The position numbers were made by a program, and so were the translations under genes. A DNA stretch of 50,951 bases, from IMG/VR virus record IMGVR_UViG_3300030012_003861, positions 1-50,951 of that record; one strand, written 5' to 3'. The notes below the pieces were generated by a model. The model had not been told where the DNA came from. It saw only the letters and a program-made list of their open reading frames with translations, and made no database searches. Below, in pieces: positions 1-50,951 of this stretch. Numbering within the stretch: position 1 is the stretch's first letter; each line of letters begins with the position of its first letter. This DNA is from a virus.

Positions 1-1
1 T

Positions 2-139
2 GATGCTGATTACTTAGGTCTGGTGATGGATTCAAACCCAGATCGACTTGAGGCTTCATATGGAAAGCTTGTCCCGATGCTTGTCAAAGCTATTCAGGAA
101 TTAAAAACAGAAGTAGAACAACTTAAAGCAAATAGTTAG
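2..139 (+). CDS. C-terminal end of a tail fibre/spike protein with S74-type chaperone tail (partial)
   Basis: Only the last 45 residues lie in the window; the gene begins upstream of base 1. The visible tail reads LGLVMDSNPD...ASYGKLVPMLVKAIQEL and ends in a short coiled coil, EVEQLKANS. The pattern 'Y..LVP.LV.AIQEL...VE.L' is the usual C-terminal end of the intramolecular chaperone of endosialidase family (peptidase S74), which trimerises phage tail fibres and spikes and is often autocleaved. I infer a host-recognition fibre. The S74 catalytic residues would lie upstream and cannot be checked. The next gene follows after 51 bases on the same strand. Confidence 0.7.
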   Translation, partial: DADYLGLVMDSNPDRLEASYGKLVPMLVKAIQELKTEVEQLKANS

Positions 140-190
140 TGCTTATGTTTTTTTGATAGAATAAACAAGAAATGAATACCAGTAATTAAA

Positions 191-445
191 ATGCCAAATC
201 CTTATGAAGAGCCTTCAGCAATTGAGATTGCACGGCACTATACAGCAGCTATAGATAGTGTAAATCTGATTAATGATTTAGTTGCTAAAGCAAGTCGAAC
301 AGAAGAAGAGAACGCTACGATTACTCGTAATGTTGAGCATTTGAAAATTATGGTTGTAAAAGATTTTTGGACGACTGAAGATCTTAGTCCTTTAAATTCA
401 GCCATTGCTAATGGTAACGCAGTTCTTCCTGATGGTACTGACTAA
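191..445 (+). CDS. hypothetical protein, 84 aa
   Basis: Acidic soluble protein with no recognised domain. The first half (EIARHYTAAIDSVNLINDL through TRNVEHL) is predicted helical with heptad-like spacing, so a short helical bundle or coiled coil is plausible. It lies between the tail fibre end and the lysis genes on the same strand. The ATG at 191 is preceded by an A-rich stretch with no strong Shine-Dalgarno. Function unknown. Confidence 0.6.
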   Translation: MPNPYEEPSAIEIARHYTAAIDSVNLINDLVAKASRTEEENATITRNVEHLKIMVVKDFWTTEDLSPLNSAIANGNAVLPDGTD

Positions 446-493
446 ATAGTTTAGTTTTACTGCTATATTGTCTGTTAGTAATACAGCTAAAAA

Positions 494-685
494 ATGAGCT
501 GCAAAATCTGCAAAAAATCTGAGTTAGTTTCAGCTATCAATTCTTATTGTTCAGCTCGTACTACAAATGATCCAAATCTTATTAGGTTCTCTGCACAGCT
601 TATTAACCAACTTCTGGATACAATTGAATTTGAACCAGAAGAGGATTCCGCTGCGGAAGAAAAAGCTAATGACAATCAATCTTAA
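494..685 (+). CDS. hypothetical protein, 63 aa, CxxC at N-terminus
   Basis: Small acidic protein beginning MSCKICKKSE, with a further Cys in SYCSARTT and a very acidic tail (EFEPEEDSAAEEKANDNQS). Two early cysteines and one later could bind a metal, but a full zinc-binding set is not visible. Its 3' end overlaps the endolysin start at 669 by 17 bases, which suggests translational coupling. The upstream region contains a TATATT and a short inverted repeat (CTGT...ACAG). No family recognised. Confidence 0.6.
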   Translation: MSCKICKKSELVSAINSYCSARTTNDPNLIRFSAQLINQLLDTIEFEPEEDSAAEEKANDNQS

Positions 686-1352
686 TAACGCTGCTAAATA
701 CTACAAAGAATTATCGCATCAGATTGCAGCCTGGAATTTTTTAGAGTCCAAGATTCCTGATGAGATTCTTGATGAATTTGCAGAGATCTATCGTGCTGGG
801 CCTGCAAATCCCAGCAGTAGAATTATCACTCCATTAGTTTGTCAGCAGTTGACGGGTTACTCTGCAGACAACTTTGACAATACATTCTGTGGAGATTTCA
901 ATAAACTTTTAATGGCAACCGGGTTTGATAAACACCGGGATGCCATGTGCATGTTAATTGCTAACCTTCTTCACGAAACAGGAAACTTTCGCTGGATGTC
1001 CGAAATTGCAGATGGATCTGAATATGAAATGAGAGAAGATCTTGGAAATATTTATCCAGGGGATGGGAAAAAATTTAAAGGCACTGGCGTATTAATGCTA
1101 ACCGGACGTTACAACTACAGCCGTGCAGCAGAAGAATTACATGATCCTTTAATTATTGAACGAGGTTGGGAATATACAACCAATCATTATCCCTTTAGAT
1201 CAGCCTTAACTTGGATCAAAGATAACAAGCTACTTGATATTTGTCTTACTAAAGGTTTTGATGAATGCTGTTATAGAATTAATGGAGGCTGGAGAGGATA
1301 TGATGACAGACTCAAAAAATACCAAATCGCCAAAAGAGTCTTCGAGGTTTAA
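669..1352 (+). CDS. endolysin, GH19 chitinase-like glycoside hydrolase
   Basis: 227-residue GH19-type muralytic enzyme, expected to cleave cell-wall glycan (peptidoglycan in phages) at the end of infection. Visible motifs are the catalytic-Glu block ANLLHETGNF (Glu about 103), the following ...SEIADGSEYEMREDLGN block that should supply the second acid, the signature GDGKKFKGTGVLMLTGRYNY (about 131-150), and the C-terminal INGGWRGYDDRLKKYQIAK typical of the family. No signal peptide is seen, so a holin is expected to be needed. I chose ATG 669 because it has a GGAAGAA Shine-Dalgarno and couples to the preceding gene; the open frame extends further upstream without family similarity. A small membrane gene overlaps its 3' end. 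Confidence 0.88.
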   Translation: MTINLNNAAKYYKELSHQIAAWNFLESKIPDEILDEFAEIYRAGPANPSSRIITPLVCQQLTGYSADNFDNTFCGDFNKLLMATGFDKHRDAMCMLIANLLHETGNFRWMSEIADGSEYEMREDLGNIYPGDGKKFKGTGVLMLTGRYNYSRAAEELHDPLIIERGWEYTTNHYPFRSALTWIKDNKLLDICLTKGFDECCYRINGGWRGYDDRLKKYQIAKRVFEV

Positions 1353-1428
1353 TCAAACAATTATTTTATTCCTTGGTGAGTGGGCAATTATTTCAATTGC
1401 CCTTATTATTTATGTTCTTTTAAAATGA
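1300..1428 (+). CDS. 42-aa single-pass membrane protein, candidate holin or lysis accessory protein
   Basis: Starts ATGATG with a good Shine-Dalgarno (GGAGAGG) inside the 3' end of the endolysin gene, in another frame. The first 20 residues are polar and charged (MMTDSKNTKSPKESSRF). They are followed by one hydrophobic segment (TIILFLGEWAIISIALIIYVLL) with a single terminal Lys. The overlap with an endolysin gene and the single membrane span suggest a small holin, pinholin or spanin-like role, but this is inferred from position only. It ends in an ATGA overlap with the next gene. Confidence 0.55.
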   Translation: MMTDSKNTKSPKESSRFNQTIILFLGEWAIISIALIIYVLLK

Positions 1429-1580
1429 AAAAAGATCAGCAACAACGTGTTAACATTTGCTGGCAACTTAAAGATGAGCGCAAGTGTCAAACCCTTTTGC
1501 GGGATGAAGCTTACGCTCTAAGAAAATATGTTGACAACAATGATGGTTGTGTTTTTTGGTTCCAAGCTTTAGATGACTAA
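1425..1580 (+). CDS. hypothetical protein, 51 aa
   Basis: Starts ATGA-overlapped with the preceding membrane protein. The sequence (MKKDQQQRVNICWQLKDERKCQTLLRD onward) has two cysteines and a rather charged composition, with no recognised domain. It is the last plus-strand gene before strand polarity switches; the next gene converges on it with only 4 bases between the stop codons. A weak inverted repeat (CTAAT/ATTAG) spans the junction. Confidence 0.5.
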   Translation: MKKDQQQRVNICWQLKDERKCQTLLRDEAYALRKYVDNNDGCVFWFQALDD

Positions 1581-1584
1581 CTAA

Positions 1585-1776
1585 TCAGAAATTAGACATC
1601 ATGGAAGCAAGACCACCTGCATAGATGTCACGACGTCCTTCAACAGAACGTTGACGCTGCTGGCGTTTTTTGGATGCTTCTAGCTTGTTAAGAAGTTCTT
1701 GGAAGGTTTTAAGATCGACTTGAGCGTCACCTCTTTTGCCTAAACCACTATCTTTGAGACCGTCACCTGCAACCAT
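1585..1776 (-). CDS. hypothetical protein, 63 aa, basic
   Basis: Starts MVAGDGLKDSGLGKRGDAQVD. The centre is a basic helix (ELLNKLEASKKRQQRQRSVEGRR) and the C-terminus reads IYAGGLASMMSNF. A coiled-coil or nucleic-acid-binding helix is plausible. It follows the frameshifted pair at 1822-2144 on the same strand with a 45-base gap, so it is probably co-transcribed. No family recognised. Confidence 0.5.
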   Translation of the reverse strand: MVAGDGLKDSGLGKRGDAQVDLKTFQELLNKLEASKKRQQRQRSVEGRRDIYAGGLASMMSNF

Positions 1777-1821
1777 GAGAATTAAATAACTCGATAAATT
1801 AATTTTAAAACAAGTAAACCT

Positions 1822-2144
1822 TTATATGTCATCATTCCAATTTACTTCTTCTTTGTATTTACGAATTGCTTCGTCAATACGTGAACTAGTTAACGCCATG
1901 TTTTTACGGCGTTCTATTTCTTCTTTTATACGTTGTTTACCACTCCGTAATGACCACAGCTGTGCAATGAACACAGCATCATCAGGAGTGATGCCTTTTA
2001 CTTTTTTAGATCAGGCTTAAGAGAAACAATTGCCTTAAGAATCAACTGAATAATACTATTTGACTTTAAAGGAGTCAAAGCAATGATTTCAGAAGCCGCT
2101 GCAACTACAATCCAAGTAATAGGACTGGAAAGAATGTCATGCAT
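1822..2144 (-). CDS. predicted -1 frameshift fusion, 107 aa: membrane N-domain plus charged C-domain
   Basis: An open frame of 59 codons begins directly at the slippery site (VKGITPDDAVFIAQLW ... EEVNWNDDI). It has coding character and strongly charged helices (RIKEEIERRKNM, RIDEAIRKYKEE). A stop lies just upstream in its own frame, and it has no ATG until residue 35, only a GTG at residue 10 without a ribosome-binding site. A -1 slip at A_AAA_AAG (2007-2001) joins it seamlessly to the 48-residue membrane protein. The fusion would display a cytoplasmic coiled-coil-like domain on a membrane anchor. The alternative is independent initiation at the GTG or at the internal ATG. Confidence 0.6.
1959..2007 (-). 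promoter_or_regulatory. programmed -1 frameshift signal: A_AAA_AAG heptamer, spacer and hairpins
   Basis: Minus-strand A_AAA_AAG (2007-2001) is in the correct phase relative to the zero frame, and the stop codon TAA is the next codon. Six bases later (1994-1976) a perfect 6-bp stem GCATCA/TGATGC closes a 7-base loop. A second stem, GCTGTG/CACAGC, spans 1977-1959. Heptamer, 5-9 base spacer and downstream stem are the three classical parts of bacterial -1 frameshift signals (as in dnaX and IS elements). Confidence 0.6.
1998..2144 (-). CDS. 48-aa small membrane protein (zero-frame product upstream of a -1 frameshift site)
   Basis: Begins MHDILSSPITWIVVAAASEIIALTP and continues with an amphipathic helix (SIIQLILKAIVSLKPDLKK). 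The hydrophobic WIVVAAASEIIAL segment is a likely membrane span. I have the impression that similar small 'SEIIALTPLKSN' proteins occur in cyanophages but cannot confirm it. The gene ends CTA AAA AAG TAA, which is exactly a phased A_AAA_AAG slippery heptamer next to the stop codon (see the extended product). Roles could include holin-like or membrane-remodelling activity, by inference only. Confidence 0.65.
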   Translation of the reverse strand: MHDILSSPITWIVVAAASEIIALTPLKSNSIIQLILKAIVSLKPDLKK

Positions 2145-2172
2145 AATTGAATTTTAATTCGATAATAATATT

Positions 2173-2928
2173 CTAACGGTCAAATTCTTTCTGATCATTT
2201 GATGGAATGAAAGATTGAAAAGGTTTTACTTTTTTTTCGTCTTTAGCTTTTAAAGTGTTTTCTTCTGTTTTAGTTTGCCAGAAATATTCTTCTGATTCGC
2301 CTAGTCGACCCCACTTAGCATTGGGATATTCGACATTAAAGTATCTTGATGAGACAAGAAAGTCGGGGGTTTGGAGTTCTTCTGGAGACAAACTAGGGTC
2401 AATAACACGGCACCGGTTGTTGGGGTACGCTGCAATTTGACCATTCTGCAATTCAATAATGTTGAACGACTTGTGTTCGTCTGGCGTCTCAGAGAACGAG
2501 ATGTCTGCTCGACTTCGATCACCGTTAAAGCTGTCAATAGTAAACAAATAATCGCCAGCAATAGACCCGTAGGTTTTGGTACGGACTTCCCAGCCTGCTG
2601 AATACGTAAGATTTTTTTCAAGTGTTGTAATGTCATGACTAAAACAATTCCAGAATTGGAGTTCCTCTATCGGAAGATCCGGCGAAGGATCTTTAGGCCC
2701 TTGCGGCGAGTCTGAATCCCAGGCAAGAAACGCCGAGATCGGTAACTTATCAAAGATCGCACCATATTCAGGTAAAAAAGTCTCGAAATAGAAACAACGG
2801 CCAGGGAGAGACTTAACAGACACCCAATAGCCAAGAATGTACTCACCATGCCCATCTCTTAAATCACGTAAATATTCTTTACGCACCCACACTTTTACAG
2901 GAGGTACGTTAGTAATGAGAGTTGCCAC
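2173..2928 (-). CDS. conserved-looking phage protein of unknown function, 251 aa
   Basis: Uses a GTG start at 2928, two bases after the stop of the preceding 51-aa gene. The protein has two parts. Residues 1-90 are beta-rich with many aromatics (GEYILGYWVSVKSLPGRCFYFETFLPEYGAIFDKLPISAFLAWD). The second half is also mixed beta and ends in a lysine-rich tail. There is no signal peptide or membrane segment. Its position beside the fibre, lysis and structural cluster suggests a virion or assembly role, but I do not recognise the family. Confidence 0.7.
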   Translation of the reverse strand: MATLITNVPPVKVWVRKEYLRDLRDGHGEYILGYWVSVKSLPGRCFYFETFLPEYGAIFDKLPISAFLAWDSDSPQGPKDPSPDLPIEELQFWNCFSHDITTLEKNLTYSAGWEVRTKTYGSIAGDYLFTIDSFNGDRSRADISFSETPDEHKSFNIIELQNGQIAAYPNNRCRVIDPSLSPEELQTPDFLVSSRYFNVEYPNAKWGRLGESEEYFWQTKTEENTLKAKDEKKVKPFQSFIPSNDQKEFDR

Positions 2929-2930
2929 TC

Positions 2931-3086
2931 TTAGACGTCATATTTTTTGCATTCTGGCATCCATGGAAGCTCTTCGCAATACTTTTTGAATTTTTCAGTT
3001 GGATTGTTTTGCTTTTTTTCTTTTGCTTTACCCGTCCAATATTCACTAATTAGGTCGTCAGTATTGCCGACTAAAGGTTTAGTCAT
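2931..3086 (-). CDS. hypothetical protein, 51 aa
   Basis: Short open frame, MTKPLVGNTDDLISEYWTGK followed by a Lys-rich stretch and ending PWMPECKKYDV. It lies between two structural-type genes with 24 and 2 base gaps, so it is part of the same minus-strand transcript and probably coupled to the GTG-started gene downstream. Soluble, mixed charge, two cysteines. Function unknown. Confidence 0.6.
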   Translation of the reverse strand: MTKPLVGNTDDLISEYWTGKAKEKKQNNPTEKFKKYCEELPWMPECKKYDV

Positions 3087-3110
3087 TTGATAAAAAGTTG
3101 TTCTTCAATC

Positions 3111-4052
3111 TTAAGATAAATTTGTTAAAGGTGCAAAAAGACCACTGGGGAATTTATCATCTTGAGAATGATCTCGTTGCCATGCACGACGCCATTCAGA
3201 TAAAGAATGTGTTTGTGGTACAGATGCAGGCCAATTTTCTGTATAATCTAATTCAATTAAATTGATTAGAGGGTTATTATTTGTAGAAGCTGAAGGACCA
3301 ATTGTCCAAGAAAGAGGAACATCATCACTATTTTTTTCATTAATCTGAACAAAAATTCCGTTATTAATTTGTCCAACATTAAGTGAATAATTACTTATTT
3401 CATTAATAGTTGTGTTCGCTGTAATGGGAGAAGGCAGGACAACAAACACACCTTCACTTTGTGCATCAAAGGTTTCTTGTAATACAAAACCAGTATCTTG
3501 ATCTTCTGTTAAGATAAAATTATCGTCAGCACTAGGGAACTCAACAACTAAACCTAAACTGTAATCAAAGGCTTCATTACATGTTGCCGAAACACAAATT
3601 AAATATTTCCCTGGAGTTAATTCGTAAAAGGTTTCATTGCCTTTTGTTGAGAGCTTAGGATTAAAAGTATTGTAAAGATCTGACTCAGCACCAGCTACAT
3701 AACCAAAGAAACTTTCAGGTTCTTCTAAAATTGTACGTCCTTGAATAGGACTGTAATCTTGGGCATAAACACTAACATCAAAACGATCATCAATATTTTG
3801 TAAAACATTAGATGAAGTAACAGGACTGGTACTTAAGTTAGATCCTGCTTTTAATAAAATGATCCACGCTGGTTCAGCAAGTGTTACTTGAAACCAATGA
3901 TTATATGTATAGTTCCCATACCCACCTTGAATAATCTGGCTTCTCATTCCAAGAGAACCAGTTAATAAACGCAAAGAAGTTTGTTCAAACGTACCAAGGT
4001 TTAACGGATTATATTGTGATCGTTGTCTTTGCGACACACTAGGATTTGTCAT
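3111..4052 (-). CDS. putative virion or adhesion protein with PPC-like beta domain, 313 aa
   Basis: Beta-rich, Asn/Ser/Thr-rich protein without charged clusters, typical of structural proteins. Residues about 45-170 (NHWFQVTLAEPAWIILLKAG ... FYELTPGKYLICVSATCN, then DYSLGLVVEF) resemble bacterial pre-peptidase C-terminal (PPC)-type jelly-roll domains. The C-terminal part contains EWRRAWQRDHSQDDKFPSG. I infer a tail- or capsid-surface protein. The assignment rests on fold-like patterns, not on a recognised family. It is followed closely by the small 51-aa gene. Confidence 0.55.
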   Translation of the reverse strand: MTNPSVSQRQRSQYNPLNLGTFEQTSLRLLTGSLGMRSQIIQGGYGNYTYNHWFQVTLAEPAWIILLKAGSNLSTSPVTSSNVLQNIDDRFDVSVYAQDYSPIQGRTILEEPESFFGYVAGAESDLYNTFNPKLSTKGNETFYELTPGKYLICVSATCNEAFDYSLGLVVEFPSADDNFILTEDQDTGFVLQETFDAQSEGVFVVLPSPITANTTINEISNYSLNVGQINNGIFVQINEKNSDDVPLSWTIGPSASTNNNPLINLIELDYTENWPASVPQTHSLSEWRRAWQRDHSQDDKFPSGLFAPLTNLS

Positions 4053-4095
4053 CCATCTACTTCCAAGGCGTTATCCCATTTTAAGATTGGTAATG

Positions 4096-4809
4096 CTAGG
4101 GATTTTCCATTCGCTCTTTTGGATGAATTATTGTTGGTTTATATAGTTTCATCAAAATATCATCAATACTCATCTTATTGTGTTCTCTTAATGCCATTAC
4201 TGCCAGCTTTTCTGGTTTGACCTGGAGATCTAAATAATGAAGTTGACGAGGAGGCATGCGTGTATTCCATGTGGAAACAAGGTGTAGAGGATTTACACAC
4301 TTAGGATTGCCACAAACTTTGGTATGACGTGTTACAGAAAGCTTACCAATATCACCCCAAAAAATACTGTAAGCAAGTTTAGTAGGTGTTACTTGAGATT
4401 TGTTTCCAGTGCGATGACGACAATAGGTGGAGTAGTAATAACGACGAGTACGTTCAGTCTCCCAGCATTCGCTTGAGTCTCGAATTGAGACGTGTTCTAA
4501 GAAGTTAATGACTTCTCTTCTGTAGTTTTCAGTAATGAAATTGACGTCTAACCCCACCACATTGCTTTGAATGCGCTTGACACACTCGTAGCACCAGTGG
4601 TCTTCCTGATGACGCACGGTGTGCCCCAAATGGCAAGGAAAGCCGTGATAGAAGCCCTGGTCATAGATAGAGACATCAGGGTCAAGAGGTTTAAAAGCGA
4701 CCTTTGGTAAAGCAAGACGAGCTACCGAAGCACGAGGGTGATGAGGGTTCCCCATGAGTTCAGGCAGTTCAGAGTTAAATATAGACTCTTTTATAAAGGA
4801 AACAAGCAT
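4096..4809 (-). CDS. HNH family endonuclease, 237 aa
   Basis: The core motif TRHTKVCGNPKCVNPLHLV (about residues 160-178) matches the HNH_3 type, with two metal-ligating cysteines and the NP.HL signature. The N-terminal region carries a second Cys/His cluster (FPCHLGH ... HWCYECVKR), possibly a zinc knuckle. The C-terminal segment (LAVMALREHNKMSIDDILMKLY) looks like a helix-turn-helix. Stand-alone HNH genes in phages are often homing endonucleases or packaging-associated nickases; this one is not beside the terminase, so homing is more likely. It is the last gene of its transcript before a 317-base intergenic region. Confidence 0.75.
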   Translation of the reverse strand: MLVSFIKESIFNSELPELMGNPHHPRASVARLALPKVAFKPLDPDVSIYDQGFYHGFPCHLGHTVRHQEDHWCYECVKRIQSNVVGLDVNFITENYRREVINFLEHVSIRDSSECWETERTRRYYYSTYCRHRTGNKSQVTPTKLAYSIFWGDIGKLSVTRHTKVCGNPKCVNPLHLVSTWNTRMPPRQLHYLDLQVKPEKLAVMALREHNKMSIDDILMKLYKPTIIHPKERMENP

Positions 4810-5043
4810 TTTTTGTAGACAATTTTTGTAATTCCCCCTTACCCCCTAGCTTTACCACCATTCTTATTATTAGTGAAATGAGACCCATGGTATGGCAATG
4901 AGTCTTAGTGAGTCTCCAAAAAAAGGCTACAAAAAATGGGTGTTCGCTTTATAGAGGAACTCTTATATAGACACGTCAACTTTTCGAACTTGCCAAGAAC
5001 CCAGTCATAGCCTCAAAAAGTTCAACCAAAGTTCAGCTACCCA
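4810..5043 (-). promoter_or_regulatory. intergenic region, probable promoter of the 4.8-1.6 kb minus-strand operon
   Basis: No credible gene is seen here. The minus strand carries TTGACG (4979-4974), a good -35 hexamer, followed after 18-20 bases by weak -10 matches (TCTATA, TATAAA at 4955-4948). It reads toward the HNH gene. The segment between it and the HNH start is pyrimidine-rich on the plus strand. The terminator just upstream (5045-5067) makes a fresh promoter here likely. Confidence 0.35.
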
Positions 5044-5044
5044 T

Positions 5045-5067
5045 AAAAAAGGGGCTCGATGGCCCCC
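5045..5067 (-). terminator. intrinsic terminator after the GT4 glycosyltransferase gene
   Basis: On the minus strand a GGGGC/GCCCC stem with a 6-base loop is followed directly by six T. It lies about 60 bases after the glycosyltransferase stop codon, in the right direction to end the primase-GT4 transcript. Confidence 0.75.
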
Positions 5068-5076
5068 TCTTGATCA

Positions 5077-5117
5077 GTTGTCTGGCAGTTGTCTGGCAGT
5101 TGTCTGGCACCAGACAA
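5077..5117. repeat. three tandem copies of GTTGTCTGGCA plus an inverted partner
   Basis: Three exact head-to-tail copies of the 11-mer GTTGTCTGGCA (5077-5087, 5088-5098, 5099-5109) are followed at 5110-5117 by CCAGACAA. The last copy and its partner form an 8-bp palindrome with a 2-base centre. The repeat lies between the glycosyltransferase stop and its terminator, in its 3' UTR. It could be a protein-binding site, or a slippage-prone repeat from replication. Confidence 0.85.
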
Positions 5118-5126
5118 TTCCAGCCA

Positions 5127-6380
5127 TCACTGTTTTGCCATGGACAATTCTTTCTTTGGCTTCCGTTTACGGCGTTTAATCTGGGGTTTCTCAATCGGTT
5201 CCGGTTCTAAGACCTTTTCAAAAGCCTCATCAAACTGTTTGGCAATGTTGTCCCACTGATACATGGGACGTGTTGCCCGCTGGTAACAGTCCGCCCCAAC
5301 TTGACGCAGCTTGTCCCGGTTCTCATAAAGGTCACTCAGGATCTCTGCTAAATGCTCAGCACTAGGCACAGGCATGTCACGGTTGTAGTTCATGTCCACA
5401 TCCATGAAACAGTTGTCGATCAGGGGTGCAGCGCCCTCAAAGATCTCTTTTAATGACGTGTGGTTAGGCACCACCTGAGCCACGCCACAGGCTGCTGATT
5501 CATGGTTAACTAAGCCATGACCTTCTCCCTTACAGGTGTTGACTGAGATATCTGCAGAGTTGTAGATCATATTGAGCGTTTCAACAGGGACACTAGGAGG
5601 CTGTGAACCCCTGGTAGTCATAATGATGCGACCATTGGGATCAATTCCACGCTTCTGCATTTCACGACCAAAGAGAGCCATGACATCCCAGCCCTGGTCT
5701 TTTAAACCCATGTGTAGATAGAGTTTGGTATCAGGACGACCAACAGCAAACTGTGCAAAAGCATCGATTGTAATGTCAATACGTTTACGCGCCTGGTTAC
5801 GGTTGCCATTAAAGACCACAAAGCAGTCTTCAGGGATGGAAAGTTTTTTACGGACTTCAGTTTTGTCCATAGGGAAAAACTGACCATCTGTAATTCCATG
5901 AGGAATAACACCAATCTCTTTGTTAATGCCAGAGAGTTTGAACTCTTCTGCACCAAACTTGGTATAGACATAGATGCCATCCCAAGAATTAGCGTATTGG
6001 TTTAGACAACCAGTCCAGCCATAGCTATCCATAGGCATATATGCCACAAACTTAAATAGCTTTTGTTCATGAAATTCACGGATCTGTTCATAGATTGAGT
6101 TAACAATCCAGGCATCATTATTAATAAAAACGATGTCAGGTTTAACATTTTCTGTGATTTCACGAATCCGCTGTACACCAAAAGGTTCTGTCAAAAACCT
6201 ATTGGAACTAGGAAACATTTGAAAATCTTTTTGGAATTTATTGGGGTCACCCCACCAGTTATTGCCTAAAACAATAATTTCATATTTATCTTTCAAACGA
6301 GTAATTAGATTTTCTGTAACGCGTGCAAAACCAGTACGAGCGACGATGTCGCCACTCCATAAAATTTTAGGTTTAGACAT
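5127..6380 (-). CDS. glycosyltransferase family 4 (GT-B fold), 417 aa
   Basis: Two-domain GT-B enzyme. The N-terminal domain begins KILWSGDIVARTGFARVTENL, a typical acceptor-side start with a Gly-rich turn. The C-terminal donor domain shows NGNRNQARKRIDITIDAFA, then MIYNSADISVNTCKGEGHGLVNHESAACG, equivalent to the GT4 'E.FGL...E..A.G' block. It should transfer a nucleotide-activated sugar, but the acceptor is unknown. The C-terminal 25 residues are Lys/Arg-rich, a possible nucleic-acid or membrane contact. Located 31 bases downstream of the primase-helicase in the same operon, and ended by a terminator. It may act with the glycan island at 10.3-13.1 kb. Confidence 0.82.
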   Translation of the reverse strand: MSKPKILWSGDIVARTGFARVTENLITRLKDKYEIIVLGNNWWGDPNKFQKDFQMFPSSNRFLTEPFGVQRIREITENVKPDIVFINNDAWIVNSIYEQIREFHEQKLFKFVAYMPMDSYGWTGCLNQYANSWDGIYVYTKFGAEEFKLSGINKEIGVIPHGITDGQFFPMDKTEVRKKLSIPEDCFVVFNGNRNQARKRIDITIDAFAQFAVGRPDTKLYLHMGLKDQGWDVMALFGREMQKRGIDPNGRIIMTTRGSQPPSVPVETLNMIYNSADISVNTCKGEGHGLVNHESAACGVAQVVPNHTSLKEIFEGAAPLIDNCFMDVDMNYNRDMPVPSAEHLAEILSDLYENRDKLRQVGADCYQRATRPMYQWDNIAKQFDEAFEKVLEPEPIEKPQIKRRKRKPKKELSMAKQ

Positions 6381-6411
6381 TAGATATTTAAAACTGCTTT
6401 AAATATAACAA

Positions 6412-9012
6412 CTAATTTTCTATTTTTTCTTCATTGTATTGAATACGGATAGGACCATAAAACTCACGATATTTTTGTACATCTTGACTGAGATCTACAA
6501 GAGAAGGGAACATGTCATCAGCTTGAGGACGACGCAGACGTACATTAAACAAACGTGCTGTACGGTTGTTATCCCTATAAATATTGAGATTGAGCTGGTG
6601 GTTGAAGATGTCCATCAGCATTGACTCGAATCGTGAACGTGACAAAGTACCGTTGTTAGAACGACGAGAGAACTCGCAATAGTTGGGATAAAGACGAGTA
6701 TCAATATTGGCGTAGTAGGCATTAACACCTGCTGGTGCAGGTTTGCAATCACCGATATATGTCATTGCATTCATATCAAACACCACATTGTGATGCAACC
6801 AATCCATGATGGGATTGGCACGAATGCGTTGACGCGTATTGTACTTCTGGAAATAGTCCACCTTTTTGGCAGTTTCCATCAAATACTCGCGCATTTCCTC
6901 ATCAGTCATTTGCAGCAGCCAATTTACAAGTCCCTGTAAATAGGGTGCGAATTTACCTACAGCTTCACCTTGATTATTCACATCGATCAAAACACACTGT
7001 TCCTTGGAACTTCCTGTAAAAGGACGATCAAAAGGAATAGTCAGACGACGACGAAAAAGACCAGAACTCGGGTCCGTAGTAGCGATCTGCTCGTTAGCAG
7101 TCATGATGATCAAACCATCAAACTTGAAATAACTTTCGTCTTTCTTGTACTTGTGTTCGTTACGGATAAGATCTCGACCAGTTAAAGCTTTCAAAATGGA
7201 GACGTTACCGCCATACCGTTCTACGTCATTGAAAAGCACAAGTTTCTTTCCAACGAGGTTGGACGTTTCAAACCTGTTCTTTTCAAGATGCTCAAGAGTT
7301 GAGACACTAGCGTTTTCAAAACCAACTAGTGCATGACAGAGATTTGCAAAAGATGACTTACCTGATTTACCAGGACCAACAATCTCTGCAAACTTTTGAA
7401 TCTCTTGGGAACTGGTAAGTACCGCTCGCAGCCATGCTCGCAATAGTTCTACGCGTTGCCCATCACCATTTTGGGTGTAGTACAACCAGTCAATAATTGG
7501 CTGACAAGTTGCATTTTTATCGTATGGATAAGGTACAGTGCGAGTGATATAGAACTCTCGTTGTGGAGGCATAAGTTCCATACTTCCCATATCTAATACT
7601 CCATTGGTAAATAGGAGTAAACGAGGATTTGTATTCCAGTCGTAATGAATCAGTGTATTAGATAGACCTTTATACATATCGTCTACAAGAGACAAGCTAA
7701 AACCATTAGGCAATAGCGTTGACCTAACTGCTTTAAGCTTGCCATAAATATCGTTTTTCATTTCACGTTCAGTCATGGAGCACCAAAGCCCCTTAGTTGA
7801 ACGACCATGTTCATATAGCAGAAAACGGTTCATTACATCGGAGAACAACAAAGTTCCTGCATAAATACTGACTAATACATCTAGGATTTCATCAGATGGT
7901 GCATTGCGTTTACGTGTTAAACCTTCAAAATTTTTTTCATCCTTTTTTAAGGTCGCACGGGAACGTCTTTGTTTTTTTTGTGTGGTTTGTGGCATTGCAA
8001 GTTCAAAATCGAAATCCATTTCTTTAAGGATATTGGTAACTTCTTCGAGGGTTTCATCGTCTACACCCATCACACGATGCGACTGATCTGGTTGCCAGCC
8101 GTAATCTTTTGCGAGATGGAATAGTGAACCAACCCCTCGACCACCGGCTTTGGAAAATGAATCCCAACGCCGACGACATTCTCCATTCTGATATTTAGAA
8201 CTCTGTTTTGACCACTCATCCCATTGATCTAATAATGTGTCATCAACTGAATGGAGAGATTGACCAATTGTGATCCAGATGTCGTAGTCATCAGCAGCTT
8301 CCATTGGAAGCGCCCACATTGCATCAACAGCTTCTTTCATCGTGCGTTCAACACCAAACTTGGAATTGATTGCAAAATTTTGCCCGTAAATACGAGTAAT
8401 GTCTTCGGTTGGTTTACCTTGCTTTTGGTTTTTAAGTAAGAGTGCCCCAAGAATCCAATCAGGAATTGGTGTTAAGTTTTGAACAAAAGAAAAGTCTTCA
8501 TTTTCTTTTGTGTAATATCCAGGTGTATTTGGATGTGCCCCCATAAGAACGCCTTGATGACGTTTCCAAAGCACCTCAAGTTTTTCGCCATCACCCTCTG
8601 CTTGCCATGCATATTTATTTCGGATGAAATGTTTCCAATCGTCTTTGTCAACTTTATAAAGCTTTCGTTCGCGTCCTTCACGACCAGAGCAAATGGTCAG
8701 AGTTTTGGGAAGAGCCTGCTCAATAGAAAGATGAGAGAGTTCTTCAATAAGTTTGTAGACAGAGGAACCATCTATGTCAATCCAAACTAATCCGTAAGGT
8801 TCGTTGTAAACAGGACCAGAGAGAACGCCAATAGCCTTGCATTCACCACTTTCAAGTTCTTTACGAATATCTTCATGATCTTTTGGATTGTTTTGCCATC
8901 CAGTTACATAAGGATTTTTTTTGTCACCTAAAGGTGTCAGCGGCCAATCGACAGGAATTAAATCAAGATTGATAGCCCCTGGAGACAGTGAAGTAGATGA
9001 CATGCTGCTCAT
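6412..9012 (-). CDS. replicative primase-helicase (prim-pol plus SF3/D5-type helicase), 866 aa
   Basis: The N-terminal 200 residues look like an archaeo-eukaryotic prim-pol domain, with WIDIDG at 77-82 supplying the metal-binding DxD. Residues about 226-305 match PriCT-2 (WALPMEAADDYDIWITIGQSL through GVGSLFHLAKDYGW). The helicase has Walker A GPGKSGKSS (546-554), Walker B LVLFNDVE (591-598), a sensor-like IIMTANE (635-641) and arginine finger FRRRL (653-657), as in D5/poxvirus-type SF3 helicases. It should unwind and prime phage DNA, working with the polymerase and SSB at 19.6-22.4 kb. It starts ATGAGCAGCATG; upstream is AT-rich with no clear Shine-Dalgarno. Confidence 0.9.
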   Translation of the reverse strand: MSSMSSTSLSPGAINLDLIPVDWPLTPLGDKKNPYVTGWQNNPKDHEDIRKELESGECKAIGVLSGPVYNEPYGLVWIDIDGSSVYKLIEELSHLSIEQALPKTLTICSGREGRERKLYKVDKDDWKHFIRNKYAWQAEGDGEKLEVLWKRHQGVLMGAHPNTPGYYTKENEDFSFVQNLTPIPDWILGALLLKNQKQGKPTEDITRIYGQNFAINSKFGVERTMKEAVDAMWALPMEAADDYDIWITIGQSLHSVDDTLLDQWDEWSKQSSKYQNGECRRRWDSFSKAGGRGVGSLFHLAKDYGWQPDQSHRVMGVDDETLEEVTNILKEMDFDFELAMPQTTQKKQRRSRATLKKDEKNFEGLTRKRNAPSDEILDVLVSIYAGTLLFSDVMNRFLLYEHGRSTKGLWCSMTEREMKNDIYGKLKAVRSTLLPNGFSLSLVDDMYKGLSNTLIHYDWNTNPRLLLFTNGVLDMGSMELMPPQREFYITRTVPYPYDKNATCQPIIDWLYYTQNGDGQRVELLRAWLRAVLTSSQEIQKFAEIVGPGKSGKSSFANLCHALVGFENASVSTLEHLEKNRFETSNLVGKKLVLFNDVERYGGNVSILKALTGRDLIRNEHKYKKDESYFKFDGLIIMTANEQIATTDPSSGLFRRRLTIPFDRPFTGSSKEQCVLIDVNNQGEAVGKFAPYLQGLVNWLLQMTDEEMREYLMETAKKVDYFQKYNTRQRIRANPIMDWLHHNVVFDMNAMTYIGDCKPAPAGVNAYYANIDTRLYPNYCEFSRRSNNGTLSRSRFESMLMDIFNHQLNLNIYRDNNRTARLFNVRLRRPQADDMFPSLVDLSQDVQKYREFYGPIRIQYNEEKIEN

Positions 9013-9132
9013 AGTCGAATTTTTAGTTTAGAACTGTTTGGTTGAATTTGTATGAAATATCTTAGTTTTTTCTTTTGTCCATATTTATTCTTACATATGG
9101 AATAGAATGTTTAAAAGAGTTCTTATTCTTAG

Positions 9133-9417
9133 ATGTATAACTTAGAAGAAAGTAGAAGAGCATTGGTTGATGCTGATGTGTATGCACAAATGAGCCCTGC
9201 TGAAAAAGAAATAATGTCATTAAATGTGGGGGCAACAACCCCATTAGATGGCAGCCACGAAGCTGCACTGCATGATTTTAGAGAAAATACGCAACTTGGC
9301 AACTTGCTTGAGGGCGGTGAAGCTAGTGACCAAGTGTACTATCGCAATATTTCCCGTATGGGTGACCAACGCGATGCAGTCAAAGCTCGTTTTTTAGCTG
9401 ACTATATTGCTAATTAA
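9133..9417 (+). CDS. hypothetical protein, 94 aa
   Basis: Isolated plus-strand gene between two minus-strand genes. It is acidic and mostly helical (EESRRALVDADVYAQMSPAEKEIMSL ... DAVKARFLADYIAN) with a Gly-containing centre. Its stop codon overlaps that of the convergent exonuclease gene by 3-4 bases. Composition is coding-like, and the reverse-strand frame here is not. No family recognised; it may be a small structural or regulatory protein. Confidence 0.6.
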   Translation: MYNLEESRRALVDADVYAQMSPAEKEIMSLNVGATTPLDGSHEAALHDFRENTQLGNLLEGGEASDQVYYRNISRMGDQRDAVKARFLADYIAN

Positions 9418-10259
9418 ATAAGGTCTGCATCATATACAACACAGTTTTCTATCTGTTTGTAATATTCGTCTACAACTTTGAGCCATTTTTCTTGGCAGGA
9501 ATCGAGATGGCGTCGGGAGATTTTAAACAACTGCGTATTTTCGGGTGTCGAGACAAGAATAGCGGCTTGTTGCACCTTCATATTAAGTGTTTGCTCGATT
9601 CCAAGAGCATAAGCTCCGAGTTGGAGACAGCACTTATTGAACTTCATGTAACCACTAAGACGGTCCCGCCATTCGGTGGAACCCTTTTTTAAATCTTTAG
9701 GCCACCAACGACAGTATGGTTTAACACTTGTTTTTAAGTCAGCCAGCGTTAGCTTATTACCAGCAACGCCAATGATGTCAGGACTACCCACCCATGGTCT
9801 CTCTTCCTCGTCCCTACCCCACACGCGCCCGATCCCATCTGAAGATAAAGCGAACTGGTGCTTTTCATAAAGCGGTGTTTCAGCCCAAATCACTTCTTGG
9901 AATTGGTCCAGAATGTTTGGCATCCCACCCCAAAAATCAGAGTACTGCTCAGGAACGTCGAAATCTTCTCGCTTCAGGTACATCTCCATACAGCTATGTA
10001 TCGCAGTACCACGTTCTGCTGCAGCTTCTTTGACTCCCGGATTGTTCTTTGACCACATCTCCAACTTTTTTTTGTTGGCTTCTGATGCAGTTTCTGAAAT
10101 GATTGTCGTGACAGATGCAGCCGGACCTGTATTAAATGGTGTGTTGTAATGACGTTTACCGTTAAGCGTAAGCCTTGCTGGCTCACTATTTAACTTATGG
10201 AATAATTCAGGATCTCTGTTATAGATATCAAAGACAGTCTCGTTATCGTTTACAACCAC
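9414..10259 (-). CDS. PD-(D/E)XK nuclease (RecB/Cas4-like exonuclease), 281 aa
   Basis: Shows the ordered motifs of the RecB-like nuclease family: RGTAIH (83-88), GSPDIIG (Asp about 161), LADLKTS giving D174-x-K176, and the CLQLGAYALG motif (about 211-220). It should be a DNA exonuclease used in recombination, DNA turnover or end processing. It has a GTG start 41 bases from the divergent GT32 GTG start, so this short gap must hold signals for both directions. Stand-alone phage versions may be annotated as Cas4-like; no iron-sulfur cysteines are evident in the expected C-terminal cluster. Confidence 0.82.
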   Translation of the reverse strand: MVVNDNETVFDIYNRDPELFHKLNSEPARLTLNGKRHYNTPFNTGPAASVTTIISETASEANKKKLEMWSKNNPGVKEAAAERGTAIHSCMEMYLKREDFDVPEQYSDFWGGMPNILDQFQEVIWAETPLYEKHQFALSSDGIGRVWGRDEEERPWVGSPDIIGVAGNKLTLADLKTSVKPYCRWWPKDLKKGSTEWRDRLSGYMKFNKCCLQLGAYALGIEQTLNMKVQQAAILVSTPENTQLFKISRRHLDSCQEKWLKVVDEYYKQIENCVVYDADLI

Positions 10260-10300
10260 GGGAAGTTGTGTATATTAAAAATATTGTAACGCGATCTTAA

Positions 10301-11029
10301 GTGAATACAACACAAATCTTTCTTAGTACCAAGAATAAAGATGAGCGTCCAGATTTATCTTGGCAGCTTAAAGAAGCCACAGATTCTGTCAAGGAATTGT
10401 ACGAAGATACACAGTATACTTTTTATGACAACGAAGCTGTTGAAGATTTTTTAAACGAAGAATATGGCGATGAAGTTTTAAATGCCTATAATCGCTTGCA
10501 ACCACTGGCTTATAAGTGTGATCTAGCTCGCTATTGCATTCTACTTAAAAAAGGAGGCTGGTATTTTGATGTTGGTCTAACTGCGGTTGAACGGTATGAT
10601 TTTGCTCATGAACTCTGTGCTTTTCGTAGTGTTCCTCGTTATTCGCATGTGGGTTGGTCTTGCGATAACGGTTTGATGTATGTACGTGAAGGCCATGTGG
10701 CATTGCAAATTGCAATCAATAATGTGTTGAGCAGTGTGCGTGATCAATACTATGGGTTTACTCCGTTGTGTCCAACGGGTCCGTCACTTTGGGGACGTAG
10801 TGTCGCTGAGTCAATTGGCACAAGAAAAGAGCCTGATCAAATGTATCTGTTTGGTGATTGCATGGAACTTACACCACATCACCCTAAAAATAACAAAGCA
10901 TTTGTCTTGCCAAATGGTGTGATCTTGGCAGAGTGCAAGCCTAGTGAAGGTGGTGATTTAACCGAAATGGGTGCAGCTGATACAAATAACTATAATTATT
11001 TTTGGCACCGTAAATTAGTTTACGCATGA
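10301..11029 (+). CDS. GT32-like sugar transferase (Gly_transf_sug type), 242 aa
   Basis: The core PLAYKCDLARYCILLKKGGWYFDVG matches the 'K.D..RY..L...GG.Y.D.D' region of capsular-polysaccharide and Och1-type transferases. The metal-binding DxD appears as DVG, so the second Asp is missing and metal binding or activity may be altered. Later parts (TGPSLWG and the C-terminal YFWHRKLVYA) are consistent with the family. GTG start without a Shine-Dalgarno. Its stop overlaps the ATG of the GT-D gene, so the two are translationally coupled parts of a small glycan operon. Confidence 0.72.
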   Translation: MNTTQIFLSTKNKDERPDLSWQLKEATDSVKELYEDTQYTFYDNEAVEDFLNEEYGDEVLNAYNRLQPLAYKCDLARYCILLKKGGWYFDVGLTAVERYDFAHELCAFRSVPRYSHVGWSCDNGLMYVREGHVALQIAINNVLSSVRDQYYGFTPLCPTGPSLWGRSVAESIGTRKEPDQMYLFGDCMELTPHHPKNNKAFVLPNGVILAECKPSEGGDLTEMGAADTNNYNYFWHRKLVYA

Positions 11030-11736
11030 ACTTTGAAGATTCTCTCATTTATTTTACTGGTCTGATTAACTCATCGAATAATTTTGCTTTAGCCCGATAT
11101 GGCGATGGTGAAATTGCATTGATGGAGAATCAAGGCATCAGCCGCCAAACTCAGGCATTTAATCAAGATCGTTGGGATGCACCAGCAAAAGCTACCAAGC
11201 TGGGAAAAAAATTAACAGAGTCTTTAAACCATGAAGAAGACAATTATTATTATGGGATTCCTGGTAAAAATGATTCATTAGAAGCGTATGAATATCTCAC
11301 AGCTTTGATTCCAAGCTTGAACATTACTTATGCCAACCTTTTTGTTAATGCAAACTATGAGCGAACAAAAGATTTTTTTAAAAGCCTAAAAAAATCTATT
11401 ACCCTAATTGGCAATAAAAGGGGGAATGTTGATCTATTACCTTTTCATGTTGATATTTTTTGCGCCTTTCCAGATGATTGTGTGAACTGGTGGGAAAAAG
11501 GTGGAGATGATTTTATTAAGACTTTACAGAAATATGTCGCTACTACCAATAATGAAACATTTTTTCTTTCAATTGGTCCCGCAGCTGAAGTTGCTATCCA
11601 TGAGATGTATAAAGTAAACCCCAATAATCAGTATGTTGATATTGGTTCTGCTATTGATGAATGGTTTTATACAACACAAACTCGACCTTACATGGATAAC
11701 AACTCAACTTATGCGTCTCATTCGTCTACTTTCTGA
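11026..11736 (+). CDS. GT-D fold glycosyltransferase (DUF1792-like), 236 aa
   Basis: Contains RYGDGE at 24-29, the hallmark of the GT-D/DUF1792 family in which the DGE residues bind the donor sugar nucleotide and metal. It also has the C-terminal LSIGPAAEVAIHEM and YVDIGSAIDEWF blocks typical of that family. Such enzymes add sugars to bacterial glycoproteins or surface glycans. It is coupled to the GT32-like gene and convergent with the methyltransferase gene, overlapping it by 19 bases. Confidence 0.75.
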   Translation: MNFEDSLIYFTGLINSSNNFALARYGDGEIALMENQGISRQTQAFNQDRWDAPAKATKLGKKLTESLNHEEDNYYYGIPGKNDSLEAYEYLTALIPSLNITYANLFVNANYERTKDFFKSLKKSITLIGNKRGNVDLLPFHVDIFCAFPDDCVNWWEKGGDDFIKTLQKYVATTNNETFFLSIGPAAEVAIHEMYKVNPNNQYVDIGSAIDEWFYTTQTRPYMDNNSTYASHSSTF

Positions 11737-12350
11737 AGGACTAGACGTCCAAAAGTAAGATAGTCAAAACGTGGTTGAGGGCAGATGGAATTGCTGCCCT
11801 TGACTGGGTTCTTAACAATTTTATAAGCAGTCTCAATTTCAGACTCAATAGCAGGGAGCTGGAGACCAGGGAGATCAAACGTGCAAAGTAAAAAGCCACC
11901 GGGTTTAACCATCGAAAATAAACGCCGAAGAATTTCAACATGATTACCGTTGACCTCTTCCATTGTGGATATATTAATTACAAAATCAAATCCTTCCCAC
12001 CAATCAGAAGGTGGGTCCGTTAATAGGTCCCACACTGTCGTGTGGTCCAATACTGATTCTCGAATATCAGAATGAAGAATCGTGCCTCCACGAGAATCTA
12101 GTTCTTTTTTGAAGTCAATATGGCAGCCTTCAAAACCCCAACTTGTGTTATGAATTGAAGTTGGAAAGCACTTATCAGGTGATTTATCTTCTAATTCGTT
12201 TAAAGTTTTGATAGCCCATTCATATTCATATACACGAGACCAGGCTTCCCACTTAGCATTAGCATGATCAGTAATAGAAAACCCACTAAAATCCAAGACT
12301 GCAAAATCTTCAATAGGTTTTAGAGCATCACATTTTTTACGGTTTCCCAT
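11718..12350 (-). CDS. class I SAM-dependent methyltransferase-like protein, 210 aa
   Basis: The region DFVINISTMEEVNGNHVEILRRLFSMVKPGGFLLCTFDLPG corresponds to the post-motif I strand, acidic loop and 'LKPGG.L..T' strand of class I methyltransferases. Motif I itself is weak (WGFEGCHIDFKKEL), so the cofactor site cannot be fully confirmed. The context suggests methylation of a sugar or lipid-linked glycan. It overlaps the GT2 gene by 31 bases, indicating coupling. It ends inside the 3' end of the convergent GT-D gene. Confidence 0.65.
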   Translation of the reverse strand: MGNRKKCDALKPIEDFAVLDFSGFSITDHANAKWEAWSRVYEYEWAIKTLNELEDKSPDKCFPTSIHNTSWGFEGCHIDFKKELDSRGGTILHSDIRESVLDHTTVWDLLTDPPSDWWEGFDFVINISTMEEVNGNHVEILRRLFSMVKPGGFLLCTFDLPGLQLPAIESEIETAYKIVKNPVKGSNSICPQPRFDYLTFGRLVLQKVDE

Positions 12351-13081
12351 CCATTTGCTATTGCATTTCTAACTACTTTATCTCTTTGTGAGAAAAATAG
12401 TGTGTGACTAAGCCAAGTGTTGTTGCTTGTTGCAACTGCGTCTGTACCAAGTTCAACAGCATAAAGACTACCCCAAAGTGAGCGATCTTCCGGGGGATGG
12501 GGCGGACAAAAGGTTTGAACACCGCCGTATTTTTGTGCAGCGTAACTAAAGTGAATATCTTCTCCGTTATCCCACGAGTAAGGTTTTTCCCTCCAAAAAT
12601 GCGATAAACATTCACGATTAAAGAACCAAGCATGGCCGACAAGATCAACACGTTTGGTTTCTTTATTTTGCGTAGGCCAGCCGCAACGATAATGGTTTTC
12701 ATATCGGAAACTATTTAGTGTGACACCAGCGGAACCAAGAATAGGAGTTTTAAATCCTTCCGCCTCTAGATCAAAATAAGTCCTTAGACAATTTTCAAAC
12801 CACTTTTCACCAGGGATTGTATCATCATCAAAAATTGCAATGTATTTGGTATCAGCTAGAAGCGCCGCTGCGAATCGTCCGAAAAATTTGAAATTATGTG
12901 AGCTATCAATAACCCGGTCACAATCGAGATAGTCAAAACAAAGATCAGAATTGTCCACATGGTCGTTAATCCAAACCCAGATTTCTTTTGGTGGTAGAGT
13001 TTGACTACGCAGTGCTTCAATCTGACGTCCTAAATTTTGAGGACGACGATACAAAGTAAGAATAACTGTGCAATCCAACAT
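12320..13081 (-). CDS. GT2-type glycosyltransferase (GT-A fold), 253 aa
   Basis: Begins TVILTLYRRPQNLGRQIEALRSQTLPPKEIWVW, the nucleotide-binding start of GT-A enzymes. The acidic metal-binding motif IFDDDTIPG is at about 84-92, followed by the acceptor-side GEDIHFSYAAQKYGG block that carries the catalytic ED. A complete single-domain GT2. The promoter is probably in the divergent region at 13.08-13.12 kb, where a TTGACT/TATAGT pair with a 15-base spacer reads toward this gene. Confidence 0.82.
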   Translation of the reverse strand: MLDCTVILTLYRRPQNLGRQIEALRSQTLPPKEIWVWINDHVDNSDLCFDYLDCDRVIDSSHNFKFFGRFAAALLADTKYIAIFDDDTIPGEKWFENCLRTYFDLEAEGFKTPILGSAGVTLNSFRYENHYRCGWPTQNKETKRVDLVGHAWFFNRECLSHFWREKPYSWDNGEDIHFSYAAQKYGGVQTFCPPHPPEDRSLWGSLYAVELGTDAVATSNNTWLSHTLFFSQRDKVVRNAIANGWETVKNVML

Positions 13082-13099
13082 GTCACTACTTGTTTACAT

Positions 13100-13213
13100 A
13101 TGCACTATAGTGTATCTGTCTGTTAGTCAAACAGACGTTCCATTTAGCAAACAAATGGTTCCCAAAGGAAACGGTTTAAGGAAAGAACAAAGGACCTAAT
13201 CGGTCCTTTTTTT
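13100..13213 (+). ncRNA. candidate small structured RNA or 5' leader ending in a terminator
   Basis: A gene-free 155-base region holds a palindromic CACTATAGTG (contains TATAGT, a -10-like hexamer). It then has a 7-bp hairpin GTCTGTT/AACAGAC (13118-13136), a 6-bp hairpin CCATTT/AAATGG and a strong terminator, all before the endonuclease VII ATG at 13237. The order promoter-like, hairpins, terminator is what a small RNA or an attenuated leader would show. No convincing -35 is seen on the plus strand. Confidence 0.4.
13189..13213 (+). terminator. intrinsic terminator upstream of the endonuclease VII gene
   Basis: Stem AAAGGACC/GGTCCTTT around a short TAATC loop, followed by a run of T. It lies 24 bases before the start codon of a plus-strand gene and does not follow any plus-strand gene, so it ends either a small RNA or an attenuated leader. 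The reverse direction has a weaker T-rich tail. Confidence 0.75.
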
Positions 13214-13236
13214 GTTAGTATTTTGAAAGATTAAAT

Positions 13237-13758
13237 ATGCCTGTGGCAACTAGAGAAGATAATCTCAAACATCGATATGGTATTGATCAAGAAGAATACG
13301 ATGCAATTTTAAAAACACAAGGAAATAAATGTAAAATTTGCAATACAAAACATACAGGGCATAAACCATTATGTGTAGATCACTGTCATAACTCCACACG
13401 AGTACGTGGTTTACTTTGCAAAAAATGCAATGCTTCTTTAGGATTATTAAAAGAAGATCCTAAAATATTGGTAAATGCAATTCTATATTTAAATGAGTAT
13501 CACAAACAGGAAACAAAAGCTTTTTCAGAAGCTATCGGCAGTCTGGCTAAGCTGTCTGATGACAATGGCTCCGAAAAATCTATTAACTATATCCCCAAAT
13601 CATATCCTCATCGCAACAAAAATAGCAATCGGTGCAATGATCGTATATGGCATAGCCTTATTCTGGATAAAGACAACAAACCTATTGAACGAATCAGTAC
13701 TACTAACAACAGCAACGAGCTTGGTTGCTCTGAGAGTTCATCCAACTCATTTTGGTAA
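13237..13758 (+). CDS. endonuclease VII-like HNH nuclease, 173 aa
   Basis: Recognised from YGIDQEEYDAILKTQGNKC, then the zinc cysteines C..CN and C..CN, and the catalytic DHCHNSTRVRGLLCKKCN motif. It matches recombination endonuclease VII-type nucleases that resolve branched DNA or act as homing nucleases. The family core ends at about residue 95. The rest is low-complexity and Asn/Ser-rich, and it coincides with an out-of-frame membrane protein gene (13559-13762). The C-terminus is therefore probably shaped by that overlap. A terminator-bearing leader precedes it. Confidence 0.78.
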   Translation: MPVATREDNLKHRYGIDQEEYDAILKTQGNKCKICNTKHTGHKPLCVDHCHNSTRVRGLLCKKCNASLGLLKEDPKILVNAILYLNEYHKQETKAFSEAIGSLAKLSDDNGSEKSINYIPKSYPHRNKNSNRCNDRIWHSLILDKDNKPIERISTTNNSNELGCSESSSNSFW

Positions 13759-13762
13759 ATGA
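13559..13762 (+). CDS. 67-aa two-span membrane protein nested in the 3' end of the endonuclease VII gene
   Basis: Overlapping frame starting ATGACAATGGCT. It has two hydrophobic segments (HILIATKIAIGAMIVYGIALFW and SVLLTTATSLVALRV) separated by a short polar turn, and ends THFGK. This is a much more protein-like composition than the Asn/Ser-rich endonuclease frame read through the same DNA. Two spans and small size fit a holin-type or other small phage membrane protein. The alternative is that it is an accidental hydrophobic frame. Confidence 0.5.
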   Translation: MTMAPKNLLTISPNHILIATKIAIGAMIVYGIALFWIKTTNLLNESVLLTTATSLVALRVHPTHFGK

Positions 13763-13774
13763 TAGACAAAAGCA

Positions 13775-13794
13775 GTAGCAACCGGCATTGCTGC
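13775..13794 (-). terminator. weak hairpin after the Dps-like gene
   Basis: 7-bp stem (one wobble) GCAGCAA/TTGCTAC with a 6-base loop on the minus strand, followed by CTGCTTTTG. It lies just past the stop codon of the Dps-like gene, the last gene of the long minus-strand block. The T-run is short, so termination efficiency is uncertain. Confidence 0.35.
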
Positions 13795-13802
13795 CAGTCT
13801 AT

Positions 13803-14342
13803 TTAATTACACCGCAACGTACTTTTTATCTGCCAAGAGGCGGTAAAGCAATCGTCGATTAGTTCACCACAGTAATTTTCAATGTCATAAGCATCCATTT
13901 TTTCAGCCATTTTGGCTACTCTCTTAGCAGCATATCCAAACTCTTCTAAGTTTTCATAATAGGTAATCAACATTGCAGGCCCAGTATAACCTTCGATATG
14001 ACTAAATTTTTTATAAGCTGCCATCAAACCTTTGCAGCACATTGGCATCAAGAAATCAAGCGAGCGCACCAACTCTCCCAGTCGGTCAAGTTGTTCTTGG
14101 TGCTTTTTATATTGAGACTTGGTGAACTTATGCACACCAAAGAAGTTGGCACCTTCAAAATTAAGATGTACCAAATGCGCTTGCAACATCAAATGAGACG
14201 CATGGCTGCTAAGACAGATGAGTTCATTGGCAAGTCGGCTTACGGGTTCTTTCTTACTCTGGGGTTGTGGTTCATAGGATATCTTTTCTGGCTCCCGTTC
14301 CGCAGCGTTTTCCGTTGGCTGAGCAGGCATCCCGTGAAACAT
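13803..14342 (-). CDS. Dps/ferritin-like protein, 179 aa
   Basis: A 40-residue polar N-terminal extension precedes a four-helix ferritin-like core. The segment AHLVHLNFEGANFFGVHKFTKSQYKKHQEQLDRLGELV lines up with the Dps signature (H.N..G.NF..VHE..D...... ..D.MAER). Both His ligands and the LDxxxE acidic pair are kept. The Asp that normally follows the second His by four residues is Lys here, so the dinuclear ferroxidase site may be impaired. Dps proteins bind DNA and oxidise and store iron. The basic-acidic N-terminal tail could contact DNA. Divergent from the membrane gene at 14387 across 44 bases. Confidence 0.65.
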   Translation of the reverse strand: MFHGMPAQPTENAAEREPEKISYEPQPQSKKEPVSRLANELICLSSHASHLMLQAHLVHLNFEGANFFGVHKFTKSQYKKHQEQLDRLGELVRSLDFLMPMCCKGLMAAYKKFSHIEGYTGPAMLITYYENLEEFGYAAKRVAKMAEKMDAYDIENYCGELIDDCFTASWQIKSTLRCN

Positions 14343-14386
14343 GACCTTTACTTTTACATGATGTTATTTATTCTAGAATAAATGTA

Positions 14387-14608
14387 ATGAACCTATCACA
14401 AAAAGAAAAAGTATTACTTAGTTTTTTGGGAGTTATTTTTATTGCTCAAATATTTTTTCTTGGTGCAGATGTGTTCCATTGCAGGAATGACAATGAAGTA
14501 AAAGGTTGCCTTGAAACAAGAAAGCGTGTAGAAGTTACATTTGCCGGAATGACAGCAACCGTCTTAGCATTGATAACAAATATAGGAACTGGGAGGTCTA
14601 TTAAATGA
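14387..14608 (+). CDS. 73-aa membrane protein with two predicted spans, holin candidate
   Basis: N-terminus MNLSQKEK, span 1 VLLSFLGVIFIAQIFFLGA, a cysteine-containing charged loop (FHCRNDNEVKGCLETRKR), then span 2 FAGMTATVLALITNIGTG. Size and topology fit class II-like holins or other small phage membrane proteins. It is first in a three-gene plus-strand set with ATGA overlap to the next gene. It is far from the endolysin at 669, so a lysis role is only a possibility. Confidence 0.6.
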   Translation: MNLSQKEKVLLSFLGVIFIAQIFFLGADVFHCRNDNEVKGCLETRKRVEVTFAGMTATVLALITNIGTGRSIK

Positions 14609-14772
14609 ATCCTGAAAAACAACACCGAAAATTACATAATCTTAGTGTTGAAGCAGATCAATGTACCACACGGGAGGAAGCACAAGAAATTATTCGTAAA
14701 GCTAAAAAAGCGCATGACAAACTAGCATTTTCATCATGGACAAATTCCAAAAAGAGAACTGGGCAAAAATAA
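14605..14772 (+). CDS. hypothetical protein, 55 aa, basic helical
   Basis: Starts with an ATGA overlap to the upstream membrane gene: MNPEKQHRKLHNLSVEADQC followed by a helical REEAQEIIRKAKKAHDKLAF and a basic tail SKKRTGQK. Probably soluble and able to bind nucleic acid or an acidic partner. It overlaps the next gene by 37 bases in another frame. No family recognised. Confidence 0.6.
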   Translation: MNPEKQHRKLHNLSVEADQCTTREEAQEIIRKAKKAHDKLAFSSWTNSKKRTGQK

Positions 14773-14885
14773 AGGCCCACCTCGAAGAGGTAGGCCAAAC
14801 AGAAAACATGTTCTACAAAAGAGCCTGTGCGATTTGTAAAGACTTATCAGATCCGATAGAACATCCTAAAATTAGTCAAGACTAA
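14736..14885 (+). CDS. hypothetical protein, 49 aa
   Basis: Overlaps the previous gene by 37 bases and converges with the minus-strand gene ending at 14872. It starts MDKFQKENWAKIKAHLEEV and has a CAICKDL motif (two Cys) near the C-terminus. The overlap chain of three genes argues for a real translated unit. Function unknown. Confidence 0.55.
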   Translation: MDKFQKENWAKIKAHLEEVGQTENMFYKRACAICKDLSDPIEHPKISQD

Positions 14886-15216
14886 GATCAATATGATCAA
14901 ACAATTTATTTGGATGGTGTCCAAGGCAACGATCTTTGACATTGAAAATCAAATTCAATTGTTTTTTACGCCATGCAGTTTCTCGTTTGAATGCTTCTAG
15001 TAAAGCTTCGTAGATCTCCTCATCTGAGAAATACTCATCACTATCACTGTGATCATAGGGTTCAGAGAACGTATTGATTACGTCAATGAACCCTTGAACT
15101 AGTGCTTCATAAGCTTGTTTCTTGGGAAAAGATTCTTCGTATTCAGATGTGTTGTGCATCTTTTCACGAGATTCTTTGGCGCTTTTGTAAAGCTCTGCTC
15201 CGAGTGATTCAGTCAT
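14872..15216 (-). CDS. hypothetical acidic helical protein, 114 aa
   Basis: Start at ATG 15216 is chosen because ATGACTGA overlaps the stop of the preceding gene, as at other junctions in this operon. The open frame also extends 10 codons upstream. Largely helical with an acidic centre (DHSDSDEYFSDEEIYEALLEAF). No family recognised. Part of a dense run of small minus-strand genes. Confidence 0.6.
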   Translation of the reverse strand: MTESLGAELYKSAKESREKMHNTSEYEESFPKKQAYEALVQGFIDVINTFSEPYDHSDSDEYFSDEEIYEALLEAFKRETAWRKKQLNLIFNVKDRCLGHHPNKLFDHIDLSLD

Positions 15217-15490
15217 GGAAAGTAGGAATAAACTCTTGCGGTTCACATGCTTCAGCTTGTTGTGCTTCCGCTTGTTTTTCCTGTTCTACTTTAATAAAAT
15301 TTTCAATCGCTTCGCGACGATCAAAGAACATATTCATACAATAAGGACCAGCTTCTTTTATACAGAATTCAGCCCATAAATTAGTAAATAAACCATTGGT
15401 ACGTGCTGAACATTTATACATGTGTTCCATGAACTCAGCACGTCGTTGTTGTTCTTTAACATTCCAACCATCAAGATATGAAGTGTCCAT
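15209..15490 (-). CDS. hypothetical protein, 93 aa
   Basis: Starts MDTSYLDGWNVKEQQRRAEFM and contains four cysteines (KC, FC, YC and CE) and a Gln/Glu/Ala-rich helix (EQEKQAEAQQAEACEP). It is linked by a stop/start overlap to both neighbours, so it is translationally coupled within the operon. Function unknown. Confidence 0.6.
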   Translation of the reverse strand: MDTSYLDGWNVKEQQRRAEFMEHMYKCSARTNGLFTNLWAEFCIKEAGPYCMNMFFDRREAIENFIKVEQEKQAEAQQAEACEPQEFIPTFHD

Positions 15491-15687
15491 TAATTAGGTT
15501 CGATCAAGCTAACTGATTCTACCTGGGAAAAAATGCCTTGCACATCATTTTCTCGAAAATCAGACAAGCAAATATGAAGATCTTCTTCAAGTAAATCAGC
15601 AAATTCTTCTGGGGTGCGCCCATCAAAAGAATTATAGTCTGCTTCAAGTTCAAGATTGAATTTAATAACAACAAAAGACTTGGTCAC
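15490..15687 (-). CDS. hypothetical acidic protein, 65 aa
   Basis: MTKSFVVIKFNLELEADYN, then an acidic helix EEFADLLEEDLHICL and a C-terminal strand. It resembles the small alpha/beta 'VIKFNLELE' proteins of phage early regions, some of which are inhibitors of host proteins. That comparison is only by character. Its stop shares a base with the next start. Confidence 0.6.
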   Translation of the reverse strand: MTKSFVVIKFNLELEADYNSFDGRTPEEFADLLEEDLHICLSDFRENDVQGIFSQVESVSLIEPN

Positions 15688-15715
15688 TAGAGAATAAATA
15701 GTTTTGTTTATTATA

Positions 15716-15988
15716 TTATTTATCCATCAGTCGTTCAAGATTATTGATTGTGGATCCTTCATATTGACTAAGTTTATCTTGAATAATTTTGGCATAAGAG
15801 ATTGCAGCTTCTACAATTTCTTCTGCATCAAGTTCTTGACAAATACTGTTATTAGATAGCAGCCCAGCAACAAGAGTTGTGGTCTGCCATTCCATACGAC
15901 CACCTAAAAATGCAGACAGAGAAGTGCCACCCTTAGTAAAATTATCAAGGATGTAGTAAATATGCTCCTCGTAATTTTTAGAGTTCAT
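15716..15988 (-). CDS. hypothetical protein, 90 aa
   Basis: Mostly helical: an N-terminal KNYEEHIYYILDNFTKGG, a central MEWQTTTLVAGLLSNNS and a C-terminal helix EIVEAAISYAKIIQDKL. No membrane span, no Cys cluster, no family recognised. Separate start with an AT-rich leader. Confidence 0.6.
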   Translation of the reverse strand: MNSKNYEEHIYYILDNFTKGGTSLSAFLGGRMEWQTTTLVAGLLSNNSICQELDAEEIVEAAISYAKIIQDKLSQYEGSTINNLERLMDK

Positions 15989-16014
15989 CTCTTTATTTAT
16001 ATTGTATATACATT

Positions 16015-16227
16015 CTACAGCTTGCCATTTACAACACTAGCTTTTGGTTTACTGGTCCAACCATCAAAAGTTCCCTGCATAACAGGAATGTGGATTTCAT
16101 CTGTGCATCGTCGCACTGACTCTTCAGTAAGCCCAGTAACCATACGTGTGCCATCGTGAAGCACAGAAGTAAACAAACCAAAACAGGACTCTTCGATAGT
16201 GTATTTATGATTATTTTCCATATGCAT
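16015..16227 (-). CDS. hypothetical protein, 70 aa
   Basis: MHMENNHKYTIEESCFGLFTSVLHDGTRMVTGLTEESVRRCTDEIHIPVM. The alternating polar and hydrophobic pattern suggests a small alpha/beta fold. The second Met (16221) is an equally possible start. Between two small genes in the minus-strand operon; no family recognised. Confidence 0.55.
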   Translation of the reverse strand: MHMENNHKYTIEESCFGLFTSVLHDGTRMVTGLTEESVRRCTDEIHIPVMQGTFDGWTSKPKASVVNGKL

Positions 16228-16277
16228 AATAAAAAATAAATAAGGACAGCTTTAACAGCTGCCCTATGTGTCAGTAA

Positions 16278-16592
16278 CTACTGCATATAATACCAGTAAG
16301 CATTAGATGCGTTAGTGTGATATCGCTTAGCGTTGATTAACTTAATGCGACGTTCATGAAGTTGATCAATACGAGAAGTATTGTAAGGAACATCTTGACG
16401 GTTCTCTAATTCCATTTCGGATTCAAGAACTTCCATTTGCATAACAATATCCTCTACTGCATGCAAGTGACATTCCTGTTTGATCTTGGCATCCTCAATG
16501 TTCTGTGGAACTTCTAAAGAGTTATAGAAGTTTTTTTGTAGTGATGGATGAAACTTTGACCAAGATAGGTTGGTATAGGTTTCAGTTTCCAT
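16278..16592 (-). CDS. hypothetical helical protein, 104 aa
   Basis: Start at ATG 16592, which overlaps the stop of the Gp157-like gene by 11 bases; the longer upstream frame is just the other frame of that gene. The protein is helical with long heptad-rich stretches (HAVEDIVMQMEVLESEMELE, RIDQLHERRIKLINAKRYH). Probable coiled coil, perhaps a partner of the coupled upstream protein. Confidence 0.6.
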   Translation of the reverse strand: METETYTNLSWSKFHPSLQKNFYNSLEVPQNIEDAKIKQECHLHAVEDIVMQMEVLESEMELENRQDVPYNTSRIDQLHERRIKLINAKRYHTNASNAYWYYMQ

Positions 16593-17232
16593 CGGGGACT
16601 TCGAGATTACGTTTGACTTGGATGCGGTGGTTTGATAAGACACGTACTCCTTGGGGGAGGATAGAACCTTGGGCGTGACCTTCTTTGATGGCATCGAGGT
16701 TTGGTACGTGCTTATGCTTGACCTTTTCATCTGACCGAAAGATGTTCTCGCCATTAATAGATTTGTAAACAGTAGTTGTAATAGTCTCTTCAACCATAGC
16801 GTATTTGCTTTGATCGTCAGTTGACCAGTCTTCAATAGAACTATGGATCTCTACCGAAGGTTCTGGAAGAGGGCTAACGGTAAAAGTGTAGCGTTCTCCA
16901 TAAATTTTGTTGTCTTCGGCATAGCCTCGACGTCTAATTTCCTGAAGAAGTGAACGTAAAGCAGCAATTTCAGCTTCATGATGCTTGATTTGCTGGTCAA
17001 GAAGTTTTTTTTCTTCTTTACCAACTTCGACCAGCTTTTTGTGCTGGGTCATATGGTAATGAATGCCATCAATTTTGCTAGAGCGAAGCCTGGCACAACG
17101 CTCTAGTTCTTCCAAGGCCAAGTCTTGAGACTGAGAAGTAAGAAGAGACAAACTGCTTGACAAGGCAGCATGATGCTTAAATAGCTCAAAAGTGTTGAGT
17201 TTACCGAGTTTGGTGTCAGTAATTTGGTTCAT
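16582..17232 (-). CDS. Gp157-like coiled-coil protein, 216 aa
   Basis: Helical N-terminal half with a central coiled coil (KLVEVGKEEKKLLDQQIKHHEAEIAALRSLLQEIRRRG). It is followed by a beta region beginning YGERYTFTVSPLPEP. The order long coiled coil, 'LLQEI...G', then 'Y.FT.S..P.P.VEI' matches the siphovirus Gp157-type family, found in phage early/recombination regions and of unclear function. It is coupled on both sides, by a TAATG overlap with the 37-aa membrane protein and an overlap with the 104-aa protein. Confidence 0.55.
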   Translation of the reverse strand: MNQITDTKLGKLNTFELFKHHAALSSSLSLLTSQSQDLALEELERCARLRSSKIDGIHYHMTQHKKLVEVGKEEKKLLDQQIKHHEAEIAALRSLLQEIRRRGYAEDNKIYGERYTFTVSPLPEPSVEIHSSIEDWSTDDQSKYAMVEETITTTVYKSINGENIFRSDEKVKHKHVPNLDAIKEGHAQGSILPQGVRVLSNHRIQVKRNLEVPDGN

Positions 17233-17345
17233 TATGAAAAGTGAGAAGTAACGTAGTTAACTGCCATAGCAACACCAAAGCTGACAAGAGCAGTGGCAAC
17301 TTGAGAAAGGAAAGAAACAGCGTGGCCGAGAATGAAGTCAAACAT
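17232..17345 (-). CDS. 37-aa single-span membrane microprotein
   Basis: Starts with a TAATG overlap to the SWIM protein stop and ends with a TAATG overlap to the Gp157-like start, so it is locked into the translation chain. The sequence begins MFDFILGHAVSFLSQ and is almost entirely hydrophobic and small residues up to YVTSHFS. The exact overlaps on both sides make it a credible gene despite its size. Possible inner-membrane regulator; function unknown. Confidence 0.6.
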   Translation of the reverse strand: MFDFILGHAVSFLSQVATALVSFGVAMAVNYVTSHFS

Positions 17346-18280
17346 TACTTTGATTTGAATGCGTTTGCAGTTTGGAGTAATCCAGTGTGAGGGAACGGAA
17401 CGTACCCGTTCTCAATCATGGAGTCAAATAAACCCCAGAGATGTGTTTCGTTGAACTGTTCTGAAGATTTGTACCAACGCCATTTTTCAATGGGAGCATT
17501 CTGACCATGATTCGTAAAGATAATAGCAAGACGACCATGCTTTTGGTCGTAATTAGGTGGAGCATAAAACCATGCAGTTGCTTTTTCTGCATTACCACTA
17601 GGGTAAGAAGCTAGTAGCTGATTGCGTTTTGCTAAGAACTCACGGTACTTAGCAAACCAAGTCATGTGTTTGCAAGTAGGTTCATAGCCAGGAATTTCTT
17701 GCCGAATGTCGTCAATGAGATTGATTTGACGTTGGAATGAACCACAGCTGCAAAAAGGTTTGGGCTGTTTTTGCTCAATTAATTCTGCTTCTGAACTAGG
17801 TATACCTCTCGTAGCAGGCGGAGCAGTTTTGCCATCAGGAGAAACCAAGTAACCAAGTTGAAACTCTTCTAGCAATGCAACCATGCCATCTTCTGAGTAG
17901 ATGGAAGACGCAGCTAATTTGTCGGCCCAACGACTTTGGGCTTTTGCGGGCATTGATAAGGCACTACCTTGAGCCTGGTAATGCCAGCCTTTGAACAAGA
18001 TGTAGCAGTTGTTTCGCCAAATGCTGGGACCTCGAAAATTTGGTCCAAGGTATTCAAAGAAATTGGGCAATCTACTGGTAAATTCTTTGAATGATTCTTT
18101 AATTTGTTGTGCTGGAAAAGCTTGTTGAGAGCCGTCAGTCCGAGTAACAATGATGTCATTATCACTACGGAAAAGACCAGCAATGTCGCTGGGGTCAAAG
18201 TTTTCATATGTTCTTGATATGTTGTTTCGAGAATAAATGAGAGCTTGCGCCTCATTTAAAGATTGTAATTGTGTAGACAT
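17345..18280 (-). CDS. SWIM-type zinc finger protein, 311 aa
   Basis: Contains PFCSCGSFQRQ ... PTCKHMTWFAKYREF at about 178-212, a CxC...CxH SWIM zinc-binding motif that usually binds DNA or protein partners. The flanking regions are alpha/beta and aromatic-rich without a recognised enzyme motif. It sits just downstream of the replication genes in the same operon, so a role in replication, recombination or transcription is likely but not shown. Confidence 0.6.
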   Translation of the reverse strand: MSTQLQSLNEAQALIYSRNNISRTYENFDPSDIAGLFRSDNDIIVTRTDGSQQAFPAQQIKESFKEFTSRLPNFFEYLGPNFRGPSIWRNNCYILFKGWHYQAQGSALSMPAKAQSRWADKLAASSIYSEDGMVALLEEFQLGYLVSPDGKTAPPATRGIPSSEAELIEQKQPKPFCSCGSFQRQINLIDDIRQEIPGYEPTCKHMTWFAKYREFLAKRNQLLASYPSGNAEKATAWFYAPPNYDQKHGRLAIIFTNHGQNAPIEKWRWYKSSEQFNETHLWGLFDSMIENGYVPFPHTGLLQTANAFKSK

Positions 18281-18312
18281 GATTAGAATAAAATGAAATA
18301 AAATTTGATGTG

Positions 18313-18519
18313 ATGTTAAAGTTTGAAGCTAGTCCAGAAGAAGATTTCTGGAAAGTCAAAATGGAACGTTACATCGATGAATGTAGTTCCGTTGATGAAT
18401 TAAAGCAGATCGCGAAGCTGCTTGTCAAGCTCTCCGCGACCCGCCAAGTTGCTATTAAAGCATTGGTTAAAGAAAACCTAGATCAATGGGAATCAAAAAT
18501 GGGAATCTGCACCAAGTGA
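18313..18519 (+). CDS. hypothetical plus-strand protein, 68 aa, helical
   Basis: A lone plus-strand gene inside the minus-strand block: MLKFEASPEEDFWKVKMERY then a helical SSVDELKQIAKLLVKLSATRQVAIKALV. Start ATG 18313 (a GTG one codon earlier is possible). It converges on the 340-aa protein, overlapping its 3' end by 27 bases. Its opposite polarity suggests separate, perhaps antisense-coupled, expression. No firm family. Confidence 0.6.
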   Translation: MLKFEASPEEDFWKVKMERYIDECSSVDELKQIAKLLVKLSATRQVAIKALVKENLDQWESKMGICTK

Positions 18520-19515
18520 ATCCTTGGTTGCACCTGCCATCAGTTTGATTGGTCCTTCATCAACAACTTCTGCTGGCACGGTTCGAGATTGTGGAAGAAT
18601 CTCAACTCCTTCTTTGATCCCATACGCACCGCCAAGCCGACTAGCATCTTGTTTGGAATGTTGGTTGATGTAGTCGTTGTACATCTCTTGAAACTTCCAA
18701 GTTGATTCTCGGTCGTTATCAGGGATGGACAGTCGGTCGAGGGATTCGAGGGCTGCATCTTGATCCTGGTATTCAGGGATGTCGAATGATTCAACAGCAC
18801 AGATTTCAACGCCATTGGCACCACGCATGTCACTTACCAACTGAGGACAGAAGACAGTAGTTGCGTAGAACTGTTCGTTGTACTGCATAGGCACCTCAGT
18901 ATCAAGAGCCTTAGACAAGCACTTGCTCATCTCTTTTTCATACATCTTAATTTTTTCAGAAAGGTCTGTACCATTCAGACCTTTAATAGTCAGCACCATA
19001 GGAATTTTGTGTGCTCGCTTGTTCTCTTTGGTTAAAAGATAAACAAGATACTTGGTACGTACAGCGTAATGACGCTTTCGCATTTCCCCTTTACTTGAAG
19101 CAAGTTCAGAGGCAAGCTTGTCGTTGTCAAAGAGTGCTTTGACCTCGTCATCTTCAAAGGTACCAATGACTTGACGCATACCACCGGTTTCTTCAACCAT
19201 CAGTGGTGAACGCAGCAAGATCTGTACACGAGGAGCCTGGAAGTTCAGACCCTGTTCTTTGCTGGTATTTGGCGGCATGCCAAACGTTTGCTCGTAGTCA
19301 AAAATGACAGAGCCTTTTTCAAAATCATCTACAGTTGCAGTCCAACCGCAATTGTCGAGATCAGAATTGCGGATAAACCAACCGCGCTTCTTTGATTTGT
19401 TAAGTGGTTGAATAGTAACAAGAGGCTGGTAGCCAGAGACAAACTTCTTGTCGTTGAACATCTGGAACGAATCCAGTTTGCGTTTAGCGAGTGATGTGGT
19501 CTTGGTAGGAGTCAA
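18493..19515 (-). CDS. conserved-looking DNA-metabolism-associated protein, 340 aa
   Basis: Appears to start with TTG at 19515. The frame is closed by a stop just upstream and there is no ATG or GTG before MFNDKKF (residue 19), which is the alternative start. It contains GWFIRNSDLDNCGWTATVDDFEKG and a long alpha/beta region with HYAVRTKYLVYLLTKENKRAHKIPMVLTIKGLNG. This is reminiscent of a cyanobacterial family I believe is DUF5895, not confirmed. It sits immediately downstream of the SSB gene and carries a structured leader, so I infer a replication or recombination accessory role. Confidence 0.6.
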   Translation of the reverse strand: MTPTKTTSLAKRKLDSFQMFNDKKFVSGYQPLVTIQPLNKSKKRGWFIRNSDLDNCGWTATVDDFEKGSVIFDYEQTFGMPPNTSKEQGLNFQAPRVQILLRSPLMVEETGGMRQVIGTFEDDEVKALFDNDKLASELASSKGEMRKRHYAVRTKYLVYLLTKENKRAHKIPMVLTIKGLNGTDLSEKIKMYEKEMSKCLSKALDTEVPMQYNEQFYATTVFCPQLVSDMRGANGVEICAVESFDIPEYQDQDAALESLDRLSIPDNDRESTWKFQEMYNDYINQHSKQDASRLGGAYGIKEGVEILPQSRTVPAEVVDEGPIKLMAGATKDSLGADSHF

Positions 19516-19539
19516 GGTAGGTTCAGGGTAATGAACAAA

Positions 19540-19571
19540 CTAGGACTTACACCGTCGGGGAGGATGCCTAG
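19540..19571 (-). promoter_or_regulatory. structured leader element, family 2, copy A
   Basis: Between the SSB stop and the 340-aa gene. Minus strand: CTAGGCA opens and GTAAGTCCTAG closes a CTAGG/CCTAG stem around a C-rich interior. It shares the GGCA and GTAAGTCC blocks with copies B-D; the closing pairs differ from theirs but still pair. Confidence 0.65.
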
Positions 19572-19588
19572 CTATAAAGGGAGTTTAC

Positions 19589-20464
19589 TTAGAATGGTGC
19601 GTCGTTGTCATCCCATGCATCATTAGAAGAATTAATTGATCCAACGGCTGCTGGTTGCTGGCTATCTAACACTTGACCTTTCGGTGTAGTAATAGCTGCT
19701 TGATGTGGCGACTCAGAAACAAAAGTCTCAGCACCTGCTTCAACAGTGTCAGCTTGTGTTTGACCACCCCAAAGTGATTGCACAGGAGTGTTAGCAGGTA
19801 ACTCAGTGCTAGGTTGAATGGTTCCAGCTTTAGGTTTTGGTGCCAGGGTCATGTCGTACATTTGAATTTGTGTCTTGCTTTTAGCTTGACCTGTTGCTTT
19901 ATCAGTCCATGCATCGGTTACTACACGACCAGAAATTGTCAGACCAGTACCGTTACGAGTAAGACTGGCAAGATACTCGGCTTTGTTAAAGCGATCATCA
20001 ACTTTATTGATAGCAAAGAAATTAAACAGATCTGCTTTGTTTTTACCAGTATTAACTGACAGAGTTTGATTACAAATTACATAGCCACTGTCTGTGCGTT
20101 TAAAAGCACGGCTATCGCTTTGATCAATGTCTTTAATACACCGACCGCCTAATACAACTTCGTTAATAATGGGAAAAGTTTCAGGTGAAACAATGGCAAT
20201 TGATCCGCCATGAATGCTGTATTCACGAGAATCAAGATTATGACGGAGTTTTCCGCCTGCAATAAATAAATGATTGTTAGTTTTAACAGCTTGCATTACT
20301 CGTGTTTGTTCTGCCGGAGTGTAAATGTGAATGGTAACAGGAGTAGGTGCTTTGTCCTTAGAAGGAGGAATCAAAGCCTTTACCAACACATTAGTTCGTG
20401 ATGAATCCACGTATACCTGACGAGGATCTTCAATGGTTTGAACGGAAACATAGATTTTGTTCAT
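19589..20464 (-). CDS. single-stranded DNA-binding protein, 291 aa
   Basis: Two beta-rich OB-fold-like halves (residues about 1-95 and 100-205), a Pro/Gln/Thr-rich linker, and the acidic tip AWDDNDAPF, which is the canonical SSB C-terminal tail that recruits partner proteins. It should coat single-stranded DNA at the fork and interact with the adjacent polymerase. ATG start without a Shine-Dalgarno; the leader holds a family 2 structured element. Lies between the polymerase and the 340-aa protein in one operon. Confidence 0.78.
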   Translation of the reverse strand: MNKIYVSVQTIEDPRQVYVDSSRTNVLVKALIPPSKDKAPTPVTIHIYTPAEQTRVMQAVKTNNHLFIAGGKLRHNLDSREYSIHGGSIAIVSPETFPIINEVVLGGRCIKDIDQSDSRAFKRTDSGYVICNQTLSVNTGKNKADLFNFFAINKVDDRFNKAEYLASLTRNGTGLTISGRVVTDAWTDKATGQAKSKTQIQMYDMTLAPKPKAGTIQPSTELPANTPVQSLWGGQTQADTVEAGAETFVSESPHQAAITTPKGQVLDSQQPAAVGSINSSNDAWDDNDAPF

Positions 20465-20491
20465 GGTCTAATAAAAAAATCAACGGATGAG

Positions 20492-20520
20492 CCGGGACTT
20501 ACACCTTAGAGGCTGCCCAG
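20492..20520 (-). promoter_or_regulatory. structured leader element, family 2, copy B
   Basis: Minus strand: CTGGGCA ... GTAAGTCCCGG, closed by a 5-bp helix with one T-G pair. An inner GCCT/AGGT stem has a 3-base loop. Lies between the polymerase stop and the SSB start, 28 bases from the ATG. Confidence 0.65.
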
Positions 20521-20533
20521 TTATTTGCAATTT

Positions 20534-22393
20534 TTAATGTGTATCTGACCAGTTATATCCAGTTTTTACATCACCTTCAATTTTGCATCTAAAACCAAAA
20601 AAGTTACCAGCATCTTCATAAGCTTGCAAAACTAAAGGTTGAATTATACCAATCAATTCAGGACGGCAAGACATCTGAACTTCATCATGAATCATGGCGT
20701 GTTGATGCCAATCTTCTCCATAATGCAAACCGTTGGCTGTTAATGCATTATGAATATTAATTACAACTTGTTTCATAATTACAGCACCAGCTCCTTGTAA
20801 TAAAACATTTAATGCTTTGAAATCTGATCTGCAATAAAGAGGACGACGATCTAAACCGATTAGATGTCCACGTAATGTCAATGTTTGTGCAAGAGATGTT
20901 TTGAGTTTTTTGAGTGCTGGTACTCCAGACATAAAGGATTGGATAGCGTTTTTTCCGAGAATTTTAAGGCGCTCCGGATCTTTTTCATTTGGATTAACAA
21001 TGCTGCCCGCTTTAATGTTTCCACTGCCATAAAGAACAGCGTATAAAAGACGTTTGCTAATGTCACGCGTAGAGACACCAAATTGCTCCTGGTTATAGGT
21101 ATGAATATCAATGGAGTCATCAATTACCATATTGGCATACTCTCCCATATCCCAGATGGCTAAATAACCAGCAAGGCATCTTAGTTCTAAAGCTTTTGCA
21201 TCAGAACCCATGAGAGTCCAGCCATCAGGGGCATGAAAAAGAGAACGACATTCTTTTCCATAAGGAGAATAAACAGCCGGAATTTGTCCAGTATTTGGAT
21301 TACGATGACTACAGCGACCAGTAATACAGCCATTAGTAATGACGTCGCCGTGAATATAACCGTCGGGTGTAACCAATTTAAGCCAAGCGTTTTTTCCATC
21401 TTTGATTTGGCCTAAACGTTTATTCAACAACATATATTCTGACAGCGGTTTGGCTTCTGGATATGGAAGTTTTTCTAAGACATCGTCATTAAGAATTGGG
21501 TTGCCTTTTTCTGTGGTAGCTTGTGGAATCCAGTTGTACTTTTTTTTAAGACGATCTACAATTTGTTGACGCGATCCTGGATTGAACTCTTCTAAATAAA
21601 TTTTTTCAAAAGGTTGACCTTTGATATAACCACGTTTTGCATTATTTACTTTTGGAATAAATATTTCTTTATGTTCAATCGGTGGAAATAGTTCTTTAAG
21701 TTTATTTTCTATTTGTTTTTTTCGATGTTCAAGTCCATCCACAAAATCAAGACATTGATCAACATCAAATGGAAAACCTGATCTAATTTGACGCTCAATG
21801 GCTTGAGCAAAAATGTGTTCAAGGTAAAGCGTAGACTCTGCGATGGTTTGTTTTTGAAAGATTTGGAAGAGTTTATTGGTAACGTTGACATCTTGGATGC
21901 AGTAGTCAAGCATTTCCTGTGAGAATTCAGAAAAGTCTTTGAAGTCAATCTTGTTATCTGAGAGACGATAACCCCAAGCTTTAAGCGAAGCTGATCCTCT
22001 GAGACCACTCGGCACGTTGACGTAGTGATTTTCATCCAAGTCGTACAGTTTTTCTTTCGGCCATAAGAGCCTGGTGCAGATGAGGGTGTCAATGACATGG
22101 CCGTTAAAATTAAAATCAGGAATTAATTTTTTAATAACAGGAATGTCATAAAAGACTATGTTATGACCAATAAGACAATCAGCGGAGCGGATAAGATTAA
22201 GAGCATGGTTAATAGACTCAGGCCCATAACTAAAAGTTTGGTTTCTGTTGACATCGTGGATAACGATGCAGAAGATTTCATTAACATCATCATAAAGTCC
22301 GTTAGTTTCTAAATCAAATACGTACCACTTTTCAGTGGAAGAATTTGGCTTGAGGTTGAACTTCAAGTCCTTTACTAGAAAGTTTTGCATCAT
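20534..22393 (-). CDS. DNA polymerase, family A (3'-5' exonuclease plus polymerase), 619 aa
   Basis: Proofreading domain: Exo I FDLET (D27, E29), Exo II IGHNIVFYD (D83), Exo III YCIQD (Y164, D168). Polymerase domain: motif A GSDAKALELR (D398), motif B R443-K447-Y451-Y455 in RDISKRLLYAVLYG, and motif C HDE (569-571). There is no 5'-3' exonuclease domain, as usual for T7-type phage enzymes. Tyr451 aligns with E. coli Phe762 and T7 Tyr526, a residue linked to virulent phages and low discrimination against dideoxynucleotides. Its ATGATG start lies inside the end of the 88-aa gene. Confidence 0.95.
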   Translation of the reverse strand: MMQNFLVKDLKFNLKPNSSTEKWYVFDLETNGLYDDVNEIFCIVIHDVNRNQTFSYGPESINHALNLIRSADCLIGHNIVFYDIPVIKKLIPDFNFNGHVIDTLICTRLLWPKEKLYDLDENHYVNVPSGLRGSASLKAWGYRLSDNKIDFKDFSEFSQEMLDYCIQDVNVTNKLFQIFQKQTIAESTLYLEHIFAQAIERQIRSGFPFDVDQCLDFVDGLEHRKKQIENKLKELFPPIEHKEIFIPKVNNAKRGYIKGQPFEKIYLEEFNPGSRQQIVDRLKKKYNWIPQATTEKGNPILNDDVLEKLPYPEAKPLSEYMLLNKRLGQIKDGKNAWLKLVTPDGYIHGDVITNGCITGRCSHRNPNTGQIPAVYSPYGKECRSLFHAPDGWTLMGSDAKALELRCLAGYLAIWDMGEYANMVIDDSIDIHTYNQEQFGVSTRDISKRLLYAVLYGSGNIKAGSIVNPNEKDPERLKILGKNAIQSFMSGVPALKKLKTSLAQTLTLRGHLIGLDRRPLYCRSDFKALNVLLQGAGAVIMKQVVINIHNALTANGLHYGEDWHQHAMIHDEVQMSCRPELIGIIQPLVLQAYEDAGNFFGFRCKIEGDVKTGYNWSDTH

Positions 22394-22598
22394 TTTCTTC
22401 TATCCATTTGAGAATACTAACAGCACCAGTTTTGTTGGGAGAACAAAAAGCTTTAGATATTTCTGAGTCACGTCTGATTTTAATTAGTTCAAAACAATTG
22501 TTAGCAACATTAGGACGGACTGCATGAGGAATACCATCAATGATGGCAGTAATTAAGTAAGACACATTAAAAAGATGGAACAGGTAAAGAGTACCCAT
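22332..22598 (-). CDS. hypothetical protein, 88 aa, overlapping the polymerase start
   Basis: MGTLYLFHLFNVSYLITAII is a hydrophobic N-terminus. It is followed by a soluble alpha/beta part (NCFELIKIRRDSEISKAFCSPNKTGAVSILKWIEEND). The pattern suggests a small domain that reads amino-acid-like 'ELIKIRRD' strands. Overlaps the DNA polymerase start by 62 bases, implying translational coupling. No family recognised. Confidence 0.55.
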   Translation of the reverse strand: MGTLYLFHLFNVSYLITAIIDGIPHAVRPNVANNCFELIKIRRDSEISKAFCSPNKTGAVSILKWIEENDAKLSSKGLEVQPQAKFFH

Positions 22599-22619
22599 TC
22601 CATCTAAATATGCAACTAA

Positions 22620-23390
22620 TTATTTTGAATAACCTGTCCAAGATCCCTGACGTTTACGTGCAGCTAATGCTTTTGATGCGTCAGATCCTGCACGTTGTAT
22701 GTTGTGTACTAAAAGTGCAAACGGCTTATTACCAAAACAGTGGCTGTCGTCATGGTCAATGTCCAGACCCATATCAGCAGCTTGATCTTCTGTGTAGACC
22801 ACATGAGCTATACGTTTAAAGATGTGTGCATACCTGGTGAGTAAAGGATCGAGATTACCGCCAACTGAAGCAGTGAGAAACATGTTAGAAGGAATGTCAC
22901 TTTGAGCATTGAGCCAGTAGCTGAGTTGTTTGGTGTAAGCATAAAATTTAATTTTGGGATGCTGTCGCGCAACTTCTAACCAAGCCTGGAAATAAAGCTC
23001 AGACCAGAAATCTCCAGATTCATGGATGCGACAGAGATCATAAACTAATTGGCCTTTGTTGTATTGCCAGATTCCGTAAGAAATTGTATCAGCAATAACA
23101 CCTACTGGATCTTTTGTATCTTCAGAATGAAGGATCTCTTTAAGTGCGTCCCAATTAAACCACCGCGCATCGCGGCAGTTCTTACTGCGTGCCTCTGACA
23201 TGGCAGCAAAGCAGCGATACTCAAGTCCAGTTGCGTGAGCTGACTGCGGTAAATCTTGGACTTTACCTGTAGTACGATCAGCAAATGTTTTGCAATGACC
23301 AGCGTTAGGACAGGTGTAACCTGCTGGTAAGGAAAAGATGAGACGTTTACCAAGCTTTGCATTGCCTGTGGAAAATTTCAAGGTGTGCAT
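22620..23390 (-). CDS. GP88-family phage protein, 256 aa
   Basis: The N-terminus FSTGNAKLGKRLIFSLPAGYTCPNAGHC ... YRCFAAMSEARSKNCRDARWFNWD is the signature of the GP88 family (named from mycobacteriophage gene 88). It has conserved Cys at TCP, HC and RC. C-terminal half shows FYAYTKQL and an MFLTASVGG strand. The biochemical function is unknown; the family is widespread in phages and cysteine-rich, so metal binding is plausible. Preceded by a family 2 structured leader. Confidence 0.75.
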   Translation of the reverse strand: MHTLKFSTGNAKLGKRLIFSLPAGYTCPNAGHCKTFADRTTGKVQDLPQSAHATGLEYRCFAAMSEARSKNCRDARWFNWDALKEILHSEDTKDPVGVIADTISYGIWQYNKGQLVYDLCRIHESGDFWSELYFQAWLEVARQHPKIKFYAYTKQLSYWLNAQSDIPSNMFLTASVGGNLDPLLTRYAHIFKRIAHVVYTEDQAADMGLDIDHDDSHCFGNKPFALLVHNIQRAGSDASKALAARKRQGSWTGYSK

Positions 23391-23411
23391 GATTTAATTC
23401 AGTGTGATTAA

Positions 23412-23449
23412 GTGGGACTTACGCAAACGTTGGCTAATTTGCTGCCCAG
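23412..23449 (-). promoter_or_regulatory. structured leader element, family 2, copy C
   Basis: Minus strand: TGGGCA ... GTAAGTCCCA closes a 4-bp helix (the outermost C-C pair is lost). A clear inner stem GCAAA/TTTGC has a 10-base loop. Ends 22 bases before the GP88 ATG, beginning 9 bases after the previous stop. Confidence 0.65.
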
Positions 23450-23457
23450 ATTAAGCT

Positions 23458-23703
23458 TTAATGATTTTGTAAATTAGTCATTGTATTTTTAAGTTTTGAA
23501 ACATCTAAAAGACCTTCAACACTAAACCAAGGTGCATTTTTCCAGGAAAATCCTGAGCCAAATGTATTGTCAGGATTAGTAATGTACCAATGACAATCAA
23601 TATCAGGTACATCTATTGAACATTTAGACCAATCAGCATTCCATTGAGGGACTTGTACCCACATTGTTGCAACAAGAATAAAAGAAAAAAGATTAATCAT
23701 CAT
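23458..23703 (-). CDS. small secreted or membrane-anchored protein, about 81 aa
   Basis: Start at ATGATG (23703/23700) overlaps the stop of the AlpA-like gene; an ATG 7 codons upstream is possible. The N-terminus MMINLFSFILVATMWVQV is a signal or anchor segment. The mature part has two cysteines (KCSIDVPDIDC) and aromatic-rich ITNPDNTFGSGFSWKNAPW. Likely exported to the periplasm or inner membrane. Function unknown. Confidence 0.6.
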   Translation of the reverse strand: MMINLFSFILVATMWVQVPQWNADWSKCSIDVPDIDCHWYITNPDNTFGSGFSWKNAPWFSVEGLLDVSKLKNTMTNLQNH

Positions 23704-24115
23704 ATTCAACAATATAATTTTCAAATGGACGTTCGTTGGCTGTTAGCTTTTTAACTTGGTCTGCTTTCCATATAGCAGCATCGCGGATAAAGTCTAATTC
23801 GTCACATTTAAGAAGTTTGCAAGCTTCACGAATTTGTCTTACTTGCTTAGCTTCAATAGTGACATTAAAAGTCTCAGAGATTTTTTTCTGTCGCCATGAA
23901 ACAAAATCAGTATTTTTTTCAATCCATTCATTGACTTCATGTTTGCAATACCAATCAGCCCCCTTGGCTCCAATGTCTTTAGGTTTTAGTTTGGGAGCTG
24001 GAAACTTACCTGCTTTGACATAACGAATTAATGCAGCACGAGACATCAGAGTCTTTTGTAAGACTTCAGATGTTGTGTAGTGATATTCGCGTTTGGTTCG
24101 AGGAGTGCCAGGCAT
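23693..24115 (-). CDS. AlpA/MerR-like winged helix-turn-helix regulator, 140 aa
   Basis: YTTSEVLQKTLMSRAALIRYVKAGKFPAPKL ... ADWYCKHEVNEWIEKN matches the AlpA/HTH_17 pattern (recognition helix around RAALIRYVKAGKFP, with the wing as W...EV..WI). The C-terminal half is helical and may dimerise. Such small regulators act as repressors or activators. It is divergent from the 47-aa gene at 24219, and the palindrome at 24152-24167 lies between them, so autoregulation is a natural hypothesis. Confidence 0.65.
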   Translation of the reverse strand: MPGTPRTKREYHYTTSEVLQKTLMSRAALIRYVKAGKFPAPKLKPKDIGAKGADWYCKHEVNEWIEKNTDFVSWRQKKISETFNVTIEAKQVRQIREACKLLKCDELDFIRDAAIWKADQVKKLTANERPFENYIVEYDD

Positions 24116-24151
24116 AAAAGTTTGGGTGGCAGTAGAATGTTAGTACGTTCA

Positions 24152-24167
24152 CCAGCTATAGTGCTGG
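24152..24167. promoter_or_regulatory. palindrome CCAGC-TATAGT-GCTGG between divergent genes, candidate promoter/operator
   Basis: A 5-bp inverted repeat brackets TATAGT, a one-mismatch -10 hexamer. It lies in the gap between the AlpA-like gene and the 47-aa plus-strand gene. The CTATAGTG core recurs at 13105-13112 in another divergent gap. Could be a promoter with an overlapping operator. Confidence 0.4.
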
Positions 24168-24218
24168 CGCAATTCACCAGGCCATGGAACGGGGACCTGG
24201 GCTTTAGCGGAGAACATC

Positions 24219-24362
24219 ATGGCTACACAGCAGCTGACCTACCGAGGCGTCAAATATGAGCGCCGGGATCCACTGACCGAGTGGATGATGAAAGAACGGC
24301 TTAAGCGTCAACGAGAAGAGTTTGAATCAAAACTCGATCGTGAACGCATTGCCAACGATTGA
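24219..24362 (+). CDS. 47-aa DUF4278-like protein (cyanobacterial signature)
   Basis: Begins MATQQLTYRGVKYERRDPLTEW; 'LTYRGVKYE' is the signature of DUF4278, a short family I know mainly from cyanobacteria. The rest is a charged helix (ERLKRQREEFESKLDRERI). A real Shine-Dalgarno (GCGGAG) precedes the ATG, and base composition is visibly more GC-rich than the neighbours, suggesting capture from a host genome. It is the only plus-strand gene in this stretch and meets the 31-aa gene stop-to-stop. Confidence 0.65.
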   Translation: MATQQLTYRGVKYERRDPLTEWMMKERLKRQREEFESKLDRERIAND

Positions 24363-24458
24363 TTAACCACCAGCAGCAAAAGTCCATATAAGAAGGACAG
24401 ACATGAACATGGCTGGTGCAAGGAGAAAGACCATGAGTTCTAAATCATGTACGGTCAT
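24363..24458 (-). CDS. 31-aa membrane microprotein
   Basis: Minus-strand frame MTVHDLELMVFLLAPAMFMS then VLLIWTFAAGG, essentially one hydrophobic helix with a short acidic N-terminus. Its ATG lies 4 bases after the stop of the 60-aa gene upstream. Its stop abuts that of the convergent 47-aa gene. Tight packing on both sides supports it, but at this size it could be chance. Confidence 0.45.
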   Translation of the reverse strand: MTVHDLELMVFLLAPAMFMSVLLIWTFAAGG

Positions 24459-24462
24459 AAGT

Positions 24463-24645
24463 TCAAACCCACGGCCAGCCGAGTTCTACATCGGCTAGCC
24501 AAACATCAGGATCAACTGGCCTGAGTTTAATGTAATCAGTAAGCAGGTGTTGCATTGTTTCTAATGTGACACCTGTTTCTTTTGCAGTGATAGCAACATT
24601 ACTAGTACCTTTGTATAACAGGTCGAGAGCTTCTTCTAACTCCAT
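24463..24645 (-). CDS. hypothetical protein, 60 aa, helix-turn-helix-like
   Basis: MELEEALDLLYKGTSNVAITAKETGVTLETMQHLLTDYIKLRP has the spacing of a small homeodomain-like HTH (AITAKETGVTLETMQHLL), then a tryptophan-rich acidic tail (DVWLADVELGWPWV). It overlaps the 3' end of the zinc-finger protein gene by 44 bases. Probably a small DNA-binding or antirepressor-type protein. Confidence 0.55.
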   Translation of the reverse strand: MELEEALDLLYKGTSNVAITAKETGVTLETMQHLLTDYIKLRPVDPDVWLADVELGWPWV

Positions 24646-25096
24646 CTAAATCTGGAACATCCTTCCATTTACAATACCTAACTATGTCATAAATACACGA
24701 TCTAGACACTTGAAAAGTTTCCATCATTAATTTAATGGGCACGCCTTTGCGATCACATGCACGCATCTTGGCAACAAGTTCAGGAGTTAATTTGTAATTA
24801 CCACCTGATTTGTTTGTACGTGATTTAGATTGACAAGAGTTAGAACAATAAGGACCTGTCATTTTTCTACGTAATCGATCCTTTTCTTGGCCCACACGCC
24901 GCCAAAATTTCTTTTGACAACAGGCACAAGTTAATTGAAGATAACCACATTGATGTGAGTATTCAGGAAAAAAGTTCTTAGTTTTTGTGCCACATGGCTT
25001 CTGCAATGATTGGGAATTGTTCTTTGAAGATTGTTTTGCATTGGTCGGCAATACGTTTGTGTTCAAGTTGAGTACCGTTTGCTGAACGTAAATCAA
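24602..25096 (-). CDS. zinc-ribbon plus helix-turn-helix protein (start uncertain)
   Basis: Contains two CxxC-type pairs (LTCACCQKKFW and YCSNSCQSK) forming a probable zinc ribbon. It then has KLTPELVAKMRACDRKGVPIKLMMETFQVSRSCIYDIVRY, a resolvase-type homeodomain-like HTH as found at the C-terminus of phage HNH endonucleases. The listed start lies inside thyX. Initiation at a TTG nearer the thyX stop would remove the first 30 or so residues. Probably a DNA-binding regulator or a nuclease remnant. Confidence 0.6.
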   Translation of the reverse strand: MIYVQQTVLNLNTNVLPTNAKQSSKNNSQSLQKPCGTKTKNFFPEYSHQCGYLQLTCACCQKKFWRRVGQEKDRLRRKMTGPYCSNSCQSKSRTNKSGGNYKLTPELVAKMRACDRKGVPIKLMMETFQVSRSCIYDIVRYCKWKDVPDLDGVRRSSRPVIQRY

Positions 25097-25652
25097 TGTA
25101 ATGAAGCCATGACCGGAGAGTTCCTGTCATATACATTTTGCTAGGCGTAGCTAATGGCAAAATAGATCTTGCACATTCTTTAGCAACACCATCAGAAATC
25201 ATCTCTTGATATAAATGCTCCGCTTCTTCAAAGAGAATTGAGATGCGACGGTTGTAATCTGCAATTTTAATTTTGCCCAAACGTTTTCTAAGATCATCTG
25301 TGGAGTTTTGCCTGTTCTTTGGATCTTGCGAGCGCAAATGAGGAATGATGGGACGACCAATAGAATTAGTATTGGCATAGCGTTGTGAAAATTCCTGAAA
25401 TGAAAATGAACGATGACGTAAGATTTGTGGACTAATTGCTCTAGTTGTATGAATTTCTAAACACATGGAAGCCATTTCAAATGGCGACCAATGTTTATTA
25501 TTAATCAAATAACGTAGAAGCCTAGGACCTGTACTCATGTCTTCTGCATTTTGAGGTGCAGAAACACGAGCCATACGAACAATCATCTGTTCAGCATCAT
25601 CAGTGCGCCAAACAAGTTTGACATCATGTGGTGTAAACATTGCGTCAGTCAT
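24978..25652 (-). CDS. thyX: flavin-dependent thymidylate synthase, 224 aa
   Basis: ThyX signature RHRxxSxQxxSxRY is present as RHRSFSFQEFSQRY (79-92 from the chosen Met), which binds dUMP and FAD. Also typical are FEMASMCLEIHTTRAI upstream and the C-terminal LRSWLHYIDLR and LEHKRIAD blocks. It makes dTMP from dUMP with methylene-tetrahydrofolate and NADPH for phage DNA synthesis. I chose ATG 25652 because it overlaps the preceding stop (ATGACTGA); ATG 25658 is possible. Part of the replication operon. Confidence 0.95.
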   Translation of the reverse strand: MTDAMFTPHDVKLVWRTDDAEQMIVRMARVSAPQNAEDMSTGPRLLRYLINNKHWSPFEMASMCLEIHTTRAISPQILRHRSFSFQEFSQRYANTNSIGRPIIPHLRSQDPKNRQNSTDDLRKRLGKIKIADYNRRISILFEEAEHLYQEMISDGVAKECARSILPLATPSKMYMTGTLRSWLHYIDLRSANGTQLEHKRIADQCKTIFKEQFPIIAEAMWHKN

Positions 25653-25902
25653 CAACATGTTTAATTCTCATTGTCATGTGCAACTCAGGCATTTGGCTGT
25701 CATCCCATTGAACACGAACATAAGGCATTTTGGCACCACGTTTGTTTGTTTTGTAAATAACTTCAATAACTGTGCCTTGCTTCTTTCGATCAGGCAATGG
25801 TGAATTGAGTGCCATTTGCAATGCAGGCTTGTGCATAACACGGTCGCCTACTACATATTGAACACCTTTTGATCTAGGACCAGGAGATGGAGACGTTGTC
25901 AT
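25645..25902 (-). CDS. small SH3/KOW-like barrel protein, 85 aa
   Basis: The pattern YVVGDRVMHKP ... QGTVIEVIYKTNKRGAKMPYVRVQWDDSQMPELH is that of a small SH3-like beta barrel, as in KOW or Tudor folds, with an unstructured Ser/Pro N-terminus. Such domains bind RNA, DNA or peptides. It overlaps the ThyX start, so the two are coupled. The tRNA gene lies directly upstream. Confidence 0.55.
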   Translation of the reverse strand: MTTSPSPGPRSKGVQYVVGDRVMHKPALQMALNSPLPDRKKQGTVIEVIYKTNKRGAKMPYVRVQWDDSQMPELHMTMRIKHVDD

Positions 25903-25933
25903 TTAATGAAGAGTAAATGTTTTTCGCAGGAAG

Positions 25934-26018
25934 TAGGAGTGACGAGACTTGAACTCGCACGACCGTAATGGTCAACAGATTTTAAGTCTGGTGTGTCTAC
26001 CGATTCCACCACACTCCC
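25934..26018 (-). tRNA. tRNA-Leu (anticodon UAA)
   Basis: On the minus strand GGGAGTG pairs with CACTCCT in the acceptor stem (one G-T). The D region contains GGAATCGGTAGAC, the anticodon arm is CAGACTTAAAATCTG giving anticodon TAA, then a long class II variable arm (TTGACC...GGTCG) and the T arm GAGTTCAAGTC. The discriminator is A, and CCA is not encoded. Class II with a long variable arm confirms Leu. It would supplement translation of UUA/UUG codons, which are common in these AT-rich genes. Confidence 0.93.
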
Positions 26019-26024
26019 AAGAAA

Positions 26025-26050
26025 AGATCAGGTGTTAAAGCACCTGATCT
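26025..26050 (-). terminator. perfect 10-bp hairpin between the PcfJ-like gene and the tRNA
   Basis: AGATCAGGTG/CACCTGATCT with a 6-base loop, followed on the minus strand by TTTTC. It could terminate the upstream operon, or act as an RNase III-type processing signal just ahead of the tRNA 5' end, 7 bases away. The tail is short of a full U-tract. Confidence 0.6.
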
Positions 26051-26084
26051 AACACCCTACGAACAAGGAAAGCCGAAGCCGTGC

Positions 26085-27869
26085 TTACGTTAGTTCTTCT
26101 TCTCGCTTTGTCAACGCAAGTTTGAAAGCGTCTTCAACATTGGAACGTTCAAAGTCACTAAGTCTTCTGTTACCAATGTCAGCGATTTGATTAACAGTCA
26201 TTACACCATTATCAACAGTGAGTTGAATGGTGTAGCGCGGTTGATTCTCAATCATGGTCAAGATAATGAGGTGCTTCATTTTCTTGACTCCATCTGCATA
26301 GCCATGGCCGCCGCCAACGCAGTTGCGTACGGCTCGACCCCAAGCTGCCAGCTGGTGTGTGTCATGAGGTTGGAAGAAGCTGTACTTAACATCTTCACCG
26401 TCATTACATTGCTCAACCTTGATGGGTTGAGGGAATAGCTTCTGAGGTAAGTCAACGTTAGCGTTACTGATTTTCCAGGTCTCTGCCATGAGATGATCAT
26501 GCCATTCCATCAAACGCCAGCGCCTGGGCTTGATGTTGTCAGTAAAACCAGCAGTAATGCATTGGCAAAGCATCTGATAAGTATCACGCCAATCGTGTAA
26601 ATAAATATGATGTTGTCCTGTAGCAGAGTCACAACTTAGAAAATAACCTCCTGATTCACTTTTTTGTCGGTCAAAATCTAATTGTTGTTTGTATTTTTGA
26701 TAAAGCATGTTGAGAAATGATTCAACAGGCAAGTTTTCTCGCATCCATTGATGACCAACCTCGTTGTTATTAATATTGTAATCTAATTCTAATTTAGAAA
26801 GCCAATCAAATCTAGAATGAAGCAAATTGTGATCAATGTCATGATAAATTTGTTTAATTTGATTAATAGATAATAGAAACTGATAAAGGATTGCATAAGG
26901 TGCTTTAAGTGCTTCACGATCGTATATATTTTCTGTAATAGTATTTTCATGAATGACCTTAGTGTCATTCATTGCATTTAAAATTAAAGATCTAAACCAC
27001 TTTGCAGAAAACACATCTTGCATCCATTTTGAACAAAAACGTTGACGTAATTTATCAAGAATATCATTTACATCATGGATGTATTTATCTTGACCACCCA
27101 TCCACCTGGGCCTAGACCAGTAGCCTGACAAGATATTTTCAAACTTATTATTTTCAGGATCAAGCCGAGTGAAGATTTCATCGTTTGTTCCTCCTTTGAA
27201 CTGAGGAATATCTTTAGCAAGTTGGTTCTCCCATTTTTGAACAGCACGATACATTTGCCAAGTCTTGCCGTAAGACTTAAGGCGATGGTCGTTACGGTTG
27301 GGATTTTTCCAGTAGTTACCGGTATAGCCATCCGCAATATTATTTTTAGTCATAAGAATTGTTTTGCGATACCAGTAACTACGACCATCTTTAACGCGTG
27401 GCAGCATTTTGGATTCTTCAAACTGGTCAAACATATGTTTACCAATCGTGCGACGACTTGTGATGTATGCATCAGTGCATTGCTTGCGTGCCGCTGCTGT
27501 ATCTCGATAAGCAATCGTCAAGCCATAAATATAAGAATCATCTTTTGACCGTGGCAGCCATGCAGCTACCCACAGTTGGCGATGATAGTAAACAACAGCA
27601 AAAGGTTCAGGTTCCTGTCCAAAGACAGGCTTAGTAAACAAGTGAAACTTGTCTGGTGACTTGTCTTTGTTAAGTGCTTCAACAGTTGTTTCCCACAAAT
27701 TGTCTTTGACAATATGAGTAGGAAACATATTTGAAGGACGACCACAAGGGAAAGTCTGTCGTTTGTTTTTGTTACGATCTTCTGCAGCCATGGCAGCTGC
27801 AAGTTTCTTGCGTGTTGCGTCATAGCCTGCAACTTCGAGTGCAAGCTGATTAGGAAGATTGAAATACAT
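26085..27869 (-). CDS. PcfJ-like protein, 594 aa
   Basis: The C-terminal ~100 residues (HQLAAWGRAVRNCVGGGHGYADGVKKMKHLIILTMIENQPRYTIQLT ... QIADIGNRRLSDFER) match the PcfJ family signature: a conserved 'M.NCVG..Y' Cys, a beta pair with 'P.YTI.L', and a final Asn. The N-terminal 450 residues are unrecognised, aromatic and basic, and may bind nucleic acid. PcfJ proteins occur on conjugative plasmids and phages with unknown function. A family 2 leader lies just upstream of its ATG. One of the largest early genes. Confidence 0.75.
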   Translation of the reverse strand: MYFNLPNQLALEVAGYDATRKKLAAAMAAEDRNKNKRQTFPCGRPSNMFPTHIVKDNLWETTVEALNKDKSPDKFHLFTKPVFGQEPEPFAVVYYHRQLWVAAWLPRSKDDSYIYGLTIAYRDTAAARKQCTDAYITSRRTIGKHMFDQFEESKMLPRVKDGRSYWYRKTILMTKNNIADGYTGNYWKNPNRNDHRLKSYGKTWQMYRAVQKWENQLAKDIPQFKGGTNDEIFTRLDPENNKFENILSGYWSRPRWMGGQDKYIHDVNDILDKLRQRFCSKWMQDVFSAKWFRSLILNAMNDTKVIHENTITENIYDREALKAPYAILYQFLLSINQIKQIYHDIDHNLLHSRFDWLSKLELDYNINNNEVGHQWMRENLPVESFLNMLYQKYKQQLDFDRQKSESGGYFLSCDSATGQHHIYLHDWRDTYQMLCQCITAGFTDNIKPRRWRLMEWHDHLMAETWKISNANVDLPQKLFPQPIKVEQCNDGEDVKYSFFQPHDTHQLAAWGRAVRNCVGGGHGYADGVKKMKHLIILTMIENQPRYTIQLTVDNGVMTVNQIADIGNRRLSDFERSNVEDAFKLALTKREEELT

Positions 27870-27899
27870 AATGCAATGTAGTGTGATGTAATGAAAAAG

Positions 27900-27943
27900 C
27901 CTAGGACTTACACAGAAAATTGCGTTAGCATCTGCTGCCCAGG
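27900..27943 (-). promoter_or_regulatory. structured leader element, family 2, copy D
   Basis: Minus strand: CCTGGGCA ... GTAAGTCCTAGG closes a 6-bp helix with one G-T pair. An inner stem GCAGA/TCTGT surrounds a further TGC/GCA pairing. It starts 3 bases after the previous stop codon and ends 31 bases before the PcfJ-like ATG. Confidence 0.65.
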
Positions 27944-27946
27944 TAG

Positions 27947-28234
27947 TTACTCTTCATCGAGTTGCCAGTCTAGATCCATGTTCTGGAGGTAGATAATCTG
28001 TTCAATCTCTGTACCTGCAGATAGTGGAGACTGTTCATCTTCTTCTGTTGTTACCACGGCGCTGCAAATCCCTGCGCCCCATTCTTCAGGTTCTGCAAGT
28101 TCTGCTGGATAATAGATAGCAGGACGGAGCAAACGCATGTCAGCAATGTTGGCAACAACAACCCAGTCAATAGATCCATCAGAATTAGTGCAGTCGACTT
28201 CAATTAATTCGATTGAAAGAATTTCGTTAGTCAT
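27947..28234 (-). CDS. hypothetical acidic protein, 95 aa
   Basis: MTNEILSIELIEVDCTNSDG followed by a mixed alpha/beta body (DWVVVANIADMRLLRPAIYYP) and a strongly acidic C-terminal half (TTEEDEQSPLSAG ... DLDWQLDEE). An overall very acidic small phage protein, of the kind that can mimic DNA or bind a host protein. No family recognised. Starts with an ATGA overlap to the upstream gene. Confidence 0.6.
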   Translation of the reverse strand: MTNEILSIELIEVDCTNSDGSIDWVVVANIADMRLLRPAIYYPAELAEPEEWGAGICSAVVTTEEDEQSPLSAGTEIEQIIYLQNMDLDWQLDEE

Positions 28235-28443
28235 TTGTTAAAACCAAAAAGTGCATCATTATCAAGTGTTGTAAGGACTGTAAGTGCAGCTTGACGCATG
28301 GCTTTTTGATAACCAACCTTTTCATGGTAGTTGGCTGTTGTTGTTTCACCTGATGTTTCAAGTTGAATAAGTTCTCGTTGAATTTGATCAGCCATACCGG
28401 AAAAAGTTTTGTAGACATCAAAGCCTACAAGTTTAGTAGTCAT
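28231..28443 (-). CDS. hypothetical protein, 70 aa
   Basis: Start at ATG 28443 (MTTKLVGFDVYKTFSGMADQI); a Met two codons upstream is possible. Helical, with ANYHEKVGYQKAMRQAALTVLTTLD. ATGA overlap with the next gene. Function unknown. Confidence 0.6.
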   Translation of the reverse strand: MTTKLVGFDVYKTFSGMADQIQRELIQLETSGETTTANYHEKVGYQKAMRQAALTVLTTLDNDALFGFNK

Positions 28444-28467
28444 AATCATGTGAAATAATAAGATTTA

Positions 28468-28641
28468 TTAGCTATGATAGTCGGCATCGCCCGCCATCTC
28501 TTCTGACATAAGTTCTTGCATAAGTTGTTCTTGCTCGTTGGCAATGTCGTTGAGAATAAATTGTTGGTCTTGAGTGTACTCAGTTTTGACAGCATTGTTG
28601 AGGCGTTGCTGTTTAAGTAACCAGGTTTTGATTAGTGACAT
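28468..28641 (-). CDS. 57-aa MSLIK-type protein, paralogue of the 31.1 kb gene
   Basis: MSLIKTWLLKQQRLNNAVKT, then helical Gln/Glu-rich residues (DQQFILNDIANEQEQLMQELM) to a C-terminus ADYHS. It shares its first residues (MSLIK-x-W) and its helical charge pattern with the gene at 31082-31255. Both are preceded by a pseudoknot element at the same distance, so they look like duplicated, co-regulated genes. Function unknown. Confidence 0.6.
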   Translation of the reverse strand: MSLIKTWLLKQQRLNNAVKTEYTQDQQFILNDIANEQEQLMQELMSEEMAGDADYHS

Positions 28642-28663
28642 GATTTGAAATAGTATAGATCAA

Positions 28664-28692
28664 TGAGCAGTTTAAGGACATGCTCAGGTCCA
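28664..28692 (-). promoter_or_regulatory. structured leader element, family 1 (predicted RNA pseudoknot), copy 1
   Basis: Minus strand: GGAC, C, TGAGCA, T, GTCC, TTAAAC, TGCTCA. GGAC pairs with GTCC and TGAGCA with TGCTCA, an H-type pseudoknot with 1-2 and 6 base loops. It lies 22 bases upstream of the 57-aa MSLIK gene. Confidence 0.7.
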
Positions 28693-28709
28693 TTGGTCAA
28701 TTATTGTAT

Positions 28710-28734
28710 GGATTGTGTGCAACCACACACATCC
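28710..28734 (-). repeat. hairpin after the 85-aa gene
   Basis: Minus strand GGAT-(G)-TGTGTG-GTTG-CACACA-ATCC, a 10-bp stem with one bulge, starting at the stop codon of the 85-aa gene and just upstream of pseudoknot copy 1. There is no U-tract, so it is more likely an mRNA stabiliser or processing site than a terminator. Confidence 0.6.
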
Positions 28735-28991
28735 TAGTCAGTCATATGTCTTGTGATTGGCAGTTTATATTTCTCAATCAACATTGACTCAAATTGAGCC
28801 AATACTTTTATCTTAGAACCTTTAAAGCCATACTCTTTTTTCACAGTTGAATATACACTGGGAAAGTTACGAGACAGCTTTATGTTTTTGGTTTCAAGCA
28901 GTAAAGCTTTGTGGAGAGTGAGAAGTTTGAACTTGTAGGTGTCATCGTTAGTGATAACAAATCCACCGTTGCCATAGGTTTGAATAGCCAT
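28734..28991 (-). CDS. hypothetical protein, 85 aa, basic
   Basis: Start taken at ATG 28991 (MAIQTYGNGGFVITNDDTYKFKLL), because the frame upstream of it is low-complexity and hydrophobic by chance. Basic protein (KNIKLSRNFPSVYSTVKKEYGFKGSK). A small alpha/beta phage protein; family not recognised. Confidence 0.6.
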   Translation of the reverse strand: MAIQTYGNGGFVITNDDTYKFKLLTLHKALLLETKNIKLSRNFPSVYSTVKKEYGFKGSKIKVLAQFESMLIEKYKLPITRHMTD

Positions 28992-29091
28992 AAAAAACTT
29001 GGTGTGTGTTGAGTGGTAGTGTGTAAAGTAATTAAAAGTTATACCATTAATAATAAAAAGTGTGGTGGCGGCTGTTCCGGGGGTGTGGGGG

Positions 29092-29328
29092 TTAAACAGA
29101 CTGAGACTGATTTTCAATAAAACGTAGAAAAGCTCCACGTTTCTTTGGATCTCTATGTCGAGGAGTTGTTCGTGGTTTGCTCATTGCACCTTTTGCTGAC
29201 GGATAAAGTTTTTGATCTTGATAATCAATGTAGACCTTGTTGCCATTACGCAAGATGTAGTTTGAACCACGGGCTCCTGTAAAGATTTGAGCCCCCTTTG
29301 GAATTTTGGTGTGGTTAATTCGAGTCAT
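29092..29328 (-). CDS. hypothetical basic protein, 78 aa
   Basis: Beta-rich basic N-terminus (GAQIFTGARGSNYILRNGNKVYIDYQDQKLYPSA), then a very basic tail (KPRTTPRHRDPKKRGAFLRF). It probably binds nucleic acid. It overlaps the DUF4236-like gene by 14 bases. A 100-base gap follows to the next gene and shows nothing recognisable apart from GT-rich runs. Confidence 0.6.
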   Translation of the reverse strand: MTRINHTKIPKGAQIFTGARGSNYILRNGNKVYIDYQDQKLYPSAKGAMSKPRTTPRHRDPKKRGAFLRFIENQSQSV

Positions 29329-29584
29329 GCCACATGTCCTCTTTGTGTTCAGGCAGGTCAGGCACTTGGAAATCTTCCAAGCTTGGTAGATCGTACCGTT
29401 TAGCTAGGCCAGTGCCAGGCAATGATGTTGTTCCCCTGACCTTACCTGATTTCAATTTGATATTCAGTGTCTGACTAAAAGGTCCGACTTTGAATGTTTT
29501 AGAGAATGATTTGACACCACGTTCGGTAATATTGAAACCAAAAATGGTTTTGTCAAAGTTAAATGCTGATTTCTTTTGAGTCAT
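29315..29584 (-). CDS. DUF4236-like small protein, 89 aa
   Basis: The stretch KSFSKTFKVGPFSQTLNIKLKSGKVRGTTSLPGTGLAKRYDLP resembles DUF4236 proteins (basic strands ending 'T.S.PGTGLSY'), which are small beta proteins of unknown role in bacteria. The C-terminal 20 residues are acidic. Overlaps the next gene, so co-translated. Confidence 0.5.
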   Translation of the reverse strand: MTQKKSAFNFDKTIFGFNITERGVKSFSKTFKVGPFSQTLNIKLKSGKVRGTTSLPGTGLAKRYDLPSLEDFQVPDLPEHKEDMWHDSN

Positions 29585-29596
29585 TTTGAATTGATG

Positions 29597-29833
29597 TCAG
29601 GAAGGGGATTGAATCCAATGAGGTTTTGAATTGGGATGTAATTGATTGTAAGTTGAAAGTGTATTGCGATGAAGTGAGTTAACTCGCATAAAGTTAGCCT
29701 CAAGCCATTCATGCAATGCAATTTCAATTACTCGTGATTCATCGATGTCTAAAATGTCTGATAACAATTCAATCATTTGTTGATCGACATTTGTCATCGC
29801 GGTTACTTTGTGAGCCGGTAGTTCAATAGTCAT
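29597..29833 (-). CDS. hypothetical protein, 78 aa
   Basis: MTIELPAHKVTAMTNVDQQMIELLSDILDIDESRVIEIALHEWLEAN has the look of a helix-rich DNA-binding or ribbon-helix-helix-type domain, though the ribbon is not clear. The C-terminus is His/Asn/Ser-rich. ATGA-type overlap with the upstream gene. Function unknown. Confidence 0.55.
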   Translation of the reverse strand: MTIELPAHKVTAMTNVDQQMIELLSDILDIDESRVIEIALHEWLEANFMRVNSLHRNTLSTYNQLHPNSKPHWIQSPS

Positions 29834-30015
29834 GATTTGTGATCATTAAAGATTTCAGATGCGATTTGGTCTAATTCTTGCTCTAATGCTTTCCAACGAT
29901 TAGAAAAGAAAATTTCTTCCCATGTGTCAGAAGCATTAAGCATCATGAGATGAGCTGCATTTGCTTGAAGAAGTTTGAAATGAAATGGTGAAAGTGCAAT
30001 AGAATTTGAATCCAT
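29830..30015 (-). CDS. hypothetical protein, 61 aa
   Basis: Short helical acidic protein (MDSNSIALSPFHFKLLQANAAHLMM ... WKALEQELDQIASEIFNDHKS). The pattern suggests two helices in a hairpin. Sits 4 bases from the next gene upstream and overlaps the one downstream, in the early operon. No family recognised. Confidence 0.55.
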   Translation of the reverse strand: MDSNSIALSPFHFKLLQANAAHLMMLNASDTWEEIFFSNRWKALEQELDQIASEIFNDHKS

Positions 30016-30019
30016 TGAT

Positions 30020-30235
30020 TTAAGAATCTTTTAAGGAATCAGGTAGCATTTGATTAATAGTATCCTCGTCATCGCCCAAGTTATTCATCATGAACTTGGA
30101 ACCGTCAGGTGCAATAAAGCCTCCAACGAACGGGATGCCAGCTTTGTCTGCTGCCGCTCGCATCTTAGCTACCATCTGCATGGCCGCAAGTTTCTTAGAA
30201 TCTGGAATGTTGTTTGGTGTAGTGATGTCAGACAT
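30020..30235 (-). CDS. hypothetical protein, 71 aa
   Basis: MSDITTPNNIPDSKKLAAMQMVAKMRAAADKAGIPFVGGFIAPDGSKFMMNNL is helical with a Gly-Pro turn, followed by an acidic C-terminal region (DDEDTINQMLPDSLKDS). A tidy small domain, clearly coding, family unknown. Confidence 0.6.
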   Translation of the reverse strand: MSDITTPNNIPDSKKLAAMQMVAKMRAAADKAGIPFVGGFIAPDGSKFMMNNLGDDEDTINQMLPDSLKDS

Positions 30236-30275
30236 GATGCTTAAAATAGTGTGTCCTTTGTTAGGTCTGGTTGGT

Positions 30276-30527
30276 TTATTTGTAATAGTGCTGGCGGATC
30301 CAATATTCGATCGTTGATCGTTGCCAACTACAACCTGGATCAGCTAATAAACGATCAATTGCAATGTCAATAGCTGCTGTAGATCCATCTTGGTAAAGCT
30401 GAGCATGAACTGCCATTTCCATTTCACGCCACAGTTTTGTAGCTGAGGGAGACAAAGAAGATTTGGTTGGAATTTTACGGCCCTTCTCTTGGTAGTAGGA
30501 ACCGTAAATGTCAGTGACTGTGTCCAT
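30276..30527 (-). CDS. hypothetical protein, 83 aa
   Basis: Soluble, mixed charge: MDTVTDIYGSYYQEKGRKIPTKSSLSP followed by a helical MEMAVHAQLYQDGSTAAIDIAIDRLL and a C-terminal WQRSTIEYWIRQHYYK. Possibly a small DNA-binding helix pair. First gene of its transcript after the terminator at 30.6 kb. Function unknown. Confidence 0.55.
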   Translation of the reverse strand: MDTVTDIYGSYYQEKGRKIPTKSSLSPSATKLWREMEMAVHAQLYQDGSTAAIDIAIDRLLADPGCSWQRSTIEYWIRQHYYK

Positions 30528-30592
30528 AAATACAATAATTAAACGACAAATAAATGTTGGAAGTTCATTACAATAAACTTCATGTAAATAGA

Positions 30593-30627
30593 CAAAAAAA
30601 TACCCGGAGGGTTAAATCTCCGGGTAT
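30593..30627 (-). terminator. strong intrinsic terminator
   Basis: Minus strand: a perfect 10-bp stem ATACCCGGAG/CTCCGGGTAT with an 8-base loop, followed by a run of seven T. It ends the transcript coming from 31-34 kb, so the 30.5 kb gene and those below it need their own promoter. Confidence 0.9.
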
Positions 30628-30652
30628 CGCCCGTGTTTGCCGCGATTAAAGC

Positions 30653-31015
30653 TTAGCAATAGTGAGGCTGTTCAGAGGGATAGTACTGGGCATACCCGTC
30701 ACAAAATGTGATGTCGTAAGCGGTGAGACCACGACTGTCATCAATGGGCTCTTGATCTGTAACCTCGAATTCTTTTGCAAGTTCGATGCAGCGTTTAATG
30801 GCTGACTTTTTGCTGAATACGAAGTGTGTTGCGATTGGGGTACCTGCTTCATACCACCAACCTCCTTCTTCTGGACCACCGTAGTTTTGCCAGACTTTGT
30901 GGACGCAGACTGTGATGGGTTCACCTTCCCAGTCTTTGTGGATGTTATAAGCGTTGATGTAGAACCGAGCAAGGCCGGTCTTTGGGTAACGCTCTGTCCA
31001 AGTTTTGAGGGCCAT
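30653..31015 (-). CDS. conserved-looking phage protein, 120 aa
   Basis: Start at ATG 31015 (MALKTWTERYPKTGLARFYINAYN). It contains TVCVHKVWQNYGGPEEGGWWYEAGTPIATHFVFSKKSAIKRCIELAK. The aromatic 'GGPEEGGWWYEAG' block looks familiar from many phage proteins of unknown function. C-terminal DGYAQYYPSEQPHYC is aromatic. A compact alpha/beta domain is likely. Confidence 0.65.
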   Translation of the reverse strand: MALKTWTERYPKTGLARFYINAYNIHKDWEGEPITVCVHKVWQNYGGPEEGGWWYEAGTPIATHFVFSKKSAIKRCIELAKEFEVTDQEPIDDSRGLTAYDITFCDGYAQYYPSEQPHYC

Positions 31016-31081
31016 AAAAGAAATGAGAGGAGGCAAAGGATGTGCTCAATAACGTGATAGTCAGACTCAATAATGTAATAA

Positions 31082-31255
31082 TTAAAATGGGACATTTGAC
31101 TTTGGCTCTGATGGAGCTTCTTCTGAAGTTCCCGGTTCGTCACACTCTTCTTGCATAGCTTGTTCAAGATAATAGTGACGGTCTGCGTCGAAGAACATTA
31201 AGTCTTCATCCATCTTGCGCTCTTGGTCGATGATCCACTGTTTGATGAGTGACAT
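31082..31255 (-). CDS. 57-aa MSLIK-type protein, paralogue of the 28.5 kb gene
   Basis: MSLIKQWIIDQERKMDEDLMFF ... EQAMQEECDEP, ending in an acidic tail. The first residues and the overall length match the protein at 28468-28641. Preceded at 31278-31305 by a pseudoknot element, 23 bases before the ATG, as in the paralogue. Function unknown. Confidence 0.6.
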   Translation of the reverse strand: MSLIKQWIIDQERKMDEDLMFFDADRHYYLEQAMQEECDEPGTSEEAPSEPKSNVPF

Positions 31256-31277
31256 GATGTGATTTGATATAAGGAAC

Positions 31278-31306
31278 TGAGCAGTTTAAGGACATGCTCA
31301 GGTCCA
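31278..31306 (-). promoter_or_regulatory. structured leader element, family 1, copy 2
   Basis: Minus strand: GGAC-C-TGAGCA-T-GTCC-TTAAAC-TGCTCA, identical to copy 1 in the core and extended by an extra C/G pair to TGCTCAG. It lies 23 bases upstream of the second MSLIK gene and 5 bases after the previous stop codon. Confidence 0.75.
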
Positions 31307-31310
31307 TCAA

Positions 31311-31466
31311 TCAATCAGTTGAAGCGTGGCGAATAGCGATATTCAGGCGCGTTAAAATTACTTGCCAGAACTCTCGATCGACATCTTCGTCGAATTGAAG
31401 ATTTTCTTCAATGTTCTGAGCAATGGCTTGAGCGTCTTCTAGGTCGATGTGAACTAGGTCTGACAT
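31311..31466 (-). CDS. hypothetical protein, 51 aa, acidic
   Basis: Start at ATG 31466 (MSDLVHIDLEDAQAIAQNIEENLQFDEDVD). A start further upstream is open. Very acidic helix pair; no family recognised. Its stop lies 5 bases from pseudoknot copy 2. Confidence 0.55.
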   Translation of the reverse strand: MSDLVHIDLEDAQAIAQNIEENLQFDEDVDREFWQVILTRLNIAIRHASTD

Positions 31467-31518
31467 GGGGCAAAGGTGTGAGAAGGGCGAGAGGGCGGCG
31501 CGATCAACAGGCAATCAG

Positions 31519-31686
31519 TCAGCGTCGGCAAACTAGAGGTTCTTGAAGAGCTTCTAATGCAGAAGACCAATCTTTGTAATCTTTAGTGGTTTCATCTGTG
31601 TAATCAGATGCCATTTGTTCCATGCAATAAAGAATTTGATTGACTTGATCAGGAGTTAATTCAAATAGAACTTTGATACTAGACAT
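31519..31686 (-). CDS. hypothetical protein, 55 aa
   Basis: MSSIKVLFELTPDQVNQILYCMEQMASDYTDETTKDYKDWSSALEALQEP: a helical, acidic mini-domain. Starts 15 bases after the stop of the 117-aa gene. Function unknown. Confidence 0.55.
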   Translation of the reverse strand: MSSIKVLFELTPDQVNQILYCMEQMASDYTDETTKDYKDWSSALEALQEPLVCRR

Positions 31687-31701
31687 AGTAGTTGTTGGCT
31701 G

Positions 31702-32055
31702 TTAGTTCATGTAAAGCCAGCTGCCGTATGGATCAGCTTTCTTTAGTGCTTTGTTGTATGAGTTTTCATTGAATAGGTTGTAGCGTACATGCTTAGCCGG
31801 TGCTTTCCAGCTAGCAGGTTTGTAAACGTCACCTGTTGTTGCATCAATGAAACACCACGCTGACCATTGCGTTGGTGCATCTTGTGCTAGTCCAGTGACG
31901 TGACCAGTTACAACCTTGTAGTACTTCTTACCTGGTCGTATCTCATACATGAATTTCATGTTGGGATACTGTTTGTGTAGCTTTTCGCCTGCAGCATTAG
32001 CTACAGCTTTAATCTTGGTTTCAAGAGCGTGACGTTGTGTTGTAGTGATGTTCAT
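31702..32055 (-). CDS. conserved-looking phage protein, 117 aa
   Basis: Start at ATG 32055 (MNITTTQRHALETKIKAVANAAG), which overlaps the stop of the 49-aa gene. The distinctive part is SAWCFIDATTGDVYKPASWKAPAKHVRYNLF, an 'IDATTGDVYKPA.W.APA' pattern that I have the impression occurs in several phages, function unknown. Mixed alpha/beta, basic overall. Confidence 0.65.
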   Translation of the reverse strand: MNITTTQRHALETKIKAVANAAGEKLHKQYPNMKFMYEIRPGKKYYKVVTGHVTGLAQDAPTQWSAWCFIDATTGDVYKPASWKAPAKHVRYNLFNENSYNKALKKADPYGSWLYMN

Positions 32056-32201
32056 AATTTCAGAAGATGATAGATCCAACGAGCCAAAGCGTTACGCAAG
32101 CCAGGACTCTTGTAGCTATCCAGCCGACAAAAGTGTCCTGGAGTGATGCGAAAACTGTGCCCATTGGGAGAAAGATTGTGTGCGTTGTACAGATGGATCA
32201 T
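32052..32201 (-). CDS. hypothetical protein, 49 aa, basic
   Basis: MIHLYNAHNLSPNGHSFRITPGHFCRLDSYKSPGLRNALARWIYHLLKL. It overlaps the stop of the 108-aa gene by one base and the start of the 117-aa gene by four, so it is part of an unbroken translation chain. Basic, with a C-terminal amphipathic helix; may bind nucleic acid or membrane surfaces. Confidence 0.55.
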   Translation of the reverse strand: MIHLYNAHNLSPNGHSFRITPGHFCRLDSYKSPGLRNALARWIYHLLKL

Positions 32202-32527
32202 CAGACTTGATGTGTATTAAGTTTGAAGCATTCGATCTTCTCCAAGATTTTAGGGTCATGGAAGCAGTCTGGTTCTGCTTCAACCCATTGAGCGTCACCG
32301 ATACCGTCAACAATGATGAGTTCACGGTATTGTTTGGCGTGTAGGTTGTTCTCAAAAGCAATGACTATCGAGGTGTAGTCAGTGCCTGCTTCAAGAACTA
32401 CCCATCCTCTACGCCTGGCACTCTCAATCGCACGTTGCTTTAGTTCAGCTGTGCTCGTGCCGGTATATGTGGTGGTAGTGGTGGTGGTTCGTGGAGGGGG
32501 AACATCATCTTGAACTTGTTGCTTCAT
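32201..32527 (-). CDS. hypothetical protein, 108 aa
   Basis: Start at ATG 32527 (MKQQVQDDVPPPRTTTTTTTYTG), a low-complexity Thr-rich leader. It is followed by an alpha/beta domain (RAIESARRRGWVVLEAGTDYTSIVIAFENNLHAKQYREL). The upstream leader is very AC-rich (CACATCACATCACACCACA). Function unknown. Confidence 0.6.
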   Translation of the reverse strand: MKQQVQDDVPPPRTTTTTTTYTGTSTAELKQRAIESARRRGWVVLEAGTDYTSIVIAFENNLHAKQYRELIIVDGIGDAQWVEAEPDCFHDPKILEKIECFKLNTHQV

Positions 32528-32600
32528 TGTGGTGTGATGTGATGTGTGCAAAGAGATAGCATGCCCACTAACTAAGAGTGGGCAATGCATCTCTGTTAGG

Positions 32601-32942
32601 TCAACTCTCGACAGATACAGTTACTGGCTCAACACCCTGCTGGCGTTGTTTCCAGGTGTTGTATTGAGATTGACGTTCGGCTTGAGCTTTGATGAAGGCC
32701 GCGGCTTTCTCTGCTGGGCAGTGATGCACCCGACCTTTTGGTGAGACGTAGACGTAGCTGCCGTCTTGTTGACGTTCACCTTGCAAAAGTGCAAGCTTCT
32801 CGTCGTTGTAGGTGTAGCCGATCTTGACGGTGTGCTTGGAGCACAGACCATCTTCGTCGGTCCACTTGGCTGAAAGGTTGTAAAGATCGTTCTCGACCTG
32901 TGCTTGAACTACAGGAATAAGAAGACGAAGTGTGTTGATCAC
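32601..32942 (-). CDS. hypothetical protein, 113 aa
   Basis: GTG start at 32942, preceded by an AC-rich leader and pseudoknot copy 3. Residues about 27-80 (WTDEDGLCSKHTVKIGYTYNDEKLALLQGERQQDGSYVYVSPKGRVHHCP) are beta-rich with two Cys and a His; a compact beta domain. C-terminal helix is Gln/Arg-rich. No family recognised. Confidence 0.55.
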   Translation of the reverse strand: MINTLRLLIPVVQAQVENDLYNLSAKWTDEDGLCSKHTVKIGYTYNDEKLALLQGERQQDGSYVYVSPKGRVHHCPAEKAAAFIKAQAERQSQYNTWKQRQQGVEPVTVSVES

Positions 32943-32969
32943 TGTGTTGTGATGTAGTTAGGTGGACAC

Positions 32970-32997
32970 GAGCAGTTTAAGGACATGTTCAGGTCCA
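32970..32997 (-). promoter_or_regulatory. structured leader element, family 1, copy 3
   Basis: Same layout as copies 1-2, but helix 2 reads TGAACA/TGCTCG, giving one A-C mismatch (G-T if read on the plus strand). The GGAC/GTCC helix is intact. It lies 27 bases before the GTG start of the 113-aa gene. Structure support is weaker than for the other copies. Confidence 0.55.
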
Positions 32998-33019
32998 TCT
33001 ATTCAATTTAAACGAATGA

Positions 33020-33226
33020 TTAGCCGCCAAGATAACGAATGTGCATGCAAGCATAAGTATCACCTACGACACTGGTCAACATGACCAAGCGATGGGTGTC
33101 TGATATACCTGGCTTGTTGCAGTCATATCTTGCTTGGCTGTTCAGATGTTTCTGTAACGCAGAAGTACCAAGCATGCCAAGTGCAAGACCAAAACAAATA
33201 GCAGGAACTGCTTTGATAAAAGACAT
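33020..33226 (-). CDS. 68-aa exported or membrane protein
   Basis: N-terminal hydrophobic segment MSFIKAVPAICFGLALGMLGTSA looks like a signal peptide or anchor. The rest is soluble with two cysteines (YDCNKPGI and ACMHIRY). Leader AC-rich (TACATCACACC). Likely periplasmic or membrane-associated. Function unknown. Confidence 0.6.
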   Translation of the reverse strand: MSFIKAVPAICFGLALGMLGTSALQKHLNSQARYDCNKPGISDTHRLVMLTSVVGDTYACMHIRYLGG

Positions 33227-33242
33227 GGTGTGATGTAATAGA

Positions 33243-33288
33243 TGCCACTAGATTGTGGCAATAAGTGCCAGGGGGTTTGCACCCCTGG
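33243..33288 (-). repeat. two adjacent hairpins in the leader of the 68-aa gene
   Basis: CCAGGGG/CCCCTGG (7-bp stem, 7-base loop, 33268-33288) and TGCCAC/GTGGCA (6-bp stem, 33243-33260). They separate the 55-aa membrane protein gene from the 68-aa gene. There is no U-tract on either strand. Possible RNA leader elements or processing sites. Confidence 0.65.
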
Positions 33289-33303
33289 TCCCGCTTTGAC
33301 GGA

Positions 33304-33471
33304 TCACTTGGATGGACGTTTGATAACGTCCCGTGCCCAGAGCACACCACCGACTAGAGCAGCCGGTGGGAATGCAAGGGCACTGATACCAATGAGGCCA
33401 AGGGTTGCAATGTCTGCAAGACGTTGCTTCTCCTTGTCAGTCAGTGGTGTGTTGGGTTTAACGTCAGTCAT
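33304..33471 (-). CDS. 55-aa single-span membrane protein
   Basis: MTDVKPNTPLTDKEKQRLADI, then a 22-residue hydrophobic segment (ATLGLIGISALAFPPAALVGGVLWA) and a basic end (RDVIKRPSK). One membrane span with cytoplasmic Lys/Arg. Starts just past the stop of the upstream gene. Confidence 0.6.
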   Translation of the reverse strand: MTDVKPNTPLTDKEKQRLADIATLGLIGISALAFPPAALVGGVLWARDVIKRPSK

Positions 33472-33474
33472 TGA

Positions 33475-33651
33475 TCAGTTAGCAAGCAATGTTGCGTAGT
33501 ACTTACGAGCAGCAGTGACTGTTGTCACTGTGCTCTGATCATTAAACTTGACACCTTTGAATGCACGCTTGGTGATGCGTGCGAGATCTTCTTCGGAGTT
33601 GATAACAAACTCGAAGTAGAACTTGTCAGTGACAAAAGCAAGTGTTTGCAT
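33475..33651 (-). CDS. hypothetical protein, 58 aa
   Basis: Start at ATG 33651 (MQTLAFVTDKFYFEFVINSEEDLARI), chosen because the frame upstream lacks protein character and because the AATCAA-ATG-CAA context is shared with the gene at 33920. A small beta-then-helix domain, no family recognised. Pseudoknot copy 4 lies directly upstream. Confidence 0.55.
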   Translation of the reverse strand: MQTLAFVTDKFYFEFVINSEEDLARITKRAFKGVKFNDQSTVTTVTAARKYYATLLAN

Positions 33652-33672
33652 TTGATTAGATGTGATATGAAC

Positions 33673-33701
33673 TGAGCAGTTTAGAGACATGCTCAGGTCT
33701 C
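33673..33701 (-). promoter_or_regulatory. structured leader element, family 1, copy 4 (covarying)
   Basis: Minus strand: GAGAC-C-TGAGCA-T-GTCTC-TAAAC-TGCTCA. Relative to copies 1-3, the first helix changes from GGAC/GTCC to GAGAC/GTCTC. Both strands change and pairing is preserved, while the TGAGCA/TGCTCA helix is kept. This compensatory change supports the pseudoknot. Confidence 0.75.
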
Positions 33702-33725
33702 AGTTGTTGGCTGTTGTTCAGTGGA

Positions 33726-33920
33726 TCAGAAGACACCACTGATATACATCTCTGGATTGTTATCCCAGAAGTTAAGCAGCTCGCGTTGGTTAACTGTTTC
33801 AACCTGGTAACTAACCTCAGGATCCATCGCACCTGCCTCAGAGGCAGCTGCTTCAGCATCAGAGTAATCAGCCCAGACTGAAACAGTTTTACAGTCGCAA
33901 GTAACTATAAAGAGTTGCAT
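33726..33920 (-). CDS. hypothetical protein, 64 aa
   Basis: MQLFIVTCDCKTVSVWADYSDAEAAASEAGAMDP, a small alpha/beta protein with a CDC pair, acidic. Its leader ends TTAATCAAATGCAA, nearly the same as that of the next gene. It is the first well-supported gene of the large minus-strand operon below the origin region. Function unknown. Confidence 0.6.
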   Translation of the reverse strand: MQLFIVTCDCKTVSVWADYSDAEAAASEAGAMDPEVSYQVETVNQRELLNFWDNNPEMYISGVF

Positions 33921-33959
33921 TTGATTAAATCAATTACAATTGTTTGGTTGTTGGCTGTG

Positions 33960-34135
33960 TTTTCCACAAGTAAACGTAGCTTTCTCCACAAGCTGTGGAT
34001 AACTAACCGTATTACTTGGAAAAAAGCAGCGATAATAGCACACCTAAATGTGCGCGAAAGTCTCAGAAAGAGAGCGGATTGTGTCGATTAGCTGACAAAT
34101 TGTCGCACTTTGTGCTAAATCTTTAGCTAATCTTC
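33960..34135. other. candidate replication origin: DnaA-box-like sites and nested inverted repeats
   Basis: TTTTCCACA (33960-33968, exact cyanobacterial DnaA box), TTCTCCACA (33982-33990) and TGTGGATAA (33994-34002, box TTATCCACA in reverse) lie within 43 bases. The last two form a TCCACA/TGTGGA inverted repeat. Beyond them are GCACA/TGTGC (34038-34053), GATTAGCT/AGCTAATC (34086-34132), GACAAATTGTC, GCACTTTGTGC and GCTAAA/TTTAGC. It sits at the point where transcription polarity diverges. An alternative reading is a structured non-coding RNA. Confidence 0.5.
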
Positions 34136-34199
34136 ACATTCTTCCGCTTTCCACTGCGTGCTTCCTCCTATAGGCCGTTGGCTGTTATTTTTTTTCTCT

Positions 34200-34439
34200 A
34201 CGCATTCCCAGTCGGAAGACACTTGTGAGAACAGTCAGGAAAATCAAAACTATTTTGAGGTAAAAACTCGGGCTTTCCCCCGGCCACAAAAAAAGAGCCC
34301 TGGTGGACCCGGTACAAATACTCAGTAATTACTTTGATATTTTAAAAAATAAAAAAATTATAAAAAATATTTTAGGAATAAAAATTTTCAGCAAAAAATA
34401 ACTGGAAATTCCCCAGTTACCCCAAACTTTTACCCCAAA
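34200..34439. promoter_or_regulatory. gene-free region with a GC-rich inverted repeat and a strongly AT-rich stretch
   Basis: No credible open frame. 34269-34308 contains GGGCT...AGCCC arms around a C-rich loop. 34321-34391 is almost pure A and T with A/T runs, consistent with a DNA-unwinding element of an origin and with promoter activity for the divergent operons. Confidence 0.45.
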
Positions 34440-34694
34440 TCACTCTGCAATATTTGCTCTGTATGCCGCTGCTGCTTCAGCTGCGCGGCCCATCTTTCCG
34501 TAATCCGGATACTCTTCGGCCCTGGCCCGGTTAGCTCCGTTTAAAAAGGTTTGAATTTCTAGAGGTGAACTACCTTTTGCTTCCATTGCCGACGCTTCGT
34601 TAGCAATTAAAGCATCAGCGGCTTCCCTCATCTCTCGATTCGGACTTTCCATCCCTATTACTTGGGCATTTCTATAAATATAGTTTAGTTCCAA
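34440..34694 (-). CDS. hypothetical helical protein, 84 aa
   Basis: MELNYIYRNAQVIGMESPNREMREAADALIANEASAMEAKGSS then Ala/Arg-rich helical residues (ANRARAEEYPDYGKMGRAAEAAAAYRANIAE). First minus-strand gene left of the divergence point, 58 bases from the first late gene. Mostly alpha-helical with no Cys. Function unknown. Confidence 0.6.
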   Translation of the reverse strand: MELNYIYRNAQVIGMESPNREMREAADALIANEASAMEAKGSSPLEIQTFLNGANRARAEEYPDYGKMGRAAEAAAAYRANIAE

Positions 34695-34752
34695 GAAATT
34701 TTACCCGTTAAAATATAGATATCTAAAAATATTTGTTGATAATAGGACGATT

Positions 34753-37700
34753 ATGTTAAATGCCACCGATTACGCAGCATATAGTCGGGCTACTGGACGT
34801 CCCTACCCACAAAATGAAGAAGAACGGGCTGAAATGTACCCTGAGGTCCGTAATTTTCGGAATAACCAGTTAAAAAGCGAGGATGAAAACAATATTGGAG
34901 AGAATATTGCAATTGGTGCCCTGGGTCTTGGTGGATTAGCTCTAGGCACTGCTGCTGGTCGCCGTGCATTAGCTAATCGTCAGGCGCAACGAGCAGCATC
35001 TAGTGCAGGTGGCCGCCGTGGAGGTGTTGGTTTCGCTGATCTTGCCCGTAGACGGGAACCTACACCGAGTGATCAGTACCGTAGCTCTGGTTTTACTGGC
35101 AATGAGCGTCCTACTGCCGCAGAACGAACTGATTTACGCCGTCAGCCACAGAATTTGTATCGTGATCTTGTAGATAAATACCCAGATCCTGGTGTAGGAA
35201 AAGATGTTGAATATCGACCTCCAACTAGTTATGAAGGTCAAGATGCACAGATTGTAAATCGTCAGAATATGATGATTGTAGATCCTGAAACTGGGATCAT
35301 GTATCCACGAGGTTCTAGTGCACTTTCTGAGGAAGATCGTGCACTGATGGCACGTCGTCAACGTATTCAAGAAATTAATACTTATCCTGATGCTCCTCGC
35401 AAGAGTAACCGTCCAATGGGCGGACCTTTAGCAGTTGTTGGCGATGGAAGTATTGACGAAGTAGAAGCAAGTCGTCAACTCGCTCGTAGACAATTTGCTC
35501 AAGCACAAATTGATGAACGTGTTAATCAATTAATTAAAGATTTAGAACCTGATGTTGAACGAGAGAGTCGGGCAATGATGGGTCAAGAGTCTGCGCGGCA
35601 GACTCGTAATGTAAATGAAGTTAAAAAAATTAAAGCTGAAGAGATTCTCAGAGAGATTCAACAAGAAGATACTCTTGTTGACTTCCAAAAAAATCGCGAA
35701 CCCCTAATTGAGGAGCAAAGTGCAGCTGCTTTAAATACTGCAGAAGATCAATCTGATGGTCGCTTCTTGCGTGAACTGCAACGCAATGAAGATATTGATA
35801 TGACTATGGTCAATGAAGATGTTCTTGATGCTTCTAGTACACAAAGTGCACAAGATGCTTTATTCCGTGAGAATCAACTTGTGCAAGATGCACGCGATTA
35901 CTTAATTCGTCAAGAGATTGATCTTAAGTATGACTATACGCCTGAAGAGTCCAGGCAAGCAGCAGCAGTTGGTCAAGCACTGGAACGCATTCAAAATAAT
36001 CCTACGCGTGTAGCTGCAGAAGGAATCATTGATGAATTACGCACAGAAGCACGTGCTGTAGCAGATCGTGCCAGGTTTGCAAAAGAACAGCGTCAAGGTA
36101 AAACTGGCGAACTCCCTGGTTACCGAGATGTAGATAATATTCGTCAACGTAGAGAACAGAAGACTCTCTCTGCAATTGATGCACCGCGTGAAACTATTGA
36201 AACTGTTTTGACTGGAGAAGATGCGCCGATTGAAACTAACTTACAAGGCCGTCAATTACGGGGCGGAAAAGTTGATGAGGATCGCTCTTATTATGACGTC
36301 GATGGCGGATTAATTGATAGAGCAGGTGATGTACGTTTCTATGGTGCAGGTGGAGAAACAACATATGCAAGCACTGGTGCGCGAGTTGCAAAACGAGGAG
36401 AAAAATATAAACCAAAAGTACAGCTTGAGGCGATGTTTAATCGCTATAGCGATGATGAGTTAGAGCAAATTGCTAGCAATAAAGCTCGTATCCCTTATGG
36501 AGATATGATGCAACAAGATTTAGATGAATTACAAACTGCACAACGAGTATTAAAAACACGGGCACAAACGTCAATGGATAAAGGCGTTGATATGTCTGGT
36601 CCTCAGTACCGCGCATTAAGTCGTGGCCGTAAAGGTTTAGAAGCTTCCGAAACATCCCGTAAACGTTTTGAGAATCAACCTCCAGTTCCGGCTTCTCAAC
36701 CAGTTCAAGATGTAGCACGTTCTATGGAAACGTTACGTCAAGGCATGTCAGTTGAGCCTTCAGAACCAGCTCCTGTTACTCCTGATATTCGGAATATTGG
36801 AATCGGTTTTGAAGGAGATAAAGAAGTTATTGGTGCTATTGGTCCAAGTGATGTTTATACCGGAGCAGCTCGTGATGCAGCTGGAAGCTTGAAAGATGTT
36901 GTTGTCGGAGAAAGTGCACCGTTGGTTCAAGGTGGTGTTGTTTCTAACCCTGAAGTTGCAGCAGAGATTGAAGATCAGTCTCAAGCCTTCCTTCAGCGGG
37001 CTATTAGTGGTGGGTTAACACAGAAACAAACTCCAGGCTATGTTTATACACCTTCTCAAACTACAGAGCCTGTTGCTGATATTGTAGTAGGACCAGGCGG
37101 TCGTAGGCGTCAACTAGAAATATTTGGTAATCAACCTTTAGATACACCTTATTTATCAACAGGTAAATCGTCTAGCACTGCAGTAAACCCCAATCTTGGT
37201 CCAGAACCTAGTCAACGACTCGGTTATGCTCGTTACTACGTTGGTCCTGAAGCAACAGGCAGTAAGCCTGCCGGTGTTGTTACAGGAGTTAGTCCTACTG
37301 TGAATATTGATTATGCATCAATGCCACAGTCTGATGCATACCGTCCCACTGATGTTGGTCGTACATTACCTAACTTAAGTGCAAATCCAGCAGCGCGTGC
37401 ACGCACAATGTCTTTTGCTGGTCCAGAAGCTCCTACTCGCACTGTGTATAGAGATACAAAAACTGGTTATGATTACATTACAAGCCCGCTTCAGCAACAG
37501 TTGTCAGAGCAAGCTGCAACTGAACGTGTTCAAGCAGGTATGCCTCAGCCTATTGGTCCGTTAACTCAATCACCTGGTTTACCTAAGATTGGTCGTGTGG
37601 ATCGTGGTCCAGCACGGGAAGGTCAAGCAACTGGTCCTGTAATTACTCAGTATGGACAAAATATTCGTTATCCAAACATGCGGGGACAAGAGCGTTTTAC

Positions 37701-37803
37701 TACTGAACAGCTGATGAATGATCCTGCCCTCAGAGGTGGTCCTGTTAAAATGCCTAATAGGTTCCGTGACCAGTTTGTTGTTGAGCGTCCTAGGGGTTAC
37801 TGA
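34753..37803 (+). CDS. large structural or ejection-type protein, 1016 aa
   Basis: First gene of the late plus-strand block, with an AGGA Shine-Dalgarno before ATG. Composition is Gln/Arg/Asp/Pro-rich and repetitive, with one Gly/Ala membrane-like segment near the start (ENIAIGALGLGGLALGTAAGRR, about 47-66). Long central regions are helical and charged. The C-terminal half is disordered-looking, ending NRFRDQFVVERPRGY. The context (terminase and portal downstream, several other Gly/Ala membrane-segment proteins following) suggests an internal virion or DNA-ejection protein. No family recognised. Confidence 0.6.
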   Translation: MLNATDYAAYSRATGRPYPQNEEERAEMYPEVRNFRNNQLKSEDENNIGENIAIGALGLGGLALGTAAGRRALANRQAQRAASSAGGRRGGVGFADLARRREPTPSDQYRSSGFTGNERPTAAERTDLRRQPQNLYRDLVDKYPDPGVGKDVEYRPPTSYEGQDAQIVNRQNMMIVDPETGIMYPRGSSALSEEDRALMARRQRIQEINTYPDAPRKSNRPMGGPLAVVGDGSIDEVEASRQLARRQFAQAQIDERVNQLIKDLEPDVERESRAMMGQESARQTRNVNEVKKIKAEEILREIQQEDTLVDFQKNREPLIEEQSAAALNTAEDQSDGRFLRELQRNEDIDMTMVNEDVLDASSTQSAQDALFRENQLVQDARDYLIRQEIDLKYDYTPEESRQAAAVGQALERIQNNPTRVAAEGIIDELRTEARAVADRARFAKEQRQGKTGELPGYRDVDNIRQRREQKTLSAIDAPRETIETVLTGEDAPIETNLQGRQLRGGKVDEDRSYYDVDGGLIDRAGDVRFYGAGGETTYASTGARVAKRGEKYKPKVQLEAMFNRYSDDELEQIASNKARIPYGDMMQQDLDELQTAQRVLKTRAQTSMDKGVDMSGPQYRALSRGRKGLEASETSRKRFENQPPVPASQPVQDVARSMETLRQGMSVEPSEPAPVTPDIRNIGIGFEGDKEVIGAIGPSDVYTGAARDAAGSLKDVVVGESAPLVQGGVVSNPEVAAEIEDQSQAFLQRAISGGLTQKQTPGYVYTPSQTTEPVADIVVGPGGRRRQLEIFGNQPLDTPYLSTGKSSSTAVNPNLGPEPSQRLGYARYYVGPEATGSKPAGVVTGVSPTVNIDYASMPQSDAYRPTDVGRTLPNLSANPAARARTMSFAGPEAPTRTVYRDTKTGYDYITSPLQQQLSEQAATERVQAGMPQPIGPLTQSPGLPKIGRVDRGPAREGQATGPVITQYGQNIRYPNMRGQERFTTEQLMNDPALRGGPVKMPNRFRDQFVVERPRGY

Positions 37804-38021
37804 TGTCTGAGAAAAAAAAGAAGGATAGTAAGTGGATTCAAAAAGCTGACATCAAAGAGGGATCCTTTACCAGAAAAGCAAAAAAGAAAGGAATTACATC
37901 TGCTCAACTTCAAGCAAATGTAGAAAAGAATCCTGAAAAGTATGATGAAAAAACAAGGAAGCAAGCTCAGCTTCGGGAGACTCTTGTAAAATTAAGTAAG
38001 AAGAAAAAGGCTAAGAAGTAA
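37803..38021 (+). CDS. small lysine-rich basic protein, 72 aa
   Basis: Extremely basic (MSEKKKKDSKWIQKADIKEG ... VKLSKKKKAKK), starting on the last base of the previous gene's stop. The central residues AKKKGITSAQLQANVEKNPEKYDEKTRKQAQL form helices. Likely a DNA-binding or capsid-interior protein. Similar small basic proteins recur through this late cluster (44.5, 47.5 and 48.9 kb). Confidence 0.65.
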   Translation: MSEKKKKDSKWIQKADIKEGSFTRKAKKKGITSAQLQANVEKNPEKYDEKTRKQAQLRETLVKLSKKKKAKK

Positions 38022-38545
38022 TGCCACGGGACGCACGACTTTCAGATCCTTCTGATTACATTGCAGAAGTAGATCGTAAGTTCCATAAAAAGAAAAAAAT
38101 TAATTATCAGGAGGCTTTTAAGAGTAAGCCGACTGAAGCACCGTTTACTGCTGGTGGACGTTTTGAAACAGAGGATTTATTAAATAAATTACAGACTAAA
38201 AAGTTAACTCAAAACCCACGTCTTAATTTTGTGGGTGGTGATCCAACTGAATTTCAGTTGTTTACTGGTCTTCCACGCTTTGATAAAAATCGTAAAGAGT
38301 TATATGACTTTGAACTTGGCAAACCAAATACAGTTGCAGACTTTCGCACATATCCAGAATACAACCCAATGTGGGAGGAGATGTATCGAGTTAGCCCAAC
38401 TGTAAATCCAGGTGAAACAGCTAAGAGCACAATGCCTAGTGTTAAAAATCCTGACCCACAGAACTTCATTATGATGAAGATGGAGAAGCGTGCAGAAAAT
38501 GAAATTGAAGATAACAAGACTGTTGCTCAGATTATTAACGAATAG
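38021..38545 (+). CDS. hypothetical late protein, 174 aa
   Basis: Begins MPRDARLSDPSDYIAEVDRKFHKKKKINYQEAF and continues soluble and charged, with proline-rich stretches and a C-terminal helix MMKMEKRAENEIEDNKTVAQIINE. The 1-base coupling to the basic protein and position in the late block suggest a virion or assembly protein. No family recognised. Confidence 0.55.
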   Translation: MPRDARLSDPSDYIAEVDRKFHKKKKINYQEAFKSKPTEAPFTAGGRFETEDLLNKLQTKKLTQNPRLNFVGGDPTEFQLFTGLPRFDKNRKELYDFELGKPNTVADFRTYPEYNPMWEEMYRVSPTVNPGETAKSTMPSVKNPDPQNFIMMKMEKRAENEIEDNKTVAQIINE

Positions 38546-38569
38546 AATAGTTAAATATTAGGCAATATC

Positions 38570-39190
38570 ATGGCACTTGGAGTAATAACAAGATTAGCTG
38601 GTAGGTTGCTTGGTCCTAAAGCTTTGCGTGCTTTAGGAGGAGCTAAAGGACTACAAGGAATTGCTGGTGAGGCTGCATTAAGTGGTGCAATCAATACGGG
38701 AGCTAATCTTGCTTTTGGCATGGATCCAATGGAAGCACTTGCGTATGGCGGTGCTGATGCTCTTGCTTCTGGTGCCAGTATTGGTCTTGTTCGTGGACTC
38801 CGTCCAAAGGGTTATCGGACAGTAACTCAAAGAGGTAAAGATGGTCAGAAAGTCACTAGCCGAGAACGTGTTCGTTCAAGATTAGAGACACCAGTTAACG
38901 TTGCTGCTTCTGTTGCTTCTTCTATTCCGGTTATGGCATTAACAGGTGGAATGAGTCCTCAAGGTATTCAAGGTTCACAGCAAGCACAGATTCTTCAGCA
39001 GCAAACACAACGTGCGGCAGTCAATAATGATGCCCAGCTTTTAGCGGGTGCTTATATGCCTTATACCAACTTCCAAAATCTTGGGATGCCTTCAAGAAAC
39101 GCAATGCTTGAACAGGCAATGAATGATAGTGGACTAGGCTTTGATATGGCTGGTTATGAAAAAGGTATGCAACAAATTCTGGGGCTTTGA
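38570..39190 (+). CDS. Gly/Ala-rich virion-type protein with membrane-like segments, 206 aa
   Basis: N-terminal half is Gly/Ala-rich and weakly hydrophobic (RLLGPKALRALGGAKGLQGIAGEAALSGAIN, then ASGASIGLV); the centre is basic; the C-terminal half is Gln-rich (QQAQILQQQTQRAAVN) and helical. This mix is typical of podovirus internal or ejection proteins that insert into the host envelope. Inferred from composition and place only. Confidence 0.5.
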   Translation: MALGVITRLAGRLLGPKALRALGGAKGLQGIAGEAALSGAINTGANLAFGMDPMEALAYGGADALASGASIGLVRGLRPKGYRTVTQRGKDGQKVTSRERVRSRLETPVNVAASVASSIPVMALTGGMSPQGIQGSQQAQILQQQTQRAAVNNDAQLLAGAYMPYTNFQNLGMPSRNAMLEQAMNDSGLGFDMAGYEKGMQQILGL

Positions 39191-39192
39191 TC

Positions 39193-40380
39193 ATGGGATA
39201 TAGAGCAGATTATTTAAAAGGTTGGCAGAAAGCTGTTAGCCAAATGGGTACGAAAGATCGTGGTCATAGCGTGCTTCCAATTACAGAAGACGCAAGAAAG
39301 TTTTACAGAGGCTTAAAAAAAGAGGGTGTTGGTTTGGAAACACCTGTGCAATTAGCAGGTGCTGTAGGTGCACGGTTATTAACTGACGTTGGTACAGACG
39401 CAACTCGTCATTTGTATTGGCGTTATAACCATCCAATGGCTCTAGCTGATAAAGCAGCAGAGCAAATCATTGGAGATCGATATCTAAACTACACACCAAC
39501 ACAACGTAGTGCTATTACTTTGGCTGGCATTGGTATTCCTGTTAGTGCTTCGTTAGGTACATTTGATCCAACTAACATTGCTGAATTAGGTAGGCCAAAA
39601 GGTTTTGCTCAGTCATATGCAGAACAGGGATCAGAAGATCGTCGTCAAACAGGACAAATTGCTCCCGAATTAATTGATCGTTTTGTTCTTGGTCGTCAAG
39701 GACGACCTTTGAAATTTGCTACTGCACAAGAAGATATTCCAGATCTTACTAAGCAACGTTATGCAAACTATATGAATTATTTGTATAACGAAAAAGGTCC
39801 CTTAGGTGTTGGTGTCATTAAAGGCACCATGGAAAATTTACAAGGTGAACCTGAAGTACGTATTGTTGGATTCCCAGTGGGTTTACAGGCGGCAGGTGCA
39901 TTAGTTGGTGGCGCAACTGCCTTGCGTCTTGCAGGTGATCGCACAACGCCAGAAATTATTCCTGGTGGCATTGGTCCTAAACAACCAAGGACTGTACGTA
40001 GTGAAGATGTATCCGAAAGTGTTTCTGGTAAGCGTCCTGTAGATAAAACTGTTTATCGAAAAGGAGATAAGAGAGTGCGTATGGGTCAAGGAGTTGGTGA
40101 TCGCACTGGCACACGCACTGACTATGTTGGACCGCGTACCCGTACTGCTTTAGCTTATGGTGCTGCAGGCGCTTTCACCGGAGCACTTGCTGGCAAGTTA
40201 GCTAATCGAATGATTGCATCTGCTGGTCAATCAGACTTACCAACAACTCAAGAATATGGTGTTAGTTATTACAAGAACAATGCAGGTGGTATTACTAAGG
40301 TAGAAAATGGTGTTCGATATGATCAAGTTGTTTCACCAAATGAAGAGTTTCCTGAAGGACTATATTCTGCAGGGTATTAG
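39193..40380 (+). CDS. late virion-type protein with Gly/Ala segments, 395 aa
   Basis: Start at ATG 39193, three bases after the previous stop; the TTG two codons upstream in the same frame is also open. Residues include a hydrophobic Gly/Ala span (VGFPVGLQAAGALVGGATALRLAG) and another near the C-terminus (LAYGAAGAFTGALAGKLANRMI). The rest is charged and repeat-poor. Two or three Gly/Ala membrane-like spans suggest a membrane-interacting ejection protein. Family unknown. Confidence 0.5.
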   Translation: MGYRADYLKGWQKAVSQMGTKDRGHSVLPITEDARKFYRGLKKEGVGLETPVQLAGAVGARLLTDVGTDATRHLYWRYNHPMALADKAAEQIIGDRYLNYTPTQRSAITLAGIGIPVSASLGTFDPTNIAELGRPKGFAQSYAEQGSEDRRQTGQIAPELIDRFVLGRQGRPLKFATAQEDIPDLTKQRYANYMNYLYNEKGPLGVGVIKGTMENLQGEPEVRIVGFPVGLQAAGALVGGATALRLAGDRTTPEIIPGGIGPKQPRTVRSEDVSESVSGKRPVDKTVYRKGDKRVRMGQGVGDRTGTRTDYVGPRTRTALAYGAAGAFTGALAGKLANRMIASAGQSDLPTTQEYGVSYYKNNAGGITKVENGVRYDQVVSPNEEFPEGLYSAGY

Positions 40381-40422
40381 TTGAGATAGAATTTAAATAT
40401 AAAAGTATTCGTAGAAAACAAA

Positions 40423-41259
40423 ATGGCGAGTGAACGTATTCCACAGGGTGGTGCTTTAACCGTCTTCAGACCTGAACTCGCTGCTCAAGGTTTCTATCGT
40501 GATCCTGCAGCTACTGGTAAATATTACGCAGGCGCAGCACAACAAAGTTTTCAGAATTTGCAATCAAACTTGGGTCAGAAAGTGGCTCAAGCTCAACAAA
40601 ATGCATTGTTCCCTCGCAGTGCTCTTTTAGGTGGTGCGCTATTAGCAGCTCCTAGTCTTATGAGTGCAGCAGAGTCTGCAAGTGAAGGACGTACTTTAGA
40701 AGCAACTGTGCAGGCAGCCGGTGGTATCGGTGCTGCTGCTCTTGGCACGCGAATTGCACAGATGCCTGGTCTTGCACCCAAAGTTGTTGGAAGTGCTATT
40801 GCCCTTGGCGGCGGCCTTCTTTCTGGTGGTCTGGGCCAGATGGCAGAGCGCACTAAGGCTGCTGCAACGGGACAAGAGATTGCTGGTCAAGAAGGTAGCG
40901 GTCCAGCAACTCGTGGAAAGCGTGAGAAACAGTTTGCTCAAGACCTTGATTTTTATAACCGCTCAATGAGCGCACAGAATCAGAATCTTCTGCAACTGAT
41001 GGGCGCTATGAATGATCAAGAGATCACGATGATGCAACGGCAAATGCCGTTAATTAATCAGATGAAGAATCAAGAGCTTGCTCGTAATCAGGCTTTGATG
41101 AACACCATGACGAATAACTATTCTCGTCTTGGCATGCTGGCTACCGCTGGCAAGTTAGCAACTGGCGCACAGGCTGAACGTGGTGCAACGATGCGTACTG
41201 CACTGCAGTCTAATCCTTACTCCGGTGCTGTAATGCAGGCCCCTAACATTAGCTTTTAA
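40423..41259 (+). CDS. late virion-type protein with Ala/Gly spans, candidate ejection protein, 278 aa
   Basis: MASERIPQGGALTVFRPELAAQGFYRDPAATGK, a helical Gln-rich region, then Ala/Gly spans (SALLGGALLAAPSLMSAAESA, AAGGIGAAALGTRI, VGSAIALGGGLLSGGLGQM) and a long Gln/Met-rich helix (DLDFYNRSMSAQNQNLLQLMGAMND). The combination of long amphipathic helices and Gly/Ala spans resembles T7 gp14-gp16-type internal proteins. Inferred. Confidence 0.5.
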   Translation: MASERIPQGGALTVFRPELAAQGFYRDPAATGKYYAGAAQQSFQNLQSNLGQKVAQAQQNALFPRSALLGGALLAAPSLMSAAESASEGRTLEATVQAAGGIGAAALGTRIAQMPGLAPKVVGSAIALGGGLLSGGLGQMAERTKAAATGQEIAGQEGSGPATRGKREKQFAQDLDFYNRSMSAQNQNLLQLMGAMNDQEITMMQRQMPLINQMKNQELARNQALMNTMTNNYSRLGMLATAGKLATGAQAERGATMRTALQSNPYSGAVMQAPNISF

Positions 41260-41261
41260 TC

Positions 41262-41828
41262 ATGAATAATATACCTATTAATTATTTTGGCGAAGACGCA
41301 CCATCCTTTATTAGTGGTGATTTAGCTGGTAAGCATATGAATTTTTTTGGTCCATCAGCACCTACTTTTTCATATAGTTCTTTACGACATGGCCTCGGTG
41401 GTGCATTAGATCAACCTGATAATTCTGGATTTTTACCAGGGGCTACAACTACTTTACCTCCTTCTCCAGAACAAGCTCCTATGCAATTTCCTGAAGGAGT
41501 TGATAGAAATTTAGTTTATATTATGGAAAATATGAAAAAAGACGCAAATACAGATTGGAAAGAACAAGCTGATTACTTGTTTGATAAACGTCGAGAAGAA
41601 GCAGAAAGAGCTAACAGGATGGGCCAATGGAATACGATCATGGGATCAGTCTTAAAAGACCTTCCACGGACTCTTAGCGAACAATATCGACGTAGCAATA
41701 TGTATATCGGAGATATGCTTCGCATGCAAGCAGATCAAGTGCGTGAGCAATCAGCTGGTATTAAACAGTCACTTGCTTCAATGCCTGCAACTGCAAATCC
41801 ACCAGCACGTAACTATATTAGAATTTGA
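41262..41828 (+). CDS. hypothetical late protein, 188 aa
   Basis: Starts 2 bases after the preceding stop: MNNIPINYFGEDAPSFISGDLAGKHM. N-terminal half is Pro/Ser/Gly-rich and disordered. The C-terminal half is a charged helix (DWKEQADYLFDKRREEAERANRMGQW) with Leu/Arg-rich residues. No family. Probably a virion or ejection-complex partner. Confidence 0.5.
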   Translation: MNNIPINYFGEDAPSFISGDLAGKHMNFFGPSAPTFSYSSLRHGLGGALDQPDNSGFLPGATTTLPPSPEQAPMQFPEGVDRNLVYIMENMKKDANTDWKEQADYLFDKRREEAERANRMGQWNTIMGSVLKDLPRTLSEQYRRSNMYIGDMLRMQADQVREQSAGIKQSLASMPATANPPARNYIRI

Positions 41829-41851
41829 TAAGGTTGCGTTAATATAGATAA

Positions 41852-42358
41852 ATGCAGACAAGAATTCCTTCATTATCCACTGACCTTTTAAATTCCACAG
41901 CAGGAGTCGATACTTCCCCTTTTTGGAATCCAGGAGGAATGGAATCAAAATGGGGAATACCTAATCCAGCATCATCAGCACCTACAGGAGGTAATATGGC
42001 ATTTCCATGGATGGCAGCAGCCACCATTGGTAGCGCAGGTCTTAACTTTTTAGGCCAGCGCGGTGCAGCCAGGTCTCAAGCAGCTGCTGGTGGCGAGGCC
42101 ATGAAGTTCCAAAAGAACTTGTTCGAAGCCCAACAAGAATCTGGTGCTGATCTATTAGCAGCTCAGTTTGGTATGGGCCAAAAGGCTGCTGATACTGATT
42201 ATGGACGACAAGTAAGAGGTTCAATTCAATCTCTTAACTTAATGAATAGTGCGCCATATATTAATAACTTAACTAGAGAAGCTGGTTTTAATTTGGCTGG
42301 TCGGGGATTTGGGCCTGATCAAGTTGCAAGGTTTACACAAATGTTTGGAGGTGCTTAA
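41852..42358 (+). CDS. late protein with membrane-like segment, possible internal virion protein, 168 aa
   Basis: A Pro/Ser-rich N-terminus, then AFPWMAAATIGSAGLNFLGQRGAARSQAAAGGEAMKFQKNLFEAQQESG. This pattern (short hydrophobic Gly/Ala span followed by a long Ala/Gln helix) is typical of T7 gp14-type internal virion protein B. Function inferred from composition and position, not from a confirmed family. Confidence 0.5.
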   Translation: MQTRIPSLSTDLLNSTAGVDTSPFWNPGGMESKWGIPNPASSAPTGGNMAFPWMAAATIGSAGLNFLGQRGAARSQAAAGGEAMKFQKNLFEAQQESGADLLAAQFGMGQKAADTDYGRQVRGSIQSLNLMNSAPYINNLTREAGFNLAGRGFGPDQVARFTQMFGGA

Positions 42359-42360
42359 TC

Positions 42361-43026
42361 ATGGTACTTGATTTTTTATTTGGTAAACCAAAGACTCCGA
42401 GTGCACCTAAAATTGACTATGAAACTCCGGATTCTCTAAAACCTTTTATCAATTACGCTGATCAAACTTTTATTGAAAGTCGTGGTGAAACTAGAGAGTT
42501 TGCAAATATAATTTATGATGCTTTAACTAAGGGGAATTTAGATAGAGAAACTGCGTCGGCTTTCCTAGATAGTCGTCTTCCTGGTAATAGTGATTTTTAT
42601 ACTTCAAAAAAATTTAGTAAGTTTTTAAACTACGAACTGCCAAAAGAAGATCAAAAAGAGATTATTCAAGGTGCTGCGCAAAGCAATTTTTTCCGTGATT
42701 TAAATAAAGATGATTTAAAGGCATATAAAACGTTAGCCCAATCTATGGGTAAAACAGGAAGTGCTACTGAATTAAGTAATTTTATTCAAGGCCGTATGGC
42801 TACTTCCTTAGAAGGAATGAATAAATATAAAACACCAGAGATTACTGCAAAAGAATCATATTATGGTCGTGCTTTACGAGATAAAAAAGGTAATTTAACT
42901 GGTGAATTTGCCGCTTTTGGTACGGGTAAAAAAGGAGCTAAAGCTGCTAGAGCATTTAAAGATATTGGTGCTAAAAGTGCAGAATTTAGCAAAAACTACC
43001 TTAAAAAATTGGGGGCTAAGTCATGA
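42361..43026 (+). CDS. hypothetical late protein, 221 aa
   Basis: MVLDFLFGKPKTPSAPKIDYETPDSLKPFINYADQTFI followed by a soluble helical body and a lysine-rich C-terminus (FAAFGTGKKGAKAARAFKDIGAKSAEFSKNYLKKLGAKS). Stop overlaps the next ATG by 4 bases. Perhaps a structural or assembly protein; no family recognised. Confidence 0.5.
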   Translation: MVLDFLFGKPKTPSAPKIDYETPDSLKPFINYADQTFIESRGETREFANIIYDALTKGNLDRETASAFLDSRLPGNSDFYTSKKFSKFLNYELPKEDQKEIIQGAAQSNFFRDLNKDDLKAYKTLAQSMGKTGSATELSNFIQGRMATSLEGMNKYKTPEITAKESYYGRALRDKKGNLTGEFAAFGTGKKGAKAARAFKDIGAKSAEFSKNYLKKLGAKS

Positions 43027-43514
43027 GTTACGAAATTATTGAAGACTGGAAAGCTAAGAAATATGGTGCAGGTTCTGATAGAGATGTCGCAAGGATTAGC
43101 GGATTAGACATCCGCATGATGGTAGATAGAGGTGCTGAACCTGAGGATGTTATTGATTACTACGATAGTGGATGGTTTGAAGAACAAGATTATAAAACAG
43201 GTGATGTTACCAAATCAACTATTGATAGGTTAAAAGCAATACTCAACAAAGGTGGTGGAGGTAAGGGTGATAAAGGGAAAGGAGGAGGAGGAAAAGGAGG
43301 AAAAGGGTTCAATAAAAAAGGTTCAGATTTTTTTAAAAATTCTGATGGTTTAACTAATTTCGAACTTGACAGGATTAGAGAGATTGAATTACGGAATCTT
43401 GATGCAGCAAATGCAAATAAACTTCAGAGTATTATTAATAGTGGAAAGGCAGAAGTAGCTGCTATTACACGCGATGCCTCTATTTATGGTTCTTTAGTCA
43501 GTGGTTTCTGGTAA
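43023..43514 (+). CDS. hypothetical late protein with a Gly/Lys-rich linker, 163 aa
   Basis: An N-terminal charged alpha/beta domain (MSYEIIEDWKAKKYGAGSDRDVARISGLDIRMMVDRG), then a low-complexity Gly/Lys run (about 75-98), then a C-terminal helical domain (LTNFELDRIREIELRNLDAANANKLQSIINSGKAEVAAI). The flexible linker separates two domains, typical of a scaffold or tether. The 64 bases after it contain a TATACT -10-like hexamer ahead of the next gene. Confidence 0.5.
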   Translation: MSYEIIEDWKAKKYGAGSDRDVARISGLDIRMMVDRGAEPEDVIDYYDSGWFEEQDYKTGDVTKSTIDRLKAILNKGGGGKGDKGKGGGGKGGKGFNKKGSDFFKNSDGLTNFELDRIREIELRNLDAANANKLQSIINSGKAEVAAITRDASIYGSLVSGFW

Positions 43515-43578
43515 ACAATAAACGCAATGTCTTATTAACAGCCACTGTTATACTTAAATTATTGTTAGGTAGTAAACA

Positions 43579-43809
43579 ATGACTTCTAGTTTTAAAAGTT
43601 CAGATGATGTAGATAAGACATATGATGATGACGACTGGTTTGACGCAGATAAATATAAGCAAGCTGCTCAAATTGCATATGACTTTTCTATTGGTAAGAT
43701 GAAAGAGGCCGGTGACCAAGAACGTAAAACCGACCGTCAACAACAAGCTTTCCGAGAAAAGGATGAAGAAAGAGACTACAAACAATCCCAGAAAGCATAT
43801 CGATTCTGA
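43579..43809 (+). CDS. hypothetical protein, 76 aa, charged
   Basis: MTSSFKSSDDVDKTYDDDDWFDADKYKQAAQIAYDFSIGKMKEAG followed by a Gln/Glu/Arg helix. It overlaps the probable terminase small subunit gene. Its Asp-rich N-terminus and Lys/Arg-Gln helical C-terminus are typical of small phage assembly proteins. Confidence 0.5.
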   Translation: MTSSFKSSDDVDKTYDDDDWFDADKYKQAAQIAYDFSIGKMKEAGDQERKTDRQQQAFREKDEERDYKQSQKAYRF

Positions 43810-44308
43810 TATCAATGTAAAAACGTTTCAGCATTGGTTAGATAATTTAGATAGCGCGTCAAGAGAATCTTTTAATGCATTTGCAGAAGATACTTTTTCT
43901 CCGATCCAAGTTTATTTATACGCTAAATTTATTGGTTATGACGGTAGTATTATCTGTGTTGATGATTGGGTTAATGCTGTATATCCTAAGCCAAATCATT
44001 TAAAAGTTCTTTTGCACGAAATTAATGAAATGCAAGAAGATATTCGTAAATTACGAGAAGATATTGAAAATTTTACAGTAAAGCGTGATGCTGGTGTAGC
44101 ACGTATCGCACAAATGCAAAAAGAACTGCGAGGTACAATTGCACAAGTAGATTCTTTTGTATCTTCTAAAGATAGAAAAGGTTTGTTACTTGCAGGTGCT
44201 GATCGTGCACTGCGTGAATTAACTTCTGTATTTAAAGATGATCCTATTGAAGGCCCTTTATCTGAAGCAGGAATGTCTATATGGGCTAAAATACAATTTG
44301 AAGAATAA
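43763..44308 (+). CDS. putative terminase small subunit, 181 aa
   Basis: Start at ATG 43763 (MKKETTNNPRKHIDSDINVKTFQHW), inside the previous gene; a GTG at 43712 is possible. The N-terminal helical part (NVKTFQHWLDNLDSASRESFNAFAEDTFSPIQVYLYAKFIGYDGS) could be a DNA-recognition domain. Residues about 90-135 form a coiled coil (LLHEINEMQEDIRKLREDIENF). Small terminases share this order and lie just upstream of the large subunit. Two small genes separate it from terL, so I give this moderate confidence. Confidence 0.45.
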   Translation: MKKETTNNPRKHIDSDINVKTFQHWLDNLDSASRESFNAFAEDTFSPIQVYLYAKFIGYDGSIICVDDWVNAVYPKPNHLKVLLHEINEMQEDIRKLREDIENFTVKRDAGVARIAQMQKELRGTIAQVDSFVSSKDRKGLLLAGADRALRELTSVFKDDPIEGPLSEAGMSIWAKIQFEE

Positions 44309-44321
44309 AATTTTTATATAA

Positions 44322-44477
44322 ATGTTTGACCAAGAAACTCCAGCTAATTTATTGGAAGTAATTGCCAGTAATCGGAGAAATGCAGAGTTAACTTCTGATC
44401 CTTTTACAGGTGTTCCTGTAGTAGAAGAAGACGTTGATCCTGAACTCTTTCAACGTTTTTTAAACAAACGGTCTTGA
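44322..44477 (+). CDS. hypothetical protein, 51 aa
   Basis: MFDQETPANLLEVIASNRRNAELTSDPFTGVPVVEEDVDPELFQRFLNKRS. Acidic and helical with an acidic linker. Between the putative small terminase and the basic 59-aa protein. Its ATG follows an AT-rich TATATAAATG stretch. Function unknown. Confidence 0.5.
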   Translation: MFDQETPANLLEVIASNRRNAELTSDPFTGVPVVEEDVDPELFQRFLNKRS

Positions 44478-44480
44478 TAA

Positions 44481-44660
44481 ATGGCTAAGAAAAAAATGCC
44501 ACCTCAACTTCTTGAATATTTCAAGAAAAAAAATAAAGGTGATGAGGACAATTCCAGTAATAAAAAAGAAGAAAATGATAAAGGAAAGAAAGCAGAAGAA
44601 ATGGCTAAAAAAGGCTTGAAATCTGCTAAAGCTGCTAAGAAACATAAAGATAAAAAATAG
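44481..44660 (+). CDS. lysine-rich basic protein, 59 aa
   Basis: MAKKKMPPQLLEYFKKKNKGDEDNSSNKKEENDKGKKAEE followed by Lys/Ala-rich residues (KSAKAAKKHKDKK). 'MPPQLLEYFKKK' is a motif I associate with small basic proteins of phages and giant viruses. Its place directly before terL suggests DNA binding near packaging. Starts 3 bases after the upstream stop. Confidence 0.55.
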   Translation: MAKKKMPPQLLEYFKKKNKGDEDNSSNKKEENDKGKKAEEMAKKGLKSAKAAKKHKDKK

Positions 44661-44690
44661 AGTACTATTTATCTAGTACCTGTTATAAAC

Positions 44691-46217
44691 GTGTCTTCTC
44701 ATCTGCATCTTGCGTATCGACGTAATGCTAAAGCAGCTGCTGCTAATCATCGATTACGCAAGTCAGATCAAGAAGAATTATTTGAAAAAGCAAGAAACGA
44801 TTTTGGTTTCTTTTGTGAATATGTAGCTGATAAAGTTCCAGCAGAACATCATAAAGATTGGCACCGTCAGTTAGTTACAAACGAAGATAGCTCTTGTCTT
44901 TTAAGAATTGCAGGGCCAAATATTGATTTATTAGGTCCACGGGGATCTGCTAAAAGTACTGTTCTTGGTTTGTATACAGCATGGGCAATTGGTGTTCATA
45001 CTACACTAAAAAAACCGTTACAAATTCTGTACCTCAGTTATACAGTTGATATTGCACGTTCTAAATCTGCCACGATTAAACGTATTATTGAATCTAAAAA
45101 ATTTCAAAACGTATTTCCTACAGTCAAACTTTTAAAAAATGTAACCAGTAACGAATACTGGTCTATTGATCATAAGTTTGCAGGTATTGATACAACAGGT
45201 GAAGAACAATTTACTTTATGTGCCGCTGGTCTTAAAGGTTCAGTGACCAGTAAACGATCTCATCTCGTGATAATCGATGACCCGGTGAAATCTGCCGCAG
45301 ATATTGGCAACCCAGACATCCGCAAGATGATGCAGGATAACTGGAATGCTGTGATTGCGCCGACGATGTTTGAAGGAGGCCGTGCGATTTGCCTGGGGAC
45401 ACGATTCCGTCATGATGATATTCATGCAACAACGTTTTGTCCGCAGAACAATTGGACGCAAATCGTCCTATCAGCGATCTTAAATAACCCGGAGACAGGC
45501 GAAGAAGAGTCATATTGGCCCGACATGTGGAGTTTAGATTATCTCAAGGAGAAAAAGCGGCAAGCTCCTATTGCTTTTTCTTTTCAATACATGAATCAAA
45601 TCGTCAGGCAAAATGAACTGTCTTTGGCACCAGAGTTATTAGTTAAGGCTGAGATTGCCACTGAGTTTGATTGTCTTGGCATTGGTGTTGACTTATCAGC
45701 AGGTGTTAAAGAAAAGAATGACTATACAGTTATGGTTCTAGGTGGTCGCATTGGAGACAAAATTCATATTATTGATTACAGACGATTGCGTGTAATGGGC
45801 AATCTAGAAAAGTTAGATGCAATGAAAGAATTACTTAATGACTGGTCAGTTATTGGCCGTCAAGACGACGGCCTGTATTTTCCAACATATTCGACGTGTG
45901 ATATTTGGTCAGAAGCTGTACAGTATCAAGCTTCTTTAGAAGCAGACTTTAAACGTGTTTGTCTCCAGCAAGAGAATCTATATAATTTAATCTGGCATCC
46001 TGTAAAAGGTTTTCGTTCAGATAAACTTGCACGTTTCCGTGGAATTATGGGAATGTTTGAAGATCGAAAGATTGTATTTAACAGATATCGTAACTTTACA
46101 AATATGTTTGAAGAGCTAACAAATTTTGGAGTAAGTTCTCATGATGACTGTGTTGACGCTTTAGTGTGGTTAGTTAACGGTTTAATGAAGCGAGGGAAAC
46201 TTCAAGTAGACTTCTAA
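44691..46217 (+). CDS. terL: terminase large subunit, 508 aa
   Basis: ATPase: Walker A GPRGSAKST (82-90), Walker B LVIIDD (192-197) followed by a coupling region (AICLGTRFRHDD). Nuclease: GIGVDLSAGVKEKNDYTVMVLGG (first Asp, about 330) and the C-terminal HDDCVDALVW with acidic ligands. This is the packaging motor that cuts concatemers and pumps DNA through the portal. GTG start at 44691, which sets the protein at 508 residues, usual for this family. The portal gene lies 3 kb downstream. Confidence 0.93.
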   Translation: MSSHLHLAYRRNAKAAAANHRLRKSDQEELFEKARNDFGFFCEYVADKVPAEHHKDWHRQLVTNEDSSCLLRIAGPNIDLLGPRGSAKSTVLGLYTAWAIGVHTTLKKPLQILYLSYTVDIARSKSATIKRIIESKKFQNVFPTVKLLKNVTSNEYWSIDHKFAGIDTTGEEQFTLCAAGLKGSVTSKRSHLVIIDDPVKSAADIGNPDIRKMMQDNWNAVIAPTMFEGGRAICLGTRFRHDDIHATTFCPQNNWTQIVLSAILNNPETGEEESYWPDMWSLDYLKEKKRQAPIAFSFQYMNQIVRQNELSLAPELLVKAEIATEFDCLGIGVDLSAGVKEKNDYTVMVLGGRIGDKIHIIDYRRLRVMGNLEKLDAMKELLNDWSVIGRQDDGLYFPTYSTCDIWSEAVQYQASLEADFKRVCLQQENLYNLIWHPVKGFRSDKLARFRGIMGMFEDRKIVFNRYRNFTNMFEELTNFGVSSHDDCVDALVWLVNGLMKRGKLQVDF

Positions 46218-46253
46218 ATAGGATTTAAATACTCATTAAATACACAATTAATA

Positions 46254-46478
46254 ATGGAGCAATTAGTTGCATTAGGAATTGCTTTAGTTACTGGGGGCGG
46301 TTGGATGACAACCAAGGTATTCGGAAGAATGCGTGCCTTGGAAGATCGTATTGATCGAATGCCTCTTGAATATGTTTTAAAGCAAGACTATATACGTGAG
46401 ATAGAAAAAATGAATACAGAATTTCGCGAAATTAATACTAAGCTTGATAAACTTGTGGAAAGATTATTTTCCAAATGA
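46254..46478 (+). CDS. small membrane-anchored coiled-coil protein, 74 aa
   Basis: MEQLVALGIALVTGGGWMTTKVFGRMRALEDRIDRM: an N-terminal hydrophobic span, then a coiled coil (EKMNTEFREINTKLDKLVERLF). Small proteins with this architecture recur in cyanophage late clusters as far as I recall; they may be spanin-like or holin-like. ATGA overlap with the next gene. Confidence 0.6.
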   Translation: MEQLVALGIALVTGGGWMTTKVFGRMRALEDRIDRMPLEYVLKQDYIREIEKMNTEFREINTKLDKLVERLFSK

Positions 46479-46654
46479 GCTATTACGTTGAGCTGGAAGA
46501 AGACCAAAATGGTAATTTAATTATACCTTTACCAGAAGAAATAATTGAAACCTTGGGTTGGCAAATGAGTGATTTGTTAACCTGGGATTTAAAAGGAGAC
46601 GGTATTGTTCTTCAACGGTTAAATGGAGATGGAGGTTATGAACCGTTAGAATAA
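46475..46654 (+). CDS. AbrB/MazE-like small protein, 59 aa
   Basis: MSYYVELEEDQNGNLIIPLPEEIIETLGW ... DLLTWDLKGDGIVLQRL is the swapped-hairpin pattern of AbrB/MazE/SpoVT DNA-binding domains: 'G...IPLP.EI...LGW..GD.L...'. Such a domain dimerises and binds DNA. In a late cluster it could be a transcription regulator or an orphan antitoxin-like protein. The four-base overlap with the previous gene shows coupling. Confidence 0.6.
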   Translation: MSYYVELEEDQNGNLIIPLPEEIIETLGWQMSDLLTWDLKGDGIVLQRLNGDGGYEPLE

Positions 46655-46672
46655 TGAAAAGCTTTATTTGAT

Positions 46673-47008
46673 ATGTTAGGCGGAATTGCAGGTAGTGTTT
46701 TAGGTGGCGGCGGTAGTCTTGGCCCCATGGCTCCATCTGTGCAAGGTGGTTTTATTGGTAATTCGGGAGGCTTAGCTTCTCAGTTTCCTTTAGGAGCTGT
46801 AGGTCAAATTGGTGGTATTAATAAAGATATTGTTGACAAACTCAAAATGGATAAATCTATGGGTTTAGCAGGTGCCATTGCTGCTAATCCTTTTGGTGGT
46901 TTCCTTGGTTCAATGACTGGTGGTACTCAAATGGGTAATGCTGGCGGTTTAGGCATGGGAATGGCCGGAAGCTTAATTGATCCGATGACAATTAAAAAAG
47001 TTTTTTAA
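46673..47008 (+). CDS. glycine-rich late protein, 111 aa
   Basis: About a quarter glycine (MLGGIAGSVLGGGGSLGPM ... GGFLGSMTGGTQMGNAGGLGMGMAG), with Ala, Met and short hydrophobic runs. Possibly membrane-inserting or a fibrous virion component. Low complexity prevents family assignment. Follows the AbrB-like gene in the late transcript. Confidence 0.5.
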   Translation: MLGGIAGSVLGGGGSLGPMAPSVQGGFIGNSGGLASQFPLGAVGQIGGINKDIVDKLKMDKSMGLAGAIAANPFGGFLGSMTGGTQMGNAGGLGMGMAGSLIDPMTIKKVF

Positions 47009-47024
47009 TTCGGGGATAGTTCTA

Positions 47025-47534
47025 ATGTTGATGCCAAGACAAAAAGAACCACCAATAATACTGGATGAAATACCCAGGACTTATTATCCTGGGCGAGGAT
47101 TTTTAACTGATCAAGAAGCTTACCCTACGGACTTATATGGCAATGTACGTCCGCCTTCGTTTGATACTTTTAAGTATGATCCTACCCGTGACGGTACGCC
47201 ACAAATTATTCCGCTTCCTTATCCAGTTCCGATGCCTGGTAATCAAGGTAATAACCAAGGAGGTTTTAACGTTGGTAAAGCTTTAGGATCTATTGCCGGT
47301 TCTTTAGGAATGGCTTTTGGTGATCCTGCTTTTAGTCCAGGGTTAGCTGGGCGTTATGGCGAACTGATGAAAATGAAACAATTTCCAGATTTTCTTTCTC
47401 AGTTACCTGCTGGAGAACAAGGTCCAGCTCAAGGGCCTAATACACCAATTCAAATGTATCCAGGTATGGGTTATGGACCAGTTGGTCCAGCTGGAGGAGG
47501 TTTACCCCCTAAACCAATGCCAGGGTTTGTCTAA
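47025..47534 (+). CDS. Pro/Gly-rich late protein, 169 aa
   Basis: MLMPRQKEPPIILDEIPRTYYPGRGFLTDQEAYPTDLYG, then Pro-rich regions (IIPLPYPVPMPGNQGNNQ), a Gly-rich hydrophobic stretch (ALGSIAGSLGMAFGDPA) and a Pro/Gly tail. Disordered virion-type composition. Stop/start overlap with the basic 95-aa protein. Confidence 0.5.
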   Translation: MLMPRQKEPPIILDEIPRTYYPGRGFLTDQEAYPTDLYGNVRPPSFDTFKYDPTRDGTPQIIPLPYPVPMPGNQGNNQGGFNVGKALGSIAGSLGMAFGDPAFSPGLAGRYGELMKMKQFPDFLSQLPAGEQGPAQGPNTPIQMYPGMGYGPVGPAGGGLPPKPMPGFV

Positions 47535-47821
47535 TGGCACAAGACGATTCAAAATATACAAAACCAGGTTTACGCGAATCAATTAAAAAGCGTATTACAG
47601 CTGGTAGTAAAGGTGGTAAACCTGGTCAGTGGTCTGCGCGTAAAGCACAGATGGTCGCAGCTGAATATAAAAAGAAAGGCGGTGGCTATAAAGGTGGTGA
47701 AGGCAAAAAACAAAAAGATCTAAAGAAATGGGGTAAAGAGAAGTGGATGACAAAAGATGAATATGAAAAGCGTAAGAAATCCCGTAGCGCGGCTAAAAAA
47801 TATAAGGACAGCAAAAAATGA
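47534..47821 (+). CDS. lysine/glycine-rich basic protein, 95 aa
   Basis: KPGLRESIKKRITAGSKGGKPGQWSARKAQMVAAEYKKKGGGYKG followed by a basic W...W region (DLKKWGKEKWMTKDEYEKRKK) and a Lys-rich end. The 'R..IK.RI.AGSKGGKPGQWSARKAQ..A.EY...GGGY' pattern is familiar to me from phages and giant viruses as a chromatin-like basic domain, possibly related to DUF5872. Probably binds DNA inside the capsid. The stop overlaps the next start. Confidence 0.65.
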   Translation: MAQDDSKYTKPGLRESIKKRITAGSKGGKPGQWSARKAQMVAAEYKKKGGGYKGGEGKKQKDLKKWGKEKWMTKDEYEKRKKSRSAAKKYKDSKK

Positions 47822-47897
47822 TTAACTTCCAGAATTTATTAAACCGCGCTCAAGGACAGAAAAAAATGATTAACTTCCAGGATTTATTAAACCGCGC
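47804..47897 (+). repeat. tandem 48-bp duplication of a ribosome-binding site and start region
   Basis: 47804-47849 and 47852-47897 are copies with only two or three differences, each containing AAGGACAG, an A-run, ATG and the codons for MINFQ(N/D)LLNRA. Both copies therefore hold a complete translation start, giving two possible N-termini 16 residues apart for the LysM protein. Confidence 0.9.
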
Positions 47898-48519
47898 AAG
47901 CGTAAAAGCTCAAGGATTTGGAATAGCAGCTCAAGAAGCTTTACCTGCTATTTTTGGAGGTCTGGTTGGAAGAGACCGAGTAGATACATCTATTGATCCA
48001 AGGATGGGCCAAGGTCTGATTGATGCCTATCGGATGGCACAAAAACGTGGCTCTGATGTTGTTGAATATAAAGACTATGACATGTCTACTCCAGGTGGAA
48101 TCGGTGCTAAATATACTTTTGGCACAGTAGGAAAAGATAATCTTAAGTTCGATTCAGCCGGTAATGTAATTGGTATTCAAGGCGAGAAATACGATACAAA
48201 TAAAACCGCGATGCAAGCACTACGAGAAGGAAAAGAGCGTTTAGAAGGAGGTGACGTTACTGCTGGTATTTACAAACCATTTGAAGCATTACTTTCTACG
48301 GTGCAAGGTAGAGGACTAACCACTCATAATGTTGATTTTCAACAACCGGTTTTGCCTAGTCCTGTTACGATTACACAACCACAGGCTTATACAGTCAAAT
48401 CAGGGGATACTCTTTCAGCTATTGCAAGTCTTTTAGGCACGACAGTAGAAGAACTTGCACGTAAAAACCAGATTGCTAATGTTGATCAAATTCAAATCGG
48501 ACAACAAATACGAAGATAA
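47818..48519 (+). CDS. LysM domain protein, 233 aa, two possible starts
   Basis: C-terminal LysM: AYTVKSGDTLSAIASLLGTTVEELARKNQIANVDQIQIGQQIRR (about 189-233), which binds peptidoglycan glycan. The N-terminus is the repeated MINFQNLLNRA/MINFQDLLNRA. The middle contains an amphipathic region and YKDYDMSTPGGIGAKYTFGTVG. It is likely a virion protein that anchors to or penetrates the cell wall. No catalytic motif is seen. The second ATG (47866) would give a 217-residue form. Confidence 0.75.
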   Translation: MINFQNLLNRAQGQKKMINFQDLLNRASVKAQGFGIAAQEALPAIFGGLVGRDRVDTSIDPRMGQGLIDAYRMAQKRGSDVVEYKDYDMSTPGGIGAKYTFGTVGKDNLKFDSAGNVIGIQGEKYDTNKTAMQALREGKERLEGGDVTAGIYKPFEALLSTVQGRGLTTHNVDFQQPVLPSPVTITQPQAYTVKSGDTLSAIASLLGTTVEELARKNQIANVDQIQIGQQIRR

Positions 48520-48608
48520 TAAAAGTTTAAAGTAATAGAATTAAAGAACAATGGATACTCTCCTCAAGTTATTGATAAAATTTTAGAAGTTACAACAAAC
48601 ACTCAACA

Positions 48609-48737
48609 ATGAAAAAAGAAATTAACGATCTAAAAAAGATCCAAAAACAATTGCGTGGTAGTGCCAAAATGCATGCCGAACAAGCAGATAAGATCGAAGG
48701 CGTAATTAAAATTGCAGGAAAATATATGGATAAATGA
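48609..48737 (+). CDS. hypothetical helical protein, 42 aa
   Basis: MKKEINDLKKIQKQLRGSAKMHAEQADKIEGVIKIAGKYMDK, helical throughout with coiled-coil spacing. The 'HAEQA..I' end looks like small cyanophage proteins seen near portals. ATGA overlap with the next gene. Real but tiny. Confidence 0.5.
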   Translation: MKKEINDLKKIQKQLRGSAKMHAEQADKIEGVIKIAGKYMDK

Positions 48738-48907
48738 TTACAGTTTTACTAGCCTGGTCTTTAAGTTGTTCCCAGTATCATGGAGCTATAGACCGTTTGT
48801 ATGCTGATCCATTTTTTCAAAAACCGGAGCAAGCACAAGAACGTAGAAACTTACACGAATTTTTTAAATCAAAAACCTGGCCTGAATGTTTAGAAACGGA
48901 AAGTTAA
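48734..48907 (+). CDS. hypothetical protein, 57 aa, with N-terminal signal-like segment
   Basis: MITVLLAWSLSCSQYHGAIDRLYADPFFQKPEQAQERRNLHEFF ends TWPECLETES. The hydrophobic start with a following Cys (LSCSQ) is lipoprotein-like; one more Cys near the end. It could be an exported or envelope protein, perhaps a spanin component. Overlaps the 42-aa gene by 4 bases. Confidence 0.5.
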   Translation: MITVLLAWSLSCSQYHGAIDRLYADPFFQKPEQAQERRNLHEFFKSKTWPECLETES

Positions 48908-48943
48908 AAGAATGTTTGACTAGGTTTATAACAAATTCAAAAA

Positions 48944-49153
48944 ATGGCAGATAAAGCAATCCAATCAGACGGTACAACCAAGCGTTACCTCCCCAAAAAA
49001 GCATGGGCCAAACTTTCTAAAAAAGAAAGAGAGGATACTGATCGTAAAAAACGAGAAGGTTCTCGTAAAGGAAAACAGTTTGTAGCTAATACTGAGAAAG
49101 CAAAGAAAGCTGGTAAAGCTGCTAGGATGTATAAATCAAAGACTGGTAAATAA
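48944..49153 (+). CDS. small basic protein, 69 aa (DUF5872-like pattern)
   Basis: MADKAIQSDGTTKRYLPKKAWAKLSKKEREDTDRKKREGSRKGKQFVANTEKAKKAGKAARMY. The 'RYLPKKAW..LS..E...TD.KK..GSR.GKQFVANT' pattern is a compact basic family I associate with phages and large DNA viruses (possibly DUF5872). The stop shares a base with the portal ATG, linking the two. Likely DNA binding. Confidence 0.65.
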   Translation: MADKAIQSDGTTKRYLPKKAWAKLSKKEREDTDRKKREGSRKGKQFVANTEKAKKAGKAARMYKSKTGK

Positions 49154-50951
49154 TGGCTGAAACAACTGCCCGTCTCCAAGAAATTATTAATGCGTATATC
49201 GAACGGGATGGTAGCCAGTACGTAGATACTGGTATTGTTGCAGGCCATATCGCACAGATGAAACTGTTTGGCATTCGCCAAGGAGTTGAATTTTTTCCGT
49301 CACAAGATAACTTTGGTAATCAACGCAAAGACTTTATCGATAAGGTTGTAAAGTACAACAAATTAGATACACGTCTTGATTCAATCTGGGATTACTTTCT
49401 TTGCGATGGTAAAGGACTCTATTACATTCGACCTACAAAAAGTAATTATCGACTCTATTATTTCCGTAGTCATGAGTATCGTAGTTATTATAACGTCGAT
49501 GGTGAGTTAGAAGAAGTTGTAATCATTTATAGCTATAAAGTAAAAAATAATAAAGGTGGCATCTATCAAGATATTGGTTTAGGTGGTATCAATACACCTA
49601 GTGCCCAGGCACAAGCTGGACATACAGCTAATGAAACACCTGGTCAAAAGCGTTATATCCGTCTTTCGATTAGACAAGACACTATTGAAGAAACACATTC
49701 AGAAGGTGAATTATCTTTTGATAATGCCAACATAATGACACCTGGGAAGACAAAGACTTTCCCGAATGAACTTCAATTTATTCCTTGTGTTGAAATTTTC
49801 AATAATCCTAAAGGCTTCTCCATGGAGGGAAGTGGTGAGTTTGATCAGTTAGCACAACACATCATTACTCATGATGACTTAGTGCGAAACATGAAGAAGA
49901 ACTTACAGTTCTTCGGTAATCCTACTCTGCTTTCTTCTCGTCCTAAAACAGACTTGATGGAACCAGGAAATGACTCTGGTCCGCAACGGCCATCTATTGC
50001 GGCTAACTCTGGTTTCCAGAGTATGTCTCCATTATCACGTTCTACTTTTAAACAAGATCCCATTACGCGTGGTGTTGATGGTCAGATGCGTGTTCCTAGG
50101 GTGATTGCCAATTTAGAGCCCAATGATCGAGTTGGTTATATCGTTCCTGATGCGATCTCTGGTGATCAAAATGCATTTGTGCGGCAATATCGAGAAGAAA
50201 TCCGTACAGCATTAGGAGGCGTAGACGAACTCTCAATTTCTGCTGGTGTTACTGCTACTGAATATAAATCTTTGTTTGGTCGTGTTGCAGCGACTAGTAA
50301 GAAAAAAGCAAATTCAATTTATACCCACGGTTTATGTCGTTGCTTTGAGTTAATCATCTTCCAAGAAGAGAGGATGTTTAGAGATACTTTGGCGCGTGCA
50401 GCAAATATTGAAAAGCCAATTCCACTGGAATCAGGTGCTTCAGAAGAAGAAAAAGAAATGTATAAAATGGCAATGCAAGAGTATGATCAGCGTGTCGTTG
50501 GTTTAATGAAAGCTTGTGTGGAAGCTCAAATGATTCCACCAGGCGTCGTTGGTTTAATTCCAGATGGCGACGTGTCAATGCTTTGGCGTTGGCTTGGTCC
50601 TGTGTATGAAGAATCAACGCAGGATATCCTGAACAATTCGATTGTTGTAAGGAACTTACAAGAATTGGGTGTTGATAGCATAGAAGCACTGAAATATCTT
50701 TTCCCATCAAAAACTGATGAGGAAAGAGCGGAAATGCTTTCGGGCTTCCCGTTCAGGATGGTTAACGAATTGCAAGGCGCTTACAACAGCTTTGCAAAAT
50801 TGGTTGGGGGGATGATGCAGACCCCTCATCCCCAAGCTCCAGATTTGCCTATGGCAGCTGACCCGAGATTGGATTTAACCCCCTATCTGTATCGAACTCT
50901 TGAAGCGTTACAAAAGGAGATGAGTTATGCAGGACGCTACCGTCCAATCGA
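49153..50951 (+). CDS. portal protein (3' end outside the window)
   Basis: The first 599 residues are visible and open to the right edge. It starts MAETTARLQEIINAYIERDG. The core shows FFGNPTLLSSRP, then PNDRVGYIVPDAISGDQNAFVRQYREEIRTALGGVDELSISAGVTATEYKSLFGR and a long helical clip/wing region with SGASEEEKEMYKMAMQEYDQRVVGLMKAC. The pattern 'E.IR..LGG...........ATE' plus position after terminase supports a podovirus/siphovirus portal, the DNA gate and packaging docking ring. Its start overlaps the basic gene stop. Confidence 0.75.
   Translation, partial: MAETTARLQEIINAYIERDGSQYVDTGIVAGHIAQMKLFGIRQGVEFFPSQDNFGNQRKDFIDKVVKYNKLDTRLDSIWDYFLCDGKGLYYIRPTKSNYRLYYFRSHEYRSYYNVDGELEEVVIIYSYKVKNNKGGIYQDIGLGGINTPSAQAQAGHTANETPGQKRYIRLSIRQDTIEETHSEGELSFDNANIMTPGKTKTFPNELQFIPCVEIFNNPKGFSMEGSGEFDQLAQHIITHDDLVRNMKKNLQFFGNPTLLSSRPKTDLMEPGNDSGPQRPSIAANSGFQSMSPLSRSTFKQDPITRGVDGQMRVPRVIANLEPNDRVGYIVPDAISGDQNAFVRQYREEIRTALGGVDELSISAGVTATEYKSLFGRVAATSKKKANSIYTHGLCRCFELIIFQEERMFRDTLARAANIEKPIPLESGASEEEKEMYKMAMQEYDQRVVGLMKACVEAQMIPPGVVGLIPDGDVSMLWRWLGPVYEESTQDILNNSIVVRNLQELGVDSIEALKYLFPSKTDEERAEMLSGFPFRMVNELQGAYNSFAKLVGGMMQTPHPQAPDLPMAADPRLDLTPYLYRTLEALQKEMSYAGRYRPI

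Follow-up and report, generated by a model that had tools for sequence, protein, structure and literature searches.

The window analysed here, meaning the whole 50,951-base stretch of a virus record related to Synechococcus phage S-EIV1, has on its minus strand a small membrane gene ending CTA AAA AAG TAA, with its last two sense codons inside a phased slippery heptamer (Table 1). Does this ending mark a programmed -1 ribosomal frameshift and, if so, what might the two products do? A sequence-only reading had proposed that it does: it described the 48-aa gene and its heptamer, a -1 frame open for 59 codons without a credible start of its own, a 6-bp stem beginning 6 nt after the heptamer, and a holin-like protein with a minor extended form, a case it did not know for this gene type. 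The gene, the phase of the heptamer and the length of the open frame held on inspection, as did the lack of a credible start: in the -1 frame no ATG, GTG or TTG comes before codon 10, a GTG (window 1974) that is already within the conserved part. By itself the heptamer says little, since the window has 49 strong heptamers (any phase, both strands) and this one, taken alone, could be put down to chance. Comparison with relatives makes it very likely that ribosomes shift at A_AAA_AAG, producing from one start the 48-aa protein and a 107-aa extended form; no translation product has been observed. That this frameshift also belongs to a membrane protein of the lysis region is a likely, slightly less secure, reading.

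Table 1. Features of the frameshift locus and its surroundings (window coordinates)
Feature	Position	Strand	Remarks
GH19-type endolysin gene, convergent	567..1352	+	phrog_181 endolysin, E 5.9e-25; the frameshift gene ends ~470 bp away
Downstream 63-aa ORF	1585..1776	-	No family match
-1 frame extension "C"	1822..2001	-	59 codons plus stop (1824-1822); predicted fusion 107 aa
RNA hairpin, candidate frameshift stimulator (predicted)	1939..1992 (54 nt)	-	Begins 8 nt after the heptamer
Zero-frame ORF "N", small membrane protein, 48 aa	1998..2144	-	Stop TAA 2000-1998; PHROG 22542 (phrog_22542, E 1.6e-20)
Slippery heptamer A_AAA_AAG	2001..2007	-	Phase X_XXY_YYZ, directly 5' of the zero-frame stop; conserved in homologues
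Upstream gene, cyanophage protein of phrog_3704	2173..2928	-	Labelled ferredoxin or PurM in records

Two neighbours deserve a comment. Homologues of the upstream gene product carry labels that vary by record (PurM, ferredoxin, phosphoribosylaminoimidazole synthetase, transcriptional regulator), while no Pfam match was found for the protein itself; the labels look like propagated errors. On the plus strand, a 42-aa ORF (about 1300-1428) with a C-terminal hydrophobic stretch and no family match overlaps the 3' end of the endolysin gene.

Conservation of the slippery site

Homologues were gathered by scans of IMG/VR, species genomes and a phage collection, and the counts below refer to 169 distinct short-type homologues. 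A phased strong heptamer followed by a -1 ORF of at least 40 aa was found in 153 of these, which fall into 93 clusters at 90% identity and 27 at 70%. The sequence-only reading had named loss of the heptamer in homologues, with the two frames separate or fused normally, as what would refute it; the heptamer is retained, and the inference of a frameshift fusion is supported. Because it is conserved in relatives, the heptamer is more than a chance occurrence, despite the 49 strong heptamers in the window. An assembly or homopolymer error was likewise rejected, since more than 150 distinct sequences share the arrangement, six cultured-phage records among them.

Most of the 153 have A_AAA_AAG (135), with 14 having G_GGA_AAG and 4 having A_AAA_AAC. 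In all 139 A-type cases the wobble base 5' of the two full codons of the heptamer is A, although the residue encoded varies over ten possibilities (GCA, GGA, GTA, CCA, ACA, TCA, CAA, GAA, CTA, and AAA); elsewhere in the same ORFs, only 13.8% of other codons have A as third base. In the G-type cases the preceding codon is CCG, giving G_GGA_AAG. With a stimulator present, C_CCA_AAG, G_GGA_AAG, and A_AAA_AAG outrank all other heptamers in E. coli for efficiency (PMC4066793), so that this family employs two of the top three; the earlier description of the extended form as minor is therefore unproven. G_GGA_AAG occurs with several tail types also seen with the A-type, from which repeated exchange of motif or tail is inferred.

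Site and tail occur together: among the 169 homologues, 156 have both, 3 the site only, 1 the tail only, and 9 neither (Fisher p = 9e-12). For this count, truncated contigs and one 39-aa tail were scored as tail-bearing, and the test is uncorrected for relatedness. The tail-less relatives without slippery codons (9 with neither, vs 3 with the site only) serve as natural controls. In L275, Ala-Lys-Lys is written GCA AAG AAA and the endolysin frame begins immediately; L262 has CCA AAG AAA in place of the heptamer. Site and tail are also both lacking in L019, L067, L068, L073, L075, L263, and L311. The exceptions are L319, where the tail is intact and the heptamer broken to A_AAG_AAG, and L021, L027, and L140, where the heptamer is intact but only 11-19 codons follow.

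The association was also approached from the other side, with one tail protein as query, so that the membrane part was not selected on. A membrane gene with a phased heptamer lay just upstream in all 68 distinct loci found, 8 of which were missed by the strict pattern and judged by eye to be plain homologues. Diversity is lower in this set (30 clusters at 90%, 2 at 70%), which has its own exception, L390, in which a TAG separates heptamer and tail (junction at locus 1995-2000). No natural in-frame fusion of membrane part and tail was found in any of the loci, all of which were inspected. A tblastn match in phage KBS-S-2A that seemed to span both parts turned out to be another frameshift case.

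The downstream hairpin and the -1 tail

The proposed 6-bp stem held only in part. It exists (-8.1 kcal/mol for the first 30 nt after the heptamer alone), but is outcompeted by the larger predicted hairpin at 1992-1939, with a folding energy of -28.4 kcal/mol (z -4.26; none of 200 shuffles was as stable). Its distance from the heptamer falls within the 5-10 nt expected of a stimulatory structure. Within the window clade this hairpin is predicted in 10 of 10 aligned sequences, with 90% of cells paired and three pairs showing compensatory change on both sides; slid controls were far lower, at 20-55% paired. The pairing is shifted in the two most diverged members. As part of the frameshift reading, it is very likely that this predicted hairpin aids the shift in the window clade. 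L251 and L252 also carry it, and strong hairpins are found in other clades (L041, L059, L105, and L107). Over 52 clusters, the downstream fold has z < -2 in 46%, vs 29-33% at control positions; a universal hairpin is thus unsupported, significant folding being confined to part of the clades. An upstream Shine-Dalgarno-like stimulator was found in just 2 of the 153 sequences, and is absent as a family feature.

The tail evolves under purifying selection as a protein. Its median dN/dS (Nei-Gojobori) is 0.10-0.16 in six of seven clusters, and 0.42 in the small L041 cluster; in the window clade it is 0.14. Values for the membrane part are similar, and the same DNA read in either of its remaining frames gives pN/pS >1. 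Between -30 and +36 nt of the site, the tail frame has no ATG in 148 of the 153 sequences and no start codon of any kind in 117. Tails are about 39-109 aa long, and most share a common helix and a C-terminal IHAPW-like motif, the latter lacking in the window clade. An AlphaFold2 model of one tail has a 32-residue helix and a proline-rich end (pLDDT 81, pTM 0.43); on this prediction the tail is a soluble, mostly helical domain, of 59 aa in the window.

The membrane part and its neighbourhood

The membrane part consists of a hydrophobic helix, a second helix, and a Lys-rich end. AlphaFold2 places helices at residues 2-6, 8-23, and 30-42 of the 48, and the model shows two helices joined by a turn (mean pLDDT 74, pTM 0.39). 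It belongs to PHROG 22542, whose 49-position profile spans the short product only, whereas Pfam and NCBIfam returned nothing for it; no holin family was matched in these two or in PHROGs. PHROG 22542 is sister to PHROG 15106 (phage P60 and relatives), neither having a known function; members of the sister family have an in-frame charged tail, but neither heptamer nor -1 domain. In the phrog_15106 branch (L167-L246) this in-frame tail (RKEDD...) stands in place of the frameshift, and the gene is often directly 5' of several endolysin types.

In 66 of 101 loci a lysozyme or M15 endolysin gene comes next downstream of the frameshift gene, usually overlapping it (median 23 nt). A lysozyme adjoins it in S-CBS1 and S-CBS3, and a GH19-type endolysin is its neighbour in KBS-S-2A. 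In the Autographiviridae S-B28 and WH11-B it is flanked by the tail-fibre region and the gene for the small terminase, which is where T7 has its holin gene 17.5. The heptamer-less sister family is found directly 5' of endolysins that differ in enzyme type. In the window clade the GH19-type endolysin is only convergent, about 470 bp away, and in the window itself it is not co-transcribed with the frameshift gene.

The properties expected of a holin are met as regards small size, a membrane helix, a basic hydrophilic end, and location in a lysis cassette; a sequence match to a named holin family is lacking. On the strength of this synteny (endolysin neighbours, and the position of T7 17.5), the gene is inferred to belong to the lysis cassette, with the evidence leaning modestly toward its being the holin of these cyanophages; hole formation and a part in lysis are themselves inferred. 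The earlier label "holin-like" is thus supported by gene order, without homology to any named holin family.

The most likely sequence of events is as follows. Once the membrane part has been translated, tRNA-Lys would re-pair on A_AAA_AAG, and a share of ribosomes would move into the -1 frame, avoiding the zero-frame stop that is found immediately or a few codons on; the outcome would be two isoforms at a fixed ratio. In the membrane part, the basic, lysine-rich end suggests a cytoplasmic C-terminus, and hence, by inference, a cytoplasmic tail. Only some of the subunits would then carry this cytoplasmic domain, which would be suited to delay or tune the triggering of oligomers; the direction of the effect is undetermined. 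The extended isoform might tune opening as lambda S107 tunes S105, but by way of a frameshift and at the C-terminus. This scheme as a whole (an N-out/C-in topology, with the extended isoform joining oligomers and tuning membrane opening) is an inference that is less likely than not. More generally, the gene probably helps to time the bursting of the host cell, an inference from synteny in which the roles of the isoforms are also inferred.

A bolder version, for which the doubts presently outweigh the support by a small margin, would have a widespread and unannotated class of frameshift-regulated cyanophage holins, in which the slip ratio would set the proportion of short holin to long, tail-bearing regulator, and thus the lysis clock, with interchangeable tails joined at the slip site.

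Many loci, L154, L023, and L083 among them, also have a conserved protein of ~80 aa with a membrane segment and a coiled coil encoded just upstream (phrog_26178 and phrog_12220, of unknown function); it is possible that this is a second lysis protein.

Alternative readings and known systems

The -1 ORF might instead be an independent gene, started on its own or translated by termination-reinitiation, and the A-run would then merely encode lysines. Annotators of S-CBS1 and S-CBS3 did draw the tail as a distinct short gene, and some GTG, TTG or ATG occurs near the junction in 36 of the 153 sequences. Against this stand the absence of any start codon near the site in the other 117 and the phased wobble base, which is kept regardless of residue; moreover, AAG AAA encodes the two lysines in the tail-less L275 and L262, and a lysine pair is missing altogether from the G_GGA_AAG variant. 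A separate gene is accordingly very unlikely. Transcriptional rather than ribosomal slippage on the A-run could also yield a fusion, and most sites do have a run of six A. Six is short for transcriptional slippage, the G_GGA_AAG of 14 sequences is not a long homopolymer, and both motifs are top-ranked for tandem tRNA slippage in E. coli (PMC4066793), leaving this explanation with very little probability as well.

The frameshift may also be real and the protein something other than a holin, such as a membrane protein of the virion or of DNA ejection, or a membrane anchor for a packaging or lysis partner, with the extended form as the active one. No holin family is matched, a small terminase is among the neighbours in podoviruses, and the second membrane/coiled-coil gene often found just upstream might be the actual holin, or a spanin; in addition, shifting at A_AAA_AAG can be very efficient when a hairpin follows, and the long form is for that reason perhaps not minor. 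Against it are the endolysin that comes next in roughly two-thirds of the loci, and the placement of the frameshift-less sister family directly before endolysins of different enzyme types. This remains a serious alternative, if one that is less likely than not. Less plausible is that the extended form is a spanin-like effector linking membranes, the short form being a by-product: a membrane helix followed by a long helix and a proline-rich tail does resemble i-spanin architecture, but the basic residues that follow the hydrophobic part point to a cytoplasmic location of the tail, the upstream gene resembles Rz-like spanins only weakly (E 0.07), and no lipoprotein partner was identified. This explanation is considered unlikely.

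Among known systems, the programmed frameshift proposed here can be compared with the tail assembly chaperones G/GT (lambda, P2 E/E', SPP1 17.5), which likewise have one start, a -1 slip near the end of the short ORF, a ratio-setting extended product, and a slip site that is kept while the proteins diverge (PMC5009743, PMC6316719, PMC3091744). G/GT, however, is a cytosolic chaperone encoded between the major tail and tape-measure genes, whereas the present gene belongs to the lysis region and its 48-aa product is a membrane protein; next to it are genes for endolysin, small terminase or small membrane proteins, so that it lacks the location expected of G/GT, and no sequence relation between the two was found. 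Bacterial A_AAA_AAG cassettes (dnaX, the IS3 family) share the heptamer class and a downstream hairpin stimulator (PMC4066793), but differ from the present family in its lack of an upstream Shine-Dalgarno-like stimulator and in its product, a membrane protein. In dual-product holins (lambda S105/S107; SPP1 24.1 and 26) there are likewise two isoforms of one small lysis-region membrane protein. The lambda pair arises from two start codons and differs at the N-terminus. The SPP1 isoforms too have two start codons and an N-terminal difference (PMC6316719). The frameshift here, unlike these, would append a whole C-terminal domain.

In the literature consulted, phage frameshifts are mostly those of tail chaperones and tail-tube proteins (PMC5009743, PMC6316719, PMC3091744, PMC10885494). 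No earlier report of a frameshift in this gene was found in the literature searched (open-access only, the main review in part). It was missed in all six cultured-phage records inspected: KBS-S-2A and WH11-B are annotated with the short product only, S-CBS1 and S-CBS3 with two separate genes, S-EIV1 with the tail only, and S-B28 with neither part. The well-known tailed-phage frameshifts serve tail or capsid proteins; this would be a second case of wide phylogenetic reach, located in the lysis region of marine and freshwater cyanophages and supported by codon-level conservation. It makes the timing of cyanophage lysis directly testable, and gives frameshift predictors a positive family outside the tail chaperones.

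A homologue of the membrane part also occurs outside the tailed phages. An ssDNA microvirus (L263; MH572431.1, Microviridae sp. SD_MC_44) has an unannotated 42-aa homologue at locus 2501-2629 (phrog_22542, E 4.5e-8), without heptamer or tail. This is a candidate lysis gene common to unrelated phage realms; a scan seeded from the microvirus returned mostly tailed phages among its matches.

Follow-up and report, generated by a model that had tools for sequence, protein, structure and literature searches.

REP and BIME elements are intergenic mRNA stabilizers of enterobacteria. REPs occur in bacterial chromosomes, where they form imperfect hairpins that are longer than the phage element described here and differ from it in sequence. 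Like REP/BIME, for which a 3' exonuclease block has been proposed, the phage element is a repeated structured RNA in polycistronic messages, and it lies in the intercistronic gap after a stop codon, where a REP-like 3' stabilizer would be expected. Unlike REP, it is a pseudoknot, occurs mainly in phages and extends over several host phyla. The frameshifting pseudoknots of luteoviruses, that of beet western yellows virus among them, resemble the phage knot in size (about 28 nt) and in their loops: loop 1 has a C, and the long loop is rich in A and contains C. They lie within coding overlaps and stimulate -1 frameshifting, whereas the phage knot is intergenic and is followed by short median extensions in all three reading frames.

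Three further systems come from phages or small repeated motifs. The T4-type gene 32 leader is, like the element studied here, an H-type pseudoknot with stacked helices in phage mRNA; it is the gp32 autoregulatory operator, lies 67 nt ahead of the start codon, is followed by A+U-rich repeats and serves one gene (PMC3014915). No SSB appears among the best 25 of 65 families downstream of the phage knot (97 of 135 neighbors), and the four ORFs downstream of the copies in the window (the whole 50,951-nt stretch of viral DNA analyzed here) have no Pfam match at E 0.001. The ESAS of cluster K mycobacteriophages, an imperfect inverted repeat of 17 bp whose spacer varies, stands directly upstream of an SAS at the start site (PMC3203893). 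Both resemble the phage knot in being phage-borne, repeated, intergenic and near translation starts, and that paper, in the portion consulted, describes no pseudoknot or stop-codon rule; the phage element is 28 nt long with helices of 4 and 6 bp, and a start codon is not always next. Like the phage knot, STAXI is a small pseudoknot found in repeated copies close to genes whose products handle DNA, integrases among them; it comes as two or three tandem copies, often with UUCG loops (PMC2864571). The phage knot usually occurs singly, its copies in the window are 0.7-2.6 kb apart instead of in tandem, and it has no Rfam match.

The flaviviral xrRNA is likewise a compact knotted RNA and stops bacterial RNase J1 by acting as a general mechanical block (PMC5760640). 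It is likened to the phage knot by architecture and not by sequence: it has a ring topology, is larger and blocks 5'-to-3' enzymes.

Four copies in the window

The initial annotation had reported four pseudoknot copies on the minus strand, and a pattern search confirmed them. The copies and the ORFs behind them are as follows.

28664..28691, minus strand: pseudoknot copy 1, GGAC-C-TGAGCA-T-GTCC-TTAAAC-TGCTCA; stop of 28734..29138 lies 42 nt upstream, ATG at 28641 22 nt downstream
28468..28641, minus strand: 57-aa ORF downstream of copy 1, begins MSLIKTW (read by eye)
31278..31305, minus strand: pseudoknot copy 2, its 28 nt identical to copy 1; TGA at 31311 lies 5 nt upstream, ATG at 31255 22 nt downstream
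31082..31255, minus strand: 57-aa ORF downstream of copy 2, begins MSLIKQW (read by eye)
32969..32996, minus strand: pseudoknot copy 3, GGAC-C-TGAACA-T-GTCC-TTAAAC-TGCTCG; stop at 33020 lies 23 nt upstream, GTG at 32942 26 nt downstream
32601..32942, minus strand: 113-aa ORF downstream of copy 3, GTG start
33673..33700, minus strand: pseudoknot copy 4, AGAC-C-TGAGCA-T-GTCT-CTAAAC-TGCTCA; stop at 33726 lies 25 nt upstream, ATG at 33651 21 nt downstream
33475..33651, minus strand: 58-aa ORF downstream of copy 4, with a longer in-frame start at 33690, within the pseudoknot

A 26-nt degenerate pattern derived from the copies, allowing up to three mismatches, finds just these four in the window, with none expected from 100 shuffles. 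We also count as support for the fold a search by geometry only, the one kind of search that demanded no sequence. Within the window, geometry alone applied to the minus strand between 26000 and 34700 gave five matches, where 60 shuffles averaged 0.4 and never exceeded 3; copies 1, 2 and 4 account for three of the five, the others are unrelated, and the rule misses copy 3. The H-type fold first proposed, GGAC/GTCC crossed with TGAGCA/TGCTCA over loops of 1, 1 and 6 nt, is correct in its compact geometry, but it passed over copy 3, where helix 2 (TGAACA/TGCTCG) contains a single A-C mismatch and has a U-G pair at one end. Copy 4 differs from copies 1-3, as had been pointed out, by a change on both sides of the outermost pair of helix 1, which reads AGAC/GTCT or, with five pairs, GAGAC/GTCTC. 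All four copies have C as loop 1 and T as loop 2, whereas loop 3 reads either TTAAAC or CTAAAC.

From one copy to the next, the starts are separated by 704-2614 nt. The copies had been placed 20-30 nt ahead of minus-strand start codons, and the measured distances are 22, 22, 26 and 21 nt; within the window this spacing (21-26 nt) is tighter than that from the preceding stop codon (42, 5, 23 and 25 nt). Because a 75-nt repeat (81%) covers both the pseudoknot and the gene start at copies 1 and 2, the ORFs behind them are, judging by sequence, likely paralogs.

Covariation, strand and spread

The four copies almost certainly belong to one real RNA pseudoknot family. A pattern scan of IMG/VR found at least 120 loci, and the matches listed for these, together with the window, hold 183 elements; reversed sequences hold none. 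Among the matches listed, 80 of the 115 element-bearing loci carry one copy each. The consensus is a 28-nt H-type pseudoknot in which helix 1 consists of four pairs that covary freely save for a mostly C-G inner pair, loop 1 is a single C, helix 2 is TGAGCA/TGCTCA, loop 2 is one base and loop 3, usually 6 nt, ends in AAAC. Compensatory changes are present in both interleaved helices, and the covariation suspected at the outset is strong. Among the matches listed, helix-1 pairs 2-4 of elements picked by sequence alone are Watson-Crick in 126/129, 124/129 and 94/127 cases, counts free of pairing-selection bias, compared with 28-38% when bases were re-dealt. Helix 2 covaries too. The alignment was restricted to distinct copies with a 6-nt loop 3 (132 finder strings and two window copies). 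Across 133 distinct sequences, 95.0% of cells are paired versus 76.6% after shuffling, percentages that are inflated because most rows came from a structural finder that itself demanded pairing. Covariation is 0.486 versus 0.141 shuffled and at most 0.111 in slid versions, with double changes at 8 of 10 pairs. Loop 1 is C in 147/147 intact copies and AAAC in loop 3 is near-invariant, but conservation of the loops and of helix 2 is partly imposed, since the viral scan pattern fixed CTGARCAT and AAACTGCTC; later structure-based finds in the same loci were freer, yet still demanded AAAC or AAACT.

Departures from helix 2 on the gene strand comprise 15 G-U or U-G pairs, one A-C and one G-A. This asymmetry between G-U and A-C indicates that the sense RNA is what folds, presumably as a pseudoknot inside the cell as well. 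A short repeated intergenic sequence whose copies are almost always on a single strand in each record could also be an operator, recombination site or packaging site in DNA that merely resembles an RNA fold. Given that both interleaved helices carry compensatory changes and that G-U departures far outnumber A-C ones, such a DNA-level repeat is barely credible, and on covariation and strand asymmetry we rejected both a DNA operator and a chance repeat.

Copies ahead of genes were also found in relatives, as had been anticipated. Thirteen of 17 phage stretches fetched satisfy the structural rule, and the hosts belong to several phyla. Weak copies with helix-2 mismatches occur in Staphylococcus phage B166, Microcystis phage Mwe-JY13 and S-EIV1. 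Escherichia coli phage phiEcoM-GJ1 was rejected as a carrier, its match being without helix 1; the match fits the sequence pattern and is hence counted among the 40 pattern fits. Spacers matching the pseudoknot are present in CRISPR-like arrays of Saprospira, an Oscillatoriaceae genome and a third genome, the first two hosts being unrelated bacteria. A fourth suspected array (L134) has no repeats in the stretch read.

No Rfam family matches the element, in keeping with the earlier statement that it belongs to no known leader family. With Rfam 15 the window matches only a Glutamine-II riboswitch and tRNA, and nothing reaches the gathering threshold for the element; at E up to 5, five of the at least 120 viral loci give six matches, none at an element, and 20 of 92 genome loci give tRNA and tmRNA only. 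This is a limited test because Rfam models do not encode pseudoknot pairs, and within its limits (the window, 5 viral loci and 20 genome loci) membership in a known Rfam family is rejected. A literature search, with most subscription journals and bioRxiv preprints outside its scope, returned no account of this element.

Position relative to stop codons, starts and tRNAs

Across phages, the element is placed most strictly with respect to the stop codon before it. Among the matches listed, 20 of 89 elements have the stop 5-6 nt upstream, where uniform placement would give 4.6, and 1 of 89 has it 0-4 nt upstream, where 11.6 would be expected. When each of 69 upstream-gene families is counted once, about 23.4 have the stop 5-6 nt before the knot, about 0.4 at 0-4 nt and about 1.0 overlapping it. 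In 393 pairs of elements the upstream genes alone are similar, in 36 the downstream genes alone and in 91 both, the downstream count being weakened by short ORFs, which BLAST poorly. Family tallies cover 110 of 149 upstream and 97 of 135 downstream neighbors, with mostly the shortest left out, and phrog_1221 (10) is the largest family among the 97 downstream. Same-strand genes flank 125 of 174 elements on both sides, an arrangement that favors neither side, and a predicted ORF contains 16 of 174 (both among the matches listed); scripted gene calls are crude, simple long-ORF picks, and spurious short ORFs are numerous among the calls behind the orientation classes.

A tRNA starts 3-12 nt past the element in 11 of 174 cases and ends within 100 nt ahead of it once, at 97 nt (174 elements, among the matches listed). 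Arthrobacter phage Molivia has a tRNA-Gly 2 nt after the knot and Nostoc phage NMeng1 an annotated pseudo-tRNA 3 nt after it. Ten of 12 nearby tRNAs are tRNA-Asp, and the tRNA-adjacent cases probably reflect few independent events. Because of the stop-codon spacing rule and the tRNAs that start right after knots, the element is not simply a leader. That label from the initial annotation fails as a general account, given also the upstream-gene similarity and the copies followed by a promoter or terminator, but it may still apply in the window, because start-codon spacing is the tighter one there.

Consensus promoters start 14 nt past the knot in L061 and L099, and in L123 and L024 a promoter lies upstream, so that the knot falls in the 5' UTR of the next gene. 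For 166 phage elements among the matches listed, promoters number 8 downstream (5.4 expected) and 10 upstream (4.2 expected), and terminator-like hairpins 7 downstream and 10 upstream, with no clear one-sided enrichment of either.

In frameshift signals, a knot 5-6 nt past the A-site codon touches the mRNA entry of the ribosome, and a stop gap of 5-6 nt would bring the phage knot to the same point on a ribosome whose A site is occupied by the stop. The knot could thus act on the terminating or initiating ribosome, through recycling, uncoupling or standby recruitment for the next start, and a start codon with an SD-like sequence lies within 120 nt of 97 of 183 elements, and in 67 of the 97 it is 12-38 nt away (among the matches listed). 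Stop-codon gaps of 20-58 nt are nonetheless common, and copies flanked by a tRNA or terminator have no start codon directly after them; we consider such a ribosome boundary element unlikely. Classical recoding geometry similarly places a pseudoknot 5-8 nt past the decision codon, which would suit an upstream gene that is extended by stop-codon readthrough or a -1 frameshift. Eighty elements have a stop 4-12 nt ahead of the knot, and at least 30 codons are open in 14 of them in frame 0, 14 in frame -1 and 6 in frame +1, but the median extensions past the stop are 8.5, 5 and 3 codons in these frames. No frame is therefore open as a rule, and with no consistently open reading frame past the stop in these 80 elements, a recoding signal is very improbable.

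A possible roadblock between cistrons

The function of the family we infer tentatively: the knot may be an inter-cistronic mechanical roadblock that shields message ends from exonucleases, a reading to which we give a probability of roughly 0.4. The knot would sit between two cistrons, often just past the stretch covered by a ribosome that is finishing the upstream gene. A polycistronic phage transcript would be cut downstream of the knot, by RNase P where a tRNA comes next and elsewhere by an endonuclease acting on the G-poor sequence that follows the knot; G content is 4-9% over the first 7 bases past the knot and mostly 15-29% from the ninth base onward. The knot would then stop 3'-to-5' exonucleases and preserve the upstream message. 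These enzymes need a 3' overhang, and RNase P cleavage would leave the message end 2-12 nt past the knot, mostly under the length they require. The stop-codon spacing, the similarity among upstream genes, and the tRNAs, promoters and chromosomal terminators that follow some knots also speak for a roadblock. Pairing, strand, spacing, spread and tRNA adjacency are observed directly, whereas we infer the cuts at the knot and the exonucleases as what it stops.

Several observations count against a roadblock. In tiny-ORF units of bacterial chromosomes, the stop codon overlaps or abuts the knot, breaking the 5-nt rule. In the largest upstream family (24 elements), taken to be the Hsp20 family, the downstream start lies at 15-24 nt in 15 of 24, whereas the stop may be anywhere between 5 and 102 nt away. 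In the window, it is the start-codon distance that is tighter, and copies 1 and 2 were duplicated along with the downstream gene start. These start spacings, in the window and in the largest family, speak instead for a protector on the 5' side, a bacterial counterpart of viral exoribonuclease-resistant RNA that would stop 5'-to-3' decay or hide the 5' end and so save the downstream message. The promoters upstream of the knot in L123 and L024 point the same way, as do elements one gene ahead of the capsid gene in B166 (a degenerate copy), D6E and phiEF-1.1, where the gene between is an annotated scaffold in D6E and phiEF-1.1 and hypothetical in B166, and the halting of RNase J1 by the flaviviral xrRNA (PMC5760640). 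A tRNA or terminator directly after the knot, however, leaves little downstream message to save, and the sharp stop-codon rule also argues against a 5'-side protector, which we regard as rather unlikely.

Six of 11 chromosomal tiny-ORF units have a terminator after the knot, five within 25 nt and one at 83 nt. This would suit a nascent knot that acts on RNA polymerase, by antitermination or pausing, so that transcription continues into the next gene, tRNA or terminator. The near-invariant loop-1 C and loop-3 AAAC, although partly pattern-imposed, hint at recognition, and the spread over many hosts would suit a target as conserved as RNA polymerase. Such a transcriptional element leaves the stop-codon exclusion zone unexplained, and terminator-like hairpins are not enriched after the phage copies counted above; it is quite improbable.

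With the same tentativeness as the roadblock, the knot may be a 28-nt, protein-independent, exonuclease-resistant RNA module common to tailed phages whose hosts span several bacterial phyla, acquired and maintained at message boundaries and spaced from the ribosome with single-nucleotide precision: a minimal nuclease-proof phage RNA that bacterial chromosomes have occasionally taken up. A short RNA structure without an Rfam match, common to phages of several host phyla, would be a general phage gene-expression device, and its position rule offers a sharp, testable tie between ribosome footprint and message processing. If the knot blocks exonucleases, it would be among the smallest such modules and a ready tool to stabilize transcripts.

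Window copies and evidence for an RNA fold

Re-reading of the window sequence confirmed that the four pseudoknots reported in the initial annotation are genuine and lie where it had placed them. In the window ORF map, all occupy gaps within a series of small minus-strand ORFs:

28664-28691, minus strand: copy 1, with the same sequence as copy 2 across 28 nt
31278-31305, minus strand: copy 2
32969-32996, minus strand: copy 3, with a mismatch inside helix 2
33673-33700, minus strand: copy 4, with one helix-1 pair altered on both sides, as originally claimed

The window is a virus record of 50,951 bases whose DNA polymerase shares 64.7% identity with its counterpart in Synechococcus phage S-EIV1, so it likely comes from a freshwater cyanophage. 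S-EIV1 has its own copy of the element with one helix-2 mismatch, 5 nt past a stop codon (gap counted by eye). The window also holds a Glutamine-II riboswitch aptamer at 24143-24201 (plus strand, 56.8 bits), in a region whose long ORFs lie on the minus strand, and two tandem 46-nt copies, 96% identical, at 47804-47897, which run from the 3' end of a plus-strand ORF into the beginning of the following one.

Among elements chosen by sequence only, outer pairs 2, 3, and 4 of helix 1 (GGAC/GTCC in window copies 1 to 3) were Watson-Crick in 126/129, 124/129, and 94/127, compared with only 28 to 38% when partners were re-dealt. Helix 2 (TGAGCA/TGCTCA) also occurs as TAAGCA/TGCTTA, TAGGCA/TGCCTA, TGGACA/TGTCCA, TGAACA/TGTTCA, TAGACA/TGTCTA, and TGAGTA/TACTCA. 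These pairs and variants back the earlier proposal of an RNA pseudoknot with covariation and, judged by sequence comparison, the element is an RNA structure. When 134 copies (133 distinct) were aligned without gaps, the paired share of cells was 95.0% versus 76.6% shuffled, the covariation score was 0.486 versus 0.141 shuffled and at most 0.111 slid, and two-sided changes occurred at four pairs per helix; all these values are inflated because the finder that let in most rows demanded pairing. When one helix-2 departure of any kind was allowed, genuine copies showed G-U or U-G in 15 cases, A-C once (window copy 3), and G-A once (locus L119). Loop 1 was C in all 147 intact copies from this search, and six further matches without that C look like chance. 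A search by geometry only singled out 1- and 1-nt loops, with 69 matches having a 6-nt loop 3 and 21 an 8-nt one; its other peak (loops 2, 2, 5) looks like the same elements with helix 1 read one pair further out.

Distribution among phages and bacteria

A pattern scan of IMG/VR gave at least 120 loci with a match. The sequence pattern permitted spacings of 3 to 8 nt, and 120 of the 143 matches in fetched loci (six being rows from the window's own loci) share the 6-nt spacing. Structural searching of the 120 listed viral loci plus the window found 183 elements in 115/121 loci, and none in the same sequences reversed. Among 47 whole records picked for having a match (30 of the 120 viral records and 17 named phages), the sequence pattern matched 40 and a backward control pattern none; one of the 40 is a false match in phiEcoM-GJ1, rejected as a carrier by the structural rule. 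Thirteen of the 17 fetched named-phage stretches carry the element by that rule, including phages of Lentibacter, Roseobacter, Paracoccus, Vibrio, Lactobacillus, Moorella, Mycobacterium, Arthrobacter, Nostoc, and Synechococcus, thermophilic phage D6E, and crAss-like phage cr7_1. B166, S-EIV1, and Mwe-JY13 have degenerate copies.

The element is rare in bacterial genomes of three phyla (4/286, 5/297, and 1/296, counts that include centre genomes picked for having a match and, in the second, genome G032, likewise picked). At least three further consecutive helix-1 pairs (G-U allowed) were present in 46/93 genome-contig matches, compared with roughly 5% if three pairs were random. In chromosomes of several phyla, a knot overlaps or directly adjoins the stop codon of tiny ORFs of about 17 to 25 codons, most of which encode a motif resembling MKRFxxPRxAHCxxGC:

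L169:2266-2348, L188:7641-7723, L144:3991-4073: tiny-ORF units found by script
L179, L196, L200: tiny-ORF units found by script
L151, L165, L191, L201, L155: tiny-ORF units found by eye

A terminator follows within 110 nt of the knot in 6/11 units, which could be peptide genes or leader-peptide attenuators. Pseudoknot-matching spacers also occur in CRISPR-like arrays, called from repeats alone, at L166:176-258, L148:3384-3454, and L206:891-958 (with 11, 12, and 14 repeats within the sequence read).

Position relative to genes and tRNAs

Most elements (125/174) lie between two same-strand genes and 16/174 inside a predicted ORF. Of 176 rows, 31 have the upstream stop codon 5 nt from helix 1 and 16 have it 6 nt away; 27 rows lack an ORF end within 60 nt. 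Relative to a 28-nt slot placed anywhere in its own intergenic gap, gaps of 5 to 6 nt were in excess (20/89 seen, 4.6 expected) and gaps of 0 to 4 nt deficient (1/89 seen, 11.6 expected). Counting one element per upstream gene family gave about 23.4/69 at 5 to 6 nt, 0.4 at 0 to 4 nt, and 1.0 overlapping. For the 42 families in which a Shine-Dalgarno start follows the knot, the values were 12.3 (2.5 expected) and 0.3 (6.2 expected). This excess and deficit look like selection holding the knot just clear of the terminating ribosome. Element pairs share only the upstream gene in 393 cases, only the downstream gene in 36, and both in 91. Hsp20 (22) and phrog_1221 (19) lead the PHROG tally of 110 upstream neighbours, and phrog_1221 (10) that of 97 downstream neighbours.

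The initial annotation had described leaders in front of gene starts. Window evidence agrees, in that start-codon gaps vary less than stop-codon gaps across the four copies and a 75-nt duplication contains a knot plus the start of its downstream gene, but the stop-codon rule across phages does not. Spacing in the largest upstream family is also steadier to the start codon than to the stop codon, and perfect consensus promoters fall after the knot in L061 and L099 and before it in L123. Because these observations run the other way, neither side is favoured everywhere.

The element stands one gene ahead of the major capsid gene in phages B166 (L222), D6E (L229), and phiEF-1.1 (L221); in D6E and phiEF-1.1 the intervening gene is annotated as scaffold, and in B166, where the element is degenerate, as hypothetical. 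Hairpins seen by eye immediately upstream of the knot in L013, L051, L062, and L123 have CTTTC / ATCCTTTCTTTC-rich loops that possibly pair with Shine-Dalgarno-like purines.

A tRNA gene starts 3 to 12 nt past the element in 11/174 cases, while a tRNA end within 100 nt before it occurs once, at 97 nt. Since 10/12 nearby tRNAs are tRNA-Asp, these adjacencies are probably few independent events. Molivia and NMeng1 also have a tRNA after the element, NMeng1's being an annotated pseudo-tRNA.

A proposed barrier between messages

The most fitting interpretation of the knot is a physical barrier at the boundaries between messages, because it fills the intercistronic gap, avoids ribosomes, can precede an RNase P-released tRNA, and spans phages of many hosts. 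We tentatively propose, at a probability of roughly 40%, that it would stop exonucleases at the 3' side of the upstream message; a tRNA after the knot would be freed by RNase P. A block at the 5' side of a message is unlikely, a role directed at the ribosome itself somewhat more so, and one directed at RNA polymerase the least probable of these three. Recoding, DNA-level, or unlisted functions jointly take the probability left over. A flaviviral knot needs no specific contacts to halt bacterial RNase J1 (PMC5760640), so a mechanical block would be physically possible, and for this knot is a proposal only.

By the features tested, membership in STAXI, the cluster K SAS/ESAS, and the T4 gene 32 operator is excluded, and no Rfam family matches the element in the window or in the subset of loci searched. 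The mode of action of the knot may resemble that of REP elements or xrRNAs, by analogy rather than membership.
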